Of a stretch of DNA of 64,000 bases, positions 1 through 64,000 are shown piece after piece. Source of the DNA: Sporosarcina ureae (GTDB taxonomy: Bacteria > Bacillota > Bacilli > Bacillales_A > Planococcaceae); assembly GCF_002082015.1 (NCBI RefSeq), contig NZ_CP015109.1, positions 768,134 to 832,133 of the forward strand, written 5' to 3'. The position numbers and the translations under genes were made by a program. The notes under the pieces are model-generated. The model was not told the origin of the DNA, searched no databases, and saw only the letters and a list, made by a program, of their open reading frames with translations. Every line of letters starts with the position of its first letter. Positions within the stretch are counted from its first letter, which is position 1.

Positions 1-1054
1 CGTATTTAATACGGCTTTCTTCATATAATACAATCACATCTATGCTGTATCGTTCTTTCCGTTCTCTAGTAGATGATGCTTTGACTAATGATTCGATTTC
101 ACATGCAAAACCGATTGCCGGTAATTTCATGCCAAATTCTTCGCTTAATGCATCATAACGCCCACCCATTAGTACCGGCTTTCCAAAGTTCTCTACATAG
201 CCTTGGAAAATGATTCCTGAATAATACCCCATATGATTAATCAAACCGAGATCGATGACGATATGCTTCTTCAAGCCATATAGTTCAACGATATCGCACG
301 TTCGCTGTAAATACTTGATTGCATTTTGCGCCGATTCACTAACCTGTAAGTTTCGTAGTCTTTCAAACACTACTTCAGGTGCACCGTATAATAGAGGTAA
401 TTGCTCAAGTATTTCTTTAATAGAGGGATCTATTGATAATTGCTGTAAGAACGGACCTATTTCCACGACGTTTTTTGCTTGAATCAACGTCTTAAGTTCG
501 GCCGTTTGTTCAGTAGTAATATTAGAGTCCGCAATTAATTCATTGAAGAAACCAGCATAACCAATCTCGATTTTCACATCTGTAAAACCAACGTCTCGTA
601 ATGCATGACATGCAAGCATAATTGTTTCGGCATCTGATGCGGGTGAACTCTTGCAGTAGAACTCGACTCCTGCCTGTGTTTTACCGATTCGTTCATTTTC
701 TTGGAATGTCTGCCTAAATACTTCTTGCACATAATAATAACGCATTTCTTCGGGTAGATTATCATTCAACTGTACGAGTTGCTGTGTCAACGGGATTGTT
801 ACGTCCGGGCGTAATACGAGTACTTCACCGGTATAGTCAATCACCTTGATCATTTCGTTTTGATTGATTGAGGTACGTACATTGGAATACAGATCATATT
901 GTTCGAATGCGGATGTTTTAATACGCTTATAACCGTATGTAGTGAATCGTTTTCCTAATGTGTCGATAATTTTTTCATGCTTTTCATGTTCATTTCCAAG
1001 AATTTCAGAATACAAGATATCTTCTACCGCCTTCCATGCAAATATATACTTCAT
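1..1054 (-). CDS. hisZ: ATP phosphoribosyltransferase regulatory subunit HisZ (C-terminus cut by window edge)
   Basis: The reverse strand is open from an ATG at 1054 to the window edge, giving 351 codons without a stop. The protein is a class II histidyl-tRNA-synthetase-like paralogue. A motif-2-like stretch (YYVQEVFRQ) lies near residues 105-113, and the motif-3-like GGRYDAL followed by FGMKLPAIGFA lies near the end. HisZ lacks tRNA charging and activates the short form of HisG in the first step of histidine synthesis. An in-frame TAG sits 12 bases before the ATG, so this is the earliest ATG, although no good ribosome binding site precedes it. A strong promoter lies at 1082-1110. The divergent hisJ neighbour supports HisZ over a true HisS. 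hisG should lie off the left edge. Confidence 0.85.
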   Translation of the reverse strand, partial: MKYIFAWKAVEDILYSEILGNEHEKHEKIIDTLGKRFTTYGYKRIKTSAFEQYDLYSNVRTSINQNEMIKVIDYTGEVLVLRPDVTIPLTQQLVQLNDNLPEEMRYYYVQEVFRQTFQENERIGKTQAGVEFYCKSSPASDAETIMLACHALRDVGFTDVKIEIGYAGFFNELIADSNITTEQTAELKTLIQAKNVVEIGPFLQQLSIDPSIKEILEQLPLLYGAPEVVFERLRNLQVSESAQNAIKYLQRTCDIVELYGLKKHIVIDLGLINHMGYYSGIIFQGYVENFGKPVLMGGRYDALSEEFGMKLPAIGFACEIESLVKASSTRERKERYSIDVIVLYEESRIKY

Positions 1055-1081
1055 TGCTTTACTACGCTAAAGTTAATTATT

Positions 1082-1110
1082 ACTATAATGGTTATGTAGA
1101 GCATTGTCAA
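1082..1110 (-). promoter_or_regulatory. Sigma-A promoter for hisZ
   Basis: On the reverse strand TTGACA and TATAGT are separated by exactly 17 bases, ending 28 bases before the hisZ ATG. This is a near-consensus vegetative promoter. Confidence 0.7.
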
Positions 1111-1169
1111 CTGTTAGTAGCATCGTTCATCTGCTACAATATGTACTATAGAAAAGGAGATTGGATACT

Positions 1170-1964
1170 ATGTTTGATTATCATATGCACAGCGCTTTTT
1201 CAGCGGATTGTGAAATTCCGATGGAAGAGATGGCCAAAGCTTCTATTGCTAAAGGCCTTACCGAAATTTGCTTCACCGATCACGTCGATTATGAATACCC
1301 AGATGAAACGATTCATTTCGATTTTGACAAACTCGAATATGCACAAAAAATTCTTCAATTGAATGAACAATTTGATGGGCAACTGACCATTAAAAAAGGT
1401 GTTGAAATTGGCTTGCAACCTGACTTATTGCATCTCTATGAAGAATTGATGGACGAGCATGAATTTGATTTCGTCATCTGTTCACTGCACACCGTCGAAA
1501 ATAAGTCCTTACACTATCGCGAGCTATTTGAAGATCGTTCAACAGAGGCTGCCTTTGAGACGTATTATAAGGAGTTATTGTATTGCGTCCAGAATTATAA
1601 GCGTTACAGCGTGCTTGGACATACGGATTTAATTAAACGCTATACTGATCAGCCGCCAGCCAATTTATTTCATGACTATTTAGAAAAGATCTTCAATACT
1701 ATTATACCAGAAGGTAAAGGGATTGAACTGAATACTTCGGGAACTCGCTACGGCTTGCCACATAATATGCCAAGTGAAGACATTTTGCGTTTGTATAAAC
1801 AATGTGGAGGCGAAATCATTACACTTGGTTCAGATGCGCATAGAACGTCAGAAATCGCACATGAGTTCAAAGAATCTATAGAGTTATATCAATCAATCGG
1901 TTTTAACTATTTGGCTACATTTACAGAAGGCCAACCTGAATTCCATAAAATTTCTTCTTTATAA
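1170..1964 (+). CDS. hisJ: Histidinol-phosphatase, PHP family (HisJ/HisK type)
   Basis: This 264-residue PHP-domain metal phosphatase removes phosphate from L-histidinol phosphate in histidine synthesis. Metal-ligand motifs are in order: HMH at residues 5-7, FTDHVDY near 36, SLHTVE near 104, GHTDLIKRY near 150 and GSDAH near 217. I chose the ATG at 1170 over an in-frame TTG at 1161 because the GGAG at 1156-1159 is then 10 bases upstream and the family begins almost directly with HxH. It is divergent from hisZ. A structured repeat starts 11 bases after its stop and probably supplies the terminator. Other PHP-family phosphoesterases remain possible, but the length and hisZ neighbour favour HisJ. 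Confidence 0.85.
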   Translation: MFDYHMHSAFSADCEIPMEEMAKASIAKGLTEICFTDHVDYEYPDETIHFDFDKLEYAQKILQLNEQFDGQLTIKKGVEIGLQPDLLHLYEELMDEHEFDFVICSLHTVENKSLHYRELFEDRSTEAAFETYYKELLYCVQNYKRYSVLGHTDLIKRYTDQPPANLFHDYLEKIFNTIIPEGKGIELNTSGTRYGLPHNMPSEDILRLYKQCGGEIITLGSDAHRTSEIAHEFKESIELYQSIGFNYLATFTEGQPEFHKISSL

Positions 1965-1974
1965 GAGGTATAGA

Positions 1975-2269
1975 AAGAGGCTGGGATATAACTATCTCAC
2001 CCCGTTCCCCTGCACTCCGAAAGGCACGCTTTCCGAGGGGCGTGGCTTGAGCCAAGCGAACAACGTAGGGTTCGCTTTGCCGTATTTCTGTGTACTTTGC
2101 AGAAATTAAGGCACCTGTCCAGGGTCTCAAGACGCACGCTGATCCCTCAGGAGTCGGCCTTTCTCCGTTCCGGTACACTCTGATACTCTAAAAAAATATT
2201 TTCTGATAAGAACAGAAAAAAAGCGTAAAGGATCCCCCCTTACGTTTTTTCTGTTCTGTCCCAACCTCA
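1975..2269 (-). repeat. Structured dispersed repeat, copy 1
   Basis: A ~295-bp segment recurs inverted at 44409-44706 with roughly 95% identity by eye. It is bounded by short inverted ends (GAGGCTGGGA on the left, complement of GAGGTTGGGA on the right). The right arm (about 2207-2258) is a long hairpin of two CAGAA/CGTAAGG-rich arms flanked by T and A runs, as in a terminator. The interior is GC-rich with more small hairpins. It occupies the whole gap between the convergent hisJ and ydcF-like genes. Frames open through it are not conserved as a gene: they simply follow the repeat. Confidence 0.85.
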
Positions 2270-2289
2270 TTTTTATTTTCAATATATCC

Positions 2290-2865
2290 CTATCGTCTGA
2301 ACAACCATGTTTTCAATAAAGCCAAGCGTTCACGAAGTCCTACTTTTGCTTTGACAGATTCAGGAGTCTTCGCTGGAACAACATCAGACTCCCAACCGAG
2401 CTGTCTCGCAAGAAATCTTGCTCTAGCCAAGTGGTAATCGCTACTGATTATGGTCACGCCTTCCACTTCAGGAATCATACTTTGGCTGAATTGTAGATTT
2501 TCATATGTGGAAGTGGATTGATCTTCAAAAACTAACCGTTCCTTTGCAATACCATGTTCTTGTAAATAACGATACATGGCTTCGGCCTCGCTAATGTCCT
2601 CATCTTTTCCTTGCCCACCTGATAGTACAAGCTGTACATGCGGATATTGCGTTGCATACTCTACAGCGCTTTCTAAACGGTAACGTAATGACAGTGAAGG
2701 AATTTCTCCGTTCACTTTGGCGCCTAGAATGATTGCATACTCATATTTGCCATTCGCCTTCATTTGCTGTGCTTTTTTTATTCGATCCCCCGGTAACATC
2801 CAAAACATCCCCAGACCTGTAATGATCAAAACTACCATTATGGCTATACCGCTTAACTTCCGCAT
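2290..2865 (-). CDS. YdcF/SanA-like DUF218 membrane-anchored protein
   Basis: This 191-residue protein has one N-terminal membrane segment (about residues 7-27) followed by a DUF218 domain. Family motifs are AIILGAKV near 45, LVLSGGQG near 80, the acidic run DISEAEAMYRYL near 90, and SSDYHLARARFLARQLG near 141. DUF218 proteins (YdcF, SanA, ElyC) are linked to envelope functions, and some bind nucleotide-like ligands, but the substrate here is unknown. The domain would lie outside the membrane. It reads in the same direction as argG but the strong argG terminator stands between them, so it is likely transcribed on its own. The ribosome site (TTGGGGTG) is weak. Confidence 0.75.
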   Translation of the reverse strand: MRKLSGIAIMVVLIITGLGMFWMLPGDRIKKAQQMKANGKYEYAIILGAKVNGEIPSLSLRYRLESAVEYATQYPHVQLVLSGGQGKDEDISEAEAMYRYLQEHGIAKERLVFEDQSTSTYENLQFSQSMIPEVEGVTIISSDYHLARARFLARQLGWESDVVPAKTPESVKAKVGLRERLALLKTWLFRR

Positions 2866-2915
2866 TCAAACACCCCAACTTTATACATAAGACGGTGATA
2901 CCTAAAATGTAGTTT

Positions 2916-2954
2916 TTAAAAAAGAGCAGCGAAGCTTTTGGCCGCGCTGCTCTT
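2916..2954 (-). terminator. Rho-independent terminator of argG
   Basis: A 10-bp perfect stem (AAGAGCAGCG with CGCTGCTCTT) is followed on the reverse strand by a run of T. Confidence 0.85.
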
Positions 2955-2964
2955 ACTACTCATC

Positions 2965-4176
2965 TTAAGACTGCTTCACAACTTGCTTTTCATTGACCAA
3001 ACTATGCACTTCAGTCGGTAGTCCCCATAGCTTAATGAAACCGACCGCTGCCGCTTGATCGAACTCATCATCAGATGTATAAGTCGCTAATCTCTCATCA
3101 TATAGCGAATTGGGTGATTTACGACCTTCTACTAATGCATGGCCTTTGAATAACTTCACACGAACTGTACCGTTGACATATTGCTGTGTTTCTTTAATAA
3201 ATGCCTCAAGTGCATTACGTAAAGGAGAGAACCAAAGACCGTTATAAATCAATTCACCAAGTTTCTGTGAAATTATCGGCTTAAAATGTGCTAATTCTTT
3301 TACAAGTGTTAAATCTTCAAGTTCCTTATGTGCTTTCAACAACGTGATGGCTCCTGGCGCTTCATATACTTCACGAGATTTGATGCCGACTAAACGATTT
3401 TCTACGTGATCGATACGGCCGATTCCATGTTTACCAGCCACTTCATTCAACTTGGTGATCAGTTCACTTAATATATAGTTTTCTCCATCAATTGTAACTG
3501 GAACACCTTGTTCAAAGCCAATTTCGATAATATCAGCAGTGTCGGGTGCATTTTCAATAGAAACTGTTAAACCAAATGCATCTTCTGGAGGTGTTGCCCA
3601 CGGGTCCTCTAGAATTCCGCATTCGTTTGCACGCCCCCACAAGTTTTGGTCCACCGAGTATGGATTATCCAAATCAATCGGAATGGGAATATTATGTTCT
3701 TGTGCATAATGAATTTCCTCTTCACGTGACCAGCTCCATGAACGCACTGGCGCTACGACTTCAAGCGATGGATCCAGTGACTTGATTGCTACTTCAAAAC
3801 GTACTTGGTCATTTCCTTTTCCAGTGCATCCATGAGCCACTGCTGTTGCTTGCTCCTGATGCGCAATTTCCACCAACTTTTTAGAGATAAGCGGACGGGA
3901 TAGGGCAGAGACTAATGGATATTTATTCTCATAATATGTTTGAGCTTGCAATGAAAGAAGGACGAAATCTTGTGCGAATTCTTCACGCGCATCGATAACA
4001 TAGCTGCTGACTGCGCCAACTGTAAGAGCTTTTTCTTTAATGAAGTCGAGATCTTTTCCTTCGCCGACATCTAAGCAAACTGCTACTACACTATATCCTT
4101 GATCCGTTAACCACTGAATCGCAACTGATGTGTCTAAACCGCCTGAGTAGGCTAAAACGACTTTTTTCTTTTCCAT
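2965..4176 (-). CDS. argG: Argininosuccinate synthase
   Basis: ArgG joins citrulline and aspartate using ATP to make argininosuccinate, the penultimate step of arginine synthesis. The 403 residues match the usual length. The N-type ATP pyrophosphatase loop SGGLDTS is at residues 11-17, and [13 protein letters not shown] and the WGRANECG region follow. The ATG at 4176 is preceded by AAAGGGGA at good spacing; a longer in-frame opening to 4218 lacks a ribosome site. Unlike the argGH operon of Bacillus subtilis, argH is 50 kb away at 53083. Two ArgR-box candidates at 4204-4237 overlap the probable -10 region, so repression by arginine is likely. Confidence 0.97.
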
Positions 4177-4203
4177 GGGTAAATCCCCTTTCATGCTAAA
4201 GCG

Positions 4204-4237
4204 TGTATGTTTATTCAATTAACTGTATTTTTATAAT
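4204..4237 (-). promoter_or_regulatory. Tandem ArgR (ARG) boxes upstream of argG
   Basis: TGTATGTTTATTCA at 4204-4217 and TGTATTTTTATAAT at 4224-4237 match the ARG-box pattern TGNATWWWWATNCA with one and two mismatches, centres 20 bp apart. A reverse-strand promoter (TTGCGT at 4260-4255, TATTAT at 4238-4233, 16-base spacer) overlaps the distal box. The argC region has the same spacing. The operator role is inferred. Confidence 0.6.
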
Positions 4238-4271
4238 AACATATTTTATTTTAAACGCAATAGGACAGCAC

Positions 4272-4310
4272 AAAAAAACAGACACATTATGTAAAAAAAT
4301 GTGTCTGTTT
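4272..4310 (-). terminator. Terminator after gdhA
   Basis: An 11-bp stem (ACAGACACATT with AATGTGTCTGT) is followed by seven T on the reverse strand, just past the gdhA stop. Confidence 0.85.
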
Positions 4311-4318
4311 TATATCAC

Positions 4319-5701
4319 TTATCTAATTCCGTGGGCTACCATCGCATCGGCTACTCTCAGGAAACCTGCTACGTTAGCACCCATTACTAGATTGCCCGGT
4401 TTACCGTAATCCGTTGCTGCATTACTGCAATCTTTATAAATATTCTGCATAACCTCTTTCAAATGCATATCTACCTGTTCTTCTGACCATGATAGACGCT
4501 GGCTGTTCTGTGACATTTCCATAGCGGAAACAGCTACGCCACCCGCATTGGCAGCTTTGGCTGGTGCGAATAACACGTTGTGTTCTTGGAAAATGACAAT
4601 TGCTTCAATTGTACATGGCATATTTGCGCCTTCACCAACTGCTTTAACTCCATTAGCGATTAGCATATGGGCAGCAATTTCATCGATTTCATTTTGCGTA
4701 GCGCATGGAAGTGCAATATCACATGGAATGGACCAGATTTCCGTACAATTTGCATGATACTCTGCATCAAGATGTTCTTTCGTATATTCCCAAATACGTT
4801 TATTGCCGTACTCTTTTAGTTCTTTCACTAATTCAAGATCAATTCCATTCTTGTCATAGATATAGCCATCAGAATCACTACATGCCACAACCTTTGCTCC
4901 AAGTTGCATAGCTTTCTCCATTGCATACGTTGAAACATTACCTGAACCTGAAACTACGACAGTTTGACCTTCCAATGAAAGCTTGTTTTCTTTCAGCATC
5001 TCATCAACAAAGTACACTGTTCCGTAACCAGTTGCTTCCTTACGACCGAGGCTTCCGCCATGGTCAGGGTTTTTGCCTGTTAAAATACCTGCTTCATAGC
5101 CACCTTTAATACGGTTGTATTGACCAAATAGATAGCCGATTTCACGTTTACCGACGCCAATATCACCTGCCGGTACGTCAATGTCTGGTCCGATATGTCT
5201 GCTAAGCTCAGTCATAAAGCTTTGCGTAAAGCGCATAATTTCACGATCAGACTTACCCTTTGGATCGAAATCTGATCCGCCTTTACCTGCTCCAATTGGC
5301 TGTCCTGTTAAAGCGTTTTTGAAGATTTGCTCAAATGCGAGAAACTTCATAATACTATTATTAACCGATGGGTGGAAACGAAGTCCTCCCTTATAAGGTC
5401 CGAGATCACTATTGAACTGAACTCGGTAACCTCTATTTACTTGCACTTTCCCTTTATCATCTTCCCACGCTACACGGAAAGAAATAATTCGTTCCGGCTC
5501 TGTGATTCGCTCAAGAATTCCGTTTTCCATAAATTCGGGATGCTTAGCAAATACAGGACGGAGGGAATCAAAAATCTCTCTTGTCGCTTGTAGAAATTCC
5601 TTCTCATCTGGATTCCTTTTTTTCACCAATTCATATACGTTGTGAACGTAATCATTTGCTCGCTTGCGATTATTATATTCTACCTCATCAACCTTTGTCA
5701 T
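4319..5701 (-). CDS. gdhA: NADP-type glutamate dehydrogenase (hexameric, GdhA family)
   Basis: This enzyme makes glutamate from 2-oxoglutarate and ammonium (or the reverse). At 460 residues it belongs to the ~450-residue GdhA class rather than the ~425-residue catabolic RocG/GudB class. Visible motifs are KGGLRFHPSVN, the glycine-rich PIGAGKGGSDFDPKG with the catalytic lysine, DVPAGDIGVG with the catalytic aspartate, and the nucleotide fold VVVSGSGNVS near 240. I chose the ATG at 5701, 10 bases after AAAGGG; an in-frame TTG at 5707 is too close. The assignment as biosynthetic and NADP-using comes from family length and is inference. It is monocistronic, with its own terminator and a long leader. 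Confidence 0.93.
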   Translation of the reverse strand: MTKVDEVEYNNRKRANDYVHNVYELVKKRNPDEKEFLQATREIFDSLRPVFAKHPEFMENGILERITEPERIISFRVAWEDDKGKVQVNRGYRVQFNSDLGPYKGGLRFHPSVNNSIMKFLAFEQIFKNALTGQPIGAGKGGSDFDPKGKSDREIMRFTQSFMTELSRHIGPDIDVPAGDIGVGKREIGYLFGQYNRIKGGYEAGILTGKNPDHGGSLGRKEATGYGTVYFVDEMLKENKLSLEGQTVVVSGSGNVSTYAMEKAMQLGAKVVACSDSDGYIYDKNGIDLELVKELKEYGNKRIWEYTKEHLDAEYHANCTEIWSIPCDIALPCATQNEIDEIAAHMLIANGVKAVGEGANMPCTIEAIVIFQEHNVLFAPAKAANAGGVAVSAMEMSQNSQRLSWSEEQVDMHLKEVMQNIYKDCSNAATDYGKPGNLVMGANVAGFLRVADAMVAHGIR

Positions 5702-6081
5702 CTGCAATCATCCCTTTCCTAGTGGCTAATAAAAAATTGTCGACTGACTAGTCGCTCATTTACTCAGTGACTATGATTTCAAAATACTTGTATGATAAAA
5801 GAGTAAATTCTACTAATATGAATTGAATTTTAATTGTTCGAAATATTTCTTTGTATTCCAATATTATCACTGAAAAGATAGCAAGTTACAAGATTTTTTT
5901 AGAATATCTGTGTTTTGACTTAATTTTTGTGTCAATTTTATGTACTATCTTAAACTTTTGCATTTACTTTCAACTGAATTAATAGTATTATTAAACTATT
6001 CAAACGAACTATGTGAAGTTCTAAATGTAAGCGCATACACATACTAGTGAGAACAATACGAAAAGAAAGAGGCGAAGCACC
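5702..6081. other. Divergent intergenic region gdhA / small membrane peptide
   Basis: These 380 AT-rich bases hold the upstream regions of gdhA and of the 47-codon gene at 6082. A catabolite-response-like site lies at 6026-6039, and an inverted motif (GACTGACTAGTCGC, about 5741-5754) lies near gdhA. No further gene or folded RNA was recognised. Confidence 0.5.
6026..6039. promoter_or_regulatory. Candidate CcpA cre site
   Basis: TGTAAGCGCATACA fits the catabolite response element pattern (TGNAANCGNWNNCA). It lies 43 bases before the ATG of the 47-codon gene. One short match only; function inferred. Confidence 0.4.
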
Positions 6082-6225
6082 ATGACAAAGAAAACATGTA
6101 CTTTTCGATCAATACTAGGAGCGAACTTACTCCTCATCATGACTTTTGCTTTCCTACCTGCTTTACTCGTAAATCCAGATATGGAAATGTTCCAAAGTGC
6201 TATGAAACTATTAAATAACGAGTGA
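6082..6225 (+). CDS. Small single-pass membrane protein (47 aa)
   Basis: A 47-codon gene starts at an ATG with AAAGAGGCG nine bases upstream. The product has a short basic N-terminus (MTKKTCTFR), one hydrophobic segment from about residue 10 to 30 (LGANLLLIMTFAFLPALLV) and a short polar tail. I do not recognise the family. The good ribosome site, the clean membrane-protein profile, the cre-like site upstream and the hairpin right after the stop all support a real gene. An opposite-strand reading frame here (6021-6233) lacks these signals. The product would sit in the cytoplasmic membrane; its function is unknown. Confidence 0.65.
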   Translation: MTKKTCTFRSILGANLLLIMTFAFLPALLVNPDMEMFQSAMKLLNNE

Positions 6226-6239
6226 GAACTCATATGACA

Positions 6240-6270
6240 GAGCCTTTCCTATTATTTAAGGAAAGGCTCC
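6240..6270. terminator. Hairpin between convergent genes
   Basis: An 11-bp perfect stem (GAGCCTTTCCT with AGGAAAGGCTC) lies between the 47-codon gene and the yaaH-like gene. It can serve both strands, though T runs are short. Confidence 0.6.
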
Positions 6271-6275
6271 TATAT

Positions 6276-7559
6276 TTACCGCTTACGAATTGTAAATCGA
6301 TCTTCTAATAACAGCCAGTTTTGCGGGAATGCAAGGCCGAGTTTCCAATACATAATCCCTCGCAATTTAAATTTCTTCAGCAAGTCAAACTTCTCGTTTA
6401 TGCTTCGGGCATCTTCAAACCACACTTCATGTTCAGTTCCAGTTTCGTCGTAATACGTATAATGTGGCGCTTGAGATAGCGCGTCGTATTCAATAGCAGC
6501 ATTCTGTTCGATTGCCAGATTAGTCGCCATTCGTGGACTTAACGCTCTTGCAGCTTTACTATCCGATTGACCAAATGGAGCTGTCCAATCATAGCCGTAT
6601 AAGTTCTGACCTAAAAATACTTTTTCGTTTGGAATTTGACTTACTGCATATTCCACTACTTTCGTAACTGGTCCTATTGGGCTCACAGCTTGTGGTGCAC
6701 TATACGTATATCCCCATTCATATGTCATTAATACAACAAAATCTGCAACTTCTCCATGCACTTTATAATCATGGGCACCATAAATACCTGTCGTCACTTC
6801 CCCAGCTTTTGGAGCAAGTGCTGTAGAAATCGTAAGGCCTGCTTTATGAATTTGATCACGTGCATTACGTAATAATTGATTGTATAATTCTCGATCTTCA
6901 GGGAATAACAACTCAAAATCGAAGTGAATATCACTATAGCCGATTTCTTTTGCTGTTTCAATGGCACTTTGTATCATTTTGTTTTGTGCAACCTGATCAG
7001 TGAAAATCACGTGTGCCAATTCCGCACTGAATGAATAGTTTTCTAAATTGGTCAGCACTAATATATTTTTAGCACCAGCGTTATTTGCAATAGTCGGAAT
7101 ATCTGCGAGAGCAGGTGCTTTGAGTGATCCATCACGTTGTACTTCATAACTAAACATTGCGAGATACGTAAGACCATTCACACGTTCACGAACTTCCGTC
7201 AACATATCTTGACTGACCGGATTACGCGGTTCTACATATAATAATGAGTCAATGATTGTTTTCACTTCTTGTGGAATATACAAACGCTGACCGATTATTA
7301 ACCTTCTGGTGGGGTTAATTGCATTAATTTCTGCCAAGCGCGCAACTGTTAGACCATATCTTTGCGCAATGGTAAATAGACTATCTCCAGGTCGCACCCA
7401 GTAATAAGAACCTATTATTGGAATGACAAGCGCTTGTCCTACAGCGAGTCGTATCTCGCTTTCCAATTCATTAACTTCTGCTATTTGATCGTATGGAACA
7501 CCGTAAATATTACCAATTTCATATAAACTCTCACCTTGCGAAACTATATGAATCTGCAT
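6276..7559 (-). CDS. Spore-type glycoside hydrolase with two LysM domains (YaaH/SleL family)
   Basis: The 427-residue protein has two LysM peptidoglycan-binding repeats (residues 1-46 and 51-95, both ending in LVIP/LYIP-type motifs) and then a GH18 domain. Its length equals that of Bacillus YaaH. The GH18 acid motif DIHFDFELLFPED lies near residue 208 and supplies the catalytic glutamate. YaaH/SleL enzymes are N-acetylglucosaminidases acting on spore cortex fragments during germination and localise to the spore coat. There is no signal peptide, which is normal for a coat-deposited enzyme. Its position beside a CotF-domain gene fits a spore role. Expression probably depends on a mother-cell sigma factor, but no promoter was identified. 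Confidence 0.9.
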   Translation of the reverse strand: MQIHIVSQGESLYEIGNIYGVPYDQIAEVNELESEIRLAVGQALVIPIIGSYYWVRPGDSLFTIAQRYGLTVARLAEINAINPTRRLIIGQRLYIPQEVKTIIDSLLYVEPRNPVSQDMLTEVRERVNGLTYLAMFSYEVQRDGSLKAPALADIPTIANNAGAKNILVLTNLENYSFSAELAHVIFTDQVAQNKMIQSAIETAKEIGYSDIHFDFELLFPEDRELYNQLLRNARDQIHKAGLTISTALAPKAGEVTTGIYGAHDYKVHGEVADFVVLMTYEWGYTYSAPQAVSPIGPVTKVVEYAVSQIPNEKVFLGQNLYGYDWTAPFGQSDSKAARALSPRMATNLAIEQNAAIEYDALSQAPHYTYYDETGTEHEVWFEDARSINEKFDLLKKFKLRGIMYWKLGLAFPQNWLLLEDRFTIRKR

Positions 7560-7712
7560 GTATCCCCACTACCCTTCTTGAGTTCTATCCATATGATATG
7601 ATGGCGCGTTACAAACTATGCATGGTTCATAAATACAATTTCTCTTGCATAAAATTTTGGCCACTTCGCATACTACTCTCGATGTACAAGACAATTAAAG
7701 GAGGAAATATAT

Positions 7713-8342
7713 TTGACAAATCAATTTGATACATCTCAAAACATGCAAGGCGGACAAGTTCCCCCATCGTTAAATCACGGTGGACATGAGTTATTTGATG
7801 TGAAAGAAGTGCTTAGTGCGGCGCTTGGTGCATTGAATCAATCGGTGATTTTACGACCACATGTCCAGGATCCAGAACTTCTGGATATCCTTGACCGACA
7901 ATACCGATTTATGCTGGATGAATACAATATCATTGTCCAAAGTTTCAAGACAGGGAAAGATCCTTCTCATCCTACACAGCGTTATCAAATGAAAGCTAGC
8001 AGTGACTTCATTTACGGTATGAAAGCAAAGGCACCATCTAAACCTATTCAATCTACAGGTGAAATCAACGATGAGATCATCTCTGGCTTTTTGCTAGGTG
8101 CTGCAAAAGAAAGCGCTACAGGCAAAACAGCTGCTTCATTGGAAGTATGTAACCCAGTCGTTCGCCGTGTAATGGCTGATTCTGTGCCCAACTGCATAGA
8201 AATGGCATACGAATTGTCAATTTACCAAAACAAACATCATTATTACCAAGTACCACAATTAAACGATCAAGATATGAATATGTTGCTTAATTCATTTGCA
8301 CCTTCACAAGGTCAACCTGGTATGCCGAATAATCTTCAATAA
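7713..8342 (+). CDS. CotF-domain spore coat protein (YhcQ-like)
   Basis: This 209-residue product carries a CotF/ferritin-like coat domain over roughly residues 25-190. Recognisable stretches are FDVKEVLSAALGALNQ, a DRQYRFMLDEYN helix, and NKHHYYQVPQ near the C-terminus. The start is TTG at 7713, with AAAGGAGG eight bases upstream; no ATG fits. Such proteins are structural components of the spore coat or inner spore in Bacillales. Both ends are Gln/Asn/Pro/Gly-rich and probably disordered. It is divergent from the yaaH-like gene and closed by a strong terminator. Confidence 0.8.
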   Translation: MTNQFDTSQNMQGGQVPPSLNHGGHELFDVKEVLSAALGALNQSVILRPHVQDPELLDILDRQYRFMLDEYNIIVQSFKTGKDPSHPTQRYQMKASSDFIYGMKAKAPSKPIQSTGEINDEIISGFLLGAAKESATGKTAASLEVCNPVVRRVMADSVPNCIEMAYELSIYQNKHHYYQVPQLNDQDMNMLLNSFAPSQGQPGMPNNLQ

Positions 8343-8352
8343 TTCTAAATTC

Positions 8353-8385
8353 AAGCAGATGGATTTTTATCCATCTGCTTTTTTG
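8353..8385 (+). terminator. Terminator after CotF-domain gene
   Basis: An 11-bp stem (AAGCAGATGGA with TCCATCTGCTT) is followed by a T run. Confidence 0.9.
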
Positions 8386-8443
8386 CTTTTACACTCGTTA
8401 TATTTGTATACTATACAGAGGAATACAATAAAGGAGTGTCTCT

Positions 8444-9103
8444 ATGAAAATTGCAATCTTTGATTTTGATGGTACATTGTACACAAAAGAAACCTTTAAA
8501 TTACTTATGAAGCAATTAAAGAACCATCCAAAATACAAGCAATACTACGGAAAATTCTTTCGTTCGATCTTACCACTTTATATTCGCTATAAATTAAAAA
8601 TACTGCCCGAACCTGTCATGAAAGAGCGCTCTATGCTTCTTTATCTACAAGCCCTGGACTCATTGACAATGACGGAACTACATGAATACTTCAACAGCAT
8701 GCATAGCGTAATGGCGCCCGACTTCAATGAACAAGTCATTAACCGTCTGACTGAGCATCGAAAAGAGGGATACTATGTCTTACTCGTTTCTGGAGCCTAT
8801 ACTCCCTTTTTACAAGCGGTCACAAGTCACCTAACATTTGATCACATTATTGGTACAGATATTCCTTCACGTGGAGACCAATTAGCAATGGATCAGCCTT
8901 TCTTACATATTCAAGGTAGACGTAAAAATGAACAAATTTATCAAGCACTACTAGGCAAAACTGTCGACTGGGACAACAGTTTTGCCTACGGAGACAGCAT
9001 TTCCGACCTTCCAGTCTTAGAGAAGGTTGGGTACCCTGTAGCAGTTCGTCCAGATGAAAAACTTAACGCCGTAGCCAAACAAAGAAACTGGGAAATACTT
9101 TAA
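8444..9103 (+). CDS. HAD-superfamily phosphatase, SerB-like subclass IB
   Basis: This 219-residue HAD hydrolase has motif I DFDGTLYT at residues 6-13 (the first Asp is the nucleophile), motif II LLVSGAYT near 114, and motif III/IV YGDSISDLPVLEKVG near 183. The inserted helical cap (residues 25-95) is typical of phosphoserine-phosphatase-like IB enzymes. The substrate cannot be told from sequence; phosphoserine is possible but other phosphomonoesters are equally likely. The ribosome site AAAGGAGTG precedes the ATG. It is a single gene with its own terminator, shared with the convergent DUF421 gene. Confidence 0.8.
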   Translation: MKIAIFDFDGTLYTKETFKLLMKQLKNHPKYKQYYGKFFRSILPLYIRYKLKILPEPVMKERSMLLYLQALDSLTMTELHEYFNSMHSVMAPDFNEQVINRLTEHRKEGYYVLLVSGAYTPFLQAVTSHLTFDHIIGTDIPSRGDQLAMDQPFLHIQGRRKNEQIYQALLGKTVDWDNSFAYGDSISDLPVLEKVGYPVAVRPDEKLNAVAKQRNWEIL

Positions 9104-9142
9104 AAACGTGAAGAGCTTTGATTTGGTCAGAGCTCTTCACGT
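9104..9142. terminator. Bidirectional terminator
   Basis: A 12-bp perfect stem (ACGTGAAGAGCT with AGCTCTTCACGT) lies between the convergent HAD and DUF421 genes. Confidence 0.8.
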
Positions 9143-9852
9143 CAAGTCGATTTTAATGTATTAATATATAAACTGCCATCTGTCTGAATTTCTGCATAAA
9201 GAACATGTTCTGGTTTGGATATTCCTTGCTTTTTCAGTTGTTCTGTTAGCCACGTATCAGTCAATTGAAGTTCCTGCATATTTTTTTCTTCCACTTTCCC
9301 GTCAGTAATAATTTCAGTCGGAATATATTTGGGTTGCGGTGACGAGACTTTAACATCTTTTTTTGTCGCATGTTTCTCTCCTGGATTCAGCAAGATACTT
9401 AAATTACCATTCGTTTCGAATATCGCGTAATTGACATCTTTCATCGAAAATATCGACTGCTCTCGTAGCATCATATTTAGATCATTGAAATTCAACCGTA
9501 ATTTACGCAAGGAGCCTTCTAAGATTTTCCCGTTTTGAATGACAACCACCGGTTCATCATCGAGTAATACGCGAAGTTTGAAAGATTTGAACGTTAAAAA
9601 GTTGGCGAGAACTGTTAATACCGCCCATAGAACCATTCCGTATAGACCGTTTAAAAATGGCGTTTCAGACTCTCCTGCTAAATTGGCCGCAATTGACCCG
9701 ATCGTGATACCTGTTACGTAATGAAAGAAAGTCAACTGAGACACTTGTTTTTTCCCCATGAAACGCGCCAAAATCAATAGCACAATAAACGAGATCACCG
9801 TTCGTAAAGTCATTTCCCAAAAAGCCAATTCCAAAAATTCATCTACGTTCAC
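9142..9852 (-). CDS. DUF421 (YetF/YcaP-type) membrane protein
   Basis: The 236-residue product has three N-terminal membrane segments (about residues 12-32, 45-62, 68-88) and then the DUF421 cytoplasmic domain. Family motifs are RTVISFIVLLILARFMGKKQ and the LFDDEPVV-like LLDDEPVVVIQNGKI. YetF-type proteins occur in spores and spore membranes of Bacillales, but their biochemical role is unknown. The start is GTG at 9852 because GGAGGTG ends seven bases before it. The upstream in-frame ATG at 9885 has no such site and would place the ribosome site inside the gene. metA ends 60 bases upstream on the same strand, so read-through from metA is possible. Confidence 0.8.
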   Translation of the reverse strand: MNVDEFLELAFWEMTLRTVISFIVLLILARFMGKKQVSQLTFFHYVTGITIGSIAANLAGESETPFLNGLYGMVLWAVLTVLANFLTFKSFKLRVLLDDEPVVVIQNGKILEGSLRKLRLNFNDLNMMLREQSIFSMKDVNYAIFETNGNLSILLNPGEKHATKKDVKVSSPQPKYIPTEIITDGKVEEKNMQELQLTDTWLTEQLKKQGISKPEHVLYAEIQTDGSLYINTLKST

Positions 9853-9912
9853 GGCATACACCTCCAGTAATCGGAGTATGTGCAAACTATAGAAATTTAT
9901 ACACGGATTCCT

Positions 9913-10821
9913 TTACTTCCAGTTATAAGGAGTTTTCTGATAGACGTAGTAATTGAGCCAATTAGAGAATAACAAATGCGTGTGAGAGCGCCAAGTATTC
10001 ATAGGTTCTTTAGATGGATCATCATTTGGATAATAATTTACAGGAATTTCGATGTCAACACCTTTTTCTACGTCGCGAGCATATTCATCCCCCAGCGTAT
10101 GCGCATCGTATTCTAAGTGTCCAGTGACCATAATATGTTTTGCGTCATTTGAAATCACAATGAACGCTCCTGCCTCTTTAGAAGCAGAAAGTAGGGTTAA
10201 ATCAGGATGATTCTTGATCTCTTCTAATGAAACTCCTGTATGGCGTGAGTGTGGCGCTACATATACGTCATTGAATCCGCGTGCCAAGTTTACTGTCGGA
10301 TCGGTAATATCATGTGAAAACACTCCAAAACATTTCTTCGGTAACTCGAACTTGTTTATTCCGTAATGATGATACAGTGCAGCTTGTGCACCCCAGCAAA
10401 TATGAAGTACAGACGTGACGTTCGTTTTTGTCCATTCCATAATTTCTTCTAACTCTTTCCAATAGACTACATCTTCAAATTGTAAAAGTTCAATTGGCGC
10501 ACCTGTAATAATCATACCGTCAAAGCGCTGGCTTTTAATATGTTCAAAGGTAGTATAGAAGGTTTCCAAATGATTCTGACTAACATTTTTTGAGACATAG
10601 GTTGCTGTATTCAAGAACGTGACATTCACTTGTAAAGGCGTATTCCCTAGTAGTCGAAGCAATTGCAACTCGGTCTTCTCTTTTTCAGGCATCAAGTTCA
10701 AAATCAAAATATTGATTGGACGGATATCCTGTGTGGTAGCACGTTCTTCATCCATAATAAATATTTTCTCTTCTCTTAGCAGTTCTCCTGCCGGCAGATG
10801 TTTTGGTATATTAATTGGCAT
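9913..10821 (-). CDS. metA: Homoserine O-acetyltransferase, MetA family
   Basis: MetA acylates homoserine for methionine synthesis. The 302-residue sequence has the catalytic cysteine at 142 (HICWGAQAA), the HxxYD-like [11 protein letters not shown] region, and Glu at position 111 in [11 protein letters not shown]. In this family Glu111 goes with acetyl-CoA use and Gly with succinyl-CoA use, as in Bacillus cereus versus Escherichia coli, so the donor is inferred to be acetyl-CoA despite the common label homoserine O-succinyltransferase. A SAM-I riboswitch and terminator lie directly upstream, so transcription should fall when S-adenosylmethionine is high. The DUF421 gene follows after 60 bases. 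Confidence 0.95.
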
Positions 10822-10861
10822 GCTATTTCCCCCTTAACGTACTTTTAATACTATTTCTATA

Positions 10862-10901
10862 CAAAAAAACCTCATTTCTCTTAGATAAGAAAATGAGGGT
10901 T
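10862..10901 (-). terminator. Terminator arm of the metA SAM riboswitch
   Basis: On the reverse strand ACCCTCATTT pairs with AAATGAGGT (one bulge) and seven T follow. It lies between the aptamer and metA, as the off-state terminator. Confidence 0.85.
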
Positions 10902-10913
10902 GACCGTTCATCG

Positions 10914-11020
10914 TTCTTATCTCTCAAGACAACAATCTTGTTGGAGGTAGCACCTTCCTGTTTGCACAGAGGTTGCTGAAGCTTCATCAGGCCAATTCCC
11001 TCAGCTTCTCTTGATAAGAA
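10914..11020 (-). ncRNA. SAM-I (S-box) riboswitch controlling metA
   Basis: The reverse strand carries the S-box consensus in order: P1 arm TTCTTATCAAGAGA, AGCTGAGGGA, GGCCTGATGAAGC, the CAGCAACC core, AAGGTGCTA, CCAAC and the closing TGAGAGATAAGA. Together with the terminator at 10862-10901 it forms a transcription-attenuating riboswitch that shuts metA off when SAM is bound. Confidence 0.95.
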
Positions 11021-11106
11021 ATATTTAATTATAGACTATTATAGCATGAATAAATAAATTGTATAGCGTAATTGTCAAATTGTTCTGCACATTCAAGTAT
11101 TGTAAA

Positions 11107-11134
11107 TTGTAGACAATCTATTTTTGTGTATAAT
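11107..11134 (+). promoter_or_regulatory. Promoter for the abrB paralogue
   Basis: TTGTAG and a perfect TATAAT with a 16-base spacer lie 37 bases upstream of the abrB start. Confidence 0.6.
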
Positions 11135-11170
11135 AGAAATTACCAACTACTTTACTTCGAGGAGGAGCTT

Positions 11171-11440
11171 ATGAAGTCTTTAGGTATAGTTCGTAAAGTT
11201 GATCATCTCGGCAGAATTGTCATCCCAAAAGAACTTCGAAATTCTATGTTGATCGATCAGGGCGACCCTATCGAAATTTTCGTAGAGGATGACAAAATTA
11301 TATTGAGAAAGTATCAAGTGTCCAAGGCATGTTTTATCACCGGTGATGTGATGGATGAAAACAAACAATTGTCGAACGGTCTATACATCAGTCCACGAGG
11401 CACAAAAATCCTTATAGAGCAACTGATAGATTTCACATAA
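11171..11440 (+). CDS. AbrB-family transition-state regulator
   Basis: The 89-residue protein begins with the SpoVT-AbrB swapped-hairpin DNA-binding domain (GIVRKVDHLGRIVIPKELR, residues 5-23; then IEIFVEDDKIILRKY). A short C-terminal multimerisation region contains the conserved CFITGDV stretch. AbrB and Abh repress post-exponential and biofilm genes in Bacillus. The ATG at 11171 is preceded by GAGGAGGAG; upstream in-frame codons run through the promoter and are excluded. It is slightly shorter than AbrB (96) and Abh (92), and the C-terminal half diverges, so AbrB and Abh cannot be told apart here. It is monocistronic. Confidence 0.9.
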   Translation: MKSLGIVRKVDHLGRIVIPKELRNSMLIDQGDPIEIFVEDDKIILRKYQVSKACFITGDVMDENKQLSNGLYISPRGTKILIEQLIDFT

Positions 11441-11479
11441 TACAATATATAAGAGCTATCGTAGAAGCTTTTCTTATAG

Positions 11480-11526
11480 AAAAGGACCGAAAACAAAAGT
11501 TATAATTGTCTTCAGTCCTTTTGTTT
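11480..11526 (+). terminator. Terminator after the abrB paralogue
   Basis: AAAAGGAC pairs with GTCCTTTT across a 27-base loop that itself can fold further, followed by TTGTTT. Moderate strength. Confidence 0.6.
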
Positions 11527-11562
11527 ACTTGTCCTTTTATCCATTCATAGAGAATGATTGCA

Positions 11563-11877
11563 TTACGATAAATTATTAATAAATTCTTCAATCTCTTCTT
11601 TAGTTTTGCGATTCTTACTTACCAAACGACCTGTTTCTGTTCCTTCGCTGAATGCCACGAAACTAGGAATACCGAATATGTCCAACTGACTGCACAGATC
11701 TATAAATTCATCACGATCAACCGAAATGAATTCATACTCCGCAAACTCTGTTTCTAGTGTCGGTAAGAATGGTTCAATCACTCTGCAATCGGGACACCAG
11801 TCTGCAGTGAATAAGAATATTACTCTTTCTTCTTGTTTAAGTTGCTCAAATTGCTCTAGTGATTCTAAGTTTTTCAA
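11563..11877 (-). CDS. Thioredoxin-like protein (CPDC active site)
   Basis: The 104-residue product is a single thioredoxin fold with the redox motif WCPDC at residues 27-31 and the cis-proline loop IFGIPSF near 68-74. The CPDC variant and length resemble the YtpP/YdbP group of Bacillus thioredoxin-like proteins, of poorly known function, rather than canonical TrxA (WCGPC). The start is TTG at 11877, with GGAG 12 bases upstream. No signal peptide, so cytoplasmic. It is flanked by the abrB paralogue (convergent) and the serA leader (divergent). Confidence 0.85.
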   Translation of the reverse strand: MKNLESLEQFEQLKQEERVIFLFTADWCPDCRVIEPFLPTLETEFAEYEFISVDRDEFIDLCSQLDIFGIPSFVAFSEGTETGRLVSKNRKTKEEIEEFINNLS

Positions 11878-12084
11878 TTTTCAACACTCCTTTTAACGAA
11901 TAGTATAAGCACACTATAACACTCTTACCTGTACTTCTTCTCTTTAGACGACTTATGCTATTTCCTTTCACTTAGTTCAATTAAAGTGTTTTTCTTATAA
12001 TTAACACCTTAAAAGCGAACGTTCACAAATAATTCAATAATTACGTTCGTATTTAACTGTTTTTCAAATTTTCGAGAAAAGCAA

Positions 12085-12112
12085 TTGACAATAGTTTTTG
12101 ACGTGTTATGAT
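12085..12112 (+). promoter_or_regulatory. Promoter of the serA T-box transcript
   Basis: TTGACA and TATGAT, 16 bases apart, lie just ahead of the T-box leader. Confidence 0.75.
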
Positions 12113-12140
12113 TAGTTCTAAATTAATAGTTGTTAAACAA

Positions 12141-12390
12141 TTTTGACGAAGAGATACCTTCCTAAAAAGGATTTTGCAGAGAGCTGATGCCATGGTGAAA
12201 GTCAGCAAATTCTGAGGTTGGGGGCACTTCTGAATTGATTAGCTGAACTTTTTTAGTAGGCTGGTCCGTCACATGCACGTTACGCATGCTGAATGAAGGC
12301 TGCAATTGCAGCAAACAAGGGTGGTACCGCGTTAGTTTATCGAGCTTTTCGCCCCTTACTTATACGTAAGGGATGGAAGGCTTTTTTATT
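12141..12390 (+). ncRNA. T-box leader RNA controlling serA
   Basis: Stem I carries the GCAGAGAGC loop motif near 12176 and a lower stem of CTAAAAAG with CTTTTTTAG. The invariant T-box sequence AAGGGTGGTACCGCG is at 12317-12331, followed by a terminator stem (CCCTTAC with GTAAGGG) and a T run ending near 12390. It senses uncharged tRNA by pairing. AGC, a serine codon, sits just 5' of the closing lower stem where the specifier should be; this fits serA downstream but the exact specifier is inferred. Confidence 0.93.
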
Positions 12391-12493
12391 TTACCTATAA
12401 GGGGGGTAGCGCGCAACATACATATACGATCAATCGCACATAGTTTCTTCAACCAAAAACCACTACAAACAATCGAAGGAGAGAATGAATATC

Positions 12494-14080
12494 ATGGCTT
12501 TTAAAATACTTATTAGTGACCCACTTAGCGAGGACGGAATTTTCCCACTACGACAAGCAGAAGGTTTTGAAATTGTAATGGAAACTGACATGACACCGGA
12601 TCAGCTGAAAGAACGAATCAAAGATTTCGACGCGTTATTAGTTCGTAGTCAGACAACAGTTACAAAAGAGTTATTAGAAGCAGCTGATCAATTAAAGATC
12701 ATCGGTCGTGCTGGTGTAGGTGTCGACAACATCGATTTGGATGCAGCTACCGAAAAAGGGATTATCGTTGTCAATGCTCCAGACGGTAACACAAACTCTG
12801 CAGCTGAGCACACTGTCGCAATGATGATGTCTATGGCACGCAAAATCCCTCAAGCTTTCAACTCGTTGAAAAATAATAAATGGGATAGAAAGTCATTCCT
12901 TGGTGTGGAATTGAAAGACAAAACTTTAGGAATCATCGGACTCGGTCGTATTGGTGCTGAAGTTGCTAGACGCGCGAGAGGACAACGTATGACTGTAGTA
13001 GCATATGATCCGTACTTAACAGAAGATGTTGCAAAGAAATTGGGTATTGAAATTGGAACAGTAGATGAAGTGCTCGAAGTAGCTGACTTCATTACAGTTC
13101 ACACACCTTTGCTTAAAGAAACTCGTAGAATGATCAACAAAGAAGCATTCGAGAAAATGAAAGACGGCGTGCAAATTATAAACTGTGCACGTGGTGGAAT
13201 CATAGATGAGGATGCTCTATACGATGCGATCGTTGCTGGTAAAGTAGCAGGTGCAGCATTGGACGTATTCGAAGAAGAACCATTCCTCGACCATAAGTTA
13301 TTGACATTACCTGAAGTAATTGCGACTCCGCACTTAGGTGCAAGTACATTTGAAGCACAAGAATCAGTAGCAGTCGACGTAAGCCGCGACGTAGTGAACT
13401 TCTTGACAATCGGATCTGTTCGTAATCCAGTCAACTTGCCATCTGTTTCTCGTGATGTGTTGGCAAAAATCGAACCATTCTTTGATCTAACAGAGAAATT
13501 GGGTATGTTCTTATCACAAATCCAAAACTCGGTTATCCATGAAATCAACATCCAATACGCTGGCGAATTGGCGAACTATGATGTACGCGCACTAACTCGT
13601 AATACAGTCAAAGGGCTTTTGAAGCGTAATCTTGGAGAAACTGTTAACGATGTAAACGCAAAGTTACTAGCTGATCGCTACGGCATTAAAGTAAATGAAC
13701 AAAAAACAACTACTGGTAAAGGGTTCTTGAACTTGATTACAGTAGAAATTGTTACTGAAAAAGGCGTTCGCAAAGTAGCGGGTACCCTTCTAAATGGTCT
13801 GGGTGCACGTATTGTAAAAGTGGATGATTATGTAGTCGATGTCATTCCAAGCGGTCACTTATTGTTCATCCGACACAGAGATCAGCCAGGTGCAATCGGG
13901 CGTGTAGGAACACTTCTAGCAGAAGAAAATATCAACATTGCAGCGATGCAGGTTGGACGTTCCACTGAAGGTGGATATGCTATTATGATGTTAGCTGTCG
14001 ACAACCACGTTGAGTCGACTTCTATCAAGAATATCAAAGAAGTTCAAAATATAAATGATGCAAAAGCAATCGATCTATAA
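12494..14080 (+). CDS. serA: D-3-phosphoglycerate dehydrogenase
   Basis: SerA oxidises 3-phosphoglycerate to 3-phosphohydroxypyruvate with NAD, the first step of serine synthesis. The 528-residue protein has the substrate domain, the nucleotide fold [15 protein letters not shown] near 147, the catalytic region [13 protein letters not shown] near 230, TPHLGAST near 280, an intervening domain, and a C-terminal ACT domain ([18 protein letters not shown] onward) for regulation. The ATG at 12494 starts the family-typical [11 protein letters not shown] and lies about 10 bases after GGAGAG; an in-frame ATG at 12485 is only three bases after the ribosome site. Transcription is controlled by the upstream T-box. 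serC is not next to it. Confidence 0.96.
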
Positions 14081-14085
14081 CAACG

Positions 14086-14121
14086 AAAACATCCAGCCGA
14101 TATATTCAGCTGGATGTTTTT
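14086..14121. terminator. Bidirectional terminator serA / membrane protein
   Basis: A 12-bp perfect stem (AAAACATCCAGC with GCTGGATGTTTT) lies between the convergent genes. Confidence 0.85.
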
Positions 14122-14566
14122 ATGTACGATCGACAAAGAAATCAAACCCCATGGCAGTTAAAATTCCAAACACTAAACACCATAGCGCAATACTGATGGC
14201 TGACCAAATTGCCGTATTCATTTTCTTTGCACCTAATACGAGACCTATAAAAGCCGCAATGTGAGTTCCGATCAAAATTGGACCTGCAAGTGCTAAAACC
14301 GGTAATCCATATCTGTTCATAATTTGTTCCGCACGTTGCTGACGTTTCGACTCACCTTTTCCTTTCTTCTGTTTCCTACGTACCATCCATTCTTTTATAC
14401 GTTGGAAACCAACGATCAACAGAAGAATTGTCGTCATATTACCGGCAAATGAAAGAATGATCACCCACATAGGTGATAGACCTCGAATAATACCTAACGG
14501 CACGACTATCATAATTTCAATCCACGGTATAGCCGCTCCTAAAAACACGAATACATATTCTAGCAT
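14120..14566 (-). CDS. Small multi-drug export protein family membrane protein (COG2426-like)
   Basis: The 148-residue product has four to five hydrophobic segments, the motif WIEIMIVVPLGIIRGLSP near the N-terminus, a basic loop (RRKQKKGKGESKRQQR) in the middle, and a GLPVLALAGPILIGTHIAAF segment. This layout resembles the family named putative small multi-drug export proteins, whose function has not been shown as far as I know. The ATG at 14566 follows AAGGGGGG at five bases; a longer opening upstream lacks a site. It sits between serA (convergent) and a HAD gene on the same strand, separated from the latter by a terminator-like hairpin. Confidence 0.7.
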   Translation of the reverse strand: MLEYVFVFLGAAIPWIEIMIVVPLGIIRGLSPMWVIILSFAGNMTTILLLIVGFQRIKEWMVRRKQKKGKGESKRQQRAEQIMNRYGLPVLALAGPILIGTHIAAFIGLVLGAKKMNTAIWSAISIALWCLVFGILTAMGFDFFVDRT

Positions 14567-14615
14567 CCTATCCCCCCTTGCTATACAGATAAATAAAAAT
14601 AAGTGAAACGGAATC

Positions 14616-14644
14616 AAAACCGATGAGATGATCTCATCGGTTTT
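14616..14644 (-). terminator. Hairpin at the end of the HAD gene
   Basis: CCGATGAGA pairs with TCTCATCGG around a three-base loop, flanked by AAAA and TTTT. It overlaps the stop region of the HAD gene. Confidence 0.75.
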
Positions 14645-15428
14645 CTAATGTGCTTAGTATAGGAAAAAGGCCATGTAAGTTATCGATTTCATACGTAGGT
14701 TTCACTTCATCATTCGGAAGCTTATTTTCACGATTGATCCATACATTACGCATACCGATGCGATTTGAACCTAAAATATCTGTCAGTAAGTTATCGCCTA
14801 TCATTAACGCTTCATCTGCTTGGGCGCCACTTAAATCAAGAACATGCTTAAATATAGATACGTCAGGTTTTCCTTTTCCAAATGCACCAGAAACGATAAT
14901 ATGATCAAAGTAACTAGGTATTTCAGGCGAAATTTTTAATTTAATCTGTTGTAAACTTGGTGAACCGTTTGTCAAAAGAATTAGCTGATAGTTACCTTTT
15001 AACTTATCCAACACTTCAAACGTTTCTTCGTATATATATGGGTTATTCTTACGCTCTTTTGGAAATACGTCCGCTAATTCCCATCCAAATGTTTCATCAT
15101 CAATTCCTAATTTCTTTAACCCATTGACCCAAGCTTCCTTTTGATAGCCAGGAACAATCTTTTTCATTTTCTGAAACTCTTCTCCTTCATCGTCAAAGAC
15201 ACCCCATAATCCTTCAAAAGGATTAATACCGATATTTTGAGTATGTGGAAATGTCTCATATGTAGCATACAAGTCTCTTGCTTCCTGACGCACTGCGTGC
15301 TCAAGTTCTACTGGATTAACGCCTGTTTTCTTTGTCGCATATTCACATGTTTTCTGAAATGCCGTAGAAATACTCTTGGCATCCCATATCAATGTATCAT
15401 CCAGATCAAAAATCAACGTTTTAATCAT
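14634..15428 (-). CDS. HAD-superfamily hydrolase, subclass IA (YsaA/YjjG-like)
   Basis: This 264-residue HAD phosphatase has the nucleophile motif IFDLDDTLI at residues 6-14, motif II LLTNGSPSLQQIK near 150, Lys in FGKGKPD near 185, and the acidic motif MIGDNLLTDILGSNRIGM near 209. A large helical cap spans about residues 18-125. The length and DDTL nucleophile motif resemble YsaA and YjjG-type nucleotidases, but the substrate is unknown. AAAGGGGATG precedes the start. It is monocistronic. Confidence 0.8.
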   Translation of the reverse strand: MIKTLIFDLDDTLIWDAKSISTAFQKTCEYATKKTGVNPVELEHAVRQEARDLYATYETFPHTQNIGINPFEGLWGVFDDEGEEFQKMKKIVPGYQKEAWVNGLKKLGIDDETFGWELADVFPKERKNNPYIYEETFEVLDKLKGNYQLILLTNGSPSLQQIKLKISPEIPSYFDHIIVSGAFGKGKPDVSIFKHVLDLSGAQADEALMIGDNLLTDILGSNRIGMRNVWINRENKLPNDEVKPTYEIDNLHGLFPILSTLENR

Positions 15429-15604
15429 CGTGACATCCCCTTTGTAATGGTAATAATTCAGTTATTTCCTACTCTTATTATACACATTATTTATGTTATT
15501 TGTTAGTACATTCCCTAAACCGTAGGCTATATACAATATTTTTGTACGGTCGTGCATATATTTCAAAAAGTAAGGGAACCTACTGAATAGGAGGTGAGCT
15601 GGAA

Positions 15605-16153
15605 TTGGTACAACATTACTTTATCGGTATCTCTATTGCTCATCCTGTTGATGACATAGCCCAGCAATTTCGCACAGAATACCAATTACACGAGAAATAC
15701 AAAGTAATTCCACACGCTAAAGATTTGCATTTGACTATGCGCTATATCGGTGAGCTTGATGATACTAAGCTTCCTTGGCTGAAATCCTGTCTACACAAAA
15801 TCGCTAAATCGCATACAGAATTCACCGTGTACTTGAAAGGTTTATCGTTTTTCGGATCCGCAAGTGGACCACGTGTCGTTTTTCTAGCGGTTCAGACTTC
15901 CGACACTTTATGCGAACTGCAAAGGCAAATCGCCAGGCGTACAGAGAAAATACTTGAGTTGGAAAAAGACGCACGCTTCGTTCCACATATCACAATAGCT
16001 AAAAAACGCAAGACCACAGAAAAAATGCAATTAGAAAAAAAGTCTATAGAACCTGTTCCTATTAAAATAGAAGGTTTCACATTGTTTAAAATTCATCCTA
16101 AAGCAACCCCTTCCTATGAAGCCCTCGCGCATTTCCCATTAAAAAGGAGTTGA
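15605..16153 (+). CDS. thpR: RNA 2',3'-cyclic phosphodiesterase ThpR (2H family)
   Basis: The 182-residue protein has both HxTx signatures of the 2H phosphoesterase fold, HLTM at residues 42-45 and HITI near 127-130. The family, once called bacterial 2'-5' RNA ligase (YtlP in Bacillus), hydrolyses 2',3'-cyclic phosphates on RNA. The start is TTG at 15605 with AGGAGGTGA seven bases upstream. The C-terminus is basic. It stands alone, convergent with the chemoreceptor gene; a 12-bp hairpin overlaps its end. Confidence 0.88.
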   Translation: MVQHYFIGISIAHPVDDIAQQFRTEYQLHEKYKVIPHAKDLHLTMRYIGELDDTKLPWLKSCLHKIAKSHTEFTVYLKGLSFFGSASGPRVVFLAVQTSDTLCELQRQIARRTEKILELEKDARFVPHITIAKKRKTTEKMQLEKKSIEPVPIKIEGFTLFKIHPKATPSYEALAHFPLKRS

Positions 16154-16176
16154 TTGCACACTACGCAATCAACTCC
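16146..16176. terminator. Bidirectional hairpin thpR / chemoreceptor
   Basis: GGAGTTGATTGC pairs perfectly with GCAATCAACTCC around a seven-base loop, between convergent stop codons. Confidence 0.7.
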
Positions 16177-16187
16177 ATACTGTTTTA

Positions 16188-17876
16188 TTACACTTTAAAA
16201 CGAGCCATATCATGTTGAAGTTGTTCTGCAAGTTGAGCCAATGTTTGGGAACTGGACGTGATTTCCTCATTAGCCGCTAACTGTTCTTCTGTTGCCGCAC
16301 TAGTAGATTGAGCTTCGGCTGCCGCTTGAATAGCCAACTCTTCTACTCGTTTAGCTCCACCTGCCACTTCATCTGTCATCGCACGAATCTGTTCGATTGC
16401 TGCTGATACTGTAGAGACTTTTTCACTGACGTCCGACGTTGCGTGCTCGATATCTCTGAAAATGGCATTTGTTTTCTCTGTTGATGCTAAACCTTCCGCT
16501 ACACGTTTTCTACCTTCATCCGTGCTCGTTACTACTGTTTCTACATCATGAATAATCGTATCAATCATTCGACCGATTTCTTGTGTAGACTGCTTGGATT
16601 GTTCTGCCAAATTCCGCACTTCTTCAGCTACAACAGCAAAGCCTTTACCATGCTCTCCTGCACGGGCTGCTTCAATCGCAGCATTGAGTGCAAGTAAATT
16701 CGTTTGCTCGGCAATTGCCGCAATTATGGATGTAACGCCACGGATACTTTCCGTGTGTTTGGACATTTTATGGATAGTTTCCATGGAGTCACCAATCGTC
16801 TCACTAATAGTGGTCATCTGATTGGTCGTTTCTCCCATTAAAGCAGAACCTTCCTTCACCAATCGCGCCACGTCTTCTGATGAATTCAACATTTCTTCAT
16901 TGTCCTGTGTAATCACATCAATAGCCGTTACCATTTCTTCCATTGAGGTAGTAGCTTGATTGACGATATCCGCTTGCATCTCACTCGTCTGTAAGTTCTT
17001 TTCCGTAATTTCTGCTACCATTTCAGAAGCAGCTAAACTCTCTTCCGAACTAGCGGATAATTCCTCCGACTGTGCTGCCAAATGTAAAGCAGAATTTTTC
17101 GTCCGATCGATAATGCCTCGTAAATCAGCAACCATTTCATTAAGCGTAATAGACGTATCGCCGATTTCATCATTATTTTTAATCTTCACTTCTTCAATGG
17201 CAAAGTTTCCTCCCGATACTTCAGCTAGCGCATTCGTCATTTGGCCAACCGGACGGCTAATCAAGCGACTAATAATTGTAGTAATCAATACACTAGTAAT
17301 AACTCCTACTGCGATTAGGATGGTCATTAACAACGTAGCGCTACTTGTATAACTCGCCACTTCCCTTTCCAACTGTTCTTGCTGTTGTCTTTGGTAATCA
17401 ATCATTTGATTAATATTGTCAGTTATCGTTTGTTGATAACTTGTCCCATTCGTTCCTATCACAAGCGCTTGATCATCATCCCCTGCACGCTTCTCTTCTA
17501 TAATAGAAAGTAGTACCTTGTCGTATTCTACACTCGCTTCCTGAATAGACTCCAACTTAGTCTGCATAGTATTGTCTTTTATAATTTGTTCTAATTTATT
17601 TAAACGTTCGTCTCTGCGAGATTGAATTTCTCCTAACTCTTTTATGTACGATTCTGAATCATATAACATAAACCCTCTTATATTTTCCGCTAAATTATGT
17701 TGATCGCTCTGCAGTTCTTCTAGCACAATAACTTTATACATCCGATCATCAATTAAAATCGAATACTTTTCATTAACATTCTTCAGCGCTAGGAACCCTA
17801 TTAAACCGATTATAATGATAATGATGACCAGACTCATAAATCCAATCCATAACTTTTTCCCCACTGTAAACTTCAT
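16188..17876 (-). CDS. Methyl-accepting chemotaxis protein
   Basis: The 562-residue receptor has a first membrane segment (residues 12-32), an extracytoplasmic four-helix-type sensor (about 33-175; the GFMLYDSES stretch resembles CHASE3/4HB-type modules), a second membrane segment (about 178-200), a HAMP domain (about 201-255), and a long signalling coiled coil. The hallmark tip ([22 protein letters not shown]) is present from about residue 388. It should signal to CheA/CheW in response to an unknown ligand. The start is uncertain: in-frame ATGs at 17891, 17885 and 17876 all lack strong sites, and 17876 puts the basic KFTVGKK directly before the membrane segment. It is a single gene without other chemotaxis genes nearby. 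Confidence 0.9.
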
Positions 17877-18425
17877 TTCTTTCATTCTCATATATTCAAT
17901 TATCAATATACGCATGTATTTGGTACACGTTGCCAATTATACCCCACACTATTCCTGTTCGCATAGGTATATTCAGAATTCAAGATAAAATAAAGCATCT
18001 AACATACTAATTTGTTGTTTTTTATTCATTATTGTCTTTTGTAATCATTTAGAACTACTATAGTGCTGAAAACGTATATTTTAAATAACTTTATACGCTC
18101 ATGAAAAGACGCAAGTAATAGAACTAAAGTTTTTATTTTGTATGATTTAAATCTATTTCAACTAAGCTTTTTTGACCCAATTCAAACCTTATCCGGTAGA
18201 TGTGAAATGCTCTATTATTTCATTGATTACTCAGTAAAAATTTTACATAGTATGACATAAAAATTTTTCTTTCGTCAGAATGGCATTTATTTTGTTTTTC
18301 TAGTATACTAGAATTTCATGACTCTTGAGAGATGTACTCAAGGTAATTTGGTATTTCTACATAAATTCACACTATATTAGTAGCTAATAGCAGTACAAGA
18401 CTGAAGCAGTTAGGACGTGTTACTC
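17877..18425. other. Long AT-rich intergenic region, chemoreceptor / acyl-CoA dehydrogenase
   Basis: About 550 bases separate these divergent genes. I see no open frame with a ribosome site. It holds a perfect 16-bp palindrome at 18298-18313 over a probable -10 element, and a CTTGAG/CTCAAG hairpin at about 18324-18342. The rest is AT-rich and unexplained. Confidence 0.5.
18298..18313. promoter_or_regulatory. Perfect palindrome overlapping a -10-like element
   Basis: TTCTAGTATACTAGAA is its own reverse complement and contains TATACT. It lies 112 bases before the acyl-CoA dehydrogenase start, a likely spot for a repressor operator. No known regulator consensus was recognised. Confidence 0.4.
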
Positions 18426-19583
18426 GTGTCAACAGAACTTTTTATTACAACGGACTTTCAACGCCGATGGGTCAATGAATTGACTGAGGCAGGTCCGTTT
18501 TTCAGCAGCTTTTCAGAACGATCTGATGAGCTCTCAAAATTCCCACAAGAGAATATAGAAAAACTCATAGAAATGGGTTATACGACGTTAACTCTACCTA
18601 AAGAGTTTGGAGGTGAGGGGATCACAGTGACGGACATGGTGCTCTTACAGGAGACCATCGCTCGTTTTGATAGTGCTACCGCTCTTGCCATTGGTTGGCA
18701 TCAAGGAGTCATTGGTGAACTGTATGAGAATCGTAAATGGACGGAAGAACAATTAGCCCAGTTTAGTGAAGCGGTTCAACAAGGCGCACTTGTTAATCGT
18801 TCCGTTACTGAAGCCCAAACTGGTAGCCCTACACGCGGTGGTCGACCACAAACGACTGCTGTTCGCACCGAGAATGGCTGGGTCATTTCAGGCGAAAAGA
18901 CATTTACGACTATGGCGCCTGCTCTTACTCATATCCTCGTTTCTGTTTGGATCGAAGAAAAGCAGAAAACAGGCTTTTTCTTGTTGCCAAGTGACACAAA
19001 CGGCCTTTCTATTAAAGATACGTGGCATGTGATTTCAATGCGCGGTACCGAAAGCCAGACGCTCGTACTAGATCAAGTGGAAGCGACAGATGATCAGTTA
19101 GTAGAAGTGAATGATGCACCTCGTGGCAACAGCCAAAACGGTTGGCTTCTTCATATTCCTGCATGTTACATGGGAATTGCCCAAGCCGCACGTGATTATG
19201 CGGTACACTTTGCAGCAACTTATCAGCCAAACAGCCTCAATGAACCCATTGCTTCCCTCTTCAATATCCAAACACAAATTGGGAAGATGGATTTAGAGCT
19301 AATTAAAGCACGTCATTTACTTTATGATATCGCGAGAATTTACGATGATCCTGCTCGTCGTGTTCATTTACAAAATGAACTGGGGGTAGCGAAGTCGATT
19401 GTAACGAATAGCGCGATCGAAATTGTGAACTTGGCAATGCGTATTGTAGGCGCCAAAAGCTTGGAAATGTCCAATCCTCTTCAGCGATATTACCGCGACG
19501 TACGAGCTGGTCTTCACAATCCACCGATGGATGATATGACGATTACAAAGCTCGCACAAGCAGCAATTAGTGGACAACAATGA
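18426..19583 (+). CDS. Acyl-CoA dehydrogenase family protein (YdbM-like)
   Basis: The 385-residue flavoprotein has the three-domain acyl-CoA dehydrogenase layout: an N-terminal helical domain with LTLPKEFGGEG near 47, a middle beta domain with SVTEAQTGSP and GEKTFTT near 121-155, and a C-terminal helical domain ending RYYRDVRAGLHNPPMDD. The usual catalytic glutamate motif (YEGT) is replaced by LHNP, as I recall for YdbM-type members, so classical dehydrogenation is not assured. I prefer GTG at 18426 (AGGA about 10 bases upstream) over GTG at 18417. Its stop overlaps the next gene's ATG, so the two are translationally coupled. Confidence 0.82.
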   Translation: MSTELFITTDFQRRWVNELTEAGPFFSSFSERSDELSKFPQENIEKLIEMGYTTLTLPKEFGGEGITVTDMVLLQETIARFDSATALAIGWHQGVIGELYENRKWTEEQLAQFSEAVQQGALVNRSVTEAQTGSPTRGGRPQTTAVRTENGWVISGEKTFTTMAPALTHILVSVWIEEKQKTGFFLLPSDTNGLSIKDTWHVISMRGTESQTLVLDQVEATDDQLVEVNDAPRGNSQNGWLLHIPACYMGIAQAARDYAVHFAATYQPNSLNEPIASLFNIQTQIGKMDLELIKARHLLYDIARIYDDPARRVHLQNELGVAKSIVTNSAIEIVNLAMRIVGAKSLEMSNPLQRYYRDVRAGLHNPPMDDMTITKLAQAAISGQQ

Positions 19584-20137
19584 TAAAACGTCTACTAGTG
19601 AGTGGTTATAAAGCCCACGAATTAGGAATTTTCAATGAAGATCATCAAGGTATTCCTATCATAAAAAAAGCGTTAACAGACCAATTATTAACGCTTCTAG
19701 ATCAAGGACTCGAATGGGTGATCGTCAGTGGACAGCTTGGAGTGGAAACGTGGGTTATTGAATGCGTATGGGATTTGCAAGAAGACTACCCCCATTTACA
19801 ATACGCGGTTATTACTCCATTTCTTGATCAACAGTCGAAGTGGAATGAACTAAAACAAGAGACTTATGAACAAATCCTATCACTCGCAGATTATTCAGTG
19901 AGTCTGACAAACAAACCGTATGAAGCACCTTGGCAATTTGTAGAGAAGAATAAGTTTCTACTTCGAAATTCAGATGCTTTGTTACTTGTATATGACGAGG
20001 AAAATGAAGGTTCTCCGAAATTCCTTAAGAAAATGGCAGTACAACTAGCTGAAAATACTAACTATGAATTATTATCAATTACCGCGGATGACTTACAACT
20101 CATTGCGGAAGATTTGCAACGAGAACAATGGGAATAG
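19580..20137 (+). CDS. ypsA: YpsA-like SLOG-family protein (DUF1273)
   Basis: The 185-residue protein begins with the Rossmann-like SLOG strand LLVSGYKAHELGIF and has WVIVSGQLGVETW near 46 and a VEKNKFLLRNSDALLLVYD stretch near 113. This matches the DUF1273/YpsA family, linked in Firmicutes to cell division. Its ligand is thought to be a nucleotide derivative but is unproven. Its ATG overlaps the acyl-CoA dehydrogenase stop (ATGA). In B. subtilis ypsA lies near gpsB; here it follows a lipid-type flavoenzyme gene, which is unusual. Confidence 0.8.
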   Translation: MIKRLLVSGYKAHELGIFNEDHQGIPIIKKALTDQLLTLLDQGLEWVIVSGQLGVETWVIECVWDLQEDYPHLQYAVITPFLDQQSKWNELKQETYEQILSLADYSVSLTNKPYEAPWQFVEKNKFLLRNSDALLLVYDEENEGSPKFLKKMAVQLAENTNYELLSITADDLQLIAEDLQREQWE

Positions 20138-20138
20138 T

Positions 20139-20179
20139 AAAAAGCGAAATGCCATAAAATAGGCACTTCGCTTTTTTTA
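20139..20179. terminator. Bidirectional terminator after ypsA
   Basis: AAAAAGCGAA-TGCC pairs with GGCA-TTCGCTTTTT, with one mismatch and long A and T runs. Confidence 0.85.
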
Positions 20180-20719
20180 CTATTTGATCACCTTCAAAAC
20201 CTGCTTAAATTCATCTGTCCCTGCCTCACCAAGCAACTCATACAAAGCTGTTTCCACACAAGTACCTGAAACACCAAGTTGTTTCATCTTTTGTAAGCCG
20301 ATCATTTTATTAGCTTCTGTTCTAGAGGAGACTGCATCCACCACTACTTCTACTTCATAGCCTTGCTTCACAAGATCAGCAGCTGTCATATAAACGCAAA
20401 TATGCGTTTCAATTCCTGCAAGTACTACTTGCTTCCTATCCAAGTCATTCAGTTGTTTAACAAATTCCTCGTTGCCCATTGCGCTAAACGTCATTTTTGC
20501 AATAGGTTGTTGTTTTTCAAGCAAGTTTGATAACGATTCAGAAGTCGGCCCTAGACCATCAGGGTATTGTTCAAGCCACAAAATAGGAATATCTAAAATT
20601 TGTAATCCTCTAATCAATTTTTCCAAGTTATCATGTAATTCCTTACTTTCATTAACGATTTGTGCAAGTTTCCCTTGTACATCGACTAATACGAAAACTG
20701 TTTGATTGGTTTGTAACAT
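20180..20719 (-). CDS. Isochorismatase-fold cysteine hydrolase
   Basis: The 179-residue protein has the Asp-Lys-Cys triad of the isochorismatase-like fold: Asp13 in LVDVQGKLA, Lys75 in PIAKMTFSA, and Cys108 in GIETHICVYMTA. This triad marks amide-hydrolysing members such as nicotinamidases and YcaC-like proteins. The lack of other pathway genes leaves the substrate unknown; YcaC-like hydrolases are the nearest by length. AAGGGG precedes the ATG. It is monocistronic. Confidence 0.8.
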   Translation of the reverse strand: MLQTNQTVFVLVDVQGKLAQIVNESKELHDNLEKLIRGLQILDIPILWLEQYPDGLGPTSESLSNLLEKQQPIAKMTFSAMGNEEFVKQLNDLDRKQVVLAGIETHICVYMTAADLVKQGYEVEVVVDAVSSRTEANKMIGLQKMKQLGVSGTCVETALYELLGEAGTDEFKQVLKVIK

Positions 20720-20803
20720 ACTTTATTCATCCCCTTTCATCATTGTCGCTAGTATAGCATGTTTACAGATTTATATGAAAAGCGGCATCTCTAATTAAGT
20801 GAG

Positions 20804-20845
20804 TAAAAAACCGTCACTCTTTTGGTAGTGAAAGAGTGACGGTTT
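20804..20845 (-). terminator. Terminator after malate synthase G
   Basis: A 15-bp perfect stem (AAACCGTCACTCTTT with AAAGAGTGACGGTTT) is followed by a T run on the reverse strand. Confidence 0.9.
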
Positions 20846-20855
20846 GGAGTGAATA

Positions 20856-23039
20856 TTAGTTTTGAACTGTCGCTTTTTGTTTTGCTTTTGCTTCAATACG
20901 ACGAGCATGCAAGATCGGCTCTGTATATCCACTTGGCTGTTCTGCCCCTTTAAATATTAGGTCAGACGCCGCTTGGAATGCGACGGAATCATTATAGTTC
21001 GGTGCCATCGGCTGATACAATTCATCATCTGCGTTCTGCTGATCTACTACTTTCGCCATACGCTCTAAAGTTTCTTGTACTTGTTCTTTCGTACAAACGC
21101 CATGACGTAACCAGTTCGCAATATGTTGACTTGAAATACGTAATGTTGCACGATCTTCCATTAATCCGACGTCGTTAATATCAGGAACCGTTGAACACCC
21201 TACACCTTGATCAATCCAACGAACTACATAGCCCAAGATACCTTGCGCGTTGTTATCAAGTTCTGATTGTACTTCCTCAGCAGACCAATCCGCATTAGGT
21301 GCTAATGGAACGTCCAAAATACCATCGCGGTAATCGATTGAACTGTCAATTCCGGCTTGTACATCTTTAACATTTACTTCATGGTAATGCAATGCATGTA
21401 TGATTGCAGCTGTTGGTGATGGAACCCACGCAGTACTCGCTCCCGCTTTCGGATGAGCAATTTTCTGTTCAAGCATTGCAGCCATTAAGTCAGGCATAGC
21501 CCACATTCCTTTACCAATTTGTGCATGTCCAGGCAGACCCGCTCCGATTCCTACCGCTACGTTTGCAGACTCATAGGAAGATAACCAGTTAGATGTTTTC
21601 ATATCTGCTTTGCGAATAACTGGACCTGCTTCCATAGATGTATGGATTTCGTCGCCTGTACGGTCGAGGAATCCAGTGTTGATAAATGCAATACGCTCTT
21701 TCACTGCATGGATTGCAGATTTCAAATTCAGTGACATTCTGCGCTCTTCGTCCATAACTCCGATTTTGATTGTGTTTCGCTCAACACCTAGTAGATCTTC
21801 AATACGATCAAATAGTTTGTTCGCAAACGCTGCCTCAGCTGGACTATGCATTTTTGGTTTCACGATGTAAATAGAATTATGAAGGGAGTTTTTAAACTCT
21901 GCGTTTTCTTTAAAATTATGTGTAGCAATCAAAGATGTAAGAACACCGTCTAAGATTCCTTCAGGTACTTCATTGCCATTTTCGTCTAGGATCGCATTAT
22001 TAGTCATTAAATGACCTACGTTTCGTACGAACATCAGTGAACGACCACGTAATGTCAGTTCTTTTCCATCTCCACTCGTATACGTTCGATCAGCATTCAA
22101 TTTTCTTGTAACTGTTTTACTTCCGCGCTTAAATGTTGATTCCAAGTCGCCTTTCATTAGACCAAGCCAGTTACGGTATACGCCAACTTTATCTTCAGCA
22201 TCTACTGCAGCAATAGAGTCTTCACAGTCCATCAGCGTAGAGAGTGCCGCTTCGAGTACAAGATCTTTCACACCCGCTTTATCACTTTTACCGATTGGAT
22301 CATTACGATCGATAGCGATTTCTATATGCAATCCATTGTTCACTAACAAAACGGCAGTCGGCGCGTCTTCAGGTCCATTATATCCAACGAACTTGGATTC
22401 ATCTTGCAAGTGAGTCGTGCGATCGCTTTCAAGCGTCATTTGAAGTTTACCTTCTGCAATTTTATAAGCTGTCACTTCCGCATGAGAACCTTTAGCTAAA
22501 GGTGCTGCTTGATCTAACAATTTCTTCGCGAAATCTATTACTTTCTGCCCGCGAATCGGATTGTATTGAACTCCAGCTTCAGCACCCGCTTCATTACTAA
22601 TAACATCCGATCCGTAAAGTGCGTCGTATAGACTGCCCCATCGTGCATTTGCTGCATTTAATGCATAGCGAGCATTATCGATTGGAACTACCAATTGAGA
22701 ACCCGCTTGGTTTGCGACTTCATTGTCAACATTCGTTGTTGTTACTTTGAAGTCCTCAGGTACAGGCTCTAAGTAGCCAATTTCTTCTAGGAATTCTTTA
22801 TATTTAGCGAAATCAAGTTCGCCTTTATTATTTTGATGCCATTCATTAATGGCCTTTTGCAATTCATCACGTTTTTCTAATAGCGCTTTGTTTTCAGGAG
22901 CAAGTTCATGAATGAGCGTATCAAAGTTTGTCCAAAATTGATCTCTTTGGATTTCTAAGTCCGGTAGAACCTCTTCGTTTACGAAGTTATATAGTTCTGT
23001 TGCGACTTGCAATTTACCTACTTTTTCATAGTTTGTCAT
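20856..23039 (-). CDS. glcB: Malate synthase G
   Basis: This 727-residue enzyme condenses glyoxylate and acetyl-CoA to malate. Length and motifs identify isoform [13 protein letters not shown] near 262, [12 protein letters not shown] near 297, [12 protein letters not shown] near 355, KMHSPAEA near 420, and the C-terminal active-site region [18 protein letters not shown] chose the ATG at 23039 (AAGGGGTGG nine bases upstream); a longer frame to 23111 lacks a site. No isocitrate lyase or glycolate oxidase gene is near, so the glyoxylate source is not shown. A near-consensus promoter at 23205-23233 carries a CRP/FNR-type palindrome beside its -35 element. Confidence 0.96.
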
Positions 23040-23204
23040 GGATATAAGCCACCCCTTAATAATTTTTTTCGCTATTCTGTTGTATAACATATAGCGATGA
23101 ACACCTATCATCGTCCATTATTCGGCAACACCCCATAGCCTGTCAATTCATAATCGACACATAACAAACGAATGATTTCTTCACTTGAAGACGTGTTAGT
23201 ACCT

Positions 23205-23233
23205 ATCATACCTAAAGTCTAGTTGACTTTCAA
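23205..23233 (-). promoter_or_regulatory. Sigma-A promoter for glcB
   Basis: On the reverse strand TTGAAA and TATGAT are 17 bases apart. The -35 lies inside a small inverted repeat (AGTTGA with TCAACT, 23221-23235). Confidence 0.65.
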
Positions 23234-23239
23234 CTGAAT

Positions 23240-23255
23240 TGTGAAAATTTTCACA
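23240..23255. promoter_or_regulatory. CRP/FNR-type palindrome next to the glcB promoter
   Basis: TGTGAAAATTTTCACA is a perfect palindrome equal to the TGTGA-N6-TCACA consensus of CRP/FNR regulators. It ends six bases before the glcB -35, centred near -49. Confidence 0.5.
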
Positions 23256-23382
23256 TCGCGGTGAATTACGTCTGAGTCAGTTTTTCACAACAGTTATATA
23301 ACAGTAGAGGTTTTATTTTATTTCATCACTTCACATCGCTATTTGTACTTCAAGGGTTCCACCTGTAAATTCAGATAGCAAG

Positions 23383-23411
23383 TTGACACACTATTTTGCA
23401 TGTGATAGCTT
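23383..23411 (+). promoter_or_regulatory. Candidate metE promoter
   Basis: A perfect TTGACA at 23383-23388 is followed after 17 bases by the weak TAGCTT, just ahead of the cobalamin aptamer. Confidence 0.45.
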
Positions 23412-23429
23412 TAGAGACAATCATCTGAA

Positions 23430-23560
23430 TTGAATAGTTTGAAAAGTAGGTGGAATGAAAATATTTTCATTTCTTAAAAGGGAATCCTTTTCTTGGAGCG
23501 GTCCCGCCACTGTGAAGACGCCAATGCGTCCAGCCAGATACCTGCCTATTTTTCATAACG
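23430..23560 (+). ncRNA. Cobalamin (B12) riboswitch controlling metE
   Basis: Conserved cobalamin aptamer parts appear in order: GTAGGTGG (23446), AAAAGGGAATCC (about 23475), the B12 box GGTCCCGCCACTGTGAAG (about 23501), a side hairpin GACGCCAATGCGTC, and AGCCAGATACCTGCC (about 23532). A hairpin (ACATGCT with AGCATGT, about 23610-23630) and a terminator follow before metE, so B12 binding should stop metE transcription. Confidence 0.93.
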
Positions 23561-23654
23561 CTTAATCCTACGATGAATAGGGAAGTGTTAGACAAACGCA
23601 GTCTATAAACACATGCTGTTTTTAGCATGTTATTTTATATGTACTCGCTTTTCT

Positions 23655-23682
23655 AACATCTCTCCTAGAGATGTTTTTTTAT
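23655..23682 (+). terminator. Terminator of the metE cobalamin riboswitch
   Basis: AACATCTC pairs with GAGATGTT around a five-base loop, followed by a T run, 28 bases before the metE start. Confidence 0.85.
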
Positions 23683-23709
23683 TACAAAAAATCAAGGGGG
23701 AATGTATCC

Positions 23710-26004
23710 ATGGTAAAAAGCAGTATAGCGGGCTATCCCGTCATAGGTGAGAATCGTGAGTGGAAACGTGCACTCGAGGCATTTTGGTCAGAGAAGATTT
23801 CAGAAGACGATCTTCTGCAAACGACGAAAGAGATCCGCTTGGCGAACTTGAAGAAACAGCAAGATGCTGGAATTGATTTGATTGCTGTAGGCGATTTTAC
23901 ATTGTATGATCGGGTACTTGATACGTCTGCAATGTTCGGAATCATCCCTTCACGATTTAACTGGAAAGGTGGACAAGTTTCCACTTCCACATACTTTTCC
24001 ATGGCTCGCGGTAATGATGAGGCGGTCGCTTGCGAAATGACGAAATGGTTCAATACGAACTATCACTACATCGTGCCCGAATACGAAGGCCAGCGTTTTC
24101 AGTTAACTGAAAATAAACCGCTAACTGCTTATCGTGAAGCAAAGAAAGAACTGGGTATTGAAGGTAAACCCGTTCTACTTGGCCCCTATACATTACTCAA
24201 GTTATCCAAAGGGTTTGAAGATCATGATGTGCCGTCTATTATCCTGCAATTGATCCCACTCTATCAAAGGGTACTACAGGAATTACAAGACGAAGGCGTT
24301 CAATGGGTTCAAATCGATGAGCCAATTCTATGTACATCTATTAGCTCAGATGAAATGAAAACTGTTACAGAAATTTATTCACAATTAACGAAAAATCTGA
24401 GTGGTCTGCATATTCTTCTACAGACATATTTTGATTCAGTGGAACATTACACTGAAACGATTGCGTTACCCGTTTCAGCGATCGGACTCGATTTCGTCCA
24501 CGGATGCGAGAAAAACTTAGATAATCTCACGCAACATGGTTTCCCAACAGACAAAGTACTTGCAGCAGGGATTGTAGATGGACGCAACGTATGGCGTTCC
24601 AATTTACAGAAAAAGCTTACATTGGCCGAAACAATCCAACAGAAAGTTTCACCTGATAAATTGTGGATTCAACCTTCATGTAGTTTGCTCCACTCACCTG
24701 TCACGACTCGCTCGGAACAGAAACTAGATCAAACAATCTTGAACGCATTAGCATTTGCCGACGAGAAGCTGGAAGAAGTCAGGACGATTCAAACAGCTCT
24801 AAAATACGGAAAAGAGAAATTCACTAAAGTATTTGAAGACAGCGAAGCAGCATTGACTGCATTTAATGCCCTTCCTGCTCGCAATAATAAAGAGGTACGT
24901 GAAGCGACTTCTGGAAGCCTACTTTCTGACAGTAAGCGCAATCTTCCATTTGTGGAGCGCAAAGTGAAGCAACAAGAAAAATTCCAATTGCCACTCCTTC
25001 CTACTACAACAATCGGTAGTTTCCCACAAACACCAGAAGTTCGGGCTACACGGAATAAATGGAGAAAAGGTGAAATTACGAATCAACAATACAAAGATTT
25101 CGTTCATGCTGAAATTAAAGAATGGATCGATATTCAAGAAGACTTGGGTCTTGATGTCTTGGTACATGGCGAATTCGAACGTACAGACATGGTGGAATAT
25201 TTCGGTGAAAAGCTTGATGGTTTTGTCTTTACTGAAAAAGCATGGGTACAATCCTACGGTTCACGTTGTGTTAAGCCTCCAATCATCTTCGGAGACGTTG
25301 CATTCACTAAACCTATGACTGTGGAAGAATCTGTTTATGCGAAATCCCTTACTGATCATGAAGTAAAAGGAATGCTCACGGGTCCTGTCACTATTTTAAA
25401 CTGGTCATTCGTTCGTGACGATTTGTCGAGAGAAGAAGTAACAAACCAAATTGCACTCGCTTTGCGCAAGGAAATTGAAGCGCTTGAAGCAGCTGGCATT
25501 CATATGATCCAAGTTGACGAGCCGGCACTTCGCGAAGGTCTTCCTTTAAAGAGATCTGAGTGGAAACACTATTTAGATTGGGCCGTCAATGCATTCCGCG
25601 TATCCACTGCTTCAGTTGAAGATACGACGCAAATTCATACGCATATGTGCTATTGTGATTTCAATGACTTTATCGAAGCGATCAGCGCACTGGATGCAGA
25701 TGTAATTTCTATTGAAACTTCACGTAGTCACGGTGATTTGGTTGAGGCTTTCAATGAGTATCATTACGACAAAGGAATCGGTCTAGGCGTTTATGACATC
25801 CATAGTCCACGCGTCCCTGCAGTCGAAGAGATGACAGAGATTATCAACAAAGGGCTTGAAGTACTCGAACCTAACCAGTTCTGGATTAATCCGGATTGTG
25901 GCTTGAAGACAAGAAAGCGTGAAGAGACAGTTGCAGCATTAAAGAACATGGTGATCGCTACTGTACAAGCACGAGAAAAGTTAGGCGTAGTAGCAGTGAA
26001 ATAA
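23710..26004 (+). CDS. metE: Cobalamin-independent methionine synthase
   Basis: MetE transfers the methyl group of 5-methyltetrahydropteroyl-triglutamate to homocysteine without B12. The 764 residues match the family. An N-terminal TIM-barrel half and a C-terminal catalytic half starting near TTTIGSFPQTPEVR are visible, as are the zinc-site motifs HTHMCYCDF (His/Cys) and NPDCGLKTR near the C-terminus. The ATG at 23710 follows AAGGGGGAA; an earlier in-frame ATG at 23671 lies inside the terminator and is rejected. The cobalamin riboswitch implies that a B12-dependent MetH exists elsewhere and that metE is shut off when B12 is available. Confidence 0.97.
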   Translation: MVKSSIAGYPVIGENREWKRALEAFWSEKISEDDLLQTTKEIRLANLKKQQDAGIDLIAVGDFTLYDRVLDTSAMFGIIPSRFNWKGGQVSTSTYFSMARGNDEAVACEMTKWFNTNYHYIVPEYEGQRFQLTENKPLTAYREAKKELGIEGKPVLLGPYTLLKLSKGFEDHDVPSIILQLIPLYQRVLQELQDEGVQWVQIDEPILCTSISSDEMKTVTEIYSQLTKNLSGLHILLQTYFDSVEHYTETIALPVSAIGLDFVHGCEKNLDNLTQHGFPTDKVLAAGIVDGRNVWRSNLQKKLTLAETIQQKVSPDKLWIQPSCSLLHSPVTTRSEQKLDQTILNALAFADEKLEEVRTIQTALKYGKEKFTKVFEDSEAALTAFNALPARNNKEVREATSGSLLSDSKRNLPFVERKVKQQEKFQLPLLPTTTIGSFPQTPEVRATRNKWRKGEITNQQYKDFVHAEIKEWIDIQEDLGLDVLVHGEFERTDMVEYFGEKLDGFVFTEKAWVQSYGSRCVKPPIIFGDVAFTKPMTVEESVYAKSLTDHEVKGMLTGPVTILNWSFVRDDLSREEVTNQIALALRKEIEALEAAGIHMIQVDEPALREGLPLKRSEWKHYLDWAVNAFRVSTASVEDTTQIHTHMCYCDFNDFIEAISALDADVISIETSRSHGDLVEAFNEYHYDKGIGLGVYDIHSPRVPAVEEMTEIINKGLEVLEPNQFWINPDCGLKTRKREETVAALKNMVIATVQAREKLGVVAVK

Positions 26005-26011
26005 TGAATTT

Positions 26012-26056
26012 AAGACAGTCCTAGAAATTGTGTAGATTTCTAGGACTGTCTTTTGT
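26012..26056 (+). terminator. Terminator after metE
   Basis: A 17-bp perfect stem (AAGACAGTCCTAGAAAT and its complement) is followed by TTGTT. Confidence 0.85.
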
Positions 26057-26141
26057 TCGTGGGAGATAGATATAAAGTAGCTTGCATAGGTACTCATGAG
26101 GGATTTTACGCTCCAGCATTTAGATTTGAATTAGACATTAC

Positions 26142-26185
26142 AAAAAGGATATCCCATGAAGTAGCTTCTGGGACATCCTTTTTTA
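26142..26185 (-). terminator. Terminator of the riboflavin operon
   Basis: AAAAAGGATGTCCCA pairs with TGGGATATCCTTTTT (one mismatch), with a T run on the reverse strand, right after ribH. Confidence 0.85.
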
Positions 26186-26199
26186 TCTATATTTATTAA

Positions 26200-26667
26200 T
26201 CAATCAAACTGCTTCGTTAGGTTCGCCATCTCAATAGCAGAAACCGCTGCGTCCCACCCTTTGTTACCAGCCTTAGTCCCCGCACGTTCGATCGATTGTT
26301 CAATCGTATCCGTCGTTAGCACACCGAAGATCACTGGAATACCTGATTGCAAGCTTGCTTGGGAAACCCCTTTTGCCACTTCATTACAAACAAAGTCAAA
26401 ATGAGGAGTTGCCCCGCGGATGACCGTGCCAAGCGTAATGACCGCATCATACTTTTTTGAATCCGCCATTTTCTTTGCGATCAACGAGATTTCAAATGCA
26501 CCTGGAACCCACGCTATATCTACATCCGCTTCATCTACGCCATGACGTTTGAACGCGTCTTGTGCACCTGAAAGTAACTTCCCTGTGATAAACTCGTTGA
26601 ACCGTCCAACGACGATCCCCACTTTTAAACCTGTACCCACTAAATGTCCTTCGAATAAATTACCCAC
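26200..26667 (-). CDS. ribH: 6,7-dimethyl-8-ribityllumazine synthase
   Basis: RibH condenses ribityl-aminopyrimidinedione with 3,4-dihydroxy-2-butanone 4-phosphate to form lumazine. The 155-residue protein has [17 protein letters not shown] near 20, the substrate-binding WVPGAFEI near 53, [15 protein letters not shown] near 80 with the catalytic His, and FGVLTTDT near 113. It is last in ribD-ribE-ribBA-ribH, 13 bases after ribBA, and ends at a strong terminator. It probably assembles into the usual icosahedral shell. Confidence 0.97.
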
Positions 26668-26680
26668 TTTTCATCTCTCC

Positions 26681-27874
26681 TCATAAAGTTAATAAATGAC
26701 CTAGTTTTTCCGCTTTTGTGTGTAAGTACTTTTCATTTGCCTCATTGAATGGCAGCTGGATTGGAACGCGTTCCACCACTTCTAGTTCATATCCTTTTAA
26801 GCCAGCGATTTTCTTTGGATTATTCGTCAGCAAACGCATTTGCGTAATGCCGAGTTCCCGAAGAATTTGTGCACCGATACCGTAATCACGTAAATCCGCT
26901 GCAAATCCTAGTTTTTCATTCGCTTCTACCGTATCATAGCCTTGTTCTTGCAGTTCATAGGCTTTTAGTTTATTGATCAAGCCTATCCCCCTGCCCTCTT
27001 GACGCATATATAACAATACACCGCGCCCTTCTTCTTCTATTTGAGAGAGAGCTGCTTGCAGTTGCGGGCCACAGTCACAACGGCACGACCCAAAGACATC
27101 GCCTGTTAAGCATTCCGAATGAACTCTCACTAAGACCGGTTCTGCTGTCGTCACATCACCTTTTACTAATGCAACATGTTCTTTGCCCGTCATAGTCTCG
27201 GTATAGCCGACCATGCAGAACTCGCCATAGTCCGTCGGTAGCTTGATTTCTGCTTCACGTATGACTAAACGCTCTTGCTGTAGACGGTAATGAATGAGGT
27301 CTTGAATGGTGATTAGTTTCAAATCTAGTTCTTCAGCCATCTGACGTAGCTCCGGCACACGCGCCATCGTTCCGTCATCATTCATGATTTCACAAATAAC
27401 ACCTGCAGATGCGCTGCCCGCCAGTCGCGCCAAATCTACTGCAGCTTCAGTATGTCCCGTACGTTCCAGCACACCACCTGATTTCGCTACGAGCGGGAAT
27501 ATATGCCCAGGACGTTTGAATTCGCCGGCTGTTGCATGAGGTTCCATCATTTTTACGATGGTATCTGCACGTTCAAATGCACTGATTCCAGTATGTGTAG
27601 AGCAATGATCGACACTGATCGTGAACGCAGTACCATGTGAATCTGTATTATTGTCAGTCATCATCTGTAAGCCTAGTTGTACTGCTTTCTGTTCTGTTAT
27701 CGGTACACAAATCAAGCCTCGACCTTTCGTTGCCATGAAGTTGATGATTTCAGGCGTAATTTGGTCGGCCAGCGCTACAAAATCCCCTTCATTCTCTCGA
27801 TCTTCATCATCCACAACGATAACGACTTTACCTTGTCGTAAATCTTCTAATGCTTCTTCGATTGTATGAAACAT
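26681..27874 (-). CDS. ribBA: Bifunctional 3,4-dihydroxy-2-butanone 4-phosphate synthase / GTP cyclohydrolase II
   Basis: This fusion supplies both entry reactions of riboflavin synthesis. The N-terminal half (residues 1 to about 200) has the DHBP synthase motif [12 protein letters not shown] and RPGHIFPL. The C-terminal half has the GTP cyclohydrolase II zinc motif (three Cys in [15 protein letters not shown]) and RQEGRGIGL. At 397 residues it matches B. subtilis RibBA. The ATG at 27874 (MFHTIEEAL) is nine bases after GGAG; an in-frame ATG at 27880 is too close. It is 14 bases after ribE in the operon. Confidence 0.97.
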
Positions 27875-27888
27875 CCTCATTCACTCCT

Positions 27889-28533
27889 TCACATAAATCC
27901 ATGTTGTTGTAAAAAATCTTTTGACATTCTCGAACCAGCATCCTGTCTTTTTTGCAACATATTCTCAACATATCTAGCGAGCATATCGCATTCGAAGTTG
28001 ACTATATCCCCTATTTGCTTTTTCGCAATGACTGTCATTTCCTGTGAATGCGGAATCAACGAAATCGTAATATCCGTATCTTTCACTTCAAAAATCGTCA
28101 ATGAAGTACCATCCAACGCGATCGAGCCCTTATGTAATAAATAGGGATCATATCCTTGCGGTAAGGACAAGTGTATATATAATGCATTATCCACTGTTCG
28201 CTTGTCACGGATCGTGGCTATTCCGTCTACGTGTCCCGTGACAAAATGTCCACCTAACCTGCCATTTGCTGCGAGTGCCCGTTCCAGATTCACAGAACTC
28301 CCCATCGCTAATTGCCGTAGTGAAGTGGAGGATACAGTTTCAGGCATGACATCCGCTTCAAATCGTGTTTTCGAGAAGCTCTTTACCGTTAAACAGACAC
28401 CGTTGACCGCGATGCTGTCTCCAACTCGCACATCTGTCAATACAAGAGATGCAGCAATCGTAAGTGTCATAGATTGAGCACCAGATTGTATGCGTTCAAC
28501 GCAACCAATCTCTTCTATTATTCCTGTAAACAT
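27889..28533 (-). CDS. ribE: Riboflavin synthase alpha subunit
   Basis: The enzyme dismutates two lumazines to riboflavin. The 214-residue protein shows the two internally repeated lumazine-binding barrels: the first begins MFTGIIEEIGCV with GDSIAVNGVCLTV, and the second includes NGRLGGHFVTGHVDGIA and GSIALDGTSLTI. It lies three bases after ribD and before ribBA, so the four rib genes form one tightly packed transcript under FMN control. Confidence 0.96.
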   Translation of the reverse strand: MFTGIIEEIGCVERIQSGAQSMTLTIAASLVLTDVRVGDSIAVNGVCLTVKSFSKTRFEADVMPETVSSTSLRQLAMGSSVNLERALAANGRLGGHFVTGHVDGIATIRDKRTVDNALYIHLSLPQGYDPYLLHKGSIALDGTSLTIFEVKDTDITISLIPHSQEMTVIAKKQIGDIVNFECDMLARYVENMLQKRQDAGSRMSKDFLQQHGFM

Positions 28534-28536
28534 TGT

Positions 28537-29625
28537 TCAATCACTCTCTTTCGGTACAGCTATGATTTTAATGTCTGGACCGATCATCTCCACACTTTCA
28601 AAGGTTAATGGAAACGCTTCATTCATCAATCGAGGATCGAGTCCCCCAATGGGTGTCAATGATCCAATCCCACCAAGTAATTTGGGCGCTACATAGCAAA
28701 TAACTTTCTGCACTGCGCGCGCTTTCACGAATGAAGCATTAATAGCCGCTCCACCTTCTACAATCAACGTCATGACACCACGTCTTCCTAGCTCTAGTAG
28801 AATATCTTCTACAATCAACTGGGGTTTCTGCATCCGGACAATCTGGACATGCGGCTTCTTGAGTAACTTTTCGTGTGATAATTCTGCATATTTTCCACAA
28901 AAAATCCATGTCGGCGCTTCTGTGTTTTGAATGACCTGGCTAGATTCCGGTGTTCGTAATGATGTATCTAAAATAACTCGAATAGGATGTTGTCCACCTA
29001 GGGGCAGTCTGGTGGTGAGAAGAGGATTATCATGAAGAAGCGTTTGCACACCTACTAAAATTGCATCTTGCGTATGGCGAAGCTGATGGACATCGAGTCG
29101 CGCCTGCTCACTCGTCACCCATTTGCTGTCTCCATTTGAAGTCGCAATCTTACCGTCTATCGTCATAGCTGTTTTCATTGTCACATGAGGTGTTTTATTT
29201 TTAATAAAATGAAAAAATGGTTCATATAGTTTTTTCGCGCGTTCATCGGAAACCACTTCGGTTACTTCTACTCCTGCTTCACGAAGTTTCGCAATGCCTT
29301 TACCTGCTACTAGCGGATTCGTATCCGTTATCGCGACGAAGACACGCTTGATACCCGCTTGAATAACGGAATCTGCACAAGGCGAAGTTTTACCGGTGTG
29401 TGAACAAGGTTCCAATGTTACATACAAATCAGCATCTGTTGCTTTGGCTCCCGCCATGTCCAATGCGACGCGTTCCGCATGGCGCTCTCCCGCTTGTAAA
29501 TGTGCACCCATCCCAATAATTCGGCCTTCTTTTACGACGACCGCACCTACTGGTGGATTAGGAGAGGTTTGACCTGCCACATTTTCTGCAAGTTGCAAAG
29601 CCATTTCCATATAATTCTGATTCAT
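28537..29625 (-). CDS. ribD: Bifunctional pyrimidine deaminase/reductase RibD
   Basis: RibD deaminates the product of GTP cyclohydrolase II and then reduces the ribosyl side chain. The 362-residue protein has an N-terminal zinc deaminase domain (HAE in ERHAERVAL, and PCSHTGKTSPC near 80) and a C-terminal reductase domain from about residue 145 (TMKTAMTIDGKIAT; LIVEGGAAINASF). The ATG at 29625 follows GGAGTG by nine bases; a longer frame to 29691 runs into the riboswitch terminator. It is first gene of the riboflavin operon. Confidence 0.96.
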   Translation of the reverse strand: MNQNYMEMALQLAENVAGQTSPNPPVGAVVVKEGRIIGMGAHLQAGERHAERVALDMAGAKATDADLYVTLEPCSHTGKTSPCADSVIQAGIKRVFVAITDTNPLVAGKGIAKLREAGVEVTEVVSDERAKKLYEPFFHFIKNKTPHVTMKTAMTIDGKIATSNGDSKWVTSEQARLDVHQLRHTQDAILVGVQTLLHDNPLLTTRLPLGGQHPIRVILDTSLRTPESSQVIQNTEAPTWIFCGKYAELSHEKLLKKPHVQIVRMQKPQLIVEDILLELGRRGVMTLIVEGGAAINASFVKARAVQKVICYVAPKLLGGIGSLTPIGGLDPRLMNEAFPLTFESVEMIGPDIKIIAVPKESD

Positions 29626-29672
29626 CGAGCAACACTCCAGCTTACGGTATTCCTCTAGTGACAATTCTACAC

Positions 29673-29706
29673 GCAAAAAGCCCCGCAACATATTATGCGG
29701 GGCTTG
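29673..29706 (-). terminator. Terminator of the FMN riboswitch
   Basis: A 10-bp perfect GC-rich stem (AAGCCCCGCA with TGCGGGGCTT) is followed by T on the reverse strand, between aptamer and ribD. Confidence 0.88.
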
Positions 29707-29769
29707 TAATCATGACTAAATAAACGTTATAAACAGCAATGAAAAAATCATTACATGTAGTATATACGC

Positions 29770-29921
29770 ACTGTTCCTTCTCTCATCCAGACTTTAACTG
29801 TCGGCTTTGGAGTTTCACCAAATCCACCTTCTGCTTTATATAAAGCATCCGGGTCACGGACTAAGAGCTTGTTAGCTCATCACCGTCGGTAGGGAATTAC
29901 GCCCTGCCCCGAAGGAAACAT
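29770..29921 (-). ncRNA. FMN riboswitch (RFN element) controlling the rib operon
   Basis: The reverse strand has the RFN consensus: CTTCGGGGCAGGG, then AATTCCCTACCGACGGTGAT, AGTCCGTGACCCG, GGTGGATTTGGTGAAACTCC, AAAGCCGACAGT and ATGAGAGAAGGA. With the terminator at 29673-29706 it should end transcription of ribDE-BA-H when FMN is bound. Confidence 0.96.
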
Positions 29922-29977
29922 ATTCGATTAATTAAGAGTCTAGCACATGTGGTGACTAAATAACAACCGCTGAATAA

Positions 29978-31090
29978 TTATTCAGCTGAAAATACCCATT
30001 TGTCTACAGTGAACTTTTCAATCGCTTCCATGTTAGGAGCATATCCGATTCCATCTTCTGTCGGAACCGTAATATACCCTTTGTTAGTTACTACTTCTGG
30101 TGTAATAATATCTTGTTCCCAGTAACGTGAAGATCCTGCCGTGTCGCCAGGAAGCGTGAAATTAGGTAATGTTGTCAACGCTACATTTTGGGCGCGGCCA
30201 ATACCTGATTCCAGCATGCCGCCACACCATACATCAATGCCTTTTGTCGCACAATAATCATGAATTTTTTTTGCTTCTGACAGACCACCTACTCTACCAA
30301 TTTTCACGTTGATAATTTTACAACTACCCAGTTCGATAGCTTTGCGCGTATCTTCCAACGAATGAATGCTCTCATCTAGACAGATCGGTGTCGTAATTTG
30401 CTTTTGTAGTGTTGCGTGATCAATAATATCGTCAGAAGCAAGTGGTTGTTCAATCATCATCAAGTTAAATTGATCGAGTTCTTTCAACAACTCCACATCA
30501 TCTAACGTATAAGCAGAGTTCGCATCCGCCATTAATGGTACATCTGGATAGATTTCCCGAATAGCGCGGATTACTTCCACGTCATATCCAGGTTTGATTT
30601 TTACTTTAATACGCTTATATCCTTCATCTATAAAGCTTGTAATATTCGCCAATAAACCCTCAACATGTTCTTCAATTCCAATACTGATACCAACTTCAAT
30701 ACGTTGACGTTGCCCTCCGAGTGCAGCAGCAAGTGTCATATGGTGATGCTTGGCATACACATCCCATACCGCTCCTTCAATTGTCGCCTTAGCCATATTG
30801 TTTTTGCGGATATGTCCAAACAAACCACTTACCTCGTCGGGGTGTTTAATAGTTTTACCAAGTACTGCAGGTATCAAGAAATCACGCAGCATATGAATTG
30901 CCGTTTCTGTTGTTTCTTCGCTATACCAAGGGGCCGTAAATGCAACAGACTCCCCCCATCCTTCATGACCATCCGCGTCTGCGACAGTTGCTAACAAAAA
31001 GTCCTTCTGCTGAATCGTCCCGAAACTTGTAGTAAATGGATGTTTCATGGTCATGTTCATTCTACGAAGTGTTATTGACTTAATTTTCAT
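29978..31090 (-). CDS. Enolase-superfamily racemase / o-succinylbenzoate synthase (NSAR/OSBS, MenC type 2)
   Basis: The 370-residue protein has the enolase-superfamily barrel: the KxK pair in KRIKVKIKPGYD near 163 (first catalytic lysine), metal ligands in MADANSAYT, EQPLAS and CLDESI, and the second lysine in NVKIGRVGG near 265. This NSAR/OSBS group makes o-succinylbenzoate for menaquinone or racemises N-succinyl amino acids. No men genes are near, while a GNAT acyltransferase and an M20 deacylase precede it in one operon, so N-succinylamino acid racemase in D-to-L conversion is the better guess. AAAGGAG precedes the ATG, and its start overlaps the GNAT gene by 11 bases. Confidence 0.85.
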   Translation of the reverse strand: MKIKSITLRRMNMTMKHPFTTSFGTIQQKDFLLATVADADGHEGWGESVAFTAPWYSEETTETAIHMLRDFLIPAVLGKTIKHPDEVSGLFGHIRKNNMAKATIEGAVWDVYAKHHHMTLAAALGGQRQRIEVGISIGIEEHVEGLLANITSFIDEGYKRIKVKIKPGYDVEVIRAIREIYPDVPLMADANSAYTLDDVELLKELDQFNLMMIEQPLASDDIIDHATLQKQITTPICLDESIHSLEDTRKAIELGSCKIINVKIGRVGGLSEAKKIHDYCATKGIDVWCGGMLESGIGRAQNVALTTLPNFTLPGDTAGSSRYWEQDIITPEVVTNKGYITVPTEDGIGYAPNMEAIEKFTVDKWVFSAE

Positions 31091-31922
31091 TGGATAAACT
31101 CCTTTGATTTTGCAACGGAATCACGGATCGCTTGCAGAAACGATAATACTGAACAGGTTCCTCTGTCCTGCATACATCGATCAAAGCAAATCCTTCGCTA
31201 CTCAATTGCTGAAATATTTTTCTCGTCTTCATTCGCCATTCATAGGCTAATTGCGGATTTTGTTGTTTCATCAGTTGAATATGTTTAGGCACTGGTACTT
31301 CTATTGCTTCTAACTGTAGCCATTCACTAGTTTCTGGTGAAAGTATGACGGGATACATCTCTTCGTCCAAATGAATTCGAAAAGGACGACTATATGTAAG
31401 AACAGGTTGCCATTTTTCCAATACACGCGGGCTATCAATCCACCAGGCTACTTGAAAACGATCAGTCGGCAAGCCTTTGTTTAACCCATCATTCATATTC
31501 CCATAGCAATTGACTATATAGTCATAACACACGCCATATAGCTTGGCAGTATTCAAGTAGGCGTTGCGACTTTCGAGTGGATCGAATGTCCAAACGATCA
31601 ATTGATAGCCCATTTCCCGTGCCAGACGAAGTTGTTCTTCCTTTAAAAGTTTACCAATACCCATCATTTGAAATTCTTCATCTACCGCTAGCATGTGAGA
31701 GCATAGATATACTTTTTCTTCTGAATATCCTGCAAAGCTATAGGAATAGCCGATCAAACGATTTTCTAAAAATGCTCCGACAATTAAGCCACCATTTTTG
31801 ACCGCCGTAATCGTCTGATGAACAGGGATTGGTTCCATTCCCCAAATTCGTTTCTCAAGCTCTTGCACGGCATGAATGTCTTCGATCGCTGTCACTTTTC
31901 TGACTGTTATATCCTTTTTCAT
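31080..31922 (-). CDS. GNAT-family N-acyltransferase (possible D-amino acid N-succinyltransferase)
   Basis: The 280-residue protein has an N-terminal GNAT domain (residues 1 to about 150) with the acyl-CoA loop QMMGIGKLL near 89 and the strand YLCSHMLAVDEEF before it. The C-terminal part (about 150-280) is of unknown fold. In Geobacillus kaustophilus an acyltransferase of this kind beside an NSAR and an M20 hydrolase succinylates D-amino acids. The identical neighbour set suggests the same role here, by context rather than motif. It starts 12 bases after the M20 gene and overlaps the racemase gene. Confidence 0.75.
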   Translation of the reverse strand: MKKDITVRKVTAIEDIHAVQELEKRIWGMEPIPVHQTITAVKNGGLIVGAFLENRLIGYSYSFAGYSEEKVYLCSHMLAVDEEFQMMGIGKLLKEEQLRLAREMGYQLIVWTFDPLESRNAYLNTAKLYGVCYDYIVNCYGNMNDGLNKGLPTDRFQVAWWIDSPRVLEKWQPVLTYSRPFRIHLDEEMYPVILSPETSEWLQLEAIEVPVPKHIQLMKQQNPQLAYEWRMKTRKIFQQLSSEGFALIDVCRTEEPVQYYRFCKRSVIPLQNQRSLSNEN

Positions 31923-31933
31923 ACTGTCACCTT

Positions 31934-33061
31934 CTAGTTTTTAGATTGGAATGTTAACTCGATGGCAGTTGTCAAAATTTCGACTCCCGTTGCCAACGCA
32001 TCTTGATTAAAAGTCATATTTGGATGGTGAAGTCCTGGTGTTAAGCCACATCCCAATCCAAGCATTGTACTTTTGACATTCGGTCGTCGGACAGAATAAA
32101 AGTGAAAATCTTCTCCTCCGGGTGTAACAACGCTACGTGTAGCCTGTTCTTTGCCAATGACTTTAACTATCGCCTGATGCATGAGATCTTCTGCTTCGGC
32201 ATCTACTTCCGCCGCAACCATTTCCGCCATAACTTTATAGTTGATTTCTACATCGTACTGCCTTTCTACCGCTTGAATTACACGTTCTACTTGTTCATAT
32301 AATTCATTCATGACATCATTTTCTTGGGCACGTAAATCCAAACTGAATTTCGCGTTTCCTGGAATAATGTTGGCGGATTCGCCTCCCGCTTGGAACATCG
32401 TCATCTTTGCGGTATGAGAAACCATCGGATTACAATGAATGGACTGCAAGCCTCCCACTAACGAGGCACCGACCTCAATTGCATTTTTTCCTTGATGTGG
32501 TCTTGCGCCATGTGCTTCCGTTCCTTTTATCGTTCCACTAATCATTTTTGCCGCCCCGTGTCGCAGTGAAGCAGCCGAACAACCGTCCGCCATTTCATCT
32601 GCTGCCCGTACATGAACACCAAATAAGTAATCGATATCATCAATTAATCCTTGTTCAAGAACAGCTAACGCGCCTTCACCCTTCTCTTCTGCTGGCTGGA
32701 AGAATACTTTCAATGTTCCTTGTTGAGGAATTCCACGCTTTTTCGCCATAAGCAAGGCACCAATTCCCATTGTCATATGTCCATCATGTCCGCATGAATG
32801 ATTCGCTTGATAAACGCCATCCACTTCCTGCCATAATGCATCGATATCCACGCGTAACCCGACTACCGGTTTACCTTCACCGATTGTCACGGATAAACCT
32901 GTTATGCCGTCGAATAAATTCACTTGAAATCCTTCACGTTCAAGAAATTCTTTCAAGTAGGTTGTCGTTTCTGTTTCCTTCCAACTAACTTCGGGGTGAC
33001 TGTGTAAATGTGCAAACACTTCATCTAGTTTGGGCTTCAATAATTGTACTTGCTCATTCAT
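31934..33061 (-). CDS. M20-family metallo-amidohydrolase (possible N-succinyl-L-amino acid desuccinylase)
   Basis: The 375-residue enzyme belongs to the M20D amidohydrolase group. Metal-site motifs are CGHDGH near 88-93, PAEEKGEGA near 120, and His in LHHPNM near the C-terminus; a dimerisation insert (about 175-290) includes GTEAHGARPHQGKNAIE. It should remove an acyl group from an amino acid. As first gene of the operon with the GNAT and the racemase, it fits the last, L-specific step of D-to-L conversion. AGGAGG precedes the ATG at 33061. Confidence 0.85.
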   Translation of the reverse strand: MNEQVQLLKPKLDEVFAHLHSHPEVSWKETETTTYLKEFLEREGFQVNLFDGITGLSVTIGEGKPVVGLRVDIDALWQEVDGVYQANHSCGHDGHMTMGIGALLMAKKRGIPQQGTLKVFFQPAEEKGEGALAVLEQGLIDDIDYLFGVHVRAADEMADGCSAASLRHGAAKMISGTIKGTEAHGARPHQGKNAIEVGASLVGGLQSIHCNPMVSHTAKMTMFQAGGESANIIPGNAKFSLDLRAQENDVMNELYEQVERVIQAVERQYDVEINYKVMAEMVAAEVDAEAEDLMHQAIVKVIGKEQATRSVVTPGGEDFHFYSVRRPNVKSTMLGLGCGLTPGLHHPNMTFNQDALATGVEILTTAIELTFQSKN

Positions 33062-33147
33062 CAGAATGCCTCCTAAAATCCATTATTCATTGTAATATAT
33101 TGAATTACTAATTCCTGTTTTTTCAAACTTCTCAATAATTCTAACAC

Positions 33148-33190
33148 AAAAAAGACTTCTCTTTCACATCGTGTGAAAGGAAGTCTTTTC
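33148..33190 (-). terminator. Terminator after ctaB
   Basis: A long, nearly perfect hairpin (AAAAGACTTCCTTTCACAC with GTGTGAAAG and AAGTCTTTT arms) is followed by T on the reverse strand. Confidence 0.9.
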
Positions 33191-33197
33191 GTATCGG

Positions 33198-34109
33198 TTA
33201 AAAAGTCCAAAGGATCATCATGCCGAATAATAGCGTCATATAATTGACAGAATATAGGAACATGAAGTTAGCCCACTTATAATCATCTTTTGCATAAAAA
33301 CCATAGATACTAGCCGCAATGTATCCAAGGTTCATCAATGTCGCAATGATTATGAACGTTGCACCGAACATCGTTAATAAAAATGGTAACGGCAATAAAC
33401 ATAATACATACACAAGCATTTGTCGTTTTGTGATAGTAAAGCCATAAACGACGGGCAACATCGCTACGTTAGCTGCACTATAATCTTCGTACTTTTTCAT
33501 AGCAATTGCAAATGTATGAGGCATTTGCCAAATGAATAGTATAGCGACTAAAACAATAGGTACAATATGATTCGCTGACATGATAGCTGCCCAACCTATA
33601 AGGGGAGTAACTGCTCCCGACACACTACCAATGACTGTATTTAATGTATATTTACGTTTAGACCACATCGTATAGGGTATTACATACGTAAACCATCCGA
33701 TAAATGCATAAATCGCCGCTTCTAATGTAGTGAATAATAATAATAACATGCCAATTCCCGACAATATCAAACCGATTTTCAACACGGTTTTCAAAGCAAA
33801 ACTTCCTGTCACAGTCGGACGTTTTTTTGTTCTCTCCATCACCGTATCAATATCAGAATCAAACCAGTTATTCATTACAAGTGCACCCGCAACAAGGAAG
33901 GTGCTACCTATCATGGTTAGCAAAAACACACCCCAGTTACCTGAAAGTGTCATGCCTGAAAAATATAATGCCAACCAAAACCCCGTAAAGACCGGAAAAA
34001 TATTCGCGATCAGTACAGGTCCTTTAACTAATGATTTAATATCCGAGAAGAAGGCAGACGCCGAGCGGCTTTGAGTCGTACTCGAAACAACATGGGCTTC
34101 TTTCGTCAT
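33198..34109 (-). CDS. ctaB: Protoheme IX farnesyltransferase (heme O synthase)
   Basis: CtaB adds a farnesyl group to heme b to make heme O, the precursor of heme A for aa3-type oxidases. The 303-residue protein is hydrophobic with about nine membrane segments and has both UbiA-family acidic motifs: NNWFDSDIDTVMERTKKRP near 80 and KYEDYSAANVAMLPVV near 205. AAAGGAG lies upstream of the ATG. It is monocistronic and away from the oxidase genes, as in other genomes with two heme O synthase genes; a second copy in a cta operon elsewhere is likely but not shown. Confidence 0.95.
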   Translation of the reverse strand: MTKEAHVVSSTTQSRSASAFFSDIKSLVKGPVLIANIFPVFTGFWLALYFSGMTLSGNWGVFLLTMIGSTFLVAGALVMNNWFDSDIDTVMERTKKRPTVTGSFALKTVLKIGLILSGIGMLLLLFTTLEAAIYAFIGWFTYVIPYTMWSKRKYTLNTVIGSVSGAVTPLIGWAAIMSANHIVPIVLVAILFIWQMPHTFAIAMKKYEDYSAANVAMLPVVYGFTITKRQMLVYVLCLLPLPFLLTMFGATFIIIATLMNLGYIAASIYGFYAKDDYKWANFMFLYSVNYMTLLFGMMILWTF

Positions 34110-34164
34110 ATAGGTCCGTTCTCCTTTTGTGTTACATCTAAATATTTTCTATTCGTACATATAA

Positions 34165-34194
34165 CTATATCATTTTCTTAAAAGTAAAATCAAA
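34165..34194 (-). promoter_or_regulatory. Promoter for ctaB
   Basis: On the reverse strand TTGATT and TATAGT are 18 bases apart, 56 bases upstream of the ctaB ATG. Confidence 0.55.
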
Positions 34195-34301
34195 AATTCA
34201 AGACAATTCCTTTTAAAGTGTTACAAAGATTTGTCCAAAGTGCATAAATAAACATTTCGCACGACAAAATTTCCTTTTATATACACAGTCAGCATACTAT
34301 A

Positions 34302-34386
34302 TATGATCATTTCCTCTATGATTCGACAAAGCCTGAGCCTATACCCCTTATAGGCTAGTACCTCAGTTTACCTACCATGATCAATC
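34302..34386. ncRNA. Candidate structured RNA or DNA element of unknown class
   Basis: Nested inverted repeats are visible: outer TGATCA at both ends (about 34304 and 34378), CTGAG with CTCAG, and an inner CCTATA with TATAGG around CCCCT. The element lies between two outward-facing promoters, so it may not be a leader for either gene. No riboswitch class was matched with confidence. Strand unknown. Confidence 0.35.
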
Positions 34387-34471
34387 AAATGTCATTTCTT
34401 TTTTCATTAAAAACAATAGCTATTTATATCTTTAAAAGCGCATGGAATCAACAGTTTTCTAAATAATAAAA

Positions 34472-34500
34472 TTGATATTAATTTAATTATCCTGTAAACT
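34472..34500 (+). promoter_or_regulatory. Promoter of the betaine transporter genes
   Basis: TTGATA and TAAACT are 17 bases apart, about 150 bases before the substrate-binding protein gene. Confidence 0.5.
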
Positions 34501-34647
34501 CTTGTAATAGTCTCGCGAAAAATGTGGTGATTTTCCCTTGATCCCTATGACTACTTGCATATTACTTCATATGAATAGATTTAAGAGATCTAAGTAAAAA
34601 ACAGCATTTCGTGATGAAAAAATTATAAAAAGAAAGGGTTTGATTTT

Positions 34648-35640
34648 TTGAGAAAGATTATGTTGTTTTTATCCGTCTTTTCATTACTACTAGTAACAGC
34701 GTGCGGTAATAGTGACAGCAAAGATTCAATTAGCACAATTAAACTAGCGGATGCAGGATGGGATAGTATTCGTATCCATAACAGTATTGCACAGATTATT
34801 TTAGAAGAAGGCTACGGCTATGACACAGAAATAGTCAATGGCACTACTTCTGCAACATTCCAAGCATTACAGCAAGGTGATCTACAAGTGTATACAGAGG
34901 TTTGGTCTGATAACTTGGGTGACGCGTATACAAACGCAATCGACAGTGGTGACATTGAATCCATTTCAACAAACTTCGACGATAACTCTCAAGGCCTGTA
35001 TGTTCCTACGTACGTTATTAAAGGTGATCCAGAGCGTAATATTAAAGCAATGGCTCCAGATTTAAAAACGGTAAAGGATTTAAAGAAGTATCCTGAACTA
35101 TTCCAAGATCCTGAAAACAAGGATAAAGGACGCATCATTGGTGCACCATCTAGCTGGGTCGTTAGTAAACACTTAGGTGAAAAGTTAGAAACTTACGGAT
35201 TAAATGACAAGTTTACGTATTTAGCTCCAGGTTCCGACTCTTCTATCGTAGCGGACTTAGCTAGCGCATATAAAAAAGGCGAGCCATGGGTAGGGTATTA
35301 CTGGTCACCTACTTGGGTCACTGCGACTTATGATTTAACACTTTTAGAAGACGAGCCATTTGACCGAGAAGCTTGGGATCAAGATAGGTCTGGTGAATTC
35401 CCTCCTAATGATGTCTACATCAGTGTCCATAAAGACTTGAAAACACAAGCTCCTGAAGTAGTTGAGTTTTTCAGCCATTACGAAACTAGCAGTGCATTGA
35501 CAGAAGAAGCATTAGAGTATATGGGTGAAACTGAAGCGAATCCAGAAGACACTGCAAAGTGGTTCATGAAAGAAAATGAAGAACTTTGGACTTCATGGGT
35601 GCCTGAAGATGTGGCGGAGAAAGTAAAAGCAGCACTGTAA
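34648..35640 (+). CDS. Glycine betaine/proline ABC transporter substrate-binding lipoprotein (OpuAC/ProX-like)
   Basis: The 330-residue protein has a lipoprotein signal peptide with the lipobox LVTAC and the acylated Cys at residue 19, then an OpuAC-type binding fold. Motifs include ADAGWDSIRIHNSIAQIIL near 31 and the aromatic residues of GYYWSPTWVTATYDL near 209 that would form the betaine cage. The start is TTG at 34648, nine bases after AAAGGG. It is first in an operon of binding protein, permease and ATPase, the reverse of opuAA-AB-AC in B. subtilis. A terminator right after it would raise its level over the membrane parts. Confidence 0.9.
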   Translation: MRKIMLFLSVFSLLLVTACGNSDSKDSISTIKLADAGWDSIRIHNSIAQIILEEGYGYDTEIVNGTTSATFQALQQGDLQVYTEVWSDNLGDAYTNAIDSGDIESISTNFDDNSQGLYVPTYVIKGDPERNIKAMAPDLKTVKDLKKYPELFQDPENKDKGRIIGAPSSWVVSKHLGEKLETYGLNDKFTYLAPGSDSSIVADLASAYKKGEPWVGYYWSPTWVTATYDLTLLEDEPFDREAWDQDRSGEFPPNDVYISVHKDLKTQAPEVVEFFSHYETSSALTEEALEYMGETEANPEDTAKWFMKENEELWTSWVPEDVAEKVKAAL

Positions 35641-35654
35641 TATATGACAAATTT

Positions 35655-35687
35655 AGGGGTGGACGCTTTCCGCTCCACCCTTTTTTA
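35655..35687 (+). terminator. Intra-operon terminator between binding protein and permease genes
   Basis: AGGGGTGGA pairs with TCCACCCTT (one mismatch) and a T run follows. Partial read-through would lower permease and ATPase expression. Confidence 0.8.
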
Positions 35688-35724
35688 ATTTGCACCACTA
35701 TTAAAAGTAGAGAAAGAGAGGAAC

Positions 35725-35744
35725 AAGCTAGTACGTCCTAGCTT
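35725..35744 (+). promoter_or_regulatory. Hairpin spanning the ribosome-site-to-start gap of the permease gene
   Basis: A perfect 7-bp stem (AAGCTAG with CTAGCTT, six-base loop) lies between the ribosome-site-like GAGAGGAA and the ATG at 35752. Folding would cut the effective spacing from about 28 to about 8 bases. Confidence 0.45.
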
Positions 35745-35751
35745 ACTGCCT

Positions 35752-36612
35752 ATGTATGAATTCCCTAACGTTAGACTACCTATAGGAGATTATGTGGAAA
35801 AGTTTATTGATTTTCTTGCAATGAACTTTGGCTGGCTTTTTGATTTCATCTTCACTATTGCTTCCACAACAATCCGCACGATTGAAACAGCTTTGCTCGC
35901 TACGCCTTGGTGGGCGATCATGATTGTCGTTTTCCTACTTGGTTGGTATTTAAACTCCATTTTAAATGGTGTCATGTTTGCCACCTTTATCTTTTTGATT
36001 GGTACTTTCAATTTATGGGAGGATACGATGACAACAGTTGCTATTATCGTAATTTCTGTTGTACTGTCCCTAGCAATTGGAATTCCAGTCGGTATTTTGA
36101 TGGCATTTAGCAAAACATTTTCTGTCATCATGCGTCCTCTATTGGATGCTATGCAGACGATGCCTACATTCGTCTACTTAATACCTGTAATCTTCTTCTT
36201 TCCTCTGGGGAACGTTCCCGCAATTATTGCAACCATCATTTACGCGTTACCTCCAGTTATTCGATTAACAGAACTCGGTATTCGAAACGTCGATTCTGAA
36301 GTGATTGAGTCAGCTGAATCATTTGGATCTTCTAGAAATCAAATGCTAGTGAAAGTACAATTACCTCAAGCATTGCCTACTATGATGGCGGGAATCAACC
36401 AAACTACGATGATGGCTCTTTCCATGGCTGTTGTGGGTTCCATGGTTGGTGCTCACGGTTTGGGTGAACGTGTACTATACTCGATTAACCAGATCAATAT
36501 TTCATTAGGATTCGAAGCTGGGATTAGTATCGTATTCCTAGCCATTATTATTGACCGTTTAACAAATGGAGTGGCGAATCGCCTACAAAGTACAGGGAGG
36601 AGATCAGCATGA
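35752..36612 (+). CDS. Glycine betaine/proline ABC transporter permease (OpuAB/ProW-like)
   Basis: The 286-residue protein has about six to seven membrane segments and the ABC permease coupling loop (VESAESFGSSRNQMLVKVQLPQALP, around residue 180, with a family-typical Glu-Ala/Ser-Gly-like core). QTMPTFVYLIPVIFFFP near 137 is highly typical of the OpuAB/ProW family. The ATG at 35752 gives an N-terminus colinear with B. subtilis OpuAB; an in-frame GTG 42 bases later with AGGAGA before it is an alternative. The stop overlaps the ATPase ATG by four bases. Confidence 0.92.
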   Translation: MYEFPNVRLPIGDYVEKFIDFLAMNFGWLFDFIFTIASTTIRTIETALLATPWWAIMIVVFLLGWYLNSILNGVMFATFIFLIGTFNLWEDTMTTVAIIVISVVLSLAIGIPVGILMAFSKTFSVIMRPLLDAMQTMPTFVYLIPVIFFFPLGNVPAIIATIIYALPPVIRLTELGIRNVDSEVIESAESFGSSRNQMLVKVQLPQALPTMMAGINQTTMMALSMAVVGSMVGAHGLGERVLYSINQINISLGFEAGISIVFLAIIIDRLTNGVANRLQSTGRRSA

Positions 36613-37850
36613 CCGTTAAACTCAAAGTAGAAAATGTCACGAAGATCTTTGGACCTCGCCCAAAGAGAGTCATTCCTATGATTGAAAAAGGAGCTACTAA
36701 ACGGGAGATCCTTGAAAAGACTGGACATACAGTAGGTGTCTATAACGCCAACATGGAAATTATGGAAGGTGAGACTTTCGTAATTATGGGTCTATCCGGA
36801 AGTGGTAAATCAACATTAATTCGTTGCTTCAACTTATTGAACAAGCCTACGTCAGGTGCGATTTATGTAGATGGCGAGAATATTGTCAACTACAATAAAG
36901 AACAGTTGAAGTTTTTCCGTCAGAAGAAAATTGCGATGGTCTTTCAACACTTTGGTTTATTCAGCCATAGAACAGTTATGGAAAATATTGAATACGGTCT
37001 GGAAATTCGCGGTTTATCAAAAAGCGAACGTCGTGATATCGCGCAAAAGCATATTGATACAGTAGGGCTGAAAGGATATGAAAATCAATACCCTGATGAA
37101 TTGTCAGGTGGTATGCGTCAGCGTGTAGGTATTGCACGAGCTTTGACGAATGATCCCGATATTCTGTTAATGGACGAGCCATTCAGTGCGCTTGATCCGT
37201 TGATTCGAAGAGAAATGCAAATGGAACTTCTAGATATCCAGACACGTCTTCAAAAAACTATCATCTTCATCACGCATGATGTCAATGAAGCATTCCGTAT
37301 CGGTGACCGCGTGGCGGTTATGAAAGATGGTCACGTAGAGCAAATCGGTACACCTGAAGAACTATTAGAAACACCTGCAAACGATTATATTATTGACTTT
37401 ACTCGTGAAATCGACCGTTCAAAAGTGTTACAAGCGATGAATATCATGTCAAAACCATTGAGCGTGATGAACGGTAAAGATGGTTTGCATGTTGCGATTA
37501 AAAACATGGAAGAACACGGTATTTCTAGTGTTTTCATTACAAATCGTGAACGACAGTTGCTCGGCTTAGTCACAATTGACTGTGCGATTGAAGGCGTGAA
37601 AAACAAAAAAACATTGGAAGAAGTAATGATAACTGATGTATTGACCGCCACTCCAGAAGAATATGTACAAGACATTATTCCTCGTGTTCTAGATTCTAAA
37701 TACCCACTCGTTGTGATAGATGAAACGAACCGAATTGAAGGTATTATTTTACGAGTTCATGTACTTTCAAGTATTATTAGCAACTCCGCTGACGACGAAG
37801 AAGAGGAAACACTAATTACTCCAGTTGAAACAGTTAAAGTAACTGAATAA
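36609..37850 (+). CDS. Glycine betaine/proline ABC transporter ATP-binding protein (OpuAA/ProV-like)
   Basis: The 413-residue ATPase has Walker A GLSGSGKST near 62, the signature LSGGMRQRVGIARAL near 174, Walker B ILLMDEPFSALD near 194, and the H-loop FITHDVNEA. Two C-terminal CBS domains (about residues 285-400) follow, which in this family sense ionic strength or cyclic di-AMP to gate osmoprotectant uptake. The N-terminal extension with FGPRPKRV is typical of OpuAA/ProV. The ATG overlaps the permease stop, implying translational coupling. A strong terminator shared with cobT closes the operon. Confidence 0.94.
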   Translation: MTVKLKVENVTKIFGPRPKRVIPMIEKGATKREILEKTGHTVGVYNANMEIMEGETFVIMGLSGSGKSTLIRCFNLLNKPTSGAIYVDGENIVNYNKEQLKFFRQKKIAMVFQHFGLFSHRTVMENIEYGLEIRGLSKSERRDIAQKHIDTVGLKGYENQYPDELSGGMRQRVGIARALTNDPDILLMDEPFSALDPLIRREMQMELLDIQTRLQKTIIFITHDVNEAFRIGDRVAVMKDGHVEQIGTPEELLETPANDYIIDFTREIDRSKVLQAMNIMSKPLSVMNGKDGLHVAIKNMEEHGISSVFITNRERQLLGLVTIDCAIEGVKNKKTLEEVMITDVLTATPEEYVQDIIPRVLDSKYPLVVIDETNRIEGIILRVHVLSSIISNSADDEEEETLITPVETVKVTE

Positions 37851-37896
37851 CCAAAAGGGAAGAATGGGCATCACTGCTCATTCTTCCCTTTTGGTT
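37851..37896. terminator. Bidirectional terminator transporter / cobT
   Basis: A nearly perfect 20-bp hairpin (CCAAAAGGGAAGAATG and its complement) lies between convergent stops. Confidence 0.9.
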
Positions 37897-38932
37897 AATT
37901 TTTCCCGGAAACACCGGCACTTTCAAAGGTTGCCATTTCATTGATCATCAATATAGCCGATTGAATGATACTAAATGCAACTGCCGCACCCGTACCTTCC
38001 CCTAGTCGCATGGACAAAGACAGAATAGGTTCTTTTCCTAAATATTGAAATGCCTTTTGATGTCCGGGTTCCATGGATTGATGACCAAGTAACATATATC
38101 CTGTTGCGCCTTGGCTTATAGTTTCCGCCACACAGGCTGCTGCAGTCGAGATAAATCCGTCTAAAATGATTGGCACGCGCTTAGAGGCAGCTGCAAGCAT
38201 GGCCCCTACCATCGCAGCCAATTCTAGCCCCCCTACCTTACGTAATACATCATAGCCGTCTGAGGGGGTAGGTTGATGAAGAGCTAGCGCTTCCCGAACC
38301 ACTTTAATTTTATGAAGATGTTGTTCAGAGGATATCCCTGTTCCATAACCAACCAGCTCTGCTGGATCTAGACCTGTTATGGCCGCCACTACGGCACTGC
38401 TTGTCGTAGTATTACCAATACCAACTTCCCCTACAACTAAGAAATCTACACCTTTTCCAAATAGCGTCATCGCTTCTTCATAACCAATCTCCAGCGCTCG
38501 TTCTACTTCTTCTTGAGTCATCGCCTCGGTACGTAAAAAGTTCTCCGACCCCTGTCGAATCTTCCGGTCTTTCACAGGTGCTGAAAATGGCTCTCCCATC
38601 ACCCCCACATCAACCAATGAAAATTCTGCTTGTTGCTGTCTGCTGAAGACATTGATGGCCGCTCCGCCTACCGCCATATTCTGTACCATCTGACGTGTGA
38701 CGAGTTGAGGAAAAGCTGAAATTCCCTCTTCTACAACTCCGTGATCTGCTGCAAATACTAATACACCTAATTGATGTATGCTAGGCTTCTTCTTGCCTTG
38801 AATCTCAGCCAATGTGACCACGATTTCTTCCAACTTCCCTAAACTTCCGATAGGCTTCGTCAATGTATCTACATACGCCTTTGCTTCCGCACCTGCTGAG
38901 ACGTCCAATGCAGGGATAGTATACTGTTTCAA
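37895..38932 (-). CDS. cobT: Nicotinate-nucleotide-dimethylbenzimidazole phosphoribosyltransferase
   Basis: CobT activates dimethylbenzimidazole as alpha-ribazole phosphate for the lower ligand of cobalamin. The 345-residue protein has LTKPIGSLGKLE near 24, VFAADHGVVEEG near 61, VGEVGIGNTTTSSAV near 167, and RLGEGTGAAVAF near 310 with the catalytic Glu. The start is TTG at 38932, six bases after AAGGT. No other cobalamin genes are here, so an incomplete-corrinoid salvage role is plausible. It goes with the B12-riboswitch control of metE 13 kb away. Confidence 0.95.
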   Translation of the reverse strand: MKQYTIPALDVSAGAEAKAYVDTLTKPIGSLGKLEEIVVTLAEIQGKKKPSIHQLGVLVFAADHGVVEEGISAFPQLVTRQMVQNMAVGGAAINVFSRQQQAEFSLVDVGVMGEPFSAPVKDRKIRQGSENFLRTEAMTQEEVERALEIGYEEAMTLFGKGVDFLVVGEVGIGNTTTSSAVVAAITGLDPAELVGYGTGISSEQHLHKIKVVREALALHQPTPSDGYDVLRKVGGLELAAMVGAMLAAASKRVPIILDGFISTAAACVAETISQGATGYMLLGHQSMEPGHQKAFQYLGKEPILSLSMRLGEGTGAAVAFSIIQSAILMINEMATFESAGVSGKN

Positions 38933-39120
38933 ATGATGACCTTCTTTCTTAATATGTACAACTATTTATCTAGCTTCGCTTTTAAGTATATCAGTAGACC
39001 CTAATGAGTATCCAATTAAATATCTAGTATGCAAAGAATGTCGTTTGAAGGTATACTAGGAAGAGCGAACATGTCATACATTACGCCAGTTACATTACTA
39101 TCAGAAAAGGGGCGATCCAT

Positions 39121-39621
39121 ATGATTAGTGAAAAATTAGCACAAGCATTGAACGAACAAATGAATAATGAATTCGCCGCAGCACAAACTTACTTATCCAT
39201 GGCATCTTACTGTGAATATCGCAATTACAGCGGATTTGCGCATTTCTTTCTACAGCAAGTTGAAGAAGAGCGTCAACACGCAATGAAAATCTATTCTTAT
39301 TTGAACGATCGCGGGATCCGTGCAATTATTACAGAAACACCTGCACCAACTACTTCATTCGATAACTTGGTCCACACGTTTGAAGTGGCATTGCTACAAG
39401 AAAAAGAAGTAACAAAATCTTTTTACCAAATTATGGATATGGCATGGGAAGAAAAAGAACATGCAACGATTTCATTTCTAAACTGGTTCCTTGACGAGCA
39501 AGTAGAAGAAGAAGCAACGTTTGATCGACATATCGAGTATTTGAAGCGAATCCGTGAAGATAAGAACGCATTGTTCATCTACGAGAAAGAACTTTCCACG
39601 CGTTCATTTGAAGCCGAATAA
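39121..39621 (+). CDS. Non-heme ferritin
   Basis: The 166-residue four-helix protein stores iron after oxidising it at a di-iron ferroxidase centre. Ligands are visible: Glu17 in EQMNNEFAAAQTYLS, Glu50 and His53 in EEERQHAMKIY, and the WEEKEHATISFLNWFLDEQVEEE segment. It belongs to the FtnA family. AAAGGGG precedes the ATG. No clear Fur or PerR box was seen upstream. It is monocistronic. Confidence 0.93.
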   Translation: MISEKLAQALNEQMNNEFAAAQTYLSMASYCEYRNYSGFAHFFLQQVEEERQHAMKIYSYLNDRGIRAIITETPAPTTSFDNLVHTFEVALLQEKEVTKSFYQIMDMAWEEKEHATISFLNWFLDEQVEEEATFDRHIEYLKRIREDKNALFIYEKELSTRSFEAE

Positions 39622-39628
39622 AACAACA

Positions 39629-39667
39629 GGCAAGCTAGTGGTTCATAGACCTCTTGCTTGCCTTTTC
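39629..39667. terminator. Hairpin between ferritin and CWC genes
   Basis: GGCAAGC and GCTTGCC arms, with further pairing inside and a TTTT tail, lie between convergent genes. Confidence 0.65.
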
Positions 39668-39847
39668 TATTCTAGCGATACGGTTTAAACATGCTTCACA
39701 TATACATTGCTTATGCAGTTGTTCTTCTGGTATTTGGCGAAACACTTCTTCTGTAAAAATTTTCTTTGTACACCAGCAATGTTCGTCACTCTCCACTGAA
39801 CTCCCACACAGATTATTCCCCTGGCAAATCGGACATTCGTTTTTCAT
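39635..39847 (-). CDS. Cysteine-rich CWC family protein (70 aa)
   Basis: A 70-residue protein with eight cysteines: CPICQGNNLCG at the N-terminus, CWC at residues 24-26, and CICEAC near residues 48-53. This matches the cysteine-rich CWC family, probably metal-binding, with no known role. AAAGGAGAATAC precedes the ATG, and this ribosome site overlaps the stop of the upstream 49-codon gene. It is the last gene of a three-gene unit with that small gene and a GTPase. Confidence 0.8.
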   Translation of the reverse strand: MKNECPICQGNNLCGSSVESDEHCWCTKKIFTEEVFRQIPEEQLHKQCICEACLNRIARIEKASKRSMNH

Positions 39848-39859
39848 GTATTCTCCTTT

Positions 39860-40009
39860 CTACAACCGATGCTTGTCCAGCTCCGCCGTATTTTTCTTCT
39901 CTAACTCTTCTACACGTTCTTCTAATTCCTTATTTCGTTTCATACTTTCCATCGAATACAAACCCGCTAGTAAAGCGACCACAAATGTTGCGTAGTTAAA
40001 CCACTCCAT
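39860..40009 (-). CDS. Small membrane-anchored coiled-coil protein (49 aa)
   Basis: A 49-codon gene fills the gap between the GTPase and CWC genes. It starts at an ATG preceded by AAAAGGGGCGG. The product has one hydrophobic N-terminal segment (about residues 5-19) followed by a charged heptad-like helix (KRNKELEERVEELEKKN). The profile is that of a membrane anchor plus short coiled coil. I do not recognise it. Its 16-base gap to the GTPase and overlap with the next ribosome site support co-expression with the GTPase, which itself has hydrophobic C-terminal segments. Confidence 0.7.
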   Translation of the reverse strand: MEWFNYATFVVALLAGLYSMESMKRNKELEERVEELEKKNTAELDKHRL

Positions 40010-40025
40010 ACATTCCGCCCCTTTT

Positions 40026-41024
40026 TTACTTTTGTTTTTTCAAAAACATTTCATACACTTTTTTCAATGTCTCAGGTGTGAGTTCCATATTATGTTCATA
40101 CATATATTTTACTGCATATCCTAGCGCAACTGTCATAGACCCGGCAACACTTGCGGCAACGACCATTCCTGCACCCGGAATCACTTTAACGATTTGACGA
40201 AAAGCTGTTTTTCCGATATTCCCTACGATCGTTGCAATGATCAGCTCCTTGGCATGGTCTTTTGTAATCGGTTTTCCATATAATGTAGATAACTTCAACA
40301 TGAGGCCCACTTGCAATGTTGTCAACGGTATAAAGTCAGCACCCGGAATGGGAACTGCTCCAATCGTAGCGGCTGATGCACCTGCTGCAAGAATCCATCG
40401 TTTGGCAATGGATGATTTATCGGCCATATTTGCTGCGAGTAAAAGATCTTTATTGGCGTCTTTTAATTGCTGAAGAATCTCTTTTTGCAGGAATTCCATT
40501 TGCTCTCCTGTCTTTGAAGAGATGGGAATAACCGGATAAGCAAACCCAGTATGCTCCAAAACATAGTTCACTAAACTCGGGACATCATCGGCTGCATCTA
40601 TTTTATTGAGTACGAGAATAATCTTCTTATTGAGTGTAGCAATCTTATTCAATGACTTTAGTTCTGTATCTGACAATACCGTACCCGCTGCATTGAGGAA
40701 GAATAAAATCACATCTGCTTGATTATAAAACTTCAGCGTCTCATTTGAATGTTCCTGATGAATATCATCAAGACCCGGCGTGTCGACAAACAATATGTTG
40801 TCTGTGTAATAAAACTTTTTAACTTCTTTCGTTTCCCCAGGTTGCGCTCCCACTTCTGCTACATCTTTTTGCATAAGACGATTCAGTGTAGATGACTTCC
40901 CTGCATTGACGTCCCCGACCATCGCAATCAGAATTTCTTTTTGTAATTGTTCGTTGATTAGATCAGATTCTTGTTTAAACACTTCATCAAATGATTCATC
41001 TGACATGAAATTCGGTGTTTTCAT
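40026..41024 (-). CDS. Era/dynamin-like GTPase with C-terminal DUF697 domain
   Basis: The 332-residue protein has a full GTPase core: G1 GDVNAGKSS near 37, G3 DTPGLDD near 81, and G4 NKID near 140. A DUF697 membrane-associated domain follows from about residue 215, with repeated hydrophobic Ala/Gly-rich segments (GASAATIGAVPIPGADFIP). Such GTPases act at membranes, but no specific role is known here. The ATG at 41024 follows GGAGGAAG; a longer in-frame ATG at 41042 overlaps that site. It leads a unit with the 49-codon gene and the CWC gene. Confidence 0.8.
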   Translation of the reverse strand: MKTPNFMSDESFDEVFKQESDLINEQLQKEILIAMVGDVNAGKSSTLNRLMQKDVAEVGAQPGETKEVKKFYYTDNILFVDTPGLDDIHQEHSNETLKFYNQADVILFFLNAAGTVLSDTELKSLNKIATLNKKIILVLNKIDAADDVPSLVNYVLEHTGFAYPVIPISSKTGEQMEFLQKEILQQLKDANKDLLLAANMADKSSIAKRWILAAGASAATIGAVPIPGADFIPLTTLQVGLMLKLSTLYGKPITKDHAKELIIATIVGNIGKTAFRQIVKVIPGAGMVVAASVAGSMTVALGYAVKYMYEHNMELTPETLKKVYEMFLKKQK

Positions 41025-41072
41025 TGTAGCATCTTCCTCCATTAAATTTGATTATTCAGTTTAAAGTATTGT

Positions 41073-41114
41073 AAAAAAGAGCATCAGTCATTCCCTTTCT
41101 TTTGACTGATGCCC
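41073..41114 (-). terminator. Terminator after the DUF420 gene
   Basis: GCATCAGTCA pairs perfectly with TGACTGATGC, followed by a T run on the reverse strand. Confidence 0.85.
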
Positions 41115-41134
41115 TACGCTATTTATCTGGTCAC

Positions 41135-41692
41135 TTAATAATAAGGTGAAATCAATATATACACAAGGACTCCTGTAAAGCTAACATATAACCATATAGG
41201 CATCGTCCAACGAGCAATTTTTCGGTGACGCGGGATTTCCATATTCCATGCTCTTGCGACACTTGTTAGCGCGAGCGGAACGATCGCAGCGGCTAACACG
41301 ATGTGTGAGAACAAGATGAAGTAGTAGAATCCTGCCAAGAAACCACTACCGCCAAACGGCGTGGACTCTGATAAAAAGTGATATGTGACATATGTCACTA
41401 AAAATAAAGCGGTTGTCCCAAACGCTGCATAGATAAAACGTTCATGCAGTTTGACATTTTTCTTCAAAATCGCGACTAATGCACAAACAAGAAAAACAAA
41501 AGTGAAACTGTTAAATATGGCATTCAATAGAGGCAAGATTGTAATATCAAATGCTGTGAAATTCTCTACACCTGGCATGCCTGCCAAGATACCTATCGCA
41601 CCAATGAGAATGACAGAGATGATGATAATCGCCGGACGGTAATTCCGTTTTTTGAAATTTGCAGGCGGTGTTGTTTGATTCGTATAGTTCAT
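41135..41692 (-). CDS. DUF420 membrane protein (YozB/CtaM-like)
   Basis: The 185-residue protein has five hydrophobic segments and the family stretches FNSFTFVFLVCALVAILK, KLHERFIYAAFG, FLVTYVTYHFL and FILFSHIVLAA, with conserved histidines in each half. DUF420 includes B. subtilis YozB and Staphylococcus aureus CtaM, the latter needed for maturation of aa3-type oxidase. A similar role is possible since ctaB is 7 kb away, but no oxidase gene is here. It is preceded by a LysR gene on the same strand (68-base gap). Confidence 0.8.
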   Translation of the reverse strand: MNYTNQTTPPANFKKRNYRPAIIIISVILIGAIGILAGMPGVENFTAFDITILPLLNAIFNSFTFVFLVCALVAILKKNVKLHERFIYAAFGTTALFLVTYVTYHFLSESTPFGGSGFLAGFYYFILFSHIVLAAAIVPLALTSVARAWNMEIPRHRKIARWTMPIWLYVSFTGVLVYILISPYY

Positions 41693-41760
41693 CTAGTAGC
41701 ACTCCTAATCCTATATTCATAACTACCCTATATCGTACCATACGTAACATGTTACGCAGG

Positions 41761-42651
41761 TCATAATTGTGTCGATTTTTGAAATTGCTCTTCCGTTTCT
41801 TCTCTGAATTCATTAATTACTTTTATAAATTTGGCAATGGTCGGTGTCAAATAAGAATCTGCGCGTCGTACAAAAACCGTTTTAATTTGGCTGTACTTGG
41901 GCGGCAGATGATAGCAATAGACTAACCCTTGATCTAATAAATGAGAAACAGTTGATCTTGGAACGAATGTCACACCTAATCCTGCCGCCACACTGCCGAG
42001 AATCGTCTCCAATGTTCCGAACTCCATCATTTTCGTCGGCTTGAATTGCTCATCTTCAAGCCATGACTCTAAGCGAGCTCGATAACCACAGCCCTTTCTA
42101 AAACAAAGGATCGGCTCATCTTTAATGTCTTCAATCGATTGGAACGGTTTACTCGAAAGTAACACGAGCTCTTCTTCAAGCACATCATGTACGGCTAGAT
42201 CGGGATGCGTCGTACCTCCTGATATAAACGCTCCATCAAGTTGATGATTTAGAACCTTAAATTGCAATCCTTCCGTTACACCCGTCAATAGTGAAATATC
42301 GACTTGTTTATATTTTTTATTATATCTTGACAGAATAATCGGCAATTTGATCACCGTTTCTACCGAACCTAGTTCCAGCTTTCCTGAAGGTTCTTTGTCA
42401 TTCTGCACCACTTTCCTCATTTCATTTGTTAGCGATAAAATCTTCTCGCTGTAAATAAGAAGGCGTTTCCCTTCAGGCGTTAAGATCATTCCTCGGTTAT
42501 GACGATTAAATAAAGGCGTTTTTAATTCCGCTTCGAGCTTTTGTATTCGAGACGTAATATTGGACTGTACATAGCGTAATTCTTTAGCTGCCGCTGTGAT
42601 GGTTCCTTTTTCTGCGACAACCTGGAATATCTCCAAGTCTTTAAATTCCAT
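41761..42651 (-). CDS. LysR-family transcriptional regulator
   Basis: The 296-residue protein has an N-terminal winged helix (DLEIFQVVAEKGTITAAAKELRYVQSNITSRIQKLE pattern over residues 5-40) and a C-terminal substrate-binding fold (about 88-285). GGAGGATATAC precedes the ATG. It is divergent from an EamA-type exporter gene 133 bases away, the usual layout for a LysR regulator controlling its neighbour. The inducer is unknown. Confidence 0.9.
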   Translation of the reverse strand: MEFKDLEIFQVVAEKGTITAAAKELRYVQSNITSRIQKLEAELKTPLFNRHNRGMILTPEGKRLLIYSEKILSLTNEMRKVVQNDKEPSGKLELGSVETVIKLPIILSRYNKKYKQVDISLLTGVTEGLQFKVLNHQLDGAFISGGTTHPDLAVHDVLEEELVLLSSKPFQSIEDIKDEPILCFRKGCGYRARLESWLEDEQFKPTKMMEFGTLETILGSVAAGLGVTFVPRSTVSHLLDQGLVYCYHLPPKYSQIKTVFVRRADSYLTPTIAKFIKVINEFREETEEQFQKSTQL

Positions 42652-42784
42652 GTATATCCTCCTAGTAATATTCCCTTATCTATATGGTATCACTAAAATC
42701 GATAGTAGTCATCATTATTATTCGTTTTACGTGATTTCCAATATAGTGTTTAATAGGAGTAGTACTTCAAGGAGGTTGGGGCTG

Positions 42785-43756
42785 TTGAAAAACAAAATTA
42801 TTTGGGGAGCGTTTCTGTGCTTTATAGCCAGTGTGTCATGGGGTGCAATGTTCCCAGTTGCCAATAGCGCGTTCAAAAATATTGATCCTTTTTATTTCAC
42901 ATTAATCCGTTATGTATCGGTAACACTTCTACTCGTCATCATACTATGGTTTAAAGAAGGAACACAGGCGTTTCGATTTGAAAAAAGAGGTTTATCTCTT
43001 TGGTTCTTCGGGACGATGGCATTCGTTGTCTATAATCTTTTTATTTTCTGGGGTCAAGATTTAATGGGACAACCCGGAACGATGGTAGCGTCCATTTCAG
43101 AGGCCATGATGCCGATGATTTCTATTGTTATTGTCTGGATGATTAGTAGACATAAACCACACGGCTTCACGCTCACTTGTGTATTTACGGCATTTGTCGG
43201 TGTGATGCTTGTGATCACAAAAGGTGACTTACGCACTTTTTTGACAGCAACCGATGATATTGTACCTTCACTTCTCATCTTCATTGCAGTAATCGGCTGG
43301 GTGATTTATACAATGGGCGGCAATCGCTTTAGTGAATGGTCTGCATTACGTTATTCTACATTGAGCTGTCTACTTGGTACATTCACTGCTTGTATAGTGG
43401 TATTTTTCGTAACATTGACAGGCTATATTTCGGTTCCAACTGTGGAAACTTTGCAAGTCGTAACACCACATATGTTGTTTATGATCGCATTCCCGGGCAT
43501 TATTGCGTTAGTAGGTTGGAATGTTGGTGTACGCATCCTATCTCCATTGAACGGTTTACTATTTATTAATTTCGTGCCAGTGACTACACTAGTCATTTCA
43601 TATATACAAGGGTATCAGTTAACCATTTTCGATTACATTGGTACAGTATTTATTATTGCAGCGCTATTAGGTAATAATATATTCCTTCGTATACAACAGA
43701 AGCGCAACGACGAAGTACATCAATATAAAGAACATAATGCGCAACCTAGTGTATAA
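42785..43756 (+). CDS. EamA/DMT-family transporter
   Basis: The 323-residue protein has ten hydrophobic segments in two EamA repeats (residues about 5-140 and 155-305), beginning with the typical FLCFIASVSWGAMFPVANSAF. Members of this drug/metabolite superfamily export amino acids, nucleosides or drugs; the substrate is not evident. The start is TTG at 42785, nine bases after AAGGAGG; the longer open frame upstream crosses the promoter region and is rejected. The divergent LysR gene probably controls it. Confidence 0.87.
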   Translation: MKNKIIWGAFLCFIASVSWGAMFPVANSAFKNIDPFYFTLIRYVSVTLLLVIILWFKEGTQAFRFEKRGLSLWFFGTMAFVVYNLFIFWGQDLMGQPGTMVASISEAMMPMISIVIVWMISRHKPHGFTLTCVFTAFVGVMLVITKGDLRTFLTATDDIVPSLLIFIAVIGWVIYTMGGNRFSEWSALRYSTLSCLLGTFTACIVVFFVTLTGYISVPTVETLQVVTPHMLFMIAFPGIIALVGWNVGVRILSPLNGLLFINFVPVTTLVISYIQGYQLTIFDYIGTVFIIAALLGNNIFLRIQQKRNDEVHQYKEHNAQPSV

Positions 43757-43790
43757 TGAACCTGAAAAATCTACTATTTTAAATGAACTA

Positions 43791-43837
43791 AAAAACACAG
43801 CCACATTCCAAGAATTTCGAATGTGGCTGTATTTTTA
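43791..43837 (+). terminator. Terminator after the EamA gene
   Basis: ACAGCCACATTC pairs perfectly with GAATGTGGCTGT, followed by ATTTTT. Confidence 0.9.
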
Positions 43838-43952
43838 ATCCGTTTTTCCATTTACTTACAGATGAACATGGAAAAATCGAGTCAATTGCTTAATCTTGGT
43901 CAAGCTTTTATACTATTAGCACATTAAATAAAACGAACAGGAGTGATTGTCG

Positions 43953-44405
43953 ATGAAGAAATGGTGGCTTTTACCCGCCCTCGCTGTTTTTTTGGCTGCG
44001 TGTGGTAGCAATCAGGAAGCAAAACCTGTAGAAGATGAGGACATTTCGGTTGATGAAATCGAACCTGAGGAAGAACCGGCAGAACCTGAAGTGACTGAAC
44101 CTACTGACACGGAAGAAACATCAGAAGAGGCACCTGAAGAAATGCCTGGTGAAGAACCGAATGCTCCATACGAACCTTCTAATACTAACTTGTTAGAACA
44201 TGAAGAAGCTGAAATATTGGAAGAACATATACCGATGGACGAGTTAACGGCTCAAGTAGAAGTGGATAATCAAAACAAACGAATCGTTCTGTATGAAAAT
44301 AAAAGCGGACAAGAAGTATACAAAAGTATTTTCATCAAAGACGATAATCATTTAAAAATTATTGATTTGAATGACGATCACGTATTGTATGAAGGTAATT
44401 TGTAA
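43953..44405 (+). CDS. Highly acidic lipoprotein of unknown function
   Basis: The 150-residue product has a lipoprotein signal (basic MKKWW, hydrophobic core, lipobox LAAC with Cys17). An unusual low-complexity stretch of Glu, Pro, Thr and Asp follows, roughly residues 25-75, likely an extended spacer. A small C-terminal domain (about 85-150) contains NKRIVLYENKSGQEVYKSIFIKDD split over two strands. I do not recognise the domain. The ATG at 43953 follows GGAGTGA by six bases. The stop lies only three bases from the edge of the repeat element. Confidence 0.7.
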   Translation: MKKWWLLPALAVFLAACGSNQEAKPVEDEDISVDEIEPEEEPAEPEVTEPTDTEETSEEAPEEMPGEEPNAPYEPSNTNLLEHEEAEILEEHIPMDELTAQVEVDNQNKRIVLYENKSGQEVYKSIFIKDDNHLKIIDLNDDHVLYEGNL

Positions 44406-44408
44406 AAT

Positions 44409-44706
44409 AAAGAGGTTGGGACAGAACAGAAAAAACGTAAGGGGAATGTCCTTTACGTTTTTTTCTGTTCTTATCAGTAAAAATTTTTTTAGAATAACAG
44501 AGTGTACCGGAACGGAGAAAGGCCGACTCCTGAGGGATCAGCGTGCGTCTTGAGACCCTGGACAGGTGCCTTAATTTCTGCAAAGTACACAGAAATACGG
44601 CCAAGCGAACCCTACGTTGTTCGCTTGGCTCAAGCCACGCCCCTCGGAAAGCGTGCCTTTCGGAGTGCAGGGAAACGGGGTGAGATAGTTATATCCCAAC
44701 CTCTTT
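44409..44706 (+). repeat. Structured dispersed repeat, copy 2
   Basis: Inverted copy of 1975-2269. Its ends form an extended perfect inverted repeat (TAAAATAAAGAGGTTGGGA at 44403-44421, its complement at 44694-44712). Near the left end is a long hairpin (GAACAGAAAAAACGTAAGG with CCTTTACG and a CTGTTC arm). The element fills the entire gap between two convergent genes and its right edge overlaps the TAA of the SLH-NlpC gene. It probably acts as a terminator for both. Frames open through it in both copies are a by-product of the repeat. Confidence 0.88.
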
Positions 44707-46246
44707 ATTTTATATATCTTCTGGCTGACACATATTCTGACTTATACGGTTCCACTGTCATCGGAATGATTTCTACAGTACGCTTAGGGTTTGGTGCGTG
44801 GATCATTTGACCATTCCCTGCATACATTCCTACATGGTGAATGATCCCTTTTCCTTTATTATAGGCAAAGAACATCAAGTCACCGGGTTGTAGATCATTC
44901 TTCTTTATCAACGTTCCGTTCAATGCTTGCACAGAAGCATCACGCGGTATATCAATACCGTGTTGTCGGTAGACTGAGTAAGTGAATCCTGAACAATCCA
45001 GTCCAAATCCTGAAGTACCTGCCCATAGATACGTTAATCCGTCAAAGAGCTTGGCTGTATCCATGATTTGTTGTGTTGTGGGCTTCGGCATGACACCATC
45101 TGCTCCTACTATCTTCACTGCGCTTCTGTCTACGTACTTCACTCCGTCGGCAGGTGTTTGGACTGCGATTTTATTATCCATAACTTCCATGACCGGCAAT
45201 GTCGTGTTGAAACTTATTGAGCGGTAAGGTTGCTCTCCGTTTTTATCCATCGTAAGTGTGGCTGATCTCTTCGATACCATGGCCGTGTCACATGTTACGT
45301 AGTTAGGATACACAGTCGTTAAATGACTCTTCAACATCCATCCCGGATAACCTGCTGCGTTTTTTGGAGAGCTTTGATCCACTACTATTACCTGAACCCA
45401 GTCTCCTTTTGTTTGCAGGACTTTGACTGTTTGACCGTATAGTGCTTGCGTTTCTAGTTTCCCTACTAGCCATTGCTTTTCACGTAAACTCATTGCAGTA
45501 ACCCATTTCGTAATGTCAGGCAATTTGTTTGTCGCATACGCGTCTACTGTGCGCGACTTGGCTGGTTCTTTCCAAAGTGTTGTAACGGGAACATTTACTG
45601 TTTGCACTGGTGTGTTATTCGGTTGATAACAAGCGGGTTGCTCTCTAAAATCAGGCTCAAGAATTCGGGCAAGAAATACTGCAAAATGTCCACGAGTTAA
45701 TGTTTGATTCGGCTTAAACGTATTATCCAAATACCCTGTCGTAATAGCATTTACAGATAACTTTTGTATATCAGATAAACCCCAATACGTTGCAGGCACA
45801 TCACGGAATCGATACGTAGATTTACCCGTCAGATTGAATGCGCGAACGAATACCGCTGCCATTTGCCCACGTTTTAAATTACCATACGGTTGAAATTCTT
45901 TATTCTCGTTACCCATGAAAATACCTTCATCAACCATTGTGGCGATGAGTGCGTAGTGCGGATGAGATAACTTTACGTCCGACAGCTTGGCATCAGGTCT
46001 ATTATCTACAGGGATTTTCAGTGCGCGTTGAATCATTCCTGACGCTTCGAGCCGTGTGATCGGTTCGTTTACCCGGTACTTGGTGTTTGGCTTTTCTATG
46101 ATAATTCCTTTTTCTACTAGATAATGTATTTCATCAGCAGCCGAATGCTGTTGACGTACGTCTTGGAAGACGGTGGCATGTGAGGTAGTAGGGATTGCAT
46201 ATAGGACTAACATCATCGTTAGCACTATTGCACAGATCTTTTTCAA
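44705..46246 (-). CDS. Secreted SLH - SH3-like - NlpC/P60 cell-wall hydrolase
   Basis: The 513-residue protein has a signal peptide (residues 1-24), three S-layer homology motifs (about 25-75, 85-140 and 145-200, each with an FRDV/FQDV- and TRGxxA-like pattern), an SH3-like middle region (about 225-385), and a C-terminal NlpC/P60 domain (about 395-513). Catalytic Cys is in LDCSGFTYSVYRQHG and His in IHHVGMYAGNGQMIHAP. It should be anchored to secondary wall polymer through SLH and cut D-glutamyl peptide links in peptidoglycan. The start is TTG at 46246 with GGAAGTG upstream. No S-layer gene is nearby. Confidence 0.9.
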   Translation of the reverse strand: MKKICAIVLTMMLVLYAIPTTSHATVFQDVRQQHSAADEIHYLVEKGIIIEKPNTKYRVNEPITRLEASGMIQRALKIPVDNRPDAKLSDVKLSHPHYALIATMVDEGIFMGNENKEFQPYGNLKRGQMAAVFVRAFNLTGKSTYRFRDVPATYWGLSDIQKLSVNAITTGYLDNTFKPNQTLTRGHFAVFLARILEPDFREQPACYQPNNTPVQTVNVPVTTLWKEPAKSRTVDAYATNKLPDITKWVTAMSLREKQWLVGKLETQALYGQTVKVLQTKGDWVQVIVVDQSSPKNAAGYPGWMLKSHLTTVYPNYVTCDTAMVSKRSATLTMDKNGEQPYRSISFNTTLPVMEVMDNKIAVQTPADGVKYVDRSAVKIVGADGVMPKPTTQQIMDTAKLFDGLTYLWAGTSGFGLDCSGFTYSVYRQHGIDIPRDASVQALNGTLIKKNDLQPGDLMFFAYNKGKGIIHHVGMYAGNGQMIHAPNPKRTVEIIPMTVEPYKSEYVSARRYIK

Positions 46247-46359
46247 GTTTAGGACACTTCCATTTCTATAGGTAGTTTTTCCTTAACTATACCTGAGCGA
46301 CAATTTTTTGTATAGAAAAAATTCAAATAAGTGTGACTGCACTTAACTTATATTCATGC

Positions 46360-46407
46360 AAAAAAGAGATCTCCCTTGAAGTGTTGACACTTCAGAGAGA
46401 TCTTTTG
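46360..46407 (-). terminator. Terminator of the argCJBD operon
   Basis: A long hairpin of AAAGATCTC/GAGATCT and CTGAAGTGT/CACTTCA arms is followed by six T on the reverse strand. Confidence 0.85.
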
Positions 46408-46451
46408 TTAACTGAATAGCAGTTCGCTGACTACCTTAATTCAATTCGTTA

Positions 46452-47582
46452 TTACGTTAAGATGTTCTTTAAAATCGAAACTGCTTGATCGATTTCTTCA
46501 TTTGTGACTGTTAATGGTGGTAATAGACGGATGACATTCGTCCCGGCAGGTACTAGGAGTAATCCTTGTTTTTCGGCCTCTTGGATGAATGAAGCCATTT
46601 CTTTATTCGAATGAATTCCAACTAATAAGCCATTACCACGAATCGAGTATTTATCTTTAGGTAGTTCTGCTTGGAGTTGTTGTTTCAAATACGTACCTTT
46701 TTCTTCAACAACCTTTAAAAATGCAGGATCAAATACATGATCAATTACTGTTTGAGCAACTGATACGGCTAATGGGTTACCACCGAACGTTGTACCATGT
46801 GAGCCCGGGCCGAATGTATCGAATAGCTCTTCGCCAGCTAGCATGGCTCCGATCGGAAAACCGCCACCAAGACCTTTAGCAAGAGAAATAATATCGGGTT
46901 TTAGTGCAGTCTGCTCGTAGGCATAGCGTGTCCCTGTACGCCCGATTCCTGTCTGTACTTCGTCGATAATAAGAAGAATATGATGTTCATTACAGGCAGC
47001 CATAACTGCTTCAGCAAAAGCAGGTTCGATAGAATTCACTCCACCTTCCGCTTGGATGACTTCTAGCATGATAGCAGCTACATTCTCGTTAGTTGCCTGT
47101 TTCAAAGCTTCGATATCATTAAACGGTAAAGCTTCGAAACTTCCAAGCATTGGGCCAAATCCTTGTTGGATTTTATCCTGACCCGTAGCCGCCATCGCAC
47201 CGAATGTTCGCCCATGGAATGACTGTTTGAACGATAAGATATGATGCTTGCCTGTATGTTTACGCGCTAGCTTAATTGCTGCTTCATTCGCTTCAGCACC
47301 ACTGTTACAAAATAATGCATACGATAGATCCGTATCTTTCGTTAATGATTCAGCAAGTTTTTCCTGTTCTGGACTTTCAAATAAATTGGAAATATGCCAT
47401 AGCTTTTCACTTTGTTCTTGCAATGTTTTAACGATGGCAGGATGAGCGTGACCTAAACTGACGACTGCGATGCCGCTAGTAAAGTCTAAATAATCCTTTC
47501 CCTTATCGTCAGTTACTACGGTACCTTGTCCTTTTACGAGATGTACCGCACGTCTTGCATAGTTATTGAATAAATACGTCAC
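46452..47582 (-). CDS. argD: Acetylornithine aminotransferase
   Basis: ArgD transfers an amino group from glutamate to N-acetylglutamate semialdehyde. The 376-residue class III PLP aminotransferase has FCNSGAEANEAAIKLAR near 97, DEVQTGIGRTG near 213 and the PLP lysine in LAKGLGGGFPIGA near 243. The start overlaps the argB stop by four bases. It is the last gene of argC-argJ-argB-argD, the B. subtilis gene order, but carAB and argF do not follow. Confidence 0.96.
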   Translation of the reverse strand: MTYLFNNYARRAVHLVKGQGTVVTDDKGKDYLDFTSGIAVVSLGHAHPAIVKTLQEQSEKLWHISNLFESPEQEKLAESLTKDTDLSYALFCNSGAEANEAAIKLARKHTGKHHILSFKQSFHGRTFGAMAATGQDKIQQGFGPMLGSFEALPFNDIEALKQATNENVAAIMLEVIQAEGGVNSIEPAFAEAVMAACNEHHILLIIDEVQTGIGRTGTRYAYEQTALKPDIISLAKGLGGGFPIGAMLAGEELFDTFGPGSHGTTFGGNPLAVSVAQTVIDHVFDPAFLKVVEEKGTYLKQQLQAELPKDKYSIRGNGLLVGIHSNKEMASFIQEAEKQGLLLVPAGTNVIRLLPPLTVTNEEIDQAVSILKNILT

Positions 47583-48358
47583 GCGATTGCCTCCTCATTG
47601 GTAATGACCGTGCCATTTAATTTTTGACAGACGATCTGTACTGATGGAATGCCCGCTTCTAGACAATCGATGGCCGCCATTACTTTCGGAATCATTCCTC
47701 CGTAGATATCTTCTGTTTTAATCCAGCGATAAATTGCTTGAGGTACCACTTCTGTCTGAGGTTGGTCTTGAATCCGGATTCCAGATGTATCTGTCACCAA
47801 TAATAAACTTTCTGCCTCAACAGCTAATGCAATTTGACTAGCGACTGTATCCGCGTTAACGTTCAATGGATCCCCAGAAGCAGTTGCACCAATACACGAG
47901 ATTACAGGAACAATGCCTGCATCCAATAATGCGTCCAAGATCTCTGTTTTCACTGTTTTAATTTCTCCCACATAACCATACGTATCAAAATCAAGTACAT
48001 CACACGTAAATAAGTTCGTATCGAATCCACTTAACCCAACCGCTTTGATCTCTTCTTGATTGAAACGATGAACGAGCGCTGGATTTACTTGGCCAATCAT
48101 GATTGACTGAACGATCCCGATCGCTTCAGCAGATGTAACACGGAACCCCTTAACTACAGTCGAAGCGACACCGCGATTCTCAAGCTCTTGATTAATATTT
48201 GGTCCCCCACCATGAACAATAATTACTTGAACACCATCTTGCTGTAATTTCTTCACACCTTGGAAAAAACTATCGCTTAATTCGTCTAGCATACTGCCGC
48301 CTAGTTTGATAACCTGTCGTTTACGTGCGGTATGTTGCGTTGATTTGAACGTAGTCAT
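47579..48358 (-). CDS. argB: Acetylglutamate kinase
   Basis: ArgB phosphorylates N-acetylglutamate. The 259-residue protein has the amino-acid-kinase motifs VIKLGGSML near 17, VIIVHGGGPNIN near 43, and the C-terminal NVNADTVASQIALA near 166. It has an N-terminal tail of about 15 residues (TTFKSTQHTARKR) arising from a 38-base overlap with the end of argJ; translation is probably coupled. It is the feedback-controlled step in some species, but in cyclic pathways with ArgJ the control often lies elsewhere. Confidence 0.95.
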   Translation of the reverse strand: MTTFKSTQHTARKRQVIKLGGSMLDELSDSFFQGVKKLQQDGVQVIIVHGGGPNINQELENRGVASTVVKGFRVTSAEAIGIVQSIMIGQVNPALVHRFNQEEIKAVGLSGFDTNLFTCDVLDFDTYGYVGEIKTVKTEILDALLDAGIVPVISCIGATASGDPLNVNADTVASQIALAVEAESLLLVTDTSGIRIQDQPQTEVVPQAIYRWIKTEDIYGGMIPKVMAAIDCLEAGIPSVQIVCQKLNGTVITNEEAIA

Positions 48359-49544
48359 AAGTAAGATCGCACCCCCATGCCATTCCCTGTCCAGTTCCTT
48401 GGTTTAATTCTATTGCAAATTTGACTTCATGTTGTTTAAGGTAAATTAACAATTTCTCTTCTGAAAACGGAATAGGTTCCCCGCCTTCTACTACTACAGT
48501 GTCACCAATATAGATTTTGATATCTTCAGGATCTATTGTGGCCCCGCTATATCCAACTGCAGCAATAATTCTTCCCCAGTTCGCATCACAGCCAAATACT
48601 GCCGTCTTGACAAGCGGTGAACCGACAACAGATTTTGCGATTTGACGCGCTTGTCCATCCGAAACTGCACCTGTCACTTTCGCTTCGATCAATTTGGTAG
48701 CACCTTCTCCGTCTTTAGCGATCATTTTCGCCAAATCACGAGATACGGCATGCAATGCATCGACGAAAGATTGCCATTCGGGATGATCCGGAGTTAATGA
48801 GTGGTTACTCGCCATTCCGTTTGCCATGACGAGAACCATATCATTTGTTGACGTATCACCGTCTACTGTAATGGAGTTAAAAGTTACATCCGTAATCTCT
48901 TTAAGTGCTGTTTGTAAATGTTCAGATTCAATATTGGCATCGGTTGTGATGAAGCCAAGCATTGTCGCCATATTCGGTTCGATCATTCCTGAACCTTTTG
49001 CGACACCTGCTACCACTACTTCACGATCATCGATCACCGTTGCGTAGGCAGTATTTTTTGTTACGGTATCTGTTGTTAAAATTGCTTGTGAAAATTGAAT
49101 GGAGCCTTCTAACGTGTCCATCGGTTGAAGTTTTTCAATACCAGATAGTAAAGGAACCATATTCATTTGTTCACCAATCACACCCGTTGAGGCAATTCCT
49201 ACAAGATTGGAATCAATACCTAAATGCTCTGCAGTCTTTTGTTGCATAGTTACTGCGTCATGCATCCCTTGCTTTCCTGTGCATGCATTCGCGTTACCAG
49301 AGTTAATGACAACCGCTTGCATTTTTTGTGTTTCATAAACAACTTTTTTTGTAACTTGAAGTGGAGCTGCCTGGATTACATTCGTTGTGAAGACACCCGC
49401 AACACTCGCTGGCACTTCGCTGACTAATAAAGCTAAATCATTTTTCTTATGCTTTAGCCCACAGTGAATGCCGACTGCCTTGAATCCTTTTGGTGAAATA
49501 ATGTTTTTACGCGAGATGCGCTTCATACTTTCGATAGTTTCCAT
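48321..49544 (-). CDS. argJ: Bifunctional ornithine acetyltransferase / N-acetylglutamate synthase
   Basis: ArgJ recycles the acetyl group from acetylornithine to glutamate. The 407-residue precursor has the autocleavage site in NMATMLGFITTDA, where the Thr becomes the nucleophile of the beta subunit. NANACTGKQGM near 81 and GDTSTNDMVLVMANG near 235 are family motifs. AGGGGGAG lies upstream of the ATG at 49544. It follows argC by about 40 bases. Whether it also makes acetylglutamate from acetyl-CoA cannot be told from sequence. Confidence 0.95.
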   Translation of the reverse strand: METIESMKRISRKNIISPKGFKAVGIHCGLKHKKNDLALLVSEVPASVAGVFTTNVIQAAPLQVTKKVVYETQKMQAVVINSGNANACTGKQGMHDAVTMQQKTAEHLGIDSNLVGIASTGVIGEQMNMVPLLSGIEKLQPMDTLEGSIQFSQAILTTDTVTKNTAYATVIDDREVVVAGVAKGSGMIEPNMATMLGFITTDANIESEHLQTALKEITDVTFNSITVDGDTSTNDMVLVMANGMASNHSLTPDHPEWQSFVDALHAVSRDLAKMIAKDGEGATKLIEAKVTGAVSDGQARQIAKSVVGSPLVKTAVFGCDANWGRIIAAVGYSGATIDPEDIKIYIGDTVVVEGGEPIPFSEEKLLIYLKQHEVKFAIELNQGTGQGMAWGCDLTYDYVQINATYRT

Positions 49545-49585
49545 AGTAGTGCTCCCCCTCTAGTTCTCGTTTCCAAATTAATTAG

Positions 49586-50620
49586 TTAAATCCATAATGG
49601 AATAACATCGATTCCTGTTTTTTCATTTAGACCATATTGAATATTCATGTTTTGTATAGCTTGTCCAGCGGCACCTTTCACCACATTATCAATAACTGCT
49701 ATAATCGTTGCCTTATTTGTTCGTGGATCTACCTTGACATGGATATCGCAATAGTTGGAGCCATATACCTGTTTCGTACTGACCTTTTGCACGTCTGTCA
49801 TAATACGAACGAACGGACTATCTTTATAAGTTTCTTGCAAGCAATTTATAAGTTGTTCTTCCGTTACTTGTCCATTCACTTTTGCATAGCTCGTTGTCAT
49901 GATGCCCCTCGTCATAGGAACAAGATGTGTAGTGAACATAATTGGTTCCGGCTGATCGGCAAATGTATTCATTGCTTGTTCAATTTCTGGTATATGCTGA
50001 TGCTGATGAATTTTGTATATAGAGAAGTTTTCATTTGTTTCACTGAAATGAGTCGCTTGGCTCGGTTTATTACCTGCACCCGATATACCACTTTTCGCAT
50101 CAATGATCAATTGGCTACCGTCAATTAGTCTGTTTTTCAGTAACGGAAGTAAAGAAAGAAGAACTGCTGTCGGGTAACACCCTGGATTCGCAATGACTTC
50201 CGCATCGGCAATATCCTGTTTATTCCATTCGGGAAGTCCGTATACACTTTTCTCCAAATGTTCAATTGGCGGTGCATCCTTTTGATACCAGTGCTCAAAA
50301 GTCCCTTGATCTTTCAATCTAAAATCTCCTGATAAGTCAATCAATTTAGCACCTGCGCCCACCAATGGAGGAAGTAGTGTAGTTGTAACACCAGCTGGTG
50401 TACTGAAAAACACTGTGTCCAGCTTGCTAATATGTTCTGGTTCTATAGCCTTCATCGGCCGATCGTGAATATTCACGAGATGTGGATATTTTTGAGAAAA
50501 GACCGTCCCCACTTCTGAGGATGTGAATAAATCAATTTGTTCAATTTCCGGATGGTTTTGTAGCAACCGTATCAATTCTAGGCCACCGTATCCAGACGCT
50601 CCTACGATTCCAACCTTCAA
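49586..50620 (-). CDS. argC: N-acetyl-gamma-glutamyl-phosphate reductase
   Basis: ArgC reduces acetylglutamyl phosphate with NADPH. The 344-residue protein starts with the Rossmann motif KVGIVGASGYGGLELIRLL and has the catalytic Cys in NPGCYPTAVLLSLLPLL near 147. The start is TTG at 50620, six bases after GAGGTG; the in-frame ATG at 50641 would include the ribosome site in the coding region. It leads the argCJBD operon. The promoter upstream is overlapped by two ArgR-box candidates. Confidence 0.95.
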   Translation of the reverse strand: MKVGIVGASGYGGLELIRLLQNHPEIEQIDLFTSSEVGTVFSQKYPHLVNIHDRPMKAIEPEHISKLDTVFFSTPAGVTTTLLPPLVGAGAKLIDLSGDFRLKDQGTFEHWYQKDAPPIEHLEKSVYGLPEWNKQDIADAEVIANPGCYPTAVLLSLLPLLKNRLIDGSQLIIDAKSGISGAGNKPSQATHFSETNENFSIYKIHQHQHIPEIEQAMNTFADQPEPIMFTTHLVPMTRGIMTTSYAKVNGQVTEEQLINCLQETYKDSPFVRIMTDVQKVSTKQVYGSNYCDIHVKVDPRTNKATIIAVIDNVVKGAAGQAIQNMNIQYGLNEKTGIDVIPLWI

Positions 50621-50649
50621 CGCTATCACCTCTTTATTCATTAATGATA

Positions 50650-50693
50650 AGTATACGTATGTATAATTATAAAGTCAACTGTATTTTTATTTA
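50650..50693 (-). promoter_or_regulatory. argC promoter with tandem ArgR boxes
   Basis: On the reverse strand TTGACT (50678-50673) and TATACT (50655-50650) are 17 bases apart. ARG-box candidates are TGTATAATTATAAA at 50660-50673, inside the promoter spacer, and TGTATTTTTATTTA at 50680-50693. Each has one mismatch to TGNATWWWWATNCA, and centres are 20 bp apart, as at argG. Confidence 0.65.
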
Positions 50694-50820
50694 TTAACAG
50701 TCAATTTACAAATTCTCTTTCCTTTCTTAATAGAAAATCTATAACTTCCTCTTCACTATATGTTATTATTATGGAGTGTATAATATGATCAAATGAATTA
50801 GAAACTTTCAGGAGGCTATT

Positions 50821-51600
50821 ATGGTAGATTTATTAAAATTATCGGGTAAAAATATTGTCATTATGGGTGTGGCAAATGAACGTAGTATTGGTTGGGGAGT
50901 TGCAAGAGCATTATTCTCAGTTGGTGCGAATGTCATTTTCACCTACCGTAAAGATCGCTCCCGTGATAAATTAGAAAAAGCGTTAGCTAAAAGTGAATTT
51001 ACAGCTACACAAATTGTACAATGTGATGTCAATAGTGATGAAAGCATCGAGCAGGCTTTCAAATCGATTGGCGAACAAGTTGGTGTAATTCATGGCGTAG
51101 TTCACTCTATCGCGTTTGCCCATCAACAAGACTTGCATAATCCATTTGTAGAAACGACTCGTGATGGATATGCATTCGCACAAGATTCCAGTGCCTATTC
51201 ATTGGTAGCAGCAGCACGTGAAGCCCGTCATTATATGACAGAAGGCGGAGCAATCATTACGATGAGTTATTTAGGGGCAGAGCGAGTTCTTGAAGGCTAT
51301 AACGTAATGGGTGTTGCAAAAGCTGCTCTTGAAGCTTCTGTACGCTACTTGGCATCGGAGCTAGGTGAACAAAATATTCGCGTCAATGCAATCTCTGCTG
51401 GAGCAGTTCGTACATTATCCGCAAAAGGCGTTCCTTCCTTTAATACTATCCTCAGTCAAATTGAGGAGCGTGCGCCACTAAAACGTAATGTCAAACCTGA
51501 AGAGGTTTCAGATATGACAGTGGCAATGTTAAGTAATTTATCGAGTGGCGTGACAGGTGAAGTCATCTATGTAGATGCCGGCTACCACATTATGGGGTAA
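50821..51600 (+). CDS. fabI: Enoyl-[acyl-carrier-protein] reductase (NADH/NADPH)
   Basis: FabI carries out the last reduction of each fatty acid elongation cycle. The 259-residue short-chain dehydrogenase has the FabI-type nucleotide site IMGVANERSIGWGVA near 15, the catalytic Tyr-x6-Lys in EGYNVMGVAKAALE near 158, and SAGAVRTLSAKG near 194. TTTCAGGAGG precedes the ATG and a TATAAT -10 lies at 50779-50784. No FapR operator was recognised. It is monocistronic with its own terminator. Confidence 0.96.
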   Translation: MVDLLKLSGKNIVIMGVANERSIGWGVARALFSVGANVIFTYRKDRSRDKLEKALAKSEFTATQIVQCDVNSDESIEQAFKSIGEQVGVIHGVVHSIAFAHQQDLHNPFVETTRDGYAFAQDSSAYSLVAAAREARHYMTEGGAIITMSYLGAERVLEGYNVMGVAKAALEASVRYLASELGEQNIRVNAISAGAVRTLSAKGVPSFNTILSQIEERAPLKRNVKPEEVSDMTVAMLSNLSSGVTGEVIYVDAGYHIMG

Positions 51601-51607
51601 TCTTCTG

Positions 51608-51636
51608 AAGGATTCTCTTAGGAGAATCCTTTTTTA
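51608..51636 (+). terminator. Terminator after fabI
   Basis: AAGGATTCTC pairs with GAGAATCCTT, with a short loop and a T run. Confidence 0.9.
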
Positions 51637-51711
51637 TGAGCTCTTTTCACTATAATACAATTAATTGTCTCAATACATATACTTTTCAGAGTACCTCAGG
51701 AGGAAGTTCAA

Positions 51712-53031
51712 ATGAATCAATTTACAAAATTTGATACGTTCAAATTAGGGCTGACGATGTTCGCGCTCTTTTTCGGTGCAGGAAATATGATTTTTCCACC
51801 GCTACTAGGCCAACTAGCAGGAACACAAACATGGATTACGCTAGCTGGCTTTTTAATAACAGGAGTAGGTCTTCCTTATCTCGGCGTAATTGCAGTGACT
51901 ATGAGTGGCAATCAATTAAGTGATTTAGCTGGAAAAGCATCTCCTTTATTCGCCATGATTTTTCCATTAGTTATTTATTTAGCACTTGGGCCATTCTTCG
52001 GTGTTCCGCGTACAGCGACTGTCTCATTCGAAATTGCCGTTTCTCCATTTGTACCGGATTCGTATTCTAGGTTGGCATTGGCGCTCTTTTCCATTGTGTT
52101 TTTTGCAGTGACGATTTGGCTTTCATTTAAGCCAAATAAACTAGTTGATCGTTTCGGAAGTATTTTAACTCCCATATTGCTAGCTATCGTCACGCTTATC
52201 GTCGTGACTGGTATTATCAAACCAGTCGGTGAAGCGGGCGCACCGCAAGGATCTTATGCAGAAGATTATTTTTTCAAAGGTTTTATCGAAGGGTATGGAA
52301 CAATGGACGCAATGGCTGCGCTCGTCTTCGCCATTATCGTCATTAATGCCGTAAAAGCGAAAGGTATTACTGATAGAAGAGCAATTACTGTTATTACAAT
52401 GAAAGCAGGATCTATCGCAGTGATCGGGTTAAGTTTTGTCTATGCTGGATTAGCCTACCTAGGGATGACGAGCCGCTCTGTAGCAGAAGGCGCAACGAAC
52501 GGCGGAGACATTTTAGCCAAACTTGCCTATGCTTTAATGGGGAATAATGGATTATACTTACTCGGGCTTGCAGTCACACTAGCTTGTTTAACAACTTCTG
52601 TTGGTTTGACGACTGCTAGTGCTACTTATCTCTCTAAAGTTGCACCGAAAATCTCTTATAAAGCATTCGTGTTTATTATTTGTTTGTTTTCAACGATCGT
52701 TGCGAATGTCGGTCTCACGCAGTTGCTTGCAGTGACGATTCCTATACTAGTAGGTGTATACCCACTTGCTATCGTACTAATAACCTTCAGATTGTTACAC
52801 CCGTTTTTCAAAGGTTATCATGAGGTGTATAGTTACGGTTTATTGGCAGCGGGTCTAATTGGATTTTTTGATGTGTTACGTGCATTTAATATCGACCTGG
52901 TACCGGTTAAACATATATTGGAATTTTTGCCATTATACGAGCAAGGTGTCGGTTGGATTTTGCCTGCCATAGTGTTTGGCGCAATAGGTTTTATTGTCGC
53001 TTCTGCTCAAGGTAAGCCTCGCGTTGAATAG
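51712..53031 (+). CDS. brnQ: Branched-chain amino acid transporter BrnQ (LIVCS family)
   Basis: The 439-residue protein has about twelve membrane segments and the family opening FALFFGAGNMIFPPLLG near 19, LGPFFGVPRTATVSFE near 91, and SVGLTTASATYLSK near 300. BrnQ imports leucine, isoleucine and valine with a sodium or proton gradient. CAGGAGG lies before the ATG. No T-box or clear CodY box was seen upstream. Convergent with argH; a strong terminator lies between. Confidence 0.95.
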   Translation: MNQFTKFDTFKLGLTMFALFFGAGNMIFPPLLGQLAGTQTWITLAGFLITGVGLPYLGVIAVTMSGNQLSDLAGKASPLFAMIFPLVIYLALGPFFGVPRTATVSFEIAVSPFVPDSYSRLALALFSIVFFAVTIWLSFKPNKLVDRFGSILTPILLAIVTLIVVTGIIKPVGEAGAPQGSYAEDYFFKGFIEGYGTMDAMAALVFAIIVINAVKAKGITDRRAITVITMKAGSIAVIGLSFVYAGLAYLGMTSRSVAEGATNGGDILAKLAYALMGNNGLYLLGLAVTLACLTTSVGLTTASATYLSKVAPKISYKAFVFIICLFSTIVANVGLTQLLAVTIPILVGVYPLAIVLITFRLLHPFFKGYHEVYSYGLLAAGLIGFFDVLRAFNIDLVPVKHILEFLPLYEQGVGWILPAIVFGAIGFIVASAQGKPRVE

Positions 53032-53062
53032 TAAAAGCCTGCGGACATCCGCAGGCTTTTAC
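53031..53062. terminator. Bidirectional terminator brnQ / argH
   Basis: A 12-bp perfect stem (AAAAGCCTGCGG with CCGCAGGCTTTT) has a four-base loop. Confidence 0.9.
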
Positions 53063-53082
53063 TTATTTTTTATCAAGTTATA

Positions 53083-54408
53083 TTACTGTCCCTTCATCAA
53101 TCCTTTATTACCTTTTGTAATAATGGATTCATAATCGATATATTCGTAAATGTCGTCTTCGATATGGTCGCTAAACTTTTTAAGTTCCCCCACTGTCAGG
53201 TCTTCAATTGCTTTGTTTTCCTGTTCACAATAAATAATGATTTTTCCAACGGTTTCATGCGCATCACGGAACGGCGTACCTTTTGCAACTAAATAGTCCG
53301 CCACTTCTGTAGCATTCAGGAATCCACCTTTAATTGCGGCTTTCATTTGCTCAGCATGTACTTGTAGAGTGTCGATCATTTTAGACATGATTTCCAAGCA
53401 ATCAAGAACTGTATCCAGTGCATCAAAGAATTGCTCTTTGTCTTCTTGCATGTCTTTGTTATATGTTAATGGCAACCCTTTTAACGTAGTCAGTAAAGCG
53501 AATAGAGACCCATATACACGTCCTGTTTTACCACGGATCAGTTCGGCTGCATCCGGATTTTTCTTTTGTGGCATGATGCTACTTCCTGTTGAATAGGCAT
53601 CTGATATGGTGATAAAACGGAACTCTTGGCTACTCCAAAGAATTAATTCTTCACTTAAACGGCTCATATGCATCATAATGAGTGAGAAGTCGGACATTAA
53701 TTCTACTAAGTAATCGCGATCACTGACTCCGTCAAGGAAGTTATCTACCGGCTTATCGAACCCTAGCAATGCTGTAGTCACTTGACGATCAATATCATGT
53801 GTTGTGCCGGCAAGCGCCCCACAGCCAAGAGGGTTTTCATTTAAGAGCTCAGCCGCGTTTTGCACACGTTTTTTATCTCGTTTGAACATTTGTGCATAAG
53901 CACCCAAATGGTGGCCGAAAGTGACGACTTGCGCGCGTTGCAAATGTGTGTAACCCGGCATAATAACATTGTTTGCTTTTCCTTTTGCTTCAAGTGAATC
54001 AATTAGAACTTGCAATGCATCCATGACGACAGATGCTTGATTTCTCGCATACTGTCTCATATCGACAGCTACTTGATCATTTCGACTACGGGCCGTATGT
54101 AATTTCTTACCTGTCTCCCCTACTCGCTCCGTCAAGTTCATTTCAATGAATGAGTGAATATCTTCGTAATTGCCTTCAATTTGTAGTTCGCCAGATTCAA
54201 TATCTGCTAAAATTGACTGCAAGCCGTTCACTAGCAATTCACCTTCCTCCGGTGACAATAAATCCGAATGAACTTGCATCGTTACGTGTGCGATACTACC
54301 TGCAATATCCTCTCTATATAAACGATAATCAACGGGTAAAGAACTATTGAACTTCTCCATGATCTCATCTGCTTTACTACTAAAACGTCCGCCCCAAAGC
54401 TTCATCAT
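53083..54408 (-). CDS. argH: Argininosuccinate lyase
   Basis: ArgH splits argininosuccinate to arginine and fumarate. The 441-residue protein has KLWGGRFSSKADEIMEKFN at the N-terminus, HTARSRNDQVAVDMR near 104, and the lyase signature GSSIMPQKKNPDAAE near 275. Two adjacent ATGs (54408, 54405) follow GAGAGG; either may be used. It stands alone, unlike the usual argGH pair, with an ARG-box candidate 19 bases upstream. Confidence 0.96.
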   Translation of the reverse strand: MMKLWGGRFSSKADEIMEKFNSSLPVDYRLYREDIAGSIAHVTMQVHSDLLSPEEGELLVNGLQSILADIESGELQIEGNYEDIHSFIEMNLTERVGETGKKLHTARSRNDQVAVDMRQYARNQASVVMDALQVLIDSLEAKGKANNVIMPGYTHLQRAQVVTFGHHLGAYAQMFKRDKKRVQNAAELLNENPLGCGALAGTTHDIDRQVTTALLGFDKPVDNFLDGVSDRDYLVELMSDFSLIMMHMSRLSEELILWSSQEFRFITISDAYSTGSSIMPQKKNPDAAELIRGKTGRVYGSLFALLTTLKGLPLTYNKDMQEDKEQFFDALDTVLDCLEIMSKMIDTLQVHAEQMKAAIKGGFLNATEVADYLVAKGTPFRDAHETVGKIIIYCEQENKAIEDLTVGELKKFSDHIEDDIYEYIDYESIITKGNKGLMKGQ

Positions 54409-54426
54409 TCATCAAACCTCTCGAAT

Positions 54427-54440
54427 TGTATTTTTATGCT
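54427..54440 (-). promoter_or_regulatory. ArgR box candidate upstream of argH
   Basis: TGTATTTTTATGCT matches TGNATWWWWATNCA with one mismatch. Its first eleven bases are the same as in one box of argG and one of argC. No second box 20 bp away was found here. Confidence 0.5.
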
Positions 54441-54545
54441 TATTTGCGCATGCTGATCATGATTGGTACTTTCTTGCACTTTTTCTATTCTCTTATTTTG
54501 ACACAGTAGAAGACATTTTTCTACTGTAAGTGCTATTGCGATTCC

Positions 54546-54574
54546 TTGTTTAAACTGTGCATTTATGAGATAAT
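54546..54574 (+). promoter_or_regulatory. Promoter of the cation efflux leader
   Basis: TTGTTT and GATAAT are 17 bases apart. The transcript would start near 54581 and include the leader terminator. Confidence 0.5.
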
Positions 54575-54604
54575 GATTGAACTACAAACAAATGAGTGAT
54601 GACA

Positions 54605-54718
54605 ATGACAAACTGTACGCCCATCCAACAATTAAAATTTTTTATGACCTCGCCCAAAATTAGCGAGGTTTTTTTGTTGTTTAAGGGCAACACTGTTAGA
54701 GGGGGGAAACTTTTATGA
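54605..54718 (+). CDS. Possible leader ORF (37 codons) coupled to the cation efflux gene
   Basis: A frame starting at ATG 54605 (or 54599) stays open through a terminator hairpin and stops with TGA at 54716-54718, overlapping the efflux gene ATG by four bases. The product, MTNCTPIQQLKFF then MTSPKISEVFLLF, is not a recognised protein, and the ribosome site is weak (GAGTG). The arrangement suggests a regulatory peptide whose translation governs the terminator and restarts at the main gene. It may instead be chance. Confidence 0.35.
   Translation: MTNCTPIQQLKFFMTSPKISEVFLLFKGNTVRGGKLL
54647..54676 (+). terminator. Leader terminator inside the coupled ORF
   Basis: ACCTCGC pairs perfectly with GCGAGGT, followed by seven T, 39 bases before the efflux gene start. 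It must be bypassed for the gene to be transcribed from the upstream promoter. Confidence 0.8.
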
Positions 54719-55647
54719 CAACTCGTATCAATGAACACTCTACATCTTCTGTCTTAGCAATTTGGATTAGTTTAATTAGCAATATCGTACTAACCATATT
54801 AAAATTAGTCGTTGGGTTTATTTTCAGAAGTCCGGTTTTACTCGCAGATGGTTTCAACAATGCCAGTGACGTGGTCGCTTCTGCCGCTGCGTTGACATCC
54901 ATGCAGATTTCAAAACGACCCGCTGATGAAGATCATCCGTATGGGCACGGTAAAGCAGAGGTAATTGGCTCAAGTATCGTAGCAATTATTTTAGGTTTGG
55001 CTTCCATTTATATTGCTGTTGAAGCAGCGAAAGCGTTGTTCGCAGAACCAGCAACAGCCAGTAAAATTGCATTACTCACAGCAATTGTATCGTTAGTTTG
55101 GAAATACGTGCTCTATATTTATACAATACGTGTAGGAACAGCTGAAAGCAGTAAAGCCTTAATTGCCACGGCTTATGACCATTTGGCTGATGTTTATGCC
55201 TCACTTGCCGCAGTGGTCGGAATTGGACTTGCATTAATAGGGGATGCCTATGATTGGCTGTTGCTCTCGTACGGTGATCCTATCGCGGGAATTATTGTAT
55301 CCATTTTTGTATTTAAAATTGCGGTGGAAATCGGTAAAGATAGTATTGATATATTAATGGAAAAAAGTGTTGATGATGATCGATTAATCGCATTTGAAGA
55401 ATTGATTCAATCAATTCCAGAGGTAAAACGAATTGACCGTTTGCGCGCCAGAGAACATGGCCACTATGTATTGGTCGATATTCGCATCGCAGTCGATGGA
55501 GATTTAACCGTGCAACAAGGCCATATTATTTCAAGTAGATTACGTAATTTGATCATGGCAAGAAATGAAGACGTCGATGAAGTGTTAATTCACTTAAATC
55601 CGTGGTATCCCGAAAAACAATCCGGTATACTTACTAACGAGGAGTGA
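54715..55647 (+). CDS. Cation diffusion facilitator family transporter
   Basis: The 310-residue protein has six membrane segments and the CDF metal-site motifs ADGFNNASDV near 43-52, HPYGHGKAEV near 73-82 and AYDHLADVYAS near 150-160, with a cytoplasmic C-terminal domain (about 210-300). CDF proteins export Zn, Mn, Co, Ni or Fe by proton exchange. The first motif carries Asn-Asn-x-x-Asp, unlike the HxxxD/DxxxD Zn-type sites, which suggests another metal such as Mn or Fe, but this is inference. GAGGGGGG precedes the ATG. Two unknown/methyltransferase genes follow closely. Confidence 0.9.
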   Translation: MTTRINEHSTSSVLAIWISLISNIVLTILKLVVGFIFRSPVLLADGFNNASDVVASAAALTSMQISKRPADEDHPYGHGKAEVIGSSIVAIILGLASIYIAVEAAKALFAEPATASKIALLTAIVSLVWKYVLYIYTIRVGTAESSKALIATAYDHLADVYASLAAVVGIGLALIGDAYDWLLLSYGDPIAGIIVSIFVFKIAVEIGKDSIDILMEKSVDDDRLIAFEELIQSIPEVKRIDRLRAREHGHYVLVDIRIAVDGDLTVQQGHIISSRLRNLIMARNEDVDEVLIHLNPWYPEKQSGILTNEE

Positions 55648-55652
55648 ATAAA

Positions 55653-56105
55653 ATGAGTACAGTAACGATCAATACACTAGAAGTATGTGTAAAGGAAACA
55701 GAGGAAACAGTACGTTTCGCAGATGAACATTTTTTACAGCAACCCATCTCTTATTTGAAATCTAATATAGCTGAATTTATTTTCGTCGAGTCACCTGACT
55801 TTGATGAGATCCAAGTGGATTCGCTTGCACTTGAAGTAGATGATATTTTCAAAACGTATATGGCGTTATTTGGATTACAGGGCAAGAAAAAGGAAGGCGA
55901 CACGATTCGTGCATTTATCGAGGAAAAACTTCAGCACGAACTCAACGGTTTTAGCATTTCGTTTTCTGACAATGAAGGTTTCTGGGAGTTGAATGTTCCA
56001 TTTGATTCCCTGAAAGGTTTTGACGAGACGATGTCCATCCAGGATGCATTACAACTTTTGTATGAAGTACTTGGCGATTTGCATGAAATGAGAGCAAACA
56101 ACTAA
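55653..56105 (+). CDS. Conserved-looking protein of unknown function (150 aa)
   Basis: The 150-residue acidic protein has no signal peptide or membrane segment. It looks like a compact alpha/beta domain with a C-terminal amphipathic helix (IQDALQLLYEVLGDLHEM). I do not recognise the family. The ATG at 55653 follows GAGGAGTG by about eight bases, and the ribosome site lies over the stop of the efflux gene. Its stop codon TAA shares its last base with the ATG of the methyltransferase gene, so a functional link with RNA modification is more likely than with metal efflux. Confidence 0.75.
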   Translation: MSTVTINTLEVCVKETEETVRFADEHFLQQPISYLKSNIAEFIFVESPDFDEIQVDSLALEVDDIFKTYMALFGLQGKKKEGDTIRAFIEEKLQHELNGFSISFSDNEGFWELNVPFDSLKGFDETMSIQDALQLLYEVLGDLHEMRANN

Positions 56106-57040
56106 TGGCCTCGCATTATATTTATACGTATATTCGGCACCGTGATGAAGAGGAATTATGCCGAATGGAAATGCGTGCTTTTTTCGGTCATGACGTAGAA
56201 GATAATGTGATCGTAAGCGAAATTGGCGTTGATCCGTCACGAAGTCCGTTTATACAAACTCGACTCGAAGTCATACTGGATGCAGACAGTTTAGAATTGC
56301 TAGTGGACAGAGCTTCTGAGTTGGAGATGGATCAATTATTTAAGACAGTCTGCTTGAACGATATGACACTTGCCAGAACAGCTAAAATCGGTCATGATGA
56401 TCGTCGTAAAATAGAGCGTACAATTGGATTGCGGATCAAAGGCGAGCCAGAGTTGGATGATCCTGAAGTGTTAATCGGCATCATGCAATTGGATGATCAC
56501 TGGTATGCCGGGATTTTACTTTATAGTTCTTCTGATTGGCATGTACACCAGCAAAAGCCACATATGTATTCCACTGCACTTGGTACACGTTTAGCCAGAG
56601 CTGCCGTCAATATCGCAGTTCCGCATCCTGAAGGAAAACGCGTCATCGATCCTTGCTGTGGAATCGGAACTGTCCTTGTTGAAGCACTATCTATGGGAAT
56701 CCCAATTGAAGGTCGTGATATTAATCCACTTGTCGTCTATGGTTCACGAAAAAATATTGACTATTTCGGTTTGGAAGGCCAAGTGGCAATAGGTCCAATC
56801 TCTGAAGTCGATGAAGAGTATGACGTTGCGATTATTGATATGCCATATAATTTATTTACGCATATTACAGCAGAAGGCCAACTCGAAATTTTGAAAGAAG
56901 CTCGTCGGTTTGCGAAAACCTGCTTAATCATCACGATTGAGAATATGGATGAAATGCTCGAAATTGCCGGATTTGAGATAGCCGATCGTTGTCTCGCACG
57001 TAAAGGTACGTTTTCGCGTGAAGTAGTGCTATGTAAATAA
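56105..57040 (+). CDS. TRM11/THUMP-like RNA methyltransferase
   Basis: The 311-residue protein has a divergent N-terminal region (about 1-150) and a C-terminal Rossmann methyltransferase: the SAM site VIDPCCGIGTVLVEAL near 179, the acidic loop GRDINPLVVYGSRKNI near 203, and the catalytic-type motif IIDMPYNLF near 236 (equivalent to NPPY, here DMPY). It resembles the TRM11-like group that modifies guanosine in tRNA, although a THUMP domain is not obvious and the target is unknown. Its ATG overlaps the stop of the upstream gene. Confidence 0.8.
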   Translation: MASHYIYTYIRHRDEEELCRMEMRAFFGHDVEDNVIVSEIGVDPSRSPFIQTRLEVILDADSLELLVDRASELEMDQLFKTVCLNDMTLARTAKIGHDDRRKIERTIGLRIKGEPELDDPEVLIGIMQLDDHWYAGILLYSSSDWHVHQQKPHMYSTALGTRLARAAVNIAVPHPEGKRVIDPCCGIGTVLVEALSMGIPIEGRDINPLVVYGSRKNIDYFGLEGQVAIGPISEVDEEYDVAIIDMPYNLFTHITAEGQLEILKEARRFAKTCLIITIENMDEMLEIAGFEIADRCLARKGTFSREVVLCK

Positions 57041-57046
57041 TGAAAG

Positions 57047-57081
57047 ACGAGTGAGGATTCTTCTCTCACTCGTTTTTTTTA
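57047..57081 (+). terminator. Terminator after the methyltransferase gene
   Basis: ACGAGTGAG pairs perfectly with CTCACTCGT, followed by eight T. Confidence 0.9.
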
Positions 57082-57292
57082 TTGTCTGTTTTAGTGTAGC
57101 AATTGGTTTATTCATACTTACATACTCCTCCATGCTTGTTACATTAATGAATCACAAATAATTTTATTATATATCTCATGATGAAAAGTGTGAATTTTGT
57201 AAAATAGGGGAAACAAAAGTGAAAGAGCATTTATTTATCACACCATTCGTTTTTACTAGTGAGCTCTTATTCTTTTATGAGGAGTGAAGTTT

Positions 57293-57496
57293 ATGTTTAT
57301 TAGCATCATGAAACTTTTAAGTGTTCTTTATCTATGGACATGGTTTGTCTGGCCGTTCGTTTTTGTTATTTCGATAATTTACGCGATCAAGGAGTTGGTG
57401 AAAGAAGAGCCGGCATTTATGAAGCCTGCAATCATTGCATCGGTGTCTTTGTTAATTATTCTAGCGGGAATCAGCTCTCCTTCTTTGTTTTTATAA
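57293..57496 (+). CDS. Small two-pass membrane protein (67 aa)
   Basis: The 67-residue product has two hydrophobic segments (about 5-32 and 45-64) joined by a charged loop (IKELVKEEPAFMKP). I do not recognise the family. The ATG at 57293 follows GAGGAGTGAAG at standard distance; an in-frame GTG at 57284 lies within that site. It stands alone between the methyltransferase and pepA genes. Confidence 0.65.
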   Translation: MFISIMKLLSVLYLWTWFVWPFVFVISIIYAIKELVKEEPAFMKPAIIASVSLLIILAGISSPSLFL

Positions 57497-57629
57497 CAGA
57501 TTGAAAAGGAGTGAGCGATACTTAGTGTTGTTTACTGAAGATAGGGCTGTAATGATCTTGAACTTGAATTTGAACGTATACTTAAATAAGTACGAAGATA
57601 ATATGAATTCATATACTCACAACCAATAT

Positions 57630-57661
57630 AAAAAAGGATGCCTGGTTAGGACATCCTTTTT
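57630..57661 (-). terminator. Terminator after pepA
   Basis: AAAAGGATG and CATCCTTTT arms with a T run on the reverse strand; the inner part pairs imperfectly. Confidence 0.8.
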
Positions 57662-57669
57662 CATGCTTC

Positions 57670-59037
57670 TTATTTAGTCAATGACACTGTATAATCCGCA
57701 AGTAAACGTGCTCCGTAGCCCGTTGCAGACTTCGTGTAATACCCCTTCGACTTCTGCTTATCCATGACGCCCGCCATGTCCACATGCAACCAGTTGTTCT
57801 TCGGTGCGAATTTACGCAAGAAGAGACCAGCCGTAATCGACCCGGCAACAGTTAGAGAACTCATGTTATTGCAATCCGCATAGGCACTTTCTAGAGTTTC
57901 TTCATACTCATCCACTAATGGTAGTGGCCAAACGAAGTCACCATTTTGATCGCCAATTTTCTTCAGTTTAGCAGATAACTCTTCATCACCAAAGACTCCC
58001 CCCACTTCTGTACCGAGAGCAGCGACCACAGCACCAGTCAATGTAGCGATATCAACTGTGTAATCTGCATTTAATTCACCTGCACGAATTAATCCGTCCG
58101 CTAAAATCAAACGGCCTTCTGCATCAGTATTACCGACTTGTACACTGATGCCATTCTTATATTGAATCACTTCGCCTGGCATGACAGCGTCAGGTCCAGG
58201 TGTATTTTCAACCATAGGAATCAGCACGACTACATTCACTTTTGCATCTGAATGAGCTAGTAGTGATAATGCACCGCTTACAGCTGCCGAACCGCCCATA
58301 TCCATGCGCATGTCACTGTCGTCTCGTCCGCCTTTCAAGCTGATACCGCCTGAATCGTACGTTACACCCTTACCGACAAGAGCTACAAGTGGTTTGGATG
58401 CATCTGTCTGCAATGTCATCTCTACGAATGAAGGCTCATACTTACTGCCACGGCAAACTGTCAATACGCCATTCATTTCACGTTCTTCAATTTCTTTTTT
58501 GCCAAGTACATCAATTTTCACTTTTGTTCCTTTGAAATGTTCTTTTAATACTTCTGGATACGTCTCTGGATTCAGTACATCGGAAAGTTCATTCATCAAG
58601 TCTCGAGAAAATGCCATAGCAGCTGCACGTACTTCTCCTGATTTGACGGCTGCTTTGTCTGCACCTTGAACGTCTAATGTAGTGATAGGGTCCGCTTTTT
58701 TAGATTGGTAGCGGTCAAAGTTATAAGCGCCAAGGTGCCATCCTTCCACGAAGGCAGTAATGGCTTCATTTTCAGATGACCACTTTTGTCCTAGCTGATC
58801 TGCTTGAATCGAAGCGGAATCTACTTTTTGTGCCGCAAGATTGCGAGAGATTTCACCTGCAATACTGCGAATGGCATCTACCGTTTTCCATTCTGTATCT
58901 TTTATAACGACTAGCTGCTTTCCATCATGTACAAACGTGGAAAATGCTCCAGCTTGATTGTCGACAAATTGCTTCACCAACAAATTCTTCGTTATTTGTC
59001 CATCTGTTGCGAATAAAATCTCTACATTCATTTGCAT
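57670..59037 (-). CDS. pepA: Leucyl aminopeptidase (M17 family)
   Basis: This 455-residue M17 metallo-aminopeptidase removes N-terminal residues from peptides in the cytoplasm. The two-metal site is visible: LVGKGVTYDSGGISLKG near 228 (Lys and Asp ligands), DMRMDMGGSAAV with Asp near 253, and the signature NTDAEGRLILADGL near 313 with Asp, Glu and the catalytic Arg. I chose the ATG at 59037, after GGAGGGAG; an ATG two codons later is also possible. The N-terminal domain (1 to about 160) is variable as usual. Confidence 0.94.
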   Translation of the reverse strand: MQMNVEILFATDGQITKNLLVKQFVDNQAGAFSTFVHDGKQLVVIKDTEWKTVDAIRSIAGEISRNLAAQKVDSASIQADQLGQKWSSENEAITAFVEGWHLGAYNFDRYQSKKADPITTLDVQGADKAAVKSGEVRAAAMAFSRDLMNELSDVLNPETYPEVLKEHFKGTKVKIDVLGKKEIEEREMNGVLTVCRGSKYEPSFVEMTLQTDASKPLVALVGKGVTYDSGGISLKGGRDDSDMRMDMGGSAAVSGALSLLAHSDAKVNVVVLIPMVENTPGPDAVMPGEVIQYKNGISVQVGNTDAEGRLILADGLIRAGELNADYTVDIATLTGAVVAALGTEVGGVFGDEELSAKLKKIGDQNGDFVWPLPLVDEYEETLESAYADCNNMSSLTVAGSITAGLFLRKFAPKNNWLHVDMAGVMDKQKSKGYYTKSATGYGARLLADYTVSLTK

Positions 59038-59082
59038 AGTTATAATAGCTCCCTCCACTATTTCGGTTTCCTAAATAGTTTA

Positions 59083-59238
59083 TCACTTTTTATCTGATAG
59101 CGCTAAGAAGAGTGTTGCAAGTGGTCCTAAAAACAAAGAAAGTATAAACCAGTTCAATCCACTTCTATTTTTCCCTTGCGCCAACACTGCATTGATTAAA
59201 GCTAATGTCCCCCACCCTACAAAATATCCTTCATTCAT
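59083..59238 (-). CDS. Small two-pass membrane protein (51 aa)
   Basis: A 51-codon gene on the reverse strand begins at an ATG with CGGAGTGATG upstream. The product has two hydrophobic helices (about residues 4-20 and 28-46) separated by QGKNRSGLN, with a polar end SDKK. The combination RSGLNWFILSLFLGPLATL followed by a polar tail recalls short membrane proteins with an antenna-like WF..GP motif found widely in bacteria, but I cannot name a function. It lies 45 bases before the pepA start and may share its transcript. Confidence 0.7.
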   Translation of the reverse strand: MNEGYFVGWGTLALINAVLAQGKNRSGLNWFILSLFLGPLATLFLALSDKK

Positions 59239-59318
59239 TTTTCATCACTCCGTTATCTAGTTGTATAGCGTATATACGGATTAGATAACAGGTTAGTTTC
59301 ATGAATAGTGCCCAACGC

Positions 59319-59347
59319 AAAAAAGGAACATGTAAAATGTTCCTTTT
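59319..59347 (-). terminator. Terminator after the 78-aa gene
   Basis: AAAGGAACAT pairs with ATGTTCCTTT, with a T run on the reverse strand. Confidence 0.85.
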
Positions 59348-59357
59348 GGTTACCTGA

Positions 59358-59594
59358 TTAGCTATTTATTGACGTAGGTGCTTTGTCATCGGTCGCATTT
59401 TCATAGTTCTGACTACCGACTTTAGCGCGTATTTCTTCTTCTGTTAACGGTGGTGGAATTTCGTGGTCTGCTAACGCTCTGTTTTCAGGTGGAACTTCTA
59501 TGTTCTCCAGGGCGGCATTCTTCGCATCCATTTCACGTCCATATTGTTCACGTTGTTCTGCAGTCGTTCGTTGTTCTTTTGATAAATCAGCCAT
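59358..59594 (-). CDS. Small hydrophilic protein of unknown function (78 aa)
   Basis: The 78-residue product is very polar, rich in Glu, Ala, Asn and Pro, and looks disordered apart from an N-terminal helix (LSKEQRTTAEQREQYGREM). No signal or membrane segment. GAGGTGATGAA precedes the ATG, and a clear terminator follows, which supports a real gene. Such proteins in spore formers are sometimes spore- or stress-associated, but nothing here proves it. Confidence 0.65.
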   Translation of the reverse strand: MADLSKEQRTTAEQREQYGREMDAKNAALENIEVPPENRALADHEIPPPLTEEEIRAKVGSQNYENATDDKAPTSINS

Positions 59595-59682
59595 TTCATC
59601 ACCTCAATCACGCATTTTTACTTATCTTTCCCGTTATTTGCTATACTAAACCTATTAAGTGTAGCGGAAGGAGAGATACTAC

Positions 59683-60126
59683 GTGACAACGATTTTAGTG
59701 GATGCAGATGGCTGTCCGGTAATCAGTGAAACGATCGGTATTGCCAAAGAGTATGGCTTACCTTGTGTGTTAATATGTGACACTGCGCACGAAATGCACC
59801 GAGAAGGCGCTGAAACGATTACTGTTTCTAAAGGAGCCGACGCAGTCGATTTTGTCTTGGTGAATCGGATAAAAAAAGGAGATATCGTCGTCACTCAAGA
59901 CTATGGATTGGCCGCTATGGCATTGGCGAAACAAGGTTTGCCACTTGATCAAAATGGCAGATGGTATACAAATGACAATATTGATCAATTACTCGCAGCA
60001 CGTCATAAAGCACAGAAAATCCGCAGAGCAGGAGGTCGTTTACGCGGCCCGAAAAAACGAACTGCTGACCAAAATGAAGGATTTATTTCTAGTTTGCGTA
60101 AATTATGTAAAACTATTCAATCTTAA
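59683..60126 (+). CDS. YaiI/YqxD family protein (DUF188)
   Basis: The 147-residue protein has the DUF188 features of a PIN-like fold: VDADGCPV near the N-terminus, the central SKGADAVDFVLVNRIKKGD, and VVTQDYGLAAMAL near 70. A basic C-terminus (RRAGGRLRGPKKR) suggests nucleic-acid contact. The family is conserved but its biochemical role is not established. The start is GTG at 59683 after GGAGAGA. It is divergent from the 78-aa gene. Confidence 0.85.
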   Translation: MTTILVDADGCPVISETIGIAKEYGLPCVLICDTAHEMHREGAETITVSKGADAVDFVLVNRIKKGDIVVTQDYGLAAMALAKQGLPLDQNGRWYTNDNIDQLLAARHKAQKIRRAGGRLRGPKKRTADQNEGFISSLRKLCKTIQS

Positions 60127-60140
60127 ATGAGTCCGTATAG

Positions 60141-60183
60141 CATAACGAGAGACCGCAAGTTTACATGCGGTCTCTCGTTATGT
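60141..60183. terminator. Bidirectional terminator yaiI / cupin
   Basis: A 15-bp perfect stem (ATAACGAGAGACCGC and its complement) lies between convergent genes. Confidence 0.85.
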
Positions 60184-60488
60184 TACGTTGATGGCTTCAC
60201 TTGAATAACTAAAATATCCGAATCTTCTATTGCATGTAAACTATGTCTTTCCAACGGTACCATATGCAAGATATTATCTGGTGTTACATCAACCGGTTCG
60301 CCTTCTACAAAGAACCGTACTTTTCCTTTACGTACGATGATGAATACTTCCTTATTCGCATCATGCTCTGCTACTTCTTCACCTGCACGCAATTGAATAT
60401 TCATTAAGACCGCATTTTCTACATCCGCTACTTTCCCCACATGCTTTTTCTTTTCTGTCAATTGACTTTTTGTATCAATCAAATTCAT
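60183..60488 (-). CDS. Small cupin-domain protein
   Basis: The 101-residue protein is a single cupin barrel: motif 1 is reduced (GEEVAEHDANKEVFIIVRKGKVRF) and motif 2 has NILHMVPLERHSLHA. Of the usual metal ligands only one His and the Glu are evident in motif 1, so metal binding is uncertain. The ATG at 60488 follows GGAG by nine bases. It overlaps the end of the flavin-dependent oxidoreductase gene by 14 bases, so the two are co-translated; no substrate is suggested. Confidence 0.78.
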   Translation of the reverse strand: MNLIDTKSQLTEKKKHVGKVADVENAVLMNIQLRAGEEVAEHDANKEVFIIVRKGKVRFFVEGEPVDVTPDNILHMVPLERHSLHAIEDSDILVIQVKPST

Positions 60489-61503
60489 CAACGTTCTCTC
60501 CTTTCAAAAATTCTTGCATAATCAATTCATACGACTTCAGTTTATCATGAAAGTCATACGTAATGGAAACGAGCATGATTTCTTCTGCTTCAAAATCCTC
60601 AGCTATTTGTTCCAACTGTCTACGAGCTGATTCGGGCGTACCTATAATCATACGCTCGCGGTTCAATTGAACAAGCTCTTGCTCCAGTTGACTATATGGA
60701 TACGCTGCCGCTTGTTTTGGTGAAGGTGTACCCTCTACTTGCATTCCTTGCTGTTGCATAACCATTAACAAATCCAACGAGGAGGCAATCCAATCTGCTT
60801 TTTCCTCCGTCTCTGCACAAATTAAAAATACCGCTACCGCTTGCTTAGGTGAAGAGATTAACGCAGAGGCTTGGAAATGATCCCGATAATACCTCGCTGC
60901 TTCCTTGCCTCCTTCACTATTGATGAATTGTGCGAACATATAAGGCAATCCTTTTTGTGCTGCTAAATTCGCTGATTCTTTGCTTGTGCCTAACATCCAA
61001 ATGGGTGGTGCACCGCTCGTCAGTGGGGTTGCTTTTAACCCCTCATATGGATGATCTTGAGGCAATGTGTCGTGAAGATACATCTGTAGGTCATCAATTT
61101 GTTGTGGATATTGATCTCGATTTAGATATTCGCCGTTGTTGAGAGCATAGGTTGCTCGTGGCATCCCCGCAGGAGCTCGCCCGACACCCGCATCAATTCT
61201 CCCAGGAAACAAAGCTTCTAACACTTTGAAGTTTTCTGCCACCTTATAAGGGGAATAGTGAGGTAGCATGACACCGCCTGATCCGATTCGGATAGTCGAA
61301 GTGACTGTAGCCAAATGCGCTATCAGGATTTCAGGAGATGAACCCGCAAGAGTTGGGGCATCATGATGTTCCGACACCCAAAAGCGGTTATAGCCTAATT
61401 CTTCCGCTTTCTTCGCAAGAGCGGTCGTTTGCTGAAGAGCTTCATGAGCATTACTGCCGGATGTTATGGGAGATTGATCTAATATACTTAATTGTATCTT
61501 CAA
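60475..61503 (-). CDS. LLM-class flavin-dependent oxidoreductase (luciferase-like)
   Basis: The 342-residue protein has the TIM-barrel features of the bacterial luciferase-like family: LSILDQSPITSG near the N-terminus, RFWVSEHHDAPTLAGSSPEILIA near 40, IGSGGVMLPHYSPYKVAENFKVLEALFPGR (split across 75-105), and GTPESARRQLEQIAEDF near the C-terminus. It would use reduced flavin to oxygenate or reduce an unknown substrate. The start is TTG at 61503, seven bases after GGAGG. It is divergent from the bpsA gene and runs into the cupin gene. Confidence 0.87.
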   Translation of the reverse strand: MKIQLSILDQSPITSGSNAHEALQQTTALAKKAEELGYNRFWVSEHHDAPTLAGSSPEILIAHLATVTSTIRIGSGGVMLPHYSPYKVAENFKVLEALFPGRIDAGVGRAPAGMPRATYALNNGEYLNRDQYPQQIDDLQMYLHDTLPQDHPYEGLKATPLTSGAPPIWMLGTSKESANLAAQKGLPYMFAQFINSEGGKEAARYYRDHFQASALISSPKQAVAVFLICAETEEKADWIASSLDLLMVMQQQGMQVEGTPSPKQAAAYPYSQLEQELVQLNRERMIIGTPESARRQLEQIAEDFEAEEIMLVSITYDFHDKLKSYELIMQEFLKGENVDEFD

Positions 61504-61596
61504 GACAAGTCCTCCTCTTCTATTGCATATAGTCTACTAGAGGCCACGGCAAAATTCACTGCTCGCGCTCCTATTAATTTAAACGGAGGTTACCCT

Positions 61597-62676
61597 ATGC
61601 CAATCATCCAATCTGTCAGTACAGTTAGTCCGCCTGTTGATTTGCCACAGGAAGAGGCTATGACATTTGCTCGTTCGTTATTTTCCGATTCATTTAAAGA
61701 TATCGACCGCTTATTAAAGGTGTTTCAAAACGGTGAAATTGATTCACGACAAGTATGTATGCCGTTGGAATGGTATGCAGAGCCCCATGATTTTGAAACG
61801 AAAAATAATTTATACATTCAGCATGCTGTTACGCTTGGTAAACAGGCAATCGAGAAATGCCTTACCAATACGACAACGCTTGAGCGTCCGGTGAATGCAG
61901 CGGAAATAGACGCGATATTCTTTGTTTCAAGTAGTGGCATCTCCACACCCAGTATTGATGCGCGTCTTATAAACCAATTGCCATTTCGCCATGATATTAA
62001 ACGTATCCCGATTTGGGGTCTTGGCTGCGCAGGTGGAGCTTCGGGTATGAGTCGTGCTTTTGATTACTGTAAAGCCTACCCTGAATCAAATGTTCTCGTT
62101 CTCGCTGTAGAGCTGTGTAGCTTAACGTTTCAACGAGATGATGTGTCAAAGAGTAACTTGGTCGGTGTATCGTTATTCTCTGACGGGGTAGCTTGTGCAC
62201 TTGTTTCCGGAGACCAATCTACGATCAAACATACACGTCCGATGCCTCATATCCGTGCAACATCTTCTCGTTTCATGCCTGATTCAGAGGATGTAATGGG
62301 CTGGGATATTAAAAATGATGGCTTGCATGTTGTATTTTCAAAGAGCATTCCAAACGTCATTAAGAGTTGGTTAGGACCATTTGTACATCAATTCGTGGAA
62401 GATCATAATCTTTCAATGGAAGATGTACAACATTTTGTTGCCCATCCAGGCGGTAAAAAAGTATTAGATGCTTATCAAAAAGCATTGAATATGAATCAAG
62501 AGCAAACCGCTACATCGAAAAAAGTGTTGCAATACCATGGAAACATGTCGTCTCCTACTGTGCTATATGTACTCAAGGATTTTATCGAGCAACGCCCTAC
62601 GGCAGGTGAACACGGTTTAATGGCAGCGCTTGGTCCTGGTTTCTGTGGTGAACTACTATTGTTGGAGTGGCAGTGA
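61597..62676 (+). CDS. bpsA: Type III polyketide synthase (alkylpyrone synthase, BpsA-like)
   Basis: The 359-residue chalcone/stilbene-synthase-fold enzyme has the catalytic triad: Cys in GLGCAGGASGMSRAF near 141, His in HFVAHPGGKKV near 286, and Asn in YHGNMSSPTVLY near 318. In B. subtilis BpsA makes triketide and tetraketide alkylpyrones from fatty acyl-CoA and malonyl-CoA. The next gene encodes the partner methyltransferase. The ATG at 61597 lies seven bases after GGAGG; the open frame extending upstream to 61492 overlaps the neighbour's promoter and is rejected. Confidence 0.93.
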   Translation: MPIIQSVSTVSPPVDLPQEEAMTFARSLFSDSFKDIDRLLKVFQNGEIDSRQVCMPLEWYAEPHDFETKNNLYIQHAVTLGKQAIEKCLTNTTTLERPVNAAEIDAIFFVSSSGISTPSIDARLINQLPFRHDIKRIPIWGLGCAGGASGMSRAFDYCKAYPESNVLVLAVELCSLTFQRDDVSKSNLVGVSLFSDGVACALVSGDQSTIKHTRPMPHIRATSSRFMPDSEDVMGWDIKNDGLHVVFSKSIPNVIKSWLGPFVHQFVEDHNLSMEDVQHFVAHPGGKKVLDAYQKALNMNQEQTATSKKVLQYHGNMSSPTVLYVLKDFIEQRPTAGEHGLMAALGPGFCGELLLLEWQ

Positions 62677-62677
62677 G

Positions 62678-63205
62678 ATGGGCAGACTATTCCTGTTTGT
62701 TTTTATAATCGTCGTCATTCAACGGTTAGTCGAATTAGCCGTCGCTAATCATAACGAAAAGTGGATTCGCAATCAAGGCGCAATAGAAATCGGTGCGTCC
62801 CATTATAAATGGATGGTTCTGATGCATACGGCTTTTTTCGTTTCCTTATTAGTCGAAGTTCTGGTATTCGACCGTCCTCTCTCACCATTCTGGGGCGTCT
62901 TGCTTGGAATTTTCCTATTGATGCAAGTACTGCGTATTTGGTGTCTGTCGTCGTTAGGAAAGTTCTGGAATACTAAAATTTTGATACTACCCGGAGCGAG
63001 CGTACAGAAAAAAGGACCTTACCGCTGGATCCGCCACCCGAACTATGTCATTGTCACAACTGAACTAATTGTATTACCTTTACTATTCAGTGCGTACTTC
63101 ACCGCAGGGCTCTTTCTGTTGCTGAACATCTGGATGCTATCCGTTCGCATTCCCGCTGAAGAACGCGCGCTGCGAGAGCTTACCAATTACAATGAAGTGT
63201 TTTAA
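62678..63205 (+). CDS. bpsB: Isoprenylcysteine methyltransferase-family alkylpyrone methyltransferase (BpsB/YpbQ-like)
   Basis: The 175-residue membrane protein has four to five hydrophobic segments and the ICMT-family motif GPYRWIRHPNYVIVTTEL near 116, with RIPAEERALRELTNY at the C-terminus. In Bacillus the BpsB protein O-methylates alkylpyrones made by BpsA. The start codon lies one base after the bpsA stop, and GGAGTGG is within the end of bpsA, so the pair is translated together. The product is likely a membrane-associated methylated pyrone. Confidence 0.9.
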   Translation: MGRLFLFVFIIVVIQRLVELAVANHNEKWIRNQGAIEIGASHYKWMVLMHTAFFVSLLVEVLVFDRPLSPFWGVLLGIFLLMQVLRIWCLSSLGKFWNTKILILPGASVQKKGPYRWIRHPNYVIVTTELIVLPLLFSAYFTAGLFLLLNIWMLSVRIPAEERALRELTNYNEVF

Positions 63206-63206
63206 T

Positions 63207-63262
63207 AAAAAAGAATGAAAACAAATCCGTATCTCACCAGGAATTGTTTTCATTCTTTTTAT
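63207..63262 (+). terminator. Terminator after bpsB
   Basis: A 15-bp perfect stem (AAAGAATGAAAACAA and its complement) with an A-rich start and T-rich end. Confidence 0.85.
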
Positions 63263-63361
63263 TTATTAGTGCTTACATAGTAGTATTCTACATGAACTCA
63301 CTAGGAGTAGAGATTGTCCTCATGTGATCAACGTTGCTTTGTCAGTTATTTAGTCTTAATG

Positions 63362-64000
63362 TCATTCACAAGCCCATCCGTTACTGTTGCCGTCCATCTG
63401 TGCTTTATATGCTGGATGGCCTTTCTTAACGCCTTTCGGATATACTTTACGAAGCTCTGTACAATTGTTGAAGTCCTGTGTTTCACCATATACAGGGATC
63501 TTCACAGAATCTACAGGATATTTTTCACTATCAAAGCCTCGGTCTGTCGTATAGTCTTCCAATGTCCAAATTCCGATGCCGGACTTTTTTGCTTGCTGCT
63601 CCGCCTTTTCGAACGCATCTAGATGTCGGGTGTTCGGTGGATACACATAAGCAACTCTCGCCAATCCCTCTTTCAATAATTGCTCTTGCACACTCTTGCC
63701 ATCTATGTAAATATACGCCAATAGCCTGCCGTATTTATCATATTTTTCGCCCACATCAAACTCGATTTCGAGCTGACCTTTTTGCAGCAGTTCCTGATTT
63801 CGAACTTTTGCTTGCTGTCCATAAGGCTGCTTGCCAAGACGCGGATGGTTCGTTTCTGGTGTATCGATTAATAAATACCGTACATTTTCTTCTTTGCCTT
63901 CATACATAATTTTGATCGTATCGCCGTCAATTGTTTTCACTAATTCAACAGGAATCAGACCTTGACGACTTGGTTCTTTTTCTTCATCGTCAAATAGTTC
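63362..64000 (-). CDS. Staphylococcal-nuclease-like endonuclease with C-terminal excalibur domain (N-terminus beyond window)
   Basis: The reverse strand is open for 212 codons from the window edge to the stop at 63362. A thermonuclease domain carries VKTIDGDTIKI, RYLLIDTPETNH (catalytic Arg and Asp), and FDVGEKYDKYGRLLAYIYIDG (Glu/Arg). The C-terminus has an excalibur-type motif, NNCTELRKVYPKGVKKGHPAY with GWACE, a small calcium-binding domain. This combination is typical of secreted YokF-like nucleases. The acidic EKEPSRQG linker at the edge suggests a signal peptide further upstream. A GTG at 63940 is internal, not a start. Confidence 0.9.
   Translation of the reverse strand, partial: ELFDDEEKEPSRQGLIPVELVKTIDGDTIKIMYEGKEENVRYLLIDTPETNHPRLGKQPYGQQAKVRNQELLQKGQLEIEFDVGEKYDKYGRLLAYIYIDGKSVQEQLLKEGLARVAYVYPPNTRHLDAFEKAEQQAKKSGIGIWTLEDYTTDRGFDSEKYPVDSVKIPVYGETQDFNNCTELRKVYPKGVKKGHPAYKAQMDGNSNGWACE

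Follow-up and report, generated by a model that had tools for sequence, protein, structure and literature searches.

A short repeat of Sporosarcina ureae, very probably an IS1182-family MITE, at the sites of terminator-like hairpins and with a second structured repeat nested inside

Insertion into hairpins with partial deletion of the target has been described for IS1272, an insertion sequence (IS) of the IS1182 family, in a study in which RNA-seq showed hairpins A to E to be terminators (Furi et al. 2016, PMC4923244; passages on target sites). The mode was subsequently named inverted-repeat-replacing transposition, and in the portions of the paper that treat target sites the targets of some older IS1272 copies are reported not to be inverted repeats (Wan et al. 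2017, PMC5678879). Small relatives of such ISs include the MITEs of ISMac2 (IS1182) in Methanosarcina, with lengths of 160 and 169 bp (PMC3852290, section on these MITEs). Among other small repeats, the known enterococcal MITEs include EFAR (PMC3733652, section on such repeats), and the EFAR repeats of Enterococcus faecalis are probably the Efa-1 family, given as 163 bp with two adjacent hairpins in the relevant part of PMC2267715. The pneumococcal SPRITE, BOX and RUP elements are small interspersed repeats, with SPRITE being terminator-like and the elements being nested in one another (PMC10969869, passages on these repeats), and REP and REPIN sequences, associated with RAYT (REP-associated tyrosine transposase) genes, are palindromic repeats of 20-40 bp that partly form inverted doublets (PMC3733652, REP section).

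The element analysed here resembles several of these systems. By description, its nearest known counterpart in size, double hairpin and target is EFAR, which, in a paper of 2007, is said to insert into stem-loops with their loss; the copies in Sporosarcina are larger by a nested core. With IS1272 and TnSha1, as the target-site passages of PMC4923244 and PMC5678879 present them, the element shares (i) the transposase family, (ii) a palindromic target that is often a terminator, (iii) deletion of the stem-loop, and (iv) the lack of a target duplication; those, however, are full-length ISs or IS-based transposons of staphylococci, whereas here we deal with a 292-bp MITE having other ends and a hairpin of its own. 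The ISMac2 MITEs likewise derive from an IS1182-family IS, yet they reside in another host, and the part of PMC3852290 devoted to them describes neither target mode nor terminators. Similarly, the sections of PMC10969869 on SPRITE, BOX and RUP make no mention of IS1182 ends or hairpin replacement. This kind of element is already known; within the literature searched, what appears to be added is the family itself, its exchange of terminators and the structured repeat nested in it.

The window, that is, the whole stretch of 64,000 nucleotides that was analysed, contains two copies, A and B (Table 1), which are mutually inverted and 96% identical (two complementary arms, one 249 nt long with 97% and one 39 nt long with 95% complementarity) and have the ends GAGGCTGGGAT / GTCCCAACCTC, with the left end of copy A being one base off the consensus. 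A sequence-only reading had recognized an inverted, near-identical pair, with coordinates 1-3 bp wider than those found here, and had described GAGGYTGGGA-type ends, a long hairpin arm at one side, a GC-rich interior, and a location that in both cases fills the gap between convergent open reading frames (ORFs); all of these features are borne out, the hairpin near one end being flanked by A/T. Within the copies there are only short mechanical ORFs. The pattern GAGGYTGGGAY (up to one mismatch) occurs seven times in the window versus 1.6 expected, and copy A with short flanks yields an RNA fold of -110 kcal/mol (z -6.3 on the + strand and -4.6 on the - strand). Four Rfam matches at gathering score were also registered in the window, all of them outside the element (Table 1).

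Table 1. Positions of the two element copies, their parts and neighbours, and of regulatory RNAs elsewhere in the window
Feature	Position	Strand	Remark
MITE copy A	1977..2268	+	292 bp TIR to TIR; among the 12 full-length genome copies
MITE copy B	44412..44703	-	292 bp TIR to TIR; inverted relative to A
Left end of copy A	1977..1994	+	12-copy consensus GAGGCTGGGACATAACTA equals first 18 bp of Sporosarcina IS L150 (by eye)
Right terminal inverted repeat of copy A, GAGGTTGGGAC	2258..2268	-	
Terminator-like hairpin of copy A, A-tract and T-tract	2210..2256	+	
Terminator-like hairpin of copy B, A-tract and T-tract	44424..44470	+	
Nested structured core repeat in copy A	2004..2181	-	model R1, 89.1 bits, E 6e-22
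Nested structured core repeat in copy B	44499..44676	+	model R1, 90.5 bits, E 3e-22
ORF upstream of copy A, 267 aa	1161..1964	+	stop 12 bp before copy A
Convergent ORF on far side of copy A, 191 aa	2290..2865	-	
ORF before copy B, 152 aa	43947..44405	+	stop 6 bp before copy B
Convergent ORF on far side of copy B, 513 aa	44705..46246	-	
FMN regulatory RNA	29771-29920		Rfam gathering score
T-box regulatory RNA	12134-12359		Rfam gathering score
SAM regulatory RNA	10914-11020		Rfam gathering score
Cobalamin regulatory RNA	23431-23563		Rfam gathering score

The genome (G000; a single contig of 3,412,428 bases) holds 17 copies rather than the two of the window, and homologues exist elsewhere. Twelve copies are full-length (286-297 bp between the terminal inverted repeats, TIRs), four have a shorter interior (matches of 238-254 bp; 239-249 bp between the TIRs), and one is truncated (L013). 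The full-length matches are 93-100% identical to copy A (n=12) and, pairwise, 92.7-97.6% identical to each other (66 pairs); the same search additionally returned matches to the interior alone. Exact GAGGYTGGGAC occurs 12 times in the 3.41-Mb genome, every time inside an element copy, and solo terminators of this sequence were therefore rejected for G000 (0/12 motifs outside the element). Being short, non-coding, multicopy and bounded by TIRs, the element has the make-up of a MITE. Its placement is non-random: a stop codon of a mechanical ORF lies within 25 bp of 15/17 copies, with L007 and the truncated L013 as exceptions, and flanking ORFs are convergent at 10/17 copies (a count that stands without the genome-wide share of convergent gaps as expectation), co-directional at 6/17 and divergent at 1/17. 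The constant of placement is thus closeness to a stop codon, with convergent gaps being common and not a rule.

The ends connect these copies to ISs. A search of 61 genomes from the genus gave 107 occurrences of GAGGYTGGGACA, spread over 28 of them (reversed control pattern: 13), and inverted pairs of the motif enclose short elements of 107-329 bp. The IS L150 of genome G015 comprises 1820 bp between TIRs of sequence GAGGCTGGGACA and a 524-aa ORF, the product of which matches the NCBIfam model for IS1182 (NF033551) with an E of 9.6e-128, above cut-off, and is a DDE transposase according to Pfam; the contig starts at the left end of the IS, which leaves a flank on one side only. Over 18 bp, this left end is identical to the MITE consensus. 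A second uninterrupted transposase gene (L171, genome G029; 74% identical) is bounded by GCGGCTGGGACATAAC and GAGGCTGGGACAAAAC, and the TIRs of the MITE thus match the ends of two autonomous ISs; for L171, a search for the empty site gave no match to the flank in four relatives. Beyond the genus, IS1182-family ISs on plasmids of Cytobacillus, Kurthia and Mesobacillus carry GAGGCTGGGACA-type terminal repeats, and those of Terribacillus and Enterococcus faecium have the variant ends GAGAGCGGGACA and GGACCTGGGACA, in a sample of 6 of 426 matching records in which the Mesobacillus match is unannotated and in three pieces. An IS of Staphylococcus equorum (L225), for which the end repeats could not be resolved, was omitted from the counts of IS ends.

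In G000 itself, a profile search for an intact IS1182 transposase gene returned none, and instead three fragments, all below cut-off; there is also a transposase remnant with stops, enclosed by two TIR-like repeats at a distance of about 650 bp. The search for a longer, autonomous copy in G000 accordingly found none, and L151 (genome G073; about 1.1 kb between TIRs) was rejected as an autonomous element, its transposase frame being incomplete. Since the search found IS1182 transposase fragments alone, the copies in G000 are probably stranded. As a side observation, several draft contigs (of G023, G079, G015 and others) have one of their ends no more than about 170 bp away from a GAGGCTGGGACA motif, which would be expected of assemblies interrupted at near-identical elements.

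Comparison with orthologous loci shows what the element stands in for. One-sided flanks of 16/17 copies (all except the truncated L013) were searched in four relatives (G001, G018, G023 and G029), and orthologous sites were located for 14/16, with a two-sided anchor in at least one relative for 13; L002 and L010 had no orthologous flank, and L011 had one side only. At 12/13 of the two-side-anchored sites none of the anchored relatives carries the element, the exception being L012. This pattern and the high identity of the full copies fit the recent spread that the sequence-only reading had proposed. At 11/13 anchored sites the empty place is occupied by a terminator-like hairpin, with sequences that are, by inspection, unlike each other between sites; inspection revealed no hairpin at the empty site of L007 (control rank 0.95) and could not resolve one at that of L009 (control rank 0.02). 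In the control, 70-nt empty-site windows were ranked against 3000 random windows of the relatives' loci (in which the hairpins themselves are included), leaving out L012 and L016 with gaps above 90 nt: the best relative falls into the lowest ~1% at 8/11 sites, and L009, L007 and L008, the last with a weak hairpin (rank 0.21), fall outside.

Junctions were placed at nine sites (14 comparisons with G001, G018 or G029), using 24-nt flanks, dropping 16 comparisons with fewer than 17/24 matching flank bases on one side, and leaving out G023 and gaps above 140 nt. In these comparisons, 23-40 nt are missing from G000, and the missing stretch corresponds to the stem and loop of the relatives' hairpin, with a short, mostly A/T foot left on both sides. 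The clearest case is L005, where the foot TCGCGAA/TTCGCGA is retained and the upper hairpin is absent. A target duplication was found at none of the 9/9 sites with placeable junctions. Hence, the target is an inverted repeat without fixed sequence, of which the stem-loop is lost and nothing is duplicated, as in hairpin-replacing insertion. The L012 site differs among five genomes (L012, L076, L099, L103, L098): a long-core MITE is present in G000, a short-core MITE in G018, and another type of GGCTGGGAC element, about 170 bp long, in G023, with a plain hairpin in G001 and G029. This site may be a hot spot, or one element may have been exchanged for another.

The combination of IS1182-type ends with an IS1272-like replacement of hairpins leads us to identify the element, which had earlier been called MITE-like, as a MITE of an IS1182-type IS: it is very probably a non-autonomous transposon mobilised by an IS1182-family transposase and targeting terminator hairpins. 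The transposase would recognise GAGGYTGGGACA-type terminal repeats and act in trans. The targets are palindromes, in most cases hairpins of intrinsic terminators that directly follow a stop codon. As the comparison of filled and empty sites shows, insertion removes the stem and loop of the target, keeps the mostly A/T foot as flanks and creates no duplication, with an enzymology presumably like that published for IS1272. The A/T-flanked hairpin adjoining one end of the element probably takes over termination, and the GC-rich interior contains another structured repeat, which is independent of the MITE around it.

The possible role of the internal hairpin deserves separate consideration. A long hairpin is located just inside the TIR at both ends of all ISs compared (7/7 ISs, 14/14 ends), with sequences that differ between ISs, and 12/14 IS ends rank at or under the lowest 1% of 2184 overlapping inner windows; most of these hairpins have A and T runs like those of bidirectional terminators, and at least 4/14 are, by eye, without a full run on one side. 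Among 31 short elements (15 of them from G000; L013 and L015 gave no TIR pair), 30/31 have an internal hairpin according to a loose rule that chose the core hairpin in L009 and L010, and 23/31 have one with A and T runs of at least 4. The simplest reading of these sequences is a terminator-for-terminator swap, in which the element would remove one terminator and supply another, and replacement by the element's own hairpin probably restores termination and makes insertion near-neutral. In the available parts of the literature searched, neither these hairpins inside the ends of the ISs and MITEs nor such an exchange was found described, and the terms read-through, readthrough, bidirectional, convergent and replace are absent from the text of PMC4923244. 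It is quite conceivable, if less likely, that the internal hairpins serve recognition by the transposase and not the replacement of a terminator. Their occurrence inside both ends of 7/7 ISs is consistent with such a role, as is the fact that IS1182-type enzymes read structure in their target; the terminator-like A and T runs that flank many stems (23/31 short elements by rule), however, argue against it. This alternative concerns the swap alone and is compatible with the main explanation, and the two roles are not mutually exclusive.

The GC-rich interior (element positions about 28-205) turned out to be a separate structured repeat of ~132 nt. In an alignment of 33 of the 47 sequences found, from which mainly long or irregular ones were omitted, 24/34 predicted pairs show changes on both sides, and 94.7% of paired cells can pair versus 75.4% after shuffling and 32-47% with partners slid; the structure was derived from the same alignment, which favours pairing, and relatedness of the sequences inflates the covariation counts. 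The test for compensatory change proposed in the sequence-only reading thus revealed strong covariation, which resides in the nested core. The covariance model R1 built from this alignment has matches in 113/120 genomes drawn from the order (17/17 genera, all 120 genomes belonging to one family) and in 20/101 genomes drawn from the class, of which 7 are members of the own family; these counts include G000, use E up to 1e-6 per genome without a shuffled control, and, with no more than 28 or 33 candidates scored in each genome, give copy numbers as lower bounds. In the whole-window Rfam search nothing inside the element reached a family's gathering score, and relaxed searches (E up to 10 and 5) gave sub-threshold miRNA families alone, which we took as chance, rejecting an Rfam-known conserved RNA. 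In the literature searched, the core repeat was not found described either.

The core is present outside the MITE and in more genomes than the MITE ends. An IS1182-family IS on a plasmid of Kurthia gibsonii contains it (L221 471-603, upstream or downstream neighbours being the left terminal repeat on one side and the transposase gene on the other), and so does a multicopy IS of this family in genome G071; the absence of an R1 match from the elements L153, L155, L157, L160 and L161 and from the IS L150 implies that it is no fixed part of the MITE. The IS of G071 is another member of the family, with four copies (L175, L180, L181, L182) that are 98.5-99.6% identical; L175 contains an internal core repeat and is itself bordered by direct repeats of 23 bp (1333-1355 and 3068-3090) that lie within imperfect inverted flanks, which may reflect duplication of the target in place of its loss. 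The core also occurs solo and in inverted doublets at many loci of the genus, for example at L025 1195-1326 and 1478-1613. Among 32 of the 33 hits in G000, there are six neighbouring pairs less than 200 bp apart, four inverted and two on the same strand, and the spacers of four G000 pairs measure 127-151 bp.

In light of such a structured interior one may ask if the element is a conserved RNA, as the sequence-only reading had considered, with a regulatory or 3'-UTR role whose benefit to the host at gene ends would have favoured its spread. The very stable fold and the strong compensatory change in the nested core would agree with that; on the other hand, the element is missing from anchored orthologous sites at 12/13, has transposon ends in common with an IS, and contains a core that is found outside the MITE too. 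Because the target is a terminator-like hairpin, a conserved-RNA role is not needed for placement, and as an account of the element we consider it improbable; part of the proposal survives for the interior, where a structured repeat in its own right shows strong compensatory change.

Gene conversion, likewise raised before, or homologous recombination between terminators would allow spread without a transposase, which appears decidedly improbable. The high identity among copies and the variants at the L012 site in three species are compatible with it, whereas the replaced hairpins are, by inspection, unlike the element and offer little to recombine with, and the junctions lie in hairpin stems, as published for IS1272. 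Spread by transposition is therefore preferred, while the L012 variants indicate that exchange, repeated insertion or gene conversion happens as well, and for this one site gene conversion is possible. That the nested core rather than the IS1182 ends drives mobility, for instance via a single RAYT-like enzyme, is highly improbable: the core is indeed found in more genomes than the MITE ends, and the genome has one candidate for a REP-associated tyrosine transposase, yet the same-TIR elements L153, L155, L157, L160 and L161 and the IS L150 are without an R1 match, and there is no core within about 1.3 kb of the RAYT-like gene.

The sole Y1 transposase gene found in G000 (L226:1261-1866; G000 2618429-2618764, - strand) has as its best NCBIfam match the REP-associated tyrosine transposase (68.4 bits, below the cut-off of 80) and is a candidate partner of the core repeat. 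Like REP and REPIN sequences, the core is palindromic, repeated and partly arranged in inverted doublets, and one RAYT-like gene exists in the genome; unlike REPs of 20-40 bp (as given in the REP section of PMC3733652), it comprises about 132 nt, and no physical link to the RAYT-like gene was found. The core may thus be an outsized REP-like element, which we regard as a lead and not as a result. More speculative, and in our view rather unlikely as a whole, is the extended proposal that the core constitutes an undescribed, outsized REP-like mobile family that has spread through Planococcaceae and part of the remaining Bacilli, that rides in IS1182 transposons and that a RAYT may move, and that the terminator-for-terminator exchange of its host MITE is a strategy of neutral insertion common to IS1182 elements of Bacilli.

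Our findings provide the intergenic GAGGYTGGGAC repeats of this group with an origin in IS1182 ends, which explains their position behind stop codons, often between convergent genes. They also suggest that a mobile element that hits terminators can do little harm by replacing what it removed. Finally, the core, an abundant and strongly covarying structured repeat without an Rfam match, deserves a study of its own.
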